From the IMG/VR virus record IMGVR_UViG_3300036886_000019, positions 1 through 24,148 of that record: a stretch of DNA of 24,148 nucleotides. One strand, given 5' to 3'. Under the pieces are notes generated by a model. It was not told the DNA's origin and ran no database searches. It saw only the letters and a program-made list of their open reading frames with translations. The position numbers and the translations under genes are program-made. Below are positions 1-24,148 of the stretch, piece after piece (within the stretch, counting starts at the first letter, position 1; the number at the start of each line of letters is the position of its first letter). The DNA is from a virus.

Positions 1-280
1 CCCAGCTCGCGGCTTCTTGACTTGGGGCGATCAGTGCGGCGTTGGTCGTTGCGCGGAAGGCGTCTAGGTCGCGCAGGTAAAGTGTGTTGTCAGAACTGAA
101 AATTAGATCGGCCCAGCGCAACCAGCCCTTGAAGTCATCGACGATAGGAACAAGGCCGCGCCCGATGTGGCGCGTTTTCTCGGTCTGCCGGATGAACAGC
201 TTGACCTCGTGCCCGTCCTTCTGCGCACGCATGGCGAAGTCAAGCGCGTTGCCGGAAGCGTCTATGATCAACAGCCTCAC
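1..280 (-). CDS. PurD-like ATP-grasp protein, N-terminal part (partial)
   Basis: The frame runs off the left edge, so only the first 93 residues are visible. They begin VRLLIIDASGNALDFAMRAQ and form a Rossmann-like beta-alpha-beta start, with a glycine-poor loop where bacterial PurD has its GGREHAL loop; WADLIFSSDN follows at about residue 60. The pattern resembles phage proteins annotated as phosphoribosylamine-glycine ligase (GAR synthetase, ATP-grasp superfamily), but the ATP-binding domain lies outside the window, so substrate and activity are not shown. The start is GTG at 280: it is preceded in frame by a stop, has GGAG seven bases upstream, and overlaps the stop of the 27-residue ORF as GTGA, implying translational coupling. 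Family assignment is from memory of similar phage proteins. Confidence 0.6.
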   Translation of the reverse strand, partial: MRLLIIDASGNALDFAMRAQKDGHEVKLFIRQTEKTRHIGRGLVPIVDDFKGWLRWADLIFSSDNTLYLRDLDAFRATTNAALIAPSQEAASW

Positions 281-360
281 TCATCGACTCCGTCATCCGC
301 CATATCGTCGGTGTTGTCTTCCTCGTTGTCCTCATAATCAGGCCACTCGTCAATCGGCAT
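277..360 (-). CDS. very acidic 27-residue peptide
   Basis: This short frame starts at ATG 360, inside the end of the preceding gene, and ends in a GTGA overlap with the PurD-like gene. It encodes 27 residues, 14 of them Asp or Glu and none Lys or Arg, including DEWPDYED and EEDNTDD. No Shine-Dalgarno is obvious, so expression would depend on coupling to the upstream gene, whose stop lies 6-8 bases downstream of this start codon. It may be a real microprotein or only a leader that delivers ribosomes to the PurD-like GTG start. No family is recognised. Confidence 0.45.
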   Translation of the reverse strand: MPIDEWPDYEDNEEDNTDDMADDGVDE

Positions 361-517
361 TTTCTAACTGCTGCTTTACGATTGGAGCTAGCTCGTCGGC
401 TCGATCCCGCAAACTTTCGTATGGGCAGTTGGCAATACCCAGCTTGCGGTATTCCAAGATCAGCTCGGTAATCATTTTACCAAGAAGACCGTACTCAGAT
501 TGCTCTATAGTTCTCAT
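350..517 (-). CDS. small hypothetical protein, 55 aa
   Basis: The product begins MRTIEQSEYGLLGKM, appears all helical, and ends in a charged stretch (DRADELAPIVKQQLENAD). The ATG at 517 is preferred over upstream in-frame starts because GGGGA lies four bases upstream, and because the upstream extension is composed unlike the rest and reaches into the 18-nt repeat region. Its start is 26 bases from repeat copy 1 (543-560); if the 543-2873 cassette were absent this gene would directly follow the 866-residue virion gene. Function unknown. Confidence 0.6.
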   Translation of the reverse strand: MRTIEQSEYGLLGKMITELILEYRKLGIANCPYESLRDRADELAPIVKQQLENAD

Positions 518-542
518 TTGTTCCCCACTATGAACAAGGGTT

Positions 543-560
543 AATCGGCATTGGTCGGCC
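543..560. repeat. 18-nt direct repeat, copy 1 (left boundary of cassette)
   Basis: The sequence AATCGGCATTGGTCGGCC occurs here and again at 2856-2873 in the same orientation. Read on the minus strand both copies encode PTNAD followed by the first T of a stop codon (TAA here, TGA at copy 2). Flanking bases do not match on either side. A perfect 18-mer twice in 24 kb is unlikely by chance. Confidence 0.85.
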
Positions 561-673
561 TCTGACGAGGCGCAGCGATCACCCCATCGCAGCGCCATGG
601 GGTCTCCCATTTTATACTGGTATATGGCTTCCACAAGCTGAGGTGCAAGTACGGCCTGCGCTCAGGGCAACAC

Positions 674-814
674 ATGATTGTTGCTATACACGCCCACCCG
701 AACGCCCCCATGGAGGCTCGGTACTGTCGGCACAGGGCACTGCGCGAGCAGTCGAACGCCCTTGCCCAAAACCAGTACCGCCTTGTGCCTGCCCTCGTCA
801 TGGACACGGCGTAA
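674..814 (+). CDS. possible small plus-strand protein, 46 aa
   Basis: A short plus-strand frame begins ATG ATT at 674 with AGGG upstream (CAGGGCAACACATG) and ends at TAA 812-814. The product includes HAHPNAPMEARYCRHRALRE and QNQYRLVPALVMDTA. Its codons show a coding-like pattern, with roughly 33 of 45 third positions G or C and second positions AT-rich, whereas the minus-strand frames here are rich in Trp, Cys and Arg as shadow frames usually are. The frame is open upstream to about 565 but has no other good start. It slightly overlaps, tail to tail, the minus-strand ORF ending at 798. No family is recognised; it may be a degraded remnant. Confidence 0.35.
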   Translation: MIVAIHAHPNAPMEARYCRHRALREQSNALAQNQYRLVPALVMDTA

Positions 815-1010
815 AGTGCCTAGCTAACGGGGCAAACGTAGGTGAGTCTTTTGGAACTATTACATGATCTAGTTTCATGACCACGCCGTGACTTACATTT
901 TTCATAATTAAGGACAATTCATAAGCGGAAATGTCCGGCTTGGGGTTGAATGACCAGCACCTATCGGCAGTTCCGATAAACCAGAAGAGTAGGAGAGCAG
1001 CGGTAAGCAT
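798..1010 (-). CDS. small secreted or single-span membrane protein, 70 aa
   Basis: The product starts MLTAALLLFWFIGTADRC, a short hydrophobic segment that could be a signal anchor or signal peptide, followed by about 50 soluble residues containing NPKPDISAYELSLIMKN. There is no strong Shine-Dalgarno before ATG 1010, and the start lies inside the end of the IS1595-like frame (961-1194), so translation may be coupled or this may be an intact gene abutting an IS scar. Its codons look more AT-rich than those of the late genes. No function can be assigned. Confidence 0.45.
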   Translation of the reverse strand: MLTAALLLFWFIGTADRCWSFNPKPDISAYELSLIMKNVSHGVVMKLDHVIVPKDSPTFAPLARHFTPCP

Positions 1011-1194
1011 GTCGGGATGTTATAGTTCCCGTACCCAATTTTCGTCGGTCATCTGTTCCATCCATCTTGCCGATGCGGTCCACACCGCCGCAGTGCGGGC
1101 AGACCGGGCCGTTCGGCCAGATACGAGCTTCCAGATAGGCGTAGGCCGCCTCTTCATCATGGAAGTGTTTTGCGTCTAAAACAGAGTTTTTCAT
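961..1194 (-). pseudogene. IS1595-type transposase fragment (N-terminal zinc ribbon)
   Basis: The first 46 residues match the start of IS1595/ISXO2-family transposases: EEAAYAYLEARIWPNGP, then CPHCGGVDRIGKMDG with one CxxC knuckle (Cys32, Cys35). After KMDG at about position 1057 the similarity ends. The rest is unrelated, has no second CxxC knuckle, and the frame stops at residue 77; the DDE-type catalytic domain of a normal IS1595 transposase (about 300 residues) is absent. ATG 1194 has AAGGA nine bases upstream, so the fragment can still be translated. It is either an IS scar or an exapted zinc-ribbon microprotein. Inverted repeats of the element were looked for by eye and not found. Confidence 0.6.
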
Positions 1195-1249
1195 AGCCTC
1201 ATTTCCTTACTATGGAATAAGGCTACTCTTACATTTTGGGTACGTCAAG

Positions 1250-1438
1250 TCATTTCGAAATAAATATCGATATCCACCGATTGTACACAGTACGGAATTT
1301 TTCCTCCGCCTCATCGGCAGTATCAGCGGTAATACCAATCAAAAAGGTGGCGTTTTTTGGGGCTATTGCGAGCCAGCCACCATTATTTCTACGAATTAGA
1401 AGCGGATTTGCCGTCTCTATTGTGGCGACTGTGTCCAT
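1250..1438 (-). CDS. small hypothetical protein, 62 aa
   Basis: The product begins MDTVATIETANPLLIRR and continues NGGWLAIAPKNATFLIGITA, then DTADEAEEKF and a C-terminal helix. The alternating-strand-then-helix pattern loosely recalls small HicB-like folds, but this is not a confident assignment. ATG 1438 is chosen because GGAG lies eight bases upstream; an alternative start at 1480, with AAAGG six bases upstream, would add 14 residues. It is transcribed divergently from the DUF5343 gene across a 188-bp gap holding the GTACAG sites, so the two genes may share regulation. Confidence 0.6.
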   Translation of the reverse strand: MDTVATIETANPLLIRRNNGGWLAIAPKNATFLIGITADTADEAEEKFRTVYNRWISIFISK

Positions 1439-1525
1439 CTTTATTACTCCGGGTGAATGTCTCAAGCCCGAAGCTAACATTTTTTGCCTTTAAAATCAAC
1501 TATTTACGATGTAACTGGAGATGCC

Positions 1526-1563
1526 GTACAGTACCTGTACAGCGCATGCTCAACATAGTACAG
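1526..1563. promoter_or_regulatory. three helically phased GTACAG sites (operator candidate)
   Basis: GTACAG begins at 1526, 1537 and 1558 in the same orientation, spaced 11 and 21 bp, so all three face the same side of the helix. The first two lie in a symmetric block, GTACAGTACCTGTACAG, containing the dyad GTACAG-TAC-CTGTAC (1526-1540) and the palindrome CTGTACAG (1535-1542). The array sits in the divergent gap, 10 bases upstream of the plus-strand -35 candidate. This is typical repressor or activator site geometry; the binding protein is unknown, the adjacent DUF5343 protein being one candidate. Confidence 0.5.
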
Positions 1564-1572
1564 TCCTTGGCC

Positions 1573-1602
1573 TTGACGCGGACCACCTATCTGTGGTCTA
1601 GT
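1573..1602 (+). promoter_or_regulatory. sigma70-type promoter candidate for the DUF5343 gene
   Basis: TTGACG (1573-1578, five of six consensus) is followed after 18 bases by TCTAGT (1597-1602, four of six). The start codon at 1627 would leave a leader of about 18 nt, which includes the AAAGGA ribosome binding site. No comparable promoter is convincing on the minus strand of this gap. Confidence 0.4.
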
Positions 1603-1626
1603 GTCCAGAATGAAAGGATTTGGACA

Positions 1627-2343
1627 ATGGCCGTAACCGCAGAAGGCAGTGGACCCTACGCTCCAGCGAGCGCCATGCTTGAGATCATCAATCGCCGCCG
1701 CAATCGCGGCCTCACCGCCCCCATCAACGCCGATGTTCTCGGCCGGGCGAGTATTTCTCCCAGTCTTATCCCCCGCACATTGCAGGCACTTCAGACCCTC
1801 GACCTCATCAATGAGGCAGGCGAGCCCACACCTGTTTTCGAGAATCTCAGACTCTCCCCCGAAGCAGAGTTCAAAGAACGTCTCGGTGAATGGCTGAAGG
1901 GTGCTTACGCCGAAGTGTTTTCGTTCGTTGACCCAAGTCAGGACGACGAAATCAAAATCAAAGACGCCTTCCGTTCTTACAATCCAGTCAGTCAGCAACC
2001 GCGCATGATCACGCTGTTCAAAGGGTTGTGCAGCGCCGCTGGTCTTATGCCCGAGAAGCGAGCCGGCGCTGCCGCGTCATCGCCCGCGAAACGGCCCGCA
2101 CCGGCTGCATCCCCGCGCAACGTTCATGTCTTTCAGAGGGCCGCGACGAAACAACCGCCACCACCTTCTTCTGCTGGGCTTCCTCCTGCCATCGCCGGGT
2201 TGATGGCAAGCTTGCCGTCACCGGCGACTGGATGGACGGCAGGCGAGCGCCAGAAGTTTTTGACCACTTTCCAAGCGGTGGTGGATTACGCCATCCCGGT
2301 TGTGACAAAGCCCAAAAACGAAACCGACGGTCATGGTGAGTGA
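1627..2343 (+). CDS. DUF5343-domain protein, plus strand
   Basis: This is the only convincing long plus-strand gene; the 238-residue product begins MAVTAEGSGPYAPASAMLEI. Residues 15-140 follow the DUF5343 pattern: a helical, winged-helix-like start (IINRRRNRGL, ADVLGRASISPSLIPRTLQALQTLDLINEAGEPT), then LGEWLKGAYAEVFSF and a DAFRSY...ITLFKGLCSAAGL segment. A Pro/Ala-rich linker (about 150-185) leads to a short C-terminal helix (GERQKFLTTFQAVVDYAI). ATG 1627 is chosen because AAAGGA lies eight bases upstream; the frame is open to 1357, but that part crosses the regulatory gap and overlaps a minus-strand gene. Opposite orientation, its own promoter candidate and its own terminator mark it as an independently expressed cargo (moron) gene. 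DUF5343 function is unknown; a DNA-binding or regulatory role is only inferred from the winged-helix look. Confidence 0.7.
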   Translation: MAVTAEGSGPYAPASAMLEIINRRRNRGLTAPINADVLGRASISPSLIPRTLQALQTLDLINEAGEPTPVFENLRLSPEAEFKERLGEWLKGAYAEVFSFVDPSQDDEIKIKDAFRSYNPVSQQPRMITLFKGLCSAAGLMPEKRAGAAASSPAKRPAPAASPRNVHVFQRAATKQPPPPSSAGLPPAIAGLMASLPSPATGWTAGERQKFLTTFQAVVDYAIPVVTKPKNETDGHGE

Positions 2344-2352
2344 CCGTCGGTT
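2322..2352. terminator. 12-bp perfect hairpin, probably a bidirectional terminator
   Basis: AACCGACGGTCA (2322-2333) and TGACCGTCGGTT (2341-2352) pair perfectly around a 7-nt loop. The hairpin overlaps the DUF5343 stop codon (2341-2343). On the minus strand it is followed by TTTCGTTTTT, a good U-tract, so it should stop leftward transcripts coming from the late operon; on the plus strand it is followed by CAGAAC and would be a weaker terminator. The position, where rightward and leftward transcripts converge, fits. Confidence 0.65.
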
Positions 2353-2595
2353 CAGAACTAGCCCCCGTGGTATGGGGGATGTAGAGCCACCCGAGACGAC
2401 CGCCGCCAGCGGCGGCTAGGTGTGGTGCAGTAGCTGCCCGCTCAAACGTAGGAGCGGTGTAAGAATCGGGCCGCCGACTGAACCTTGGCAGGGGGATGCG
2501 GCGGCTCGATGCATTTTGGTAGCAGAATCAAAGCGATTCCGCCAGTTTTGCTAGGAACTGGGTACGGGATCGATAATATCGCCAAGCATGTTGGT
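2353..2595. other. non-coding convergent region with several hairpins
   Basis: No convincing gene is seen here. Stem-loops are: CCCCC/GGGGG (2362-2366 and 2374-2378); CCGCCG/CGGCGG (2400-2405 and 2410-2415); CCGCTC/GAGCGG (2438-2443 and 2452-2457); and GCAGAATC/GATTCCGC (2522-2529 and 2535-2542, one mismatch on plus, a G-U pair on minus). The first two are enclosed by CTAG at 2358-2361 and 2416-2419, which can pair with each other. The stretch may be a transcription-termination buffer or a small structured RNA. ORFs of 62 and 92 codons here look like noise. Confidence 0.45.
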
Positions 2596-2802
2596 TTACT
2601 CCCAGAACCCTGCGCCGCCTTCTTCCCAAAAACCACCGCCAGCCGCTTTGAATACGGCTTCCTCCGCTTGTAACGCCAGTAGTTCGATTCCCTTGTTGAA
2701 TAGGGCAACATTCTTAGCATCTGTCAGACTGACTGAGTCATTAAACAAGGTTACTCCAACTTCGTTTTTTACGGTCACGGTAACCTGTATAGTTTTGTTC
2801 AC
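2596..2802 (-). CDS. small hypothetical protein, 68 aa
   Basis: The product runs from a beta-rich start (KTIQVTVTVKNEVGVTLFND) through an amphipathic helix (KNVALFNKGIELLALQAEEA) to a Gly/aromatic tail in which GGFWE is followed by GAGFWE. The start is placed at GTG 2802 because GGAGG sits five bases upstream; the ATG at 2814, four codons earlier, has no ribosome binding site of its own since that GGAGG lies within its codons. It is separated from the virion gene at 2854 by a short gap with an inverted repeat, and is the rightmost gene inside the putative cassette. Function unknown. Confidence 0.6.
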   Translation of the reverse strand: MNKTIQVTVTVKNEVGVTLFNDSVSLTDAKNVALFNKGIELLALQAEEAVFKAAGGGFWEEGGAGFWE

Positions 2803-2831
2803 GTTGTCCTCCATTTGTTACGGTATTGTTG

Positions 2832-2857
2832 TTGACACGCTTTTAGATGTGTGTCAA
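2832..2857. repeat. inverted repeat next to cassette boundary
   Basis: TTGACACGC (2832-2840) and GTGTGTCAA (2849-2857) form a 9-bp dyad with one mismatch (a G-U pair as RNA) and an 8-nt spacer. It overlaps the TGA stop of the 866-residue virion gene and touches repeat copy 2. No T-run follows on either strand, so it is as likely a protein-binding site or recombination feature as a terminator. Both arms contain TTGACA when read inwards. Confidence 0.4.
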
Positions 2858-5454
2858 TCGGCATTGGTCGGCCCGCCGTACTGCCGCTCGCTGCGAATGT
2901 CGTGCTTGCCCTTCTGCCTCCACGACCTGCGACCCATCGCGCCCATGCCGCGCTTGGTGCCTTCCGGGTCCTGCAGATAGCCGGGCGCCGGCCGAATGCC
3001 GGACAACATCTCGGGTGTCGAGATGTTGGAGCCTACCTTCTCACCCTTGCCAAGCTGGCGCAGCGAGATAGGTCCAAGGCTGCTCGCAACCCACTTGAAA
3101 TACTGACCCAGCCACGCGGGGCCTTCCGCGTTGGGGTCAGCGATCGGATCGCCACGCCAGTCCTTGCCACGGAACGCCTGACCGACCATGCTGGGTCCGG
3201 TCGCGACCTTGTTCGCCGCCTCCTGCTTCCAGTCGTGATACCAGCCGAACACGTCCTTCTGGTAGCCCGGCATCATGGCGCGCTCTTCGACCTGCCCACG
3301 CCCACCGAAGCCCGGCGCGGTGCCGCCTGTGCGGCCAGCCATCAGGTCGTCAACACTCTCGGGCGCCTTGCCCGTCTTGAGATACTGGTACGTCGCGTTG
3401 GCTGTCGCCACGACGATGGGCAGCGCGATGACGTAGGATGCGCGCGGGCTCCACTGACCCGAGGCGATGTCCTTCACGCCGCCGCCGATCTCGCGCACGG
3501 TGCCTAGGTTCCACGAGTATGAGCGCATGCCGAGCTGCGCCACCTGCTTCATGGTCTTGTTCCAGAATATGTTGTCCTGCACCATCTCGCCGAAGCGGTT
3601 GTCGATCGAGTCCCAGATCTGGCGCGCGGCGGCAACCTGCTCGTCGTAGCCAGCCTTGGGGTGCGTCTCGATCCACGACTGCATCGTGTCGTAGAACGCG
3701 CCGTTCTTGAGTTTGGGAATGTATTTCTCGAAGATGGGCTGCGCCACCGTCTCCATGATGCGGCCGATCTGCTTGAACGCTTCCTTGGGTGCGCCGGTCA
3801 TCGGGAACGACTTCACGTTCTGCATCGACTGCGCCATCTCGGCCTTGAGTGCGCCGCGTTTGAACGCGGTCCAGTACGAGCCCATCTTGGAGTAGCGGTA
3901 GTCAGCAGCGTGGCTCTTGCCGACCGCGCGCCCGCCAGCCTCGGTCTGCAGATCAACCAGTCGGCGGAAGTCGGGCGTGCCTGGAGTGCGGCCGAGATAT
4001 ACCTGCTCGCCCTTATGACCGCGCATGGCGGTACGGATTGGAGCGGCCGGGGCCGAGGCGATGGTACCCAGGCCAGTGATAGGCTTGCCGCCGACGATCT
4101 GGCTGATGCCGCGTGCTACTTCGGAGACGATCGACTCGTTGGCCATCGTGAAGGCGTGATAACCCGAGAGCCCGAGTTCGAGCGAGGTGATGGCGTTGGA
4201 GGCGCCTTGCACGGCGTCGTAGACACGACCCGCTTCCTCGTTGGCATGGAAGCCGCGAGAGATGAAATTATTGTACACGCGCGCCCAATCAGCCGGCGCG
4301 TAAGCCTGCTGGCCCAGCGCATTGGTCGATCCTCGTCCTTCTATCGCGACCCACCCTTCCGGTATTGGCCCGGTTGGCGACACGTTATGTCCGGCGCCGG
4401 GATGACCGGAGGCGCCCATGCTCTTGGGGCTGAAATACTTGATAGTGCCCGCGCTCTTAGCAGCGTCCAGCACCTCGGTCGAGGCGATGAAGCGGTCCAT
4501 GCTCGCTACGTAGCGCATGGTTGCCTCGATCGGATCGGTCGTTACCGGCTTCAAACCCGCCTTGATGCCGTCCGCGATCGTCGGCATGGTGCGCGCCTTG
4601 AGGCTCGCGCCCGAGCCTTGCTTGCCAGGCCCTCGCCCAAAGTTCTCGGCGAACGATGCAGCAGCCTTGGGGTCCTGCCAGTGATGCGGATAATACTCGT
4701 CGATGAACTGCGTCTGCGCGGTCGAGGGCAACGCTTCCAGTTTCTTGCGGCGCAGCTCATAGGCCGTCTTGAGCTTGCCGGCGAGCGGTTCGAGTTCGGT
4801 CGTAGGCTTGGAAGGCCCACCCTCGACGTGGTCTATGAACGCCAAGCGGTCGGCTTCCGGCGCCGCGTTGACAGCTCGGTGAAACGGTTCCATCTCGGCG
4901 GCGGTCGTGGCAGTGTCGCGCGCCGCCTTGCCACCAGCCGAGCGGATCGACGCTTCGGCCGCACCGGCTTCCGGCGAGACAGTAGTGGGAGAGAAAATCT
5001 TCTCGATTATTGTACCTTTGGGCAACGCAGGCATTTTGAGTGCGCCGGGTACTGCCATCACACCCATCAGAGCGGTGTCTATGTCGGCCTTTTTGAAGAC
5101 GCCACCAGTCAATTCTTCAACGCCCTTGCCTACCGCGCTTTGCAGCCCAGTAAGCGGGGATGTCAAGACACCCGCCGTGCCACGGATCACGTCACCGCCC
5201 CTAGATATATCCCACGGCCCACTAGGCCGACGCCACGCGCCTTTTATGCGCTCTACACCTTCACTAGCTTCCTTCTTGATCCAGCCGGGTACGTCAAAAC
5301 CTTTTGGGTCGAAGGCTTCCGGCTCGGCGGTTTTCATTTCGGGTGGCTTGTCTTCGAGCTGAGCAGCAACGGGCGTCCCCGGCCACTGCGGAGTGCTCTG
5401 CTTCGCTGGTGTGCCGGGCCATTGCTGTTGGGTCGGGGTGCCCGGCCAGTCCAT
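2854..5454 (-). CDS. large internal virion (ejection-type) protein, 866 aa
   Basis: This is the last and largest gene of the late operon. The N-terminus has three WPGTP motifs (residues 3-7, 12-16 and 24-28). Residues 80-170 are Gly/Ala/Val-rich and could be membrane-active. A middle region with FIDEYYPHHWQDPKAAASF, followed by a long helical part, resembles the very large phage proteins that travel inside the capsid. The C-terminus is basic (RRSWRQKGKHD) and ends GGPTNAD. Position after two low-complexity virion proteins suggests a role like T7 gp16, the largest ejection protein, but no lysozyme or transglycosylase motif was recognised. The start ATG overlaps the previous stop by one base (TGATG). 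The last five codons are repeated at 543-560. Confidence 0.6.
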   Translation of the reverse strand: MDWPGTPTQQQWPGTPAKQSTPQWPGTPVAAQLEDKPPEMKTAEPEAFDPKGFDVPGWIKKEASEGVERIKGAWRRPSGPWDISRGGDVIRGTAGVLTSPLTGLQSAVGKGVEELTGGVFKKADIDTALMGVMAVPGALKMPALPKGTIIEKIFSPTTVSPEAGAAEASIRSAGGKAARDTATTAAEMEPFHRAVNAAPEADRLAFIDHVEGGPSKPTTELEPLAGKLKTAYELRRKKLEALPSTAQTQFIDEYYPHHWQDPKAAASFAENFGRGPGKQGSGASLKARTMPTIADGIKAGLKPVTTDPIEATMRYVASMDRFIASTEVLDAAKSAGTIKYFSPKSMGASGHPGAGHNVSPTGPIPEGWVAIEGRGSTNALGQQAYAPADWARVYNNFISRGFHANEEAGRVYDAVQGASNAITSLELGLSGYHAFTMANESIVSEVARGISQIVGGKPITGLGTIASAPAAPIRTAMRGHKGEQVYLGRTPGTPDFRRLVDLQTEAGGRAVGKSHAADYRYSKMGSYWTAFKRGALKAEMAQSMQNVKSFPMTGAPKEAFKQIGRIMETVAQPIFEKYIPKLKNGAFYDTMQSWIETHPKAGYDEQVAAARQIWDSIDNRFGEMVQDNIFWNKTMKQVAQLGMRSYSWNLGTVREIGGGVKDIASGQWSPRASYVIALPIVVATANATYQYLKTGKAPESVDDLMAGRTGGTAPGFGGRGQVEERAMMPGYQKDVFGWYHDWKQEAANKVATGPSMVGQAFRGKDWRGDPIADPNAEGPAWLGQYFKWVASSLGPISLRQLGKGEKVGSNISTPEMLSGIRPAPGYLQDPEGTKRGMGAMGRRSWRQKGKHDIRSERQYGGPTNAD
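2856..2873. repeat. 18-nt direct repeat, copy 2 (right boundary of cassette)
   Basis: Second copy of AATCGGCATTGGTCGGCC, identical to 543-560 and 2,313 bp away. On the minus strand it is the last five codons (PTNAD) of the 866-residue virion protein plus the T of its stop. Confidence 0.85.
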
Positions 5455-7244
5455 CAGCGTGTCAACTCCTGACCGTCAGGCGTAACGTATTTCGTGCCTG
5501 GCTTGAGAGCCTGCGCTTCTTCCGGCGTCTTCGGCTTTGCTACGTCGCCCTGCGTGTAGCTCTCGGTCTTCACGGACTTTGGCCCGCCGCCGTTCATCTG
5601 GTTTCGCATAAGCTCAATCTGGTCGCTATAGAATTTGTTCTCCTCCGAGACTAGCGCCCGCGCTACCTTGGGGTCGAGCCCGGTATTCGCCGACTGCGCC
5701 TGAATAACTTCCATTGCGCGCTTGTGCTGCGCATCCACGATCGCGCGCCACTGCCCCAGCTTAGAACGGTCGTTGCCTTGCGTGATCTGCATCTCCAAGC
5801 GCTTGGCCTGTTGCTCCAGCATCTGATGGCGCTGGTCCTGCTGCACAAGTGAGTTGCGGTCCATGCGGCCTTCGCGCCGGTCGAACTCACCTGCTCGTCG
5901 TGTTTCGCTTTGCTGGAACTGGCTCTCTCGTTGTCCGTAGCGCTCGTCGAACTGAGTGCCGCGCTGCGCACGGTTTTTATCGGCGATGTCTTCGCGCGAC
6001 GTGCGGCCCTGCTCGGAGCGCAGCATGCGCCCACCCTCAGCGTACTCGGTCAGCTCCTTGCGTGCGGCTACTCCTAGACTGGCGATCTCCTTGCGCGTCT
6101 CGGCAGACAATTTAGCGCGGTCATCACGAGCCCCCTCGGCGTCACGCTGGCGCAGGTTCTTGCCTGTCTCGCCCATTACCGTCCGGTTGGTCTTGCCCTC
6201 TTCGCCGGCAACGAACCGCCGATCGCGTCCCTCTTCCTTGACGCCTTCCATCTCAAGCCGGGCGGCAGCGATCTCCTTGCGCGCCTTGGCCGAGAGCTTG
6301 GCCATTTCCGTCTTAGTTGAAGCGGACAATTCCGCGCGCTGCTGACGACCGGCTTCGGCAACCCCTTGCCGCGTGTCCTTGCCGGTCTCGGCCACGCCCT
6401 GACGAGCACCCTTGCCCTCTTCAGCAGTGGCCTGTAGCTCACGTCGAAGCTGCTGGTTCTCCTGCGCCAGCTTGTCGCGCTCAGCAAGCGTAGCGTCGAG
6501 CCGCCGGTCCTGACCTTCTTGGCCTTGAGTGTAGCGAGCATCGCGGCCAGCCTCGGCACCCTGCCGGTCCTGGCTGGTAATGTCCTGCCCACGGCGCTGC
6601 GTGTCAGACCGCATGGTGGCGATGTTGGACTGGTTCTGCAGCGACTGCTCGCGCAGTTGCAGGCTCATCTCACGCCACTGCTGCTGGCTCATCTGGTTCA
6701 TCAGCGGCAGGAACTTATCCACAGCCGCCGCGATCACCGCCGGTTTGGCGCCGGGGTTGGCCTGCACGACCTTCTGAATGATCTGCCGCCAGTCGAGCTG
6801 ACCCTGTTGCCCGCCGCCCTGCTGGGGCTGCCCTTGCGGGCCTTGCTGGGGCACCTGGCTCTGCTGGGGCATAGGTTGGCCCCCGCCGCCGGGCTGCTGC
6901 CCGCCACGCGCCATACCTACGAGGCGCTGCAGCAGCATCTGAATGGGGTTGCCGCCTTGACCGCCCTGTTGAGGAGATGGGGGCATGCCGCCTTGCTGCT
7001 GGGGAGGACTACCCTGCTGCTGCGGCATGCCCCCGCCGGGGCTGGTCTGACCCGGCATGCCTTGGCCGGGGGGCGGCCCTCCAGGCATGGGTTGGGCTCC
7101 AGGGACCTGCGCGTTGCCCTGCCAGAGCCGTAGCGTGTTTCCGAAGGCTTCCTGACCCTGAAGGTTAATGTCGCCTTGCTCGTTCGCCTGCTGGCGCTGC
7201 GGCGAGCTGCGAATACCGGCCGATAATTGGTCCCAACCTGACAT
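5454..7244 (-). CDS. internal virion protein with long 11-residue repeat helix, 596 aa
   Basis: The layout is: residues 1-45 polar; 46-150 a Gly/Pro/Gln-rich low-complexity linker; 150-225 helical; 234-450 an unusual array of 11-residue repeats; 455-555 a further helical part; then a short C-terminus (GTKYVTPDGQELTR). In the array Lys or Arg falls every 11 residues at 234, 256, 267, 278, 289, 300, 311 and 322 (position 245 is Gln), then after a 7-residue step at 329 and every 11 residues to 450, twelve in a row. This predicts a very long, nearly straight alpha-helix forming a right-handed coiled coil. Such helices suit ejection proteins that build a conduit across the envelope (compare T7 gp15/gp16), an inference from context. 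ATG 7244 lies 3 bases after the upstream stop. Confidence 0.55.
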   Translation of the reverse strand: MSGWDQLSAGIRSSPQRQQANEQGDINLQGQEAFGNTLRLWQGNAQVPGAQPMPGGPPPGQGMPGQTSPGGGMPQQQGSPPQQQGGMPPSPQQGGQGGNPIQMLLQRLVGMARGGQQPGGGGQPMPQQSQVPQQGPQGQPQQGGGQQGQLDWRQIIQKVVQANPGAKPAVIAAAVDKFLPLMNQMSQQQWREMSLQLREQSLQNQSNIATMRSDTQRRGQDITSQDRQGAEAGRDARYTQGQEGQDRRLDATLAERDKLAQENQQLRRELQATAEEGKGARQGVAETGKDTRQGVAEAGRQQRAELSASTKTEMAKLSAKARKEIAAARLEMEGVKEEGRDRRFVAGEEGKTNRTVMGETGKNLRQRDAEGARDDRAKLSAETRKEIASLGVAARKELTEYAEGGRMLRSEQGRTSREDIADKNRAQRGTQFDERYGQRESQFQQSETRRAGEFDRREGRMDRNSLVQQDQRHQMLEQQAKRLEMQITQGNDRSKLGQWRAIVDAQHKRAMEVIQAQSANTGLDPKVARALVSEENKFYSDQIELMRNQMNGGGPKSVKTESYTQGDVAKPKTPEEAQALKPGTKYVTPDGQELTR

Positions 7245-7247
7245 GTG

Positions 7248-8075
7248 CTATGCAAACATGAACGCGCCGGCCAGATTGCCGAGATCGCCGAGCTGACCCC
7301 ATCCTTGCTGCTGTTGCGAGGTCGTCGCGTTGGTGCCGCCGATCTGGCCCTGATTGAATATCTGGTTCGACTGGTTGCCGACACCGAGGTACGCGAGCAG
7401 ATCCTGTATCGTCGGCTGGCTGGTGCCGGTCGTCGCTCCTATGCCGCCCTGCAAAGCCTGCGTGTTGGCACCCGCCGCCGCGCTCTGCGTCGCGTAGGGC
7501 AGCATGGCTGACTCGACCAGCGCGGACTGCCCAGCGTTGCCCAGCGTCTGCGCGTCGGTGTAGGCGGTATCCGCGCTCTTTATACCGGATTCCTGCCGTC
7601 CAAGCTGCTGGTTCTGCCAGTTGATGTTAAAATTCTGGCCGGACTGGTCGGCCACGCCAGCACCATAGGGCGTCGTACCCACTCCCGACGCCATATTATT
7701 GGCGCGGGCCATGTCCTGATTCTGCTGGAACATCTGGTCGTAAAGCTGTTTCTGCGGGTCGAACGCCGTGTTCATTATTGAATTGGCCCCGCCCTGCAAG
7801 GTCTGCGCCCCCTGCATCGAGCCCTGACCTATGTTGGTCGCACCTGGGATCGTGGACTGCGCGGCCATCGAGCCCGCCTGCCCGCCCGCCGTGTTAGCAC
7901 CCATCTGGGTGTTCATCTGCGGCATGTACTGCGCGAGCAGTTGCTGCAGCGTCTGGTCCATTTGCTGAATACCGCCAGTGGCGGAATTGGCAGACTGCCC
8001 CATGTTGGGCATCTGGAACGTGTTGGTAGGCACGTTGTCCTGATTTGAGCCGAAAAGACTGCCGATGGAGCCCAT
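7248..8075 (-). CDS. Gln/Gly/Asn-rich internal virion protein, 275 aa
   Basis: The composition is strongly Gln, Gly, Asn and Ala with few charged residues and repeated QQ, NQ and GG. It begins MGSIGSLFGSNQDN and ends GDLGNLAGAFMFA; both termini are mildly hydrophobic. In podoviruses a protein of this size just before two larger internal virion proteins is typically an ejection protein (T7 gp14 or P22 gp7 position); the assignment rests on position and composition, not on a recognised domain. AAGGA lies six bases before ATG 8075, and the start shares one base with the GNAT stop (TAATG). Confidence 0.5.
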   Translation of the reverse strand: MGSIGSLFGSNQDNVPTNTFQMPNMGQSANSATGGIQQMDQTLQQLLAQYMPQMNTQMGANTAGGQAGSMAAQSTIPGATNIGQGSMQGAQTLQGGANSIMNTAFDPQKQLYDQMFQQNQDMARANNMASGVGTTPYGAGVADQSGQNFNINWQNQQLGRQESGIKSADTAYTDAQTLGNAGQSALVESAMLPYATQSAAAGANTQALQGGIGATTGTSQPTIQDLLAYLGVGNQSNQIFNQGQIGGTNATTSQQQQGWGQLGDLGNLAGAFMFA

Positions 8076-8590
8076 TAGAAATCCTTCCGGTAAAACATCT
8101 CGAACGGCTTATAGCCCAGCCGCTTGAACAGAATCTCCTGGCGAGACCCGACATCGGCGCCGACATAAGCGCGCTTGACGCCCCACACTTTGCACAGCTC
8201 GTCGTTGTAGCGGAACATCTTCATCGCGAGCATCCCGCCCCGGTAGGCCGGTGACAAATAGAATCCATCAATGAAGCAATGAAGAACGCGCTTAGCGTGA
8301 AGGTGACCACGCACAAGATTGAACACGTATCCGATGAGAAGATCACCATGTCGCACCGTCAGTACGCGCAGGACCCCGCGCAGCCCGAGGTCGAAAAAGG
8401 CGTCCCAGTCTGGGTCCGGCTGCTCTCCGTGCTCCAGACCGTGCTGCTCGAACAGCGGCGGCAGTTCTCTCGCAATCCCGTAGAAATGCTCGACCTGAAA
8501 CGTCGGACCCTTGCTAGGCGCAGCGGGGTCCAAGCGTTGCAGGCGTCTTAGCTGTTTCCTTGCGAGTGGTTTCACGATCGACGCTGCCAC
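8075..8590 (-). CDS. GNAT-family acetyltransferase
   Basis: The C-terminal two thirds show the GNAT pattern: strands with VLRVLTVRHGDLLIGYVFNL, then DGFYLSPAYRGG with an RGGMLA acetyl-CoA pyrophosphate loop (residues 117-122), and a final LFKRLGYKPFEMFYRKDF. GNAT proteins of this type are common beside virion genes in podoviruses; the substrate is unknown. The start is uncertain: the frame opens at GTG 8590 (or GTG 8575), neither with a well-placed ribosome binding site, and both lie inside the 47-residue ORF at 8514-8657. Translation may be coupled to that ORF, or arise by a +1 shift from it. Confidence 0.7.
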   Translation of the reverse strand: MAASIVKPLARKQLRRLQRLDPAAPSKGPTFQVEHFYGIARELPPLFEQHGLEHGEQPDPDWDAFFDLGLRGVLRVLTVRHGDLLIGYVFNLVRGHLHAKRVLHCFIDGFYLSPAYRGGMLAMKMFRYNDELCKVWGVKRAYVGADVGSRQEILFKRLGYKPFEMFYRKDF

Positions 8591-8657
8591 CTTTTGGCTT
8601 TGCCTCGGGCGCTTTGGGCGAGCGGTTCTTGCCCTGCTTCAGTGTGGTCTTCGCCAT
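8514..8657 (-). CDS. small Lys-rich protein, 47 aa, overlapping the GNAT start
   Basis: ATG 8657 has a perfect AAGGAG six bases upstream and follows the previous stop by 10 bases. The product starts MAKTTLKQGKNRSPKAPEAK, has about ten lysines, looks disordered, and ends at TAG 8514. It overlaps the GNAT frame by 77 bases in the -1 register. It may be a basic virion or DNA-binding peptide, a leader for GNAT translation, or the original N-terminus of the GNAT protein separated by a one-base change. The strong ribosome binding site makes translation likely. Confidence 0.6.
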   Translation of the reverse strand: MAKTTLKQGKNRSPKAPEAKPKGGSVDRETTRKETAKTPATLGPRCA

Positions 8658-8667
8658 GTCTCACTCC

Positions 8668-9888
8668 TTAGAAGTCGGCCGAGGCGTTGATGATACCGGA
8701 CCCGCCAGCGTCACCCCACGTCGTCGCCGTGCCCAAGGCGCCGCCCGCCGCGCTGTTGGCGCACGACATGAGGACGGACAGGATGCCCGCTACCGACGTG
8801 GCCGTGGTCGATGTCGCGTTGGCCGTACACGCCGTCATGGAGGTCTGCGCAGCGACCGCAATGCCAAACCCGGTCGTGTAGGTCATCGTCGGCACTTTAG
8901 CCATCGGCACCGGGAACGGCACGATGCAGTTCGAGATGCTGGACGTGAGGTTCACGCACGACCCACGCATTGTCGCGGACGACGCCGACTCGGTGACGCG
9001 GTAGAAGTAGCGCTGCGCAGTGGCAAGATCCTGCGCGATGGTGTGGAACTCGAACACGGACGGCGTGTTGCCGATCTCAAGCTGCGTTCCGGTTACGGCA
9101 AATCCATCGGTGGCGCCCGCACCCGACGCGGTCGGGGTGAAGCAGATCAGAACGCCGATCTCCTTCACGGTGGCGCCAATCTGCGCGTTCATGCTGACAC
9201 GCGAAAAGGCGGTCGTGACGGTGAACGCCTGTGTCGCGGCAGTGGCGAGGCCGGTCCAAGCCGGCGTGATAGCCGGCGACGCGGTCATCGTACCGAAGCC
9301 TTCGTCGGCGCTCGTTCCGGTGATCACCGAGATGTTGACCACGCCCGCGTTGTCGGCGACGAGACCGGCGAGGCCAGCGAGATAGGCTGACACCGTGACG
9401 ACCTGACCCTGCGCGGCTACCGACACGCCGGAGGGTAGTTCTTGGATCAGGCAAACGGGCTGCGTGAGCGCGCCCGAGTTACGCCACAGCTTGACAGCCT
9501 GTGCGAATCCGGCAGGTGGTGCGGGCGAGGCAGTGATGACCGCCGCCTGACCGGCGCCGGAAGTGACGTTAGCACTGCAGCCCCAGCGATCGGCGGTGTA
9601 GGCGGCGCTCGTGATGGCGGCGGCTTGCGCACACGTCACCGTGCCAGTGCCGCGCTGCGCGACGTTCATAGCGCCATTGTCGAGCAGATTGCGCGGGCTG
9701 GACGGCGCTGCGAAGTTGGCCGGAGTGACGTTGGAATTGAGCGAGTTGATGATACCGTTGAGCGTCGAGTTGATCTGGCTCGGCTCGTTGGTGGAGGGAG
9801 AGGTGAGCAGCGGGATCGGGGCATAGGCCGCGTAAACCGCTGTTGCAGCGACGACGAGCGCCGCCAGTCCGATCAGAAGCCGTTTCAT
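8668..9888 (-). CDS. signal-peptide-bearing tail fibre protein with carbohydrate-binding-type domain, 406 aa
   Basis: The N-terminus MKRLLIGLAALVVAATAVYA is a clear Sec-type signal peptide. Residues 62-90 carry SSPRNLLDNGAMNVAQRGTG and then AYTADRWGC, the hallmark opening of a widespread phage fibre domain (NLL-NG-F-QRG...ADRW) with a jelly-roll fold. The matching end is present too: GTQLEIGNTPSVFEF, then DLATAQRYFYRV. The mature part has eight cysteines, an even number. It probably binds host surface sugars at the tail tip. AAGGAG lies nine bases before ATG 9888. Signal peptide and cysteines are unusual for a virion protein. Confidence 0.7.
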   Translation of the reverse strand: MKRLLIGLAALVVAATAVYAAYAPIPLLTSPSTNEPSQINSTLNGIINSLNSNVTPANFAAPSSPRNLLDNGAMNVAQRGTGTVTCAQAAAITSAAYTADRWGCSANVTSGAGQAAVITASPAPPAGFAQAVKLWRNSGALTQPVCLIQELPSGVSVAAQGQVVTVSAYLAGLAGLVADNAGVVNISVITGTSADEGFGTMTASPAITPAWTGLATAATQAFTVTTAFSRVSMNAQIGATVKEIGVLICFTPTASGAGATDGFAVTGTQLEIGNTPSVFEFHTIAQDLATAQRYFYRVTESASSATMRGSCVNLTSSISNCIVPFPVPMAKVPTMTYTTGFGIAVAAQTSMTACTANATSTTATSVAGILSVLMSCANSAAGGALGTATTWGDAGGSGIINASADF

Positions 9889-9925
9889 CGTCGCGATCTC
9901 CTTGAAGGCCGTCTAGGCCGGTTGC

Positions 9926-9954
9926 ACACTACGCTCTTGCAAAAGGGGGGTCAA
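9926..9954 (-). promoter_or_regulatory. weak promoter candidate upstream of the 406-aa fibre gene
   Basis: On the minus strand TTGACC (9954-9949) is followed after 17 bases by TAGTGT (9931-9926). The -35 is good and the -10 poor (three of six). It falls in one of the few non-coding gaps inside the operon (9889-9961), so a secondary promoter is possible. Confidence 0.22.
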
Positions 9955-9961
9955 TTGGGGG

Positions 9962-11533
9962 CTAGCCCATGATCTCGTCGATAATCAGGATGCCAGTATT
10001 GGTTGGAACACCTAAACCTGTGCCCAAAAATGACCATGAGTTTGTCCCCGTGTTGTCTTTTCCGTAAACGGCGTACTGCGTTGGAGGCCAATTAGACGAA
10101 GCTGGAACGTCAAGAGCCTCCATGACTGTAGCCGCCGTGAACGATGTATTTCCGGTGGTGCCGGTTGTCCCCGTCATAGTCGCAAGATTCCCTATGGCGA
10201 CCGCGCCGGTATTTCGATGTAGCTGGAGCAGCAATGACTGCCCAGTGGCGGCAATGGATGCTCCTTGCGCTTGTGCGACGGCCCTTACCCGCACCAAATT
10301 TGCGTTGCTTGATACGATTATAGACCCCGCTAGGTTGGTAGCAGTATTAGAGTTGCTGTTGACCGTCGTCGGCGTTGTCGTGGTCGCATATACCGTCTGC
10401 ACCACGTCGCCAGGCTTCTTGATGCCAGGTCCGAACAACTGGGCCTTTGTCGGCACGATGCCGTAAGTGCCAGCCGTCGCGAGGCCCGCGCTGTACTCAA
10501 TATAGCCTACGATACGAAATGCCCCGGCCGTGACTGTCGTTCCGTTCGGAGTATAGAACACGCCTGCGCTCGTAGCCGCCGCGCTGATAGGAACCGACGT
10601 GGCTACGTTAGACTCGACCAGCGGAAATATCTGCGTCGGCGTCGAGCAGTTGATGATGCCGGGTACGAGCGTCCCCGCATTATTGAACATAACTATCCAG
10701 AACCGAAACGGAACACTGTTCGTGGTAGCGAGCGTAGCTCCGGCCGCGTTGGTATCCATCGACAAGGCAGCAGTGGCCGTGACCCATACCGGATCGCCGT
10801 TGGCTATCGTGGCGTCGCGGAACGCGCACAGGATAGGATTAGTCGCGGACGGCGTCGCGCCGTTGTTCCCGTTGAACGTGAGCGTCAGTTTGCTTGCCGC
10901 GACTGACGCCGTGATCGAGAGGTTGCTGCACCCGTCGAACCCAAGCGGCGGGTTGGCCGTACTGAGCTGAATGCCACCAGTACCGGACAGTAACCCCCAG
11001 CCAGCGAGAGGGAACGGCTGTATCTCAAACTGAGTTCCGTCAAAGTAGGCGATGACCAACTGGTTGAGAACAATCTCGCCGCCGGTCAGCGCGGATGGCC
11101 CAGCCGCCGTCGCCTTGAACACATTGGTCGCGCCCTGCGAATTGACGTTGAGCGTCATCGCGAGCGTGTTGGTGAAACCGGCCTTGAAAATGACCGTGTA
11201 GCCAGGCGTCAACGTAAACCCAGTAGGCGCCGTCGTAGCGACGACTTGCGCGTTTAGTGTTCCGGTTGACGTGCCACCAATGTACTGCGTCGAACCACCA
11301 ACGCTCGGGCCGATCGGGGTGGATAGCGCAAGCAGAGAAGTGATGTCGCTATTGGCGCCCGCACCGGCAGCATTGCCCAGGCAAGTGATGAGTGCGTTGT
11401 AGTTTGCCATCACCTGTGTCGCGTCGGCCGTCGTGCCGTTCTGCAAATTGAACGGCACCGAGCAGGTGACACCAGCAAACGCGGCGAGCGAGGTCCACAG
11501 CCAGATCAAACTTCCTAGAACTACGCGCTTCAT
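9962..11533 (-). CDS. signal-peptide-bearing tail fibre-like protein, 523 aa
   Basis: The product begins MKRVVLGSLIWLWTSLAAFA, a signal peptide with cleavage expected before GVTCSVPF. Residues 25-55 (FNLQNGTTADATQVMANYNA) and later GGEIVLNQLVIAYFDGTQFE are typical of phage tail fibre shafts. The rest is Thr/Gly/Ala/Asn-rich beta structure. Five cysteines are seen in the mature part, two near the start (GVTCSV, LITCLG). The C-terminus (SFLGTGLGVPTNTGILIIDEIMG) could be a tip or oligomerisation module. The ribosome binding site AAGGA lies at the end of the 30-codon extension upstream. Role inferred: adhesin or fibre. Confidence 0.6.
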   Translation of the reverse strand: MKRVVLGSLIWLWTSLAAFAGVTCSVPFNLQNGTTADATQVMANYNALITCLGNAAGAGANSDITSLLALSTPIGPSVGGSTQYIGGTSTGTLNAQVVATTAPTGFTLTPGYTVIFKAGFTNTLAMTLNVNSQGATNVFKATAAGPSALTGGEIVLNQLVIAYFDGTQFEIQPFPLAGWGLLSGTGGIQLSTANPPLGFDGCSNLSITASVAASKLTLTFNGNNGATPSATNPILCAFRDATIANGDPVWVTATAALSMDTNAAGATLATTNSVPFRFWIVMFNNAGTLVPGIINCSTPTQIFPLVESNVATSVPISAAATSAGVFYTPNGTTVTAGAFRIVGYIEYSAGLATAGTYGIVPTKAQLFGPGIKKPGDVVQTVYATTTTPTTVNSNSNTATNLAGSIIVSSNANLVRVRAVAQAQGASIAATGQSLLLQLHRNTGAVAIGNLATMTGTTGTTGNTSFTAATVMEALDVPASSNWPPTQYAVYGKDNTGTNSWSFLGTGLGVPTNTGILIIDEIMG

Positions 11534-11539
11534 GTCTTG

Positions 11540-11635
11540 TTATCCTTCTGCAACGGCCTGATTGAACACGCCACCGATAACGGCAGTCCCGGCGCCCGTG
11601 TCGCCTAGGATAAATCCCGGCCCCGTCGTCGGCTA
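11540..11635 (-). other. amber codon followed in frame by 30 sense codons
   Basis: The gene at 11633-11890 ends in TAG (11635-11633). The same frame continues for 30 codons to TAA at 11542-11540, just before the next gene. The extension would read PTTGPGFILGDTGAGTAVIG and then GVFNQAVAEG, protein-like and with G or C in about 19 of 30 third positions. It has no start codon of its own apart from one late GTG. It may be a readthrough product, a recent truncation, or the tail of an ancestral longer gene. Confidence 0.4.
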
Positions 11636-11890
11636 TTTTGGATTCTTTGCTTTGTCCTCTTTGACTATTGCATCCGCGGCCGCCCTTTTTTGCATCGCCT
11701 GCTGTTCCATCTGTACCAACTGATTGATGATCGGGTTGGCGTACTTGGCTGGCACGTCACCGAGATAGAAAAGCAACGCCTGGTGGCCTTGCTCGGTGAT
11801 GGTATAAGGCTCGAACGACGATTGCTGCTGCGCCAGCGCAGGTAGCATCATAAATGCAATGGCGATTGCAATAGTGCAGAATCTCAGCAT
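11633..11890 (-). CDS. small secreted protein in fibre block, 85 aa
   Basis: A signal peptide (MLRFCTIAIAIAFMMLPALA) is followed by QQQSSFEPYTITEQGHQALL and a helical, Gln/Lys-rich rest (QLVQMEQQAMQKRAAADAIV). ATG 11890 is chosen because AAAGGA lies six bases upstream; the frame also opens at ATG 11911, which abuts the upstream stop (TGATG), but that start would put charged residues before the hydrophobic stretch. It lies between two fibre genes and may be a fibre chaperone or accessory secreted with them; no family is recognised. The TAG stop is followed by an in-frame extension (see 11540-11635). Confidence 0.6.
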   Translation of the reverse strand: MLRFCTIAIAIAFMMLPALAQQQSSFEPYTITEQGHQALLFYLGDVPAKYANPIINQLVQMEQQAMQKRAAADAIVKEDKAKNPK

Positions 11891-11907
11891 GTGGTTCCTT
11901 TCTCTCA

Positions 11908-14136
11908 TCACCTGTACGCGATGTAGTTGACAACGATCGTCGCACCTGGCGTTCCAGTCTTTGTGTAGGTCAACGTAAAACCGTCACTGTCGAAGCTTGC
12001 CACTACTGCGGTAGTAAATGAATAGAGACCTGGGTCGTCCGTCATAATGAGTGCAAATGCACCGTCGGAATGGGCGGCATTGCTTGTTCCCGTATTATCC
12101 ATAGTTAGCGCGTTTGCTCGTCCAGCCTTTGAACTGCCTACAAATCCCGATCCAGTAAATGATGATGCGCCGGAATAATATGACCAATTAAATAAAATAG
12201 ACGTCGGCACAAATCCTACGCCTGTATAGGCGACGCTGTTGCTTGCCGTGCTCAAGGCCCGCGTAAAAGTACCGGTTTTGCTCGATAGCCCCGTCGCGCT
12301 GATCGAATTGCAGCCGAATGCGTGCGTGCTGGTGTTATAGGTTAGCGCGCTCGAAGCCGCGCTGCACGATCCAATCGAGACGGCAGTAGGCGATGCCGAA
12401 CCGCCGGTCGCGTTGACCACTGCCGTGTCGGCCGACTGCGTGGCGAGGATTGAAAGCGGAATAGTCCCAGCACCGACGACTGTGCCGCCGAAGGTCGGGC
12501 TGGTCAGCGTTTTATTGGTCAGCGTCTGGGATGCGGCAAGCGCCACTAGCGTATCGTTCGCCGCCGGGAAGTGTAGCGTGAAGTTAGATGCTCCGGCGTT
12601 GTCGCTGGTGAACGTCGTGAATCCCGTCGATGATCCGAGCAGCAGCAGGTCGGAGTTCGTGAAGGTCTGCGCTGCGGTCCACGTGTTTGCGTGCCCGAGC
12701 GCGAGCGAGGCGATCACCGAGCCGGTCGTCGGGCTGATCGTCAGCGTGCCGTCGCTGTTCGATACCGACGACACGGCCGCCGCTCCGGAGCACGACCCCC
12801 AGGTCGGTGCCGCGTTGGAGCCGCTGAGAAGACATTGTGATGCGGTTACAGTACCCGCGAGGATGTTTAACTTCGATGCGTCGGAATAGACGATGCCGCC
12901 GTTGCTGGCGGTCAGCGCGTTGTTCGTCCCGCCGTTGGCGAGCGCGAAGCCCGCGAGCGTATCGGTCACATCCGGCAAGGTCAGCACCGCGCTGCCGAGC
13001 GCGCCCGCCGGCGGCTGGAGTTTGACGGTGCCACTGGTGACGTTGGCGAACGCTAAGGTGCCGACCGAAGTCCCGGCGACTCCAAGCGTCGGTGTCACAG
13101 TCCACGCCGGAGCTGTATTCACGCCGCCCGAAGCCAGAACAGATCCGATGGCGACGTCGGCCAGGCGCGACCACGTCGGGGTCGTGGCCGAGGCGTACAT
13201 GATGTCGCCGATGGCGGCGGTCGCGAGCCCCGTCCCGCCGTTCACGCCGGGCAGCGCGTTGGTGACTTTGGTAGTTAGGTCGATGCTGCCGGCCAGCATC
13301 GTGTTGGTAACGCTACCCGTGTCGCCGCTGGTGATGACCGTGTAGGACGATAGGTTTGGAAAGGTGATCGTGTTTGTGGTCGTGCCGAGCTTGATTGTGT
13401 GCGCGACGTTGCCGACGTCGAGCGTCTGGGTCCTACCAGCCGTAAGCGTGGCCGAAGTCGAAGTCGCCGCCAGCGTCACGTCGAATGCGGCAGTGGTATC
13501 GCGGATTGCGAGGCCGGTCAGCCCGGTTGCAGTTCCTCCGGTGATCGCTACTGACGATGCCGCCTGAGTCGCCATAGTCCCGACGGTCGTCGTGCATCCT
13601 GTCGCACTATCGGAAAGCGACGCGCACGTCGGGCGCGATTTGCTGATAACGCCGGCCGCCGAGATCGCGCTGACGTAATTGTTCGCCGCCCCAGTATCGG
13701 CGACGACGGTCGTGCCGACGGTGCCGGCCGGATTATTGTCGTGGAAGCGCGCATCGGTGCTATCGGTCCAGATCGAAACCTTGCCCGCCGCCGGGGTGCC
13801 TGGCGCCGCTATCTCCGTCGTAAGTAACGAACCAGCCACCGTGACGCCGGTCGGGAGGTTGACGACGGTCGCGGGTACCGATCCGGAACCAGTCGCCGTC
13901 ACGTCTCCGGTAAGCCCAGTGATAGCCGACCCGGCGGTCGTAGATAATACGCCGCCTGACAAGTTTAGCCCTGTACCTACAGTTACGGGAGCCAACAGGC
14001 CGGACGAGTTTCCGAGCAAGTTCCCCGAAGCCGTCCCGTCAACAACAGAATGGAATATGCCGTCGTCGCGCAGATAGTTCTGCGCCTGCGCGCTTGTCGC
14101 CAACAAAACCAACGCTATGGCCAGGAGCCTTCGCAT
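11908..14136 (-). CDS. main tail fibre / receptor-binding protein with signal peptide, 742 aa
   Basis: The N-terminus MRRLLAIALVLLATSAQA is a Sec signal peptide with AQA cleavage before QNYLRDDGIF. The body is Gly/Thr/Ser/Ala-rich beta-repeat shaft with well-known fibre phrases: GGIVYSDASKLNILAGT, SNSDGTLTISPTTGSV, and ASQTLTNKTLTSPTFGG, the phage tail repeat. The last 130 residues form a compact domain (GTFTRALSTASNSVAYTGVG onward, ending TIVVNYIAYR), likely the receptor-binding tip. Six cysteines occur as three local pairs (PTCASL/TGCTT, SQCLLS/GSCSG, GSCSAA/FGCNS). It shares one base with the hub stop (TGATG). Being largest and first after the hub, it is probably the primary fibre. No chaperone-type autoproteolysis motif was seen. 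Confidence 0.65.
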   Translation of the reverse strand: MRRLLAIALVLLATSAQAQNYLRDDGIFHSVVDGTASGNLLGNSSGLLAPVTVGTGLNLSGGVLSTTAGSAITGLTGDVTATGSGSVPATVVNLPTGVTVAGSLLTTEIAAPGTPAAGKVSIWTDSTDARFHDNNPAGTVGTTVVADTGAANNYVSAISAAGVISKSRPTCASLSDSATGCTTTVGTMATQAASSVAITGGTATGLTGLAIRDTTAAFDVTLAATSTSATLTAGRTQTLDVGNVAHTIKLGTTTNTITFPNLSSYTVITSGDTGSVTNTMLAGSIDLTTKVTNALPGVNGGTGLATAAIGDIMYASATTPTWSRLADVAIGSVLASGGVNTAPAWTVTPTLGVAGTSVGTLAFANVTSGTVKLQPPAGALGSAVLTLPDVTDTLAGFALANGGTNNALTASNGGIVYSDASKLNILAGTVTASQCLLSGSNAAPTWGSCSGAAAVSSVSNSDGTLTISPTTGSVIASLALGHANTWTAAQTFTNSDLLLLGSSTGFTTFTSDNAGASNFTLHFPAANDTLVALAASQTLTNKTLTSPTFGGTVVGAGTIPLSILATQSADTAVVNATGGSASPTAVSIGSCSAASSALTYNTSTHAFGCNSISATGLSSKTGTFTRALSTASNSVAYTGVGFVPTSILFNWSYYSGASSFTGSGFVGSSKAGRANALTMDNTGTSNAAHSDGAFALIMTDDPGLYSFTTAVVASFDSDGFTLTYTKTGTPGATIVVNYIAYR

Positions 14137-16010
14137 CAGTTAAAAATCCCGTAGTTGAACGTGCGATCGGTACGCGCATTATTAGCGTGCGTGATCGTGA
14201 ACTGACCGGCTCCTGCGACTATGGACGTGGTCGCCATGTCGTTCGCTGCGTGGGAAGTGATCGGCATTATGAAGACTTCAGATGTAGCCAAGCACGCCGC
14301 GTTGTTCACTACCGTCTGCGTCGCATTTGCGGTCAGCGTGAACGTACCCTTTGACACATTGCCCACGAACGTCCCCGAACCGATTGAGTCCTGCTGCAAG
14401 TAACCGAGCACTTGATAGCGCATGTGAATGCGCCCTAGCTTCAAGCCTGCTACGCATACGCCTTGCGCGGACAGGCCCAGCCGGCGAAACACCAGGGGAA
14501 TATGCCACGATAGCCGTCTCGGATAAAGAGCGTTCTGCGCTCCCTGCCACAGCGCGGAGCCCCACTGAAACGCGCCCCATGTCGTAGCCCCGCCGAGCCC
14601 CACGATTGTCACGGCATCGAGCACAGCGCCGTCCTGATCAAACGCACTAACAACCACTGACAGGTTCGACACGAGCGCCATGTACATAGTCGTCTCGGTC
14701 ATGGATATCTCGGCCATCTGGTCGATATCGGGCAGCATCGGTGTGGACATGACAAACTGAAGCTGCGCGCCGTTCTCAACGTAGGTGCTCGTCGAGGTTT
14801 GCACCGAGTCGCTCTGAAATATCTTCGCCCTAGCCCCCTGCACCGTGACGAGAAACGTGTTTGAATACGGAGCAAGCAGGCTCGCCGCTTGCGAATGCGG
14901 ACCGGACCAGACTCCGCGCACGAAATCATACCACCACTGCTGCTGCGGGTTTCCGGTAGCGATGCCGTTCTGCACCTGCACCCGATAGACGCCCACGTTG
15001 TATGCCGCAGCCATGCGGGACGGCGTCAGCGCGTAGATGAACGGCGTCGTAATTCCTTCCCCGCTGTTTCCGATTGGATCGCCCACCTTGGCGTTGAAGT
15101 CGATAACGCGAAGCCCATCTGGCGAGATGAACGCAAGACCCTTGGAAGTCGAGCAGACCGTATTGGGCGCGAGCGTTCCCGTCGCCACGTTGAGCGTGTT
15201 GACGGATAGAGTGCTGAGCGCCTGATCCCCAGTGACCTGATAGATATTGGCCACGCTCTTGAACACCATCAGGGACTGCACAACGCCGCCAAGCTGGTTC
15301 ATCAACGCCAGCCCCATAGCGCAGGTCAGCGGTACGTTGTCACCGAAAGTCAAAATCTGCGTGGCGTTGGTTATGACGGTCGGGTTCAAGCTGTCGGAGA
15401 AATACGCGGCAGGCTGCAAATTTGTCGGGTTGACCAGGAAGTAACAGCGCCCGTTGAAATTCTTCACCCACTGCGGGGGCGCGATCAGCGCGGTAGGTGT
15501 CGTGTTCGTTCCGCTCCACACAGGAGCCGCAAACGTAGAAACGTCGATCACGCCGAAGAACGCGCCGCCCGACCCGGAGAACCCCGGATGTGCGACGATG
15601 ACCTTGCTTCCTATCAGATCGAGATTAGGCGGCTTCCACGTCCCCGATGTCGCGGGGCTAATAGGCGTGTTCAAAGCCGTCACGCCCGACACGGCAACGA
15701 ACGCCTGCACAACTACGTCATAGACGAACGGCTCGTCGTGCCCCGTGAAGCGCGCGGTGGACACCATGCCATACACACGGTTGCCCACGACCAGCCAGCA
15801 CGAGATAAAGGTCGGTGTGTTGAACCCGGCAGCGACAAAATCTATGAGCTGTAGCGCGGCCGGCCGGCACTGCCACAAATCCTTTGTCGTGGGATCGGGG
15901 ATGAGGTTTTGCAGCGACCCCATCGCGCCGGTAAACGCGCTAGAGCTGTCGAGCGTATCGGACGCGCCGTGCGGCGACCAGACCAGCGGTTTGCTATTCC
16001 GCTGCGACAT
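14136..16010 (-). CDS. tail hub/nozzle protein, 624 aa
   Basis: A 624-residue beta-rich protein. The N-terminus has an LQNLIPDPTTKDLWQCRP-type segment, then repeated beta blades (RVYGMVSTARF, GRCYFLVNPTN, QSLMVFKSVANIYQVTG, GLAFISPDGLRVIDF, WWYDFVRGVWSGPHS) like the propeller-containing podovirus hub or nozzle proteins (T7 gp12 or P22 gp10 positions). The last 70 residues (GTFTLTANATQTVVNNAACL onward) are a separate beta domain seen on many phage proteins. Located between the adaptor and the fibres, it likely forms the tail tube end to which fibres attach. Its start directly abuts the previous stop (TGA then ATG) with no gap. Confidence 0.6.
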   Translation of the reverse strand: MSQRNSKPLVWSPHGASDTLDSSSAFTGAMGSLQNLIPDPTTKDLWQCRPAALQLIDFVAAGFNTPTFISCWLVVGNRVYGMVSTARFTGHDEPFVYDVVVQAFVAVSGVTALNTPISPATSGTWKPPNLDLIGSKVIVAHPGFSGSGGAFFGVIDVSTFAAPVWSGTNTTPTALIAPPQWVKNFNGRCYFLVNPTNLQPAAYFSDSLNPTVITNATQILTFGDNVPLTCAMGLALMNQLGGVVQSLMVFKSVANIYQVTGDQALSTLSVNTLNVATGTLAPNTVCSTSKGLAFISPDGLRVIDFNAKVGDPIGNSGEGITTPFIYALTPSRMAAAYNVGVYRVQVQNGIATGNPQQQWWYDFVRGVWSGPHSQAASLLAPYSNTFLVTVQGARAKIFQSDSVQTSTSTYVENGAQLQFVMSTPMLPDIDQMAEISMTETTMYMALVSNLSVVVSAFDQDGAVLDAVTIVGLGGATTWGAFQWGSALWQGAQNALYPRRLSWHIPLVFRRLGLSAQGVCVAGLKLGRIHMRYQVLGYLQQDSIGSGTFVGNVSKGTFTLTANATQTVVNNAACLATSEVFIMPITSHAANDMATTSIVAGAGQFTITHANNARTDRTFNYGIFN

Positions 16011-16754
16011 TCACCACCCCAGGGCTTTCGTGTTCCTTAACCGATCGAACGACGAGCCGAACCGGCGCCGATCGAGCGACACAGTCTGGGATCGGTTCTC
16101 CTTGTCGCCCTTCATTTTTAGATACTTGCGCAGCATGACCCCGGCGCCGGACGGGTGCTGCTCCTCGTTGTCCGACAAGAACTGATCCATGCGCGTATCG
16201 TCGCTCAACGCCATCAGCTCGCCAGCGAGACGGCGGCGCAAATAAGTCTGATTGGGAAACCACGGTATCGTCGTCGATGTCTCGGGCGTCGCGATGTCCG
16301 GCATCTGCGAGTAATAGCGGACCAGCGCCGGATAGGCGCCCGAAGGTATCATCCAGAAAAACGCACGAGGAGGAACGACGCTGGTATCGACAAAGAAAAA
16401 TACCGGGTAGTTCGACAAACCGGACTGCGACACCAGAGCGTCGAACTCATTCTGATCCACCGGGATCATGGGGTAGGGCACGCCGCTTATGACGTAAAAA
16501 CATTCCTTCGCAATGCCGCGCAAATAGTCGGTAGGGAAGTCCTGATAGCCTTGCGGCAAGTCTCCGGTGACAGCGTAAGCCACCTGCCCAGGATTGAAGG
16601 TGAACTGGTAAGTCTTGCGCGTCGTCTCAAAGTCGTAGGTCTGACAGAGGTCCGACAGGATCATGTTGAGCAACTGACCGGCCTGCGCCACCATACCAGG
16701 TACGCGAGCATCCTGCGTTGCCAACGCCACGATCTGCTGAGCCTGTAACGGCAT
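16011..16754 (-). CDS. head-tail adaptor (neck) protein, 247 aa
   Basis: The first half is helical (QIVALATQDARVPGM, GQLLNMILSDLCQTYDFE), followed by a beta-rich middle (TYQFTFNPGQVAYAV, YPMIPVDQNEFDALV, FFWMIPSGAYPALV) and a basic C-terminus. A helical bundle plus embedded beta structure, this size, and a place immediately before the hub gene match podovirus tail adaptors (T7 gp11 or P22 gp4 position). The motif-level match is weak and the call rests largely on gene order. GAGG lies just upstream of ATG 16754, six bases after the preceding stop. Confidence 0.5.
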   Translation of the reverse strand: MPLQAQQIVALATQDARVPGMVAQAGQLLNMILSDLCQTYDFETTRKTYQFTFNPGQVAYAVTGDLPQGYQDFPTDYLRGIAKECFYVISGVPYPMIPVDQNEFDALVSQSGLSNYPVFFFVDTSVVPPRAFFWMIPSGAYPALVRYYSQMPDIATPETSTTIPWFPNQTYLRRRLAGELMALSDDTRMDQFLSDNEEQHPSGAGVMLRKYLKMKGDKENRSQTVSLDRRRFGSSFDRLRNTKALGW

Positions 16755-16760
16755 CGGACC

Positions 16761-17210
16761 TCACGATTCAACCTGCGCTATTTTCTTTCGCATGTCGTCA
16801 GCCTGCTCGCGCAGCTTCCTAATTTGCGCAATAAGGTGTGTCTCGCTGTTCGCGTAGTTCTCCATGTCGGCCTTCTGCCGTCCGGTCGGCTGGAACTCGC
16901 CCTTGCGGCCGCTCGCCGCGAACGTAGCTTCCGCCGCCGATCGACCCATAGCCGCCTGCAGGCGGTTGCGCTCCAAGTCCGCTTCGCACTTTTCGATGAA
17001 GTCGGTCACGTCGCGCAGGCGATATTTCAACTCCTGCCGGTCGATGGCGGCGGCGATCTTGTCGAGGATCTTGTTCATGTCGTCATACGACATGTCGAGC
17101 GGCACGCCCGCCGTCAGGACAAGGGACTTCTCCTTGCCGATGCCCGCCGAGAACTGAATGCCGAGCGCCAACTCCGAGCCTTGGAGCTTCGTCAACTGCT
17201 TCTCGCTCAT
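16761..17210 (-). CDS. small coiled-coil virion or assembly protein, 149 aa
   Basis: The product starts MSEKQLTKLQGSELALGIQF and is mostly charged helix, with coiled-coil character from about residue 55 to the end (RLRDVTDFIEKCEADLERNR, LIAQIRKLREQADDMRKKIA). ATG 17210 is chosen because it overlaps the upstream stop as ATGA; the same frame is open 30 codons further but that part overlaps the upstream gene. Function unknown; between capsid and neck genes it may be a connector or assembly factor. Confidence 0.6.
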   Translation of the reverse strand: MSEKQLTKLQGSELALGIQFSAGIGKEKSLVLTAGVPLDMSYDDMNKILDKIAAAIDRQELKYRLRDVTDFIEKCEADLERNRLQAAMGRSAAEATFAASGRKGEFQPTGRQKADMENYANSETHLIAQIRKLREQADDMRKKIAQVES

Positions 17211-17641
17211 TGAACACCGGCCGGGTGGGACGGGCTGATCTTCATCTGGCGCGGCCGGTTGAACTTGGCGCGGCCCTGTGTCTGAAGCTCCTGCTCCCAC
17301 ATGCGCGCCTGGATGTCCATCATGGTCGCGTAGACGCTCATCTCAACCTCGTAGAGGACACCGTGAAACCAAACCCGGTTATCGAGCCGGATGAACGGGG
17401 CGTGATCGGGAAGGTCGAGGACGATATCGACGATCTCTTCTTCCGGCTTGTCCTTACGCTCTTCTTCCTTAATGTAGGCGTGCAGAAGCGCGTCCTCGGT
17501 GGATTCCTTCTTGGTCTTCGCGACATGCTCAACCGCCTTCGCGCGGATCGTCGCCTTCTCATCCGGCGTGAGTATCTCGTCGGCATTGAGCCGACGATCA
17601 ATCTCAGCCAGAACCTGCGTCTTCGGGCGTCCTCGTGCCAT
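17207..17641 (-). CDS. hypothetical head/connector protein, 144 aa
   Basis: A highly charged N-terminal helical half (MARGRPKTQVLAEIDRRLNA onward, with KEEERKDKPEEE) precedes a beta-containing part (APFIRLDNRVWFHGVLYEVE) and a basic tail (FNRPRQMKISPSHPAG). AGGAG stands six bases before ATG 17641. The gene overlaps the next one by four bases (ATGA). No family is recognised; position suggests a virion structural or completion protein. Confidence 0.6.
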   Translation of the reverse strand: MARGRPKTQVLAEIDRRLNADEILTPDEKATIRAKAVEHVAKTKKESTEDALLHAYIKEEERKDKPEEEIVDIVLDLPDHAPFIRLDNRVWFHGVLYEVEMSVYATMMDIQARMWEQELQTQGRAKFNRPRQMKISPSHPAGVQ

Positions 17642-17653
17642 GCGAAACTCCTG

Positions 17654-18178
17654 TTAACTGTGTGTCCAACCGCCGCCGTTAACCGTGACCGTGACGGGTG
17701 CCGAAGCCGATGAGACGACCGAAGCTGTGACCGTGAGGCCGTCAGCCGAGATCGCCTGGATAACCGCCGCGACGCCGACGCCCGTCCCACTTAGCGGCAT
17801 GCCGATCTGCCATCCAAGAGCGAGCACGCTCGCGGCGAACGTGATCGCCTTGGAACCGCTGACCGTCGTGCCGGTCGCTGCCAAAGTCTGCGGCATCGAG
17901 TAGTTGGAGATGACAACCGGCCATCCGTTCAGATCGACCGCGACCCAGTCGCCTTCCTGCAGCTTAATCACGCCGCGATTGCGCGGAAGATAAAGAAGCC
18001 CCTGCCGCGTAAACGCACCAGGATAGTTCGGATGCGTAGGGTTCAGATCGTCCAAGATGGAGTTCTGGATCGTCGCCCAGTCCGCGTCCGAGATGTACGG
18101 CGTCGCGGCGTATCGCGGCGGTACTTGAACCGCCGTCAATACGGTCGTGCCAGTCGTGCCGGCAGTTTTAGTCGCCAT
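17654..18178 (-). CDS. hypothetical head decoration-like protein, 174 aa
   Basis: The N-terminal half contains RYAATPYISDADWATIQNSI and GVIKLQEGDWVAVDLNGWPV. The C-terminal half (GTTVSGSKAITFAASVLALG to TVTASVVSSASAPVTVTVNG) is a beta-sandwich type frequent in phage capsid and tail proteins. It lies two genes after the capsid gene and its start shares one base with the previous stop (TGATG). A capsid-surface or stabilising role is plausible but unproved. Confidence 0.5.
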   Translation of the reverse strand: MATKTAGTTGTTVLTAVQVPPRYAATPYISDADWATIQNSILDDLNPTHPNYPGAFTRQGLLYLPRNRGVIKLQEGDWVAVDLNGWPVVISNYSMPQTLAATGTTVSGSKAITFAASVLALGWQIGMPLSGTGVGVAAVIQAISADGLTVTASVVSSASAPVTVTVNGGGWTHS

Positions 18179-18462
18179 CAGCCACCGCCAGTGTTGAACC
18201 CGATGAGTTGCGTCAGCGCCGCATTGAGCTGCGCCGCCATGTCAACCGCCGCCGCGTTGGTCAGCGTCGTGACATCGGTTGCGTTGATGGCGCCGGACGT
18301 GCCCGCGCCAGCGACGTTCTGACCGCCGGCCTGATTGATGAAGCCCTTGGTCGCGCCGCCGCCGGACGAGCCGAGAACGGAGGTTGCAGAGTTCGGCTGG
18401 ACCGACCCGGTCCCCGGCGGCACCCAATCCACGTTAAAAACGTATCTTAAGCGATATGGCAT
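18178..18462 (-). CDS. hypothetical small virion protein, 94 aa
   Basis: The product starts MPYRLRYVFNVDWVPPGTGS and continues with a Gly/Ala/Asn/Thr-rich, probably flexible middle and a helix (AAAVDMAAQLNAALTQLIGF). AGGAGG lies five bases before ATG 18462, one of the strongest ribosome binding sites in the window, suggesting high expression like the capsid gene just upstream. No family is recognised. Confidence 0.55.
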   Translation of the reverse strand: MPYRLRYVFNVDWVPPGTGSVQPNSATSVLGSSGGGATKGFINQAGGQNVAGAGTSGAINATDVTTLTNAAAVDMAAQLNAALTQLIGFNTGGG

Positions 18463-18479
18463 TACTGCCTCCTATGTGC

Positions 18480-18510
18480 GAGCAGCAGGGCATTTGCGCC
18501 CTACGTGCTC
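18480..18510 (-). terminator. hairpin in the gap after the capsid gene
   Basis: In the 55-bp gap after the capsid stop, AGGGC/GCCCT (18487-18491 and 18498-18502) forms an inner stem and GAGCA/TGCTC (18480-18484 and 18506-18510) an outer stem. No T-run follows, so this is more likely an RNA-stabilising or partial-attenuation hairpin that sets capsid mRNA excess than a full terminator. Confidence 0.35.
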
Positions 18511-18517
18511 AGCGGGA

Positions 18518-19864
18518 TTAGCCGAACGTAGCGTTGAAGGCCGAGGCCGACTCGATACGCATGAAGAAGTTTTGGTTTTCAATTAATGTTCCGTAAAAAC
18601 ACTTCCACCCCACGATACGAAGCTGATTGAGCGGATCGCTCTTATCGGGTTCCTTGAGGTAGACGAACTTCACGTCGTCGAGCGTGACTTGGCCGTAAGC
18701 GCCGCGACCGAACACGTAGCTCGGGTACACGGTGACGCCCGTCGCGGGCGCAGCCGGCGGAACCTGGTTCAAACCGATGCCAGTGATCGTGACAGTCTGC
18801 CCGCCCGCCATCTGGGTAGCCTGACCAACGAGCGGCCCGGTAGTCGGGCCAGAGGTGGACAGGCCGAGGTTGACCGGCGTCGCGTTGGTGCCGGTGTTGG
18901 CGACGTACACGTTGAACGTGAAGCCGGCGAGTGTCGGCAGAACAACGGTGATCGACCCACTCGGGCCGACGATCGCGATCGTGTTGGAGAGCTGGTAAAT
19001 CTGGCTCTCGTACTGGTTCTGGCTGTCCTGCGCCGTGACCTGCACCTTGTAGTTGCCGGTCGCCAAGGCGCCGGTCGTCGCGATGCCGCCTTGCACCGCC
19101 GCAACGCCGGTCCATGTCGGCACGAGGTTCGACTCGCAGAAGCGGATCGCGGCCCACTGACCAACCTCGTGATTGTACAGCTTGTTGATGTCGCTGTACG
19201 ACCACGCCTGGTTGATCTGCGAGTTCTCTCGCAAGTCGCCAGCGGTGAACGGGTGCAGGACGCAAGCGTAGTGCGGGACCTTCGGAGACTTGTCCCGACC
19301 ACGCAGCGTGTCGGCGTCAAGCTTCGTGTTGGTCATCTCGTCGCCCTCGAACCGAGGAGCGCCGAGGTTGACCATCATGGCCGTCGCGCGATTGAGTTCG
19401 TGAACATTGAGCACGTCACCCGCAACCAGCGAAGCCCGCGCACCGCGCGAGTTCACATAATTGACCTGCGAACCGCCGTTCAGATTGTTGAACGTGTTAC
19501 GTTCCAGCGTCTCGGCGACCTGCAAGCCGGTCAGCTCGATCGCCTTTTTGAACAGTGGGTGCTTGATCGTCATCTCCGCGACATCGGTGATGGTGATCTT
19601 GTCGCCCCACTGGAGCGCGGTCGCCGTCACCTGCTGCAACGTCAGCAGCTCGCCAGCCGGAGGAATGCCTTCGGACAGAGGCGCGTAGGGAAGTGGAACG
19701 CGGATATACCGCGAGGCAGTGTAGGTGACGCCGCGCCCTTTGGGCAGCGTGAGCGGATCACCGAACTGATAGACGACGAGCTGGCGCCGCGCGAGCGGCA
19801 AGGTCTTATCGGCAATATATGCCTCGATGTCCGAGGAAAAACTGCCACTCGTGTTGACGGCCAT
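18518..19864 (-). CDS. major capsid protein, N4-gp56 family, with inserted Ig/FN3-like domain
   Basis: Residues 1-250 and 377-448 follow the N4-gp56 type of HK97-fold capsid protein: LARRQLVVYQFGDPLTLPKG, then WGDKITITDVAEM, AETLERNTFNNLNGGSQVNY, PHYACVLHPFTAGDLR, HEVGQWAAIRFCESN, and a C-terminal AYGQVTLDDVKFVYL. Between about residues 252 and 376 lies an inserted beta-sandwich (GNYKVQVTAQDSQNQYESQI, TLAGFTFNVYVANTG) of Ig/FN3 type, likely displayed on the capsid surface. AAGGGG is eight bases before ATG 19864. It follows the scaffold-like gene by 34 bases, the usual order. Confidence 0.85.
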   Translation of the reverse strand: MAVNTSGSFSSDIEAYIADKTLPLARRQLVVYQFGDPLTLPKGRGVTYTASRYIRVPLPYAPLSEGIPPAGELLTLQQVTATALQWGDKITITDVAEMTIKHPLFKKAIELTGLQVAETLERNTFNNLNGGSQVNYVNSRGARASLVAGDVLNVHELNRATAMMVNLGAPRFEGDEMTNTKLDADTLRGRDKSPKVPHYACVLHPFTAGDLRENSQINQAWSYSDINKLYNHEVGQWAAIRFCESNLVPTWTGVAAVQGGIATTGALATGNYKVQVTAQDSQNQYESQIYQLSNTIAIVGPSGSITVVLPTLAGFTFNVYVANTGTNATPVNLGLSTSGPTTGPLVGQATQMAGGQTVTITGIGLNQVPPAAPATGVTVYPSYVFGRGAYGQVTLDDVKFVYLKEPDKSDPLNQLRIVGWKCFYGTLIENQNFFMRIESASAFNATFG

Positions 19865-19898
19865 GTAGCGTACCCCTTCTACCGGCCGTTAAGCCGGA

Positions 19899-20654
19899 TC
19901 AGATATTGACGTTTTCCAAGCGCCTTTCGAGCGCTGTTGCATCTGACCCGCCACGCCTGTTGACCTGGGTATCGGAGCGCGCGTTGCCCGGCTGCGTTCG
20001 GTTGCGGGTCATGCGGCCCGCCGCCTCTTGCCGCTGCTTTCCAGTCGCTACCTTGCGGCCGGCCAGTGCAGCTTCGCCGATCAAATACTTCAACGCCTGT
20101 TCGCGCGCCACGTTCTGTCCCTTGGCTCGGAGTTCCGTCAAGAAAGATTCTACCTTGGGACCCCATTTGGCATAGAGCGGATCGACCAACGACTTCGCAT
20201 CGAAGGTCGCCTTGTCGCTCATCTCCTGCATCGTGAACGCCATCGCCTGCATTTGGCGCGTGGAAACATTTTGCGCCTCCTGCATCTCGACGCGCATCCG
20301 GTCGATCGGATCGAGCAGTGCTAGACGCTGCTCACGTTGTGCAGGAGTCTCTTGCGGCTCTACGGGCAATTTCGTTTGCGCGAGAACCGTGTCGAGGCGC
20401 ATGCTGAGATCGGCGATCTGTTGATCGCGTGCTCGAAGCGCTTCCTGCTGACCTGAGATCCGCCGCTCGGCGCGTGACGGTTGGCGTTCCTGCGTTCTAA
20501 CTTCGCCGGGCTCTTCACCCGGCTCGGCTATCTCCGGTTCTGCTTCCGGCTCGGCGTCGGCCTCGGGCTCTGCCTCTGGCTCAACTTCCGGCTCCGGTTC
20601 AGCACCCGGCTCAGGCTCCAACTCGTCTACATCGGGTTCGGGATCGTCAGCCAT
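19899..20654 (-). CDS. scaffold-like protein, 251 aa
   Basis: The first 50 residues are almost only Glu, Pro, Asp and Ala (EPEPGAEPEPEVEPEAEPEA and similar). Then comes a helical, coiled-coil-prone middle (RAERRISGQQEALRARDQQI, DLSMRLDTVL), a conserved-looking FDAKSLVDPLYAKWGPKVES and a basic C-terminus. Acidic N-terminus, long helices and a basic tail just before the capsid gene are classic scaffolding features. The start is set at ATG 20654, where GGAG lies eight bases upstream; an in-frame ATG at 20714 would add 20 residues that lack a good site and span the leader hairpin. Confidence 0.65.
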   Translation of the reverse strand: MADDPEPDVDELEPEPGAEPEPEVEPEAEPEADAEPEAEPEIAEPGEEPGEVRTQERQPSRAERRISGQQEALRARDQQIADLSMRLDTVLAQTKLPVEPQETPAQREQRLALLDPIDRMRVEMQEAQNVSTRQMQAMAFTMQEMSDKATFDAKSLVDPLYAKWGPKVESFLTELRAKGQNVAREQALKYLIGEAALAGRKVATGKQRQEAAGRMTRNRTQPGNARSDTQVNRRGGSDATALERRLENVNI

Positions 20655-20698
20655 ACAACGTGCTCCATCGGTGAGGTAACGGCCACCAGTCGAAGGGT

Positions 20699-20715
20699 GA
20701 TGGGTTACGCCCATC
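20699..20715 (-). promoter_or_regulatory. leader hairpin upstream of scaffold gene
   Basis: GATGGG (20699-20704) and CCCATC (20710-20715) form a perfect 6-bp stem with a 5-nt loop in the 101-bp gap before the scaffold start. No T-run follows. It may stabilise the 5' end of the capsid-region mRNA. Confidence 0.3.
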
Positions 20716-20730
20716 AGTCGTGAAGTTGGA

Positions 20731-20759
20731 ACCTTATGCCCCGCGCAATTTTATGTCAA
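20731..20759 (-). promoter_or_regulatory. promoter candidate for scaffold-capsid genes
   Basis: On the minus strand a perfect TTGACA (20759-20754) is followed after 17 bases by TAAGGT (20736-20731, three of six). The -35 overlaps the endolysin stop codon. The gap is the longest between genes on the right half of the window, so an internal late promoter boosting scaffold and capsid is plausible, though the -10 is weak. Confidence 0.35.
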
Positions 20760-21391
20760 TTGGCGAATTGGATGCTCGGGTCGAGGGCCATCATGCGGGC
20801 AATGATCGGTGCGCAGCCTTCCTGCACGTCCACGACATCGTTGCGATACACATGGTCCGCGACGTACTTACCGCTAACGTATTGATCGGTGCCGGACCAG
20901 ACATAGGCCGAAGGAACGCCGTGCGCGGCGTAGCCCAGCCCGTTGTATTCTTCCAGAATGGTCATCGTGCCGCCGGCACTCCAGTCAGTCCACTTGGCGG
21001 CGTGCGGCGCACAGTCGATCAGCGCGTCGAGGCAGCAGCGCGTCCAGGCATCGTTGCCAGGCGAGCTGTCTCCGGGATGATCTAGGAACGGGCCGCGTCC
21101 TTTCGGGTCGTGCGTGGAGACGGCATGCAGAGGATCACCTTGCCCGAGCTGGCGATCCCAACGCGGAGGCCCGCCATACTCGCGCTCGCTGATGACGGCG
21201 ATGACCCACCACGGGACCGCCTGGAAGCCGGCGACCTGCAAGCGCTCGACAACGCCTTGATAGCGCAGCTTCGCGTCAGGCGCACACAGCCGAGCGGCGA
21301 TCGCGTCGAACTTCGGTACGTGATCATCGCGCAAGTTCATGGCGTGCCATCGCGCTTCGTTCTTGGCTATCAACGCGGGGATATCGGTCAT
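20756..21391 (-). CDS. endolysin (peptidoglycan hydrolase, lysozyme-like), 211 aa
   Basis: A single globular enzyme without signal peptide. Its conserved elements run VPWWVIAVISEREYGG (about 59-74, with Glu69 and Glu71 as catalytic candidates), LGQGDPLHAVSTHDPKGRGPF (82-102), EEYNGLGYAAHGVPSAYVWSGTDQY (147-171, including the YNGLGY turn) and SGKYV. This matches a family of alphaproteobacterial phage lysozyme or transglycosylase-like peptidoglycan hydrolases known to me from similar phages. Having no export signal it needs a holin, which the neighbouring genes supply. AGGAGA lies four bases before ATG 21391, 12 bases after the upstream stop. Confidence 0.75.
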   Translation of the reverse strand: MTDIPALIAKNEARWHAMNLRDDHVPKFDAIAARLCAPDAKLRYQGVVERLQVAGFQAVPWWVIAVISEREYGGPPRWDRQLGQGDPLHAVSTHDPKGRGPFLDHPGDSSPGNDAWTRCCLDALIDCAPHAAKWTDWSAGGTMTILEEYNGLGYAAHGVPSAYVWSGTDQYVSGKYVADHVYRNDVVDVQEGCAPIIARMMALDPSIQFAN

Positions 21392-21403
21392 GTTCTCTCC
21401 TGG

Positions 21404-21832
21404 CTAGTGACGAAACTCGAGGGCTGCTACGATCAAGCCAACGACGCCTAGCGCACCTATAATGTATGCCCCAACGACAGACCAATTTCGTCCGGCGAGA
21501 TCGGCAATGCGCTCTTTCAAATCGTCGATCTTTTCGTCCAGGCTATCAATCTGCTTTGTGAAGCCTTCGCCGGCCTTGTCGATCGAGAGTGTGTTGCTCG
21601 CGTTCTGTTGGCTCACCGCCGCCTCGGCAGCTTTGAACGCGGCGGCGAGCGCAATGTCGCGCATCGTAAATTCTGTTTTGACACCCTCGAATTTTTCCAC
21701 GATGAGCGACATATGGCCGTGCAGTTTTTCATCAAACAGCTTTTCAAGTTCAATCTTTGCCAGCGCGACGGCCTCGTTTGTAAGCGCCGTCGGGTCTTGG
21801 TTGCGGTGTGGTCCGTTCTTTGTTTCAGTCAT
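21404..21832 (-). CDS. tail-anchored coiled-coil protein of the lysis block, 142 aa
   Basis: A soluble helical N-terminal part (ALTNEAVALAKIELEKLFDE) is followed by a coiled coil (FTKQIDSLDEKIDDLKERIA, about 91-110) and one C-terminal membrane span (VVGAYIIGALGVVGLIVAAL, about 119-138) with a short basic end. Proteins of this layout are common near phage holins; the role is not established. The start is ATG 21832, sharing one base with the upstream stop (TGATG); a GTG one codon earlier is possible. Confidence 0.6.
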   Translation of the reverse strand: MTETKNGPHRNQDPTALTNEAVALAKIELEKLFDEKLHGHMSLIVEKFEGVKTEFTMRDIALAAAFKAAEAAVSQQNASNTLSIDKAGEGFTKQIDSLDEKIDDLKERIADLAGRNWSVVGAYIIGALGVVGLIVAALEFRH

Positions 21833-22164
21833 CACGGTTTTCTGTTTATCTGGTCAACGACCATCGTCAACCGATCAACCGCCTTTGTGACAAATTCGTT
21901 TGCCGTTTTCAAACTAGAAACATCTGTAGATTGCGTGTTGACCTTATTGGCCACGTCTTTCACGGCGACCCATATAGCCGCGTTCGCCGTGCGTATTTCC
22001 GTCTTGATGTCTGAAACAGTGGCAATCATGAAGTAGCCGATTACGGAGAGTGCGATCGGCATGAAGAACCGAGCGAACGCTATCGCAACCGTGCTGTCCA
22101 CAACCCGACGCAAGGGCTCCTTCGACCCCGGCGCCTGTAGCTCCTGATTGCCTGTGCCGCTCAC
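21832..22164 (-). CDS. N-anchored coiled-coil membrane protein of the lysis block, 110 aa
   Basis: After about 25 polar residues comes one membrane span (AIAFARFFMPIALSVIGYFM, about 27-46), then a helical part of about 60 residues with coiled-coil spacing (KTANEFVTKAVDRLTMVVDQ). The layout resembles an inner-membrane spanin (Rz-like: N-terminal anchor, periplasmic coiled coil), but no embedded outer-membrane lipoprotein partner was found. It could instead be a holin or antiholin. The start is GTG 22164, the only available start, overlapping the upstream stop as GTGA. Confidence 0.55.
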   Translation of the reverse strand: MSGTGNQELQAPGSKEPLRRVVDSTVAIAFARFFMPIALSVIGYFMIATVSDIKTEIRTANAAIWVAVKDVANKVNTQSTDVSSLKTANEFVTKAVDRLTMVVDQINRKP

Positions 22165-23069
22165 GGCTTAGCTGGCAACGCAGGCGGCGCGGCGACCGTT
22201 CCAATACCGGCCGTCGGAGCGGCAGCAGTCGGCACGGCCGATGTGCCGATCACAGGCACCTTAGCGCAGATGCTCGCCAAAGAAATACCCAGCGGAACCG
22301 GAGCCAGCGCGTTCACTGTGTTGGTCGCATCAAGAAACATCTGCCCGCAATTCGGGTTGGCGCAAATCTGGTTCATGCCGATTGCCAGCAAGCGGAAGGC
22401 TTCGATGTCGCTCGCTAACTTCAGGTTAAGTGGCAGCGGATGAACCTTGAGCAATTCGCCAATGCCGTTGAACTGCAACCAGCAAGCGTTGCCGACCGGG
22501 TCCTGCAGACCGGGGATTTGCGTGCTGAGTGTGATTGCACCAGAGATATCGGCCAAGTCGGTGAGGAACTTCGTAATGTCCTCGGTCTGCTTTGCCTCGA
22601 TCGCGTTGGCGATCGTAGTACGCGGGCTGTTGATAATGCCGCCAGGGACGCCGAAAGCGTCACGAGGTTTAGGAACTTGCGTGTGGCCGATCGTCGGCAT
22701 GAACAGCGAGCCGAGGGCCAGGATGACCACGAGAGCTGCAGCCGCCTTCGGCGCGATGGCCGGTGCGAGCGCCGCCGATATGACCTTCGGCTGCGTCGGG
22801 TCAGCGGCCGCAGCAGCAGCACCGTCGTCCGCGCTGGTCTTGACGATGATCTGCGCGACCCCCGGCATGGCGGTAACAGCCGCGATCTTCTGACCGTCCG
22901 TGTGGACGTACATGCTCCAAACAATCGGCGCGAGCATAAGGACCGCACCAGAAATCTGCTCCCACATGGCACCATTGATACCGAGGGAGCCGTGAGCGAC
23001 GACGAGCGTGCCGACAACAGATAGCACTGTCCGCAGAAGACTGAGTAGCTGAGCGCCGTTAGGTGTCAT
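22161..23069 (-). CDS. enlarged holin-like membrane protein, 302 aa
   Basis: Residues 1-60 have two membrane spans (about 7-27, LLSLLRTVLSVVGTLVVAHG, and 37-55, WEQISGAVLMLAPIVWSMYV) in the manner of small two-span phage holins (Pam3-gp28-like). A segment KIAAVTAMPGVAQIIVKTSA and an Ala-rich linker lead to a third span (about 109-128). A 170-residue domain with four cysteines (196, 236, 241, 268; C236 and C241 in CANPNC) and a Pro/Ala-rich tail follow. Holins are normally about 70-150 residues, so this appears to be a holin fused to an extra, perhaps periplasmic, domain. AGGAGG lies five bases before ATG 23069. Confidence 0.6.
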   Translation of the reverse strand: MTPNGAQLLSLLRTVLSVVGTLVVAHGSLGINGAMWEQISGAVLMLAPIVWSMYVHTDGQKIAAVTAMPGVAQIIVKTSADDGAAAAAADPTQPKVISAALAPAIAPKAAAALVVILALGSLFMPTIGHTQVPKPRDAFGVPGGIINSPRTTIANAIEAKQTEDITKFLTDLADISGAITLSTQIPGLQDPVGNACWLQFNGIGELLKVHPLPLNLKLASDIEAFRLLAIGMNQICANPNCGQMFLDATNTVNALAPVPLGISLASICAKVPVIGTSAVPTAAAPTAGIGTVAAPPALPAKP

Positions 23070-23078
23070 GGTGTCCTC

Positions 23079-24148
23079 CTACATACCGCGCCCGCGAGGC
23101 GCCGCGTTTTGTAACCTGTCGGCCGATATCTGTCCAGCCGGTCCCTGACCGTTCGGACGCGGACCACCTGGCTTAGCGCCCGATCTCGGCTCGCCTCCCC
23201 CGCCACCGGCCTGCTGCGCCAACTGCATTTTGCCCTGCTGTTGCTGCGCTTGTGCCTTCATTTGCATCTGCATCTGGTGGTGCATCATGTGCTCACGCAC
23301 AGAGCTGTGGATGTCGCCGTGCTCCTGAAACTCCTGCATGTGCGCCTGCATGTGGACGTTGTCATCGTCGAGCGCATGCACCGGCAAGCGATGCCCAGCC
23401 TCAAGCAGCTTATTCTCAAACTCTGGATCGAGTGTCAGCTTCTTTCGGATGTCGGTGAACACCTGCGCGGCAAGGCGCGGACCGAACGTGTTCTCTATGA
23501 AGTGCGAGATCAGCGGCGCCAGGTTCAGTTCGTAGCCGGGGTAGGACTGCGGCGGAATGTTGCGGATGACGTTCATGCCGGCCATCTGCATCTGAATTTG
23601 TTGCGCGTTGCGAGCAGCCTCAACGCCGAACCAACGGAACTCAAACCGGCGGTCCATCTGAACCGGCTCGATCTTCTCCATCGCCGCCTGCACGCCCATC
23701 TCGCCGAACTGCGGAATGAGAATGTCGTCATCGCGGTACTGATGATCGAGGTAAATAAACCACTGCAGCATCGGGGTCAGTATCTCACCCTCGATCGAAG
23801 TCACTGCGTCGGCCGTGGTCAGGATATCGACCATCTGCTCGTTGGCGATCTGTGCCTGGTTGGGCTTCTTGCCCGGCGCCGTGACCTGCTGCGGCATCAT
23901 CGCAGGGTTAACGCCGAGCGTCTGGAAGACCTGATCCTTCAACGACCCGACGATCTGCAGCGCCTCTTTCCACAACTGCGGGAACTGCGCGAACGATGTT
24001 GACTGTGGGTTAGTTTCCCAGATAGCCGCCACGTTGAGGATCATCGACCCGACACGCGGATTTTTCTCGGGGTCGGTCATCACGATCGGCAACAGCGCGT
24101 AGGCCGCGCTGTCCATGCCTTCGTTAACCGCGTCGTTCGCCGCGTACT
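23079..24148 (-). CDS. portal protein, C-terminal part (partial)
   Basis: The frame is open to the right edge, so the N-terminus is missing; 355 residues are visible. It shows the podovirus portal pattern: QLWKEALQIVGSLKDQVFQT, then GKKPNQAQIANEQMVDILTT and a long helix with EGEILTPMLQWFIYLDHQYR, followed by RRFEFRWFGVEAARNAQQIQ. The last 80 residues are a His/Met/Gln-rich helix (MMHHQMQMQMKAQAQQQQ) and a Gly/Pro tail, likely the flexible crown or barrel end. The portal is the ring through which DNA enters and leaves the capsid; terminase genes would be expected beyond the right edge. Confidence 0.7.
   Translation of the reverse strand, partial: YAANDAVNEGMDSAAYALLPIVMTDPEKNPRVGSMILNVAAIWETNPQSTSFAQFPQLWKEALQIVGSLKDQVFQTLGVNPAMMPQQVTAPGKKPNQAQIANEQMVDILTTADAVTSIEGEILTPMLQWFIYLDHQYRDDDILIPQFGEMGVQAAMEKIEPVQMDRRFEFRWFGVEAARNAQQIQMQMAGMNVIRNIPPQSYPGYELNLAPLISHFIENTFGPRLAAQVFTDIRKKLTLDPEFENKLLEAGHRLPVHALDDDNVHMQAHMQEFQEHGDIHSSVREHMMHHQMQMQMKAQAQQQQGKMQLAQQAGGGGGEPRSGAKPGGPRPNGQGPAGQISADRLQNAAPRGRGM

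Follow-up and report, generated by a model that had tools for sequence, protein, structure and literature searches.

Why would consecutive genes in the tail region of a phage encode proteins with predicted export signals and paired cysteines, when tailed phages are assumed to produce their adhesins, and fit them to the particle, in the reducing cytoplasm? This question is raised by the window analysed here (an IMG/VR virus record of 24,148 bases), in which all genes discussed below lie on the minus strand. In transcription order, the window starts with a partial portal-like protein, followed by a 302-aa protein with a holin domain (22161..23069; Phage_holin_10, Pfam PF23987, E 1e-8), a capsid protein (assigned from a weak Pfam match and weak tblastn matches to annotated major capsid proteins), a 247-aa SU10-type head-tail adaptor (16011..16754; Pfam PF24175, E 8e-9) and a 624-aa tail protein in the nozzle position (14136..16010). 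The holin domain implies holin-based lysis; neither the adaptor nor the tail protein has a signal peptide (SP). The four genes in question, P0001 to P0004, come next, and a GNAT protein and three large putative internal proteins complete the order.

The four genes lie directly downstream of the nozzle-position gene, where fibre genes are also placed in related contigs. They are tightly packed behind it, and the start of P0001 overlaps the stop of the tail gene (TGATG). P0001 (14136-11908; ORF, Sec score and cysteine positions) encodes a 742-aa fibre-like protein, P0003 (11533-9962; ORF, Sec score and family alignment) a 523-aa fibre of what we call family 1, and P0004 (9888-8668) a 406-aa fibre. 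The original prediction had described four fibre-block proteins; this holds for three of them, while P0002 (11890-11633; ORF and Sec score) encodes a small helical, predicted exported protein of 85 aa that is not a fibre. The best explanation is that P0001-P0004 belong to the fibre genes of the tail region in a podovirus-like phage, uncultivated and one of a family of soil viruses; the relatives point to an alphaproteobacterium as the most likely host.

The sequence relationship to tail fibres is found in P0004, which matches the tail-fibre domain PHROG 4492 (E 9e-24), and in SP-bearing relatives of P0003, which carry tail collar domains and tail PHROGs; P0001 and P0003 have no Pfam or PHROG family match of their own. 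The adhesin domain of P0004 is common, also by tblastn, to the putative tail fibre of Puniceispirillum phage HMO-2011 and to Synechococcus phage S-N03. When viral contigs were searched with P0004 alone, there was no match; with the P0004 alignment as query, matches were obtained. The low-confidence model of P0004 (mean pLDDT 58) is a sandwich resembling carbohydrate-binding modules in the PDB, and its BFVD matches are tail-fibre and CenC-like proteins; this model and that of P0003 (mean pLDDT 52) are too weak for disulfide distances.

Are the four signal peptides genuine? The start codons are sound, with the TGATG overlap for P0001 and good Shine-Dalgarno sequences for P0002, P0003 and P0004. 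N-termini were scored with a home-made heuristic (not SignalP) that combines n-region charge, h-region hydropathy and the -3/-1 rule; it was tuned by eye and calibrated on eight known E. coli signal peptides (scores 5.4-6.8), with a threshold of 5.3. P0001 scored 7.5, P0002 6.4, P0003 6.1 and P0004 7.1, and all other genes of the window scored 5.0 or less. Each of the four has the basic n-region, hydrophobic h-region and small -3/-1 residues of Sec substrates of signal peptidase I, so the Sec signals claimed earlier for four consecutive minus-strand ORFs are borne out. Since only 0.5-1% of random N-termini of matched mature composition reach 5.3 in each case, four signals in a row are not due to chance. 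In 17 long related contigs, the threshold was passed by 47 of 127 fibre-like genes versus 8 of 507 ordinary genes.

The predicted signal of P0001 comprises residues 1-18 (14136-14083; MRRLLAIALVLLATSAQA, with QNYLRDDG following the cut), and those of P0002, P0003 and P0004 comprise residues 1-20 (11890-11831, 11533-11474 and 9888-9829, respectively). The sites are as previously described, except that P0004 may be cleaved after either A17 or A20. The closest relative of P0001 (L024) has kept a signal peptide (score 6.9) in which only 8 of the 17 residues after Met are identical, and an SP-bearing homologue of P0002 (40%) occurs in another contig of the group (L194/G012).

Another important question is whether the signal peptide is an integral part of these fibres. 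With the 624-aa tail protein as query and syntenic anchor, 24 related viral contigs were found, in which the gene behind the nozzle gene often encodes a fibre, SP-bearing or SP-less, with the conserved start LPFxLxNGTTADATQVMANxN. A wider search brought family 1 to 87 distinct copies, of which phage contigs contribute 67 and bacterial chromosomes 20. Its N-domain is conserved (58% mean pairwise identity over the first 40 residues), unlike the variable C-terminal part (15-30%), a pattern known from modular fibres. Among phage copies with a signal peptide, cleavage is predicted 11 residues before the NG motif in 34 of the 42 scored; in copies without one, the initiator Met lies 12 (14 cases), 13 (6) or 14 (3) residues before NG, often with a stop codon just upstream. 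The mature N-terminus would thus be nearly identical in both forms, and because the first residue of SP-less homologues lies no more than one or two positions from the predicted cut, the signal peptide is an add-on module. At least 10 SP changes are needed on the best family-1 tree, which was built from 66 columns and is weakly resolved.

If these proteins are exported, their cysteines should bear traces of it, given that even cysteine numbers are preferred in exported proteins of Gram-negative bacteria (PMC7678975). As noted before, P0001 has six cysteines in three local pairs (171/181, 435/449 and 591/609) and P0004 has eight (86/104, 146/249, 311/321 and 354/376). The only cysteine of P0002 is inside its signal peptide, leaving the mature part with none, and P0003 has an odd number, five, including the N-domain pair Cys24/Cys51. 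We counted mature cysteines in complete fibre-like phage proteins of at least 150 aa from all phage loci, and the number was even in 139 of 151 proteins with a signal peptide versus 75 of 175 without. Kinship inflates such counts, but the difference persisted when one random member was taken per 30%-identity cluster (58 of 66, binomial p 2e-10, versus 30 of 65), and cysteine patterns agree in three unrelated domain families. For the 17 long contigs and the window, the respective numbers were 44 of 49 and 15 of 37, with 118 of 269 for other SP-less proteins.

The original prediction had proposed surveying relatives for both features, and in family 1 the complete pair was seen only alongside a signal peptide: both cysteines of the N-domain pair are present in 46 SP-bearing copies (20 of them bacterial) and neither in 17, with no single cysteines, whereas none of the 24 SP-less copies (L042 is ambiguous) has both and six have one of the two. 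On phage contigs alone, 26 SP-bearing copies have both and 17 neither, and the pair is found in no SP-less copy. The tree-corrected test of signal peptide against cysteine pair left one independent pair on the starred branches, and its sign test was without power. In the P0004 family, columns 86/104 and 146/249 and an alternative pair appear and vanish as units among eight SP-bearing copies, although L100 departs from this at one pair, depending on the alignment. The SP-less PHROG 4492-type relatives examined lack paired cysteines and keep the unpaired cysteine of the motif CQRYY (59 of 59), which is replaced by Ala or Asp in all eight SP-bearing copies. The collar domain follows the same trend in a few sequences, with LACDG in the absence of a signal peptide and LFEDG or LSENG plus new cysteines in its presence.

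Even numbers, covarying pairs and the lack of a conserved free cysteine are the marks of disulfide-bonded exported proteins, with the five cysteines of P0003 as the exception, and judging from these sequence patterns the SP-bearing fibre-like proteins very probably fold in a disulfide-bonded state outside the cytoplasm. Export, one of the options considered at the outset, thereby gains strong support at the sequence level from cysteine parity, covarying pairs and the coincidence of SP-less N-termini with the cleavage site. Homologues without the hydrophobic N-terminus, which had been expected to speak against the idea, do exist, but they lack these pairs of cysteines as well, and this favours export of those that bear the signal.

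The same data bear on a second option, namely that the hydrophobic N-terminus is an anchor into the tail hub or a membrane and the protein stays in the cytoplasm. Apart from the existence of N-terminal hydrophobic segments, this was only a proposal of the first reading of the sequence. The cleavage motif lies 11 residues before NG in 34 of 42 copies, homologues at the same tail position work without any hydrophobic segment, and in a related contig one of the exported proteins carries a Tat-type instead of a Sec-type signal. Moreover, parity and pair covariation need an oxidising compartment, and nothing would drive a cytoplasmic protein to shed free cysteines and acquire paired ones. We therefore rejected the hub anchor on cysteine parity and cleavage-site conservation, and regard such an anchor as extremely improbable.

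Do the exported proteins belong to a type already described? Sec-routed phage proteins as such are known. T4 Spackle, which acts in superinfection exclusion (PMC7677548), is likewise exported to the periplasm, cleaved and disulfide-bonded; however, it is a small early inhibitor of the tail lysozyme, while the window genes encode mostly large, fibre-like proteins of a structural block. Three of them measure 406-742 aa and all four lie in the structural module, the size argument covering the three large proteins and not the 85-aa P0002. Secreted and SAR endolysins (fOg44 Lys44, P1, JG068; PMC6116005, PMC3765740) are also Sec-routed and in some cases disulfide-controlled, but they are lysis enzymes, and SAR signals are uncleaved; no peptidoglycan-cleaving Pfam or PHROG match was found in P0001-P0004. 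Late addition of preassembled fibres is known, too, from T4 (PMC3185693). Exported tail fibres were not reported in the literature searched, which mostly excluded subscription papers and preprints. No cultured relative was found in the phage collection searched by fibre, nozzle, capsid, portal and terminase, and Caulobacter phage Kuura has no SP-bearing fibre by the heuristic Sec score.

The distribution of signals among relatives raises the question of whether the exported proteins become part of the virion. In related contigs of 40-47 kb, two blocks contain signal peptides, that of the fibres and a second one situated between terminase and portal genes; no nozzle, adaptor, capsid or internal protein was seen to carry one. 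A genome-wide switch, with all fibres exported or none, is ruled out by mixed states in L062, L104, G003, G006, G018, G020 and G021; L062 and L104, for example, have an SP-less family-1 fibre beside an SP-bearing gene.

Such genomes are compatible with the main rival explanation, in which the exported proteins are soluble adhesins or enzymes that never join the virion and are freed at lysis. They might loosen extracellular polysaccharide, or coat receptors on debris and neighbouring cells, which would spare progeny futile adsorption or keep competitors out. The second block includes enzyme-like exported proteins, such as a LamG-type lectin and, at 8717-10162 of L196, a Tat-type signal-bearing protein with a GH18 domain, the predicted fold of P0004 resembles carbohydrate-binding modules, and exported N-domain copies exist in host chromosomes with no phage genes nearby. 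Most SP-bearing contigs of about 44 kb (possibly partial), however, hold no other receptor-binding candidate: with nozzle, (minor) head and internal proteins set aside, they lack SP-less fibre-like proteins altogether, unlike G003 and G006; the tight packing and TGATG overlap behind the nozzle gene, and the occupation of the same place by SP-less homologues, some of them close, also weigh against secretion alone. Mixed states within single genomes and chromosomal copies beside RHS proteins keep this explanation alive, and we consider it possible, if on the doubtful side.

The chromosomal copies deserve attention in their own right. SP-bearing N-domains with the same cysteine pair are present in Rhizobium, Bradyrhizobium, Mesorhizobium and Reyranella, and some of them adjoin exported RHS-repeat proteins, so the exported form exists outside phages too. 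The host proteins of Rhizobium, Bradyrhizobium and Reyranella share N-domain, signal peptide and cysteine pair with the phage ones, but are chromosomal, partnered with RHS-repeat proteins and located outside any phage structural operon. That the phage genes are secreted cargo of host origin, serving the host cell and having no part in the phage cycle, is nevertheless very improbable: phage copies are mostly separate from host ones, albeit on a poorly resolved tree, and the genes are part of a structural operon, in a phage whose lysis is holin-based.

Periplasmic maturation of the fibres followed by attachment to virions at lysis is the reading we prefer, and on the sequence evidence we put its chances at about even. 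Cleavable Sec signal peptides would direct the four products into the periplasm, where the signal would be removed and the fibres would fold and form disulfides, which their sequence evolution supports. DNA-filled, bare-tailed particles would meanwhile be assembled in the cytoplasm, a step suggested by the lack of signals on capsid, adaptor, nozzle and putative internal proteins. Holin and lysin would then open the cell, the particles would meet the mature fibres, and these may dock on the tail through the N-domain that they have in common with SP-less tail fibres. That a clade of tailed phages splits virion assembly in this manner, with head and tail tube cytoplasmic and fibres Sec-exported, oxidised in the periplasm and joined at lysis, we hold with slightly less assurance, just short of even chances.

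Observations on a virion role fall on both sides. On one, SP-bearing proteins with tail-fibre or collar domains lie behind the nozzle gene, in the place that SP-less homologues take; on the other are the mixed signal states within genomes, the five cysteines of P0003 and the chromosomal copies beside RHS proteins. We know of no earlier case in which tail fibres reach the virion from the periplasm.

If true, a class of exported, disulfide-locked fibres would give phage fibres new options for stability and would tie phage infectivity to the Sec and disulfide-forming machinery of the host. A signal peptide combined with an even number of cysteines would provide a simple sequence rule for recognising adhesins in viral dark matter. 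There would also be a practical warning, in that such fibres would probably misfold when expressed in the cytoplasm of E. coli.

Within the fibre block, the group of four consecutive signal peptide-bearing genes, an 85-aa helical protein with a predicted Sec signal peptide is encoded (11633-11890), and a relative with 40% identity was found in another contig (L194, around 8107-8277), where it lies in the second signal peptide-bearing block, among the terminase and portal genes. One idea is that the 85-aa protein may act as a periplasmic fibre chaperone. Near the portal gene of a further contig (L196:8717-10162), a phage-encoded GH18 (chitinase-family) protein carries a Tat-type signal peptide. 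The fibre block itself is directly followed by a GNAT-type acetyltransferase gene (8075-8590; PHROG 1249, E = 2e-8).

Copies of the fibre N-domain, the conserved N-terminal part of the 523-aa fibre family, are encoded with both a signal peptide and the cysteine pair in bacterial chromosomes (L129, L133, L134, L140 and L146), on Bradyrhizobium, Reyranella, Rhizobium and other alphaproteobacterial contigs. Their neighbours are an RHS-repeat mini-protein of ~ 100 aa and an RHS-type protein of 1000-2000 aa, checked against Pfam at two of these five loci (L129 and L134). In Rhizobium tropici, four exported fibre-like genes of this kind form a tandem array (L139:7597-12172). A signal peptide also precedes the fibre-like N-terminal motif ITANDLNAALTHL in the Manatee Spring phage assembly MW202637 (L200:25580-26113), which is outside the phage group of the window.

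Three consecutive large putative internal proteins of 866, 596 and 275 aa, encoded on the minus strand (2854-8075), contain no cysteine at all, and in most related contigs their positional counterparts, in the same three-gene place, likewise lack this residue. Such an absence would be consistent with ejection of these proteins through the oxidising periplasm.
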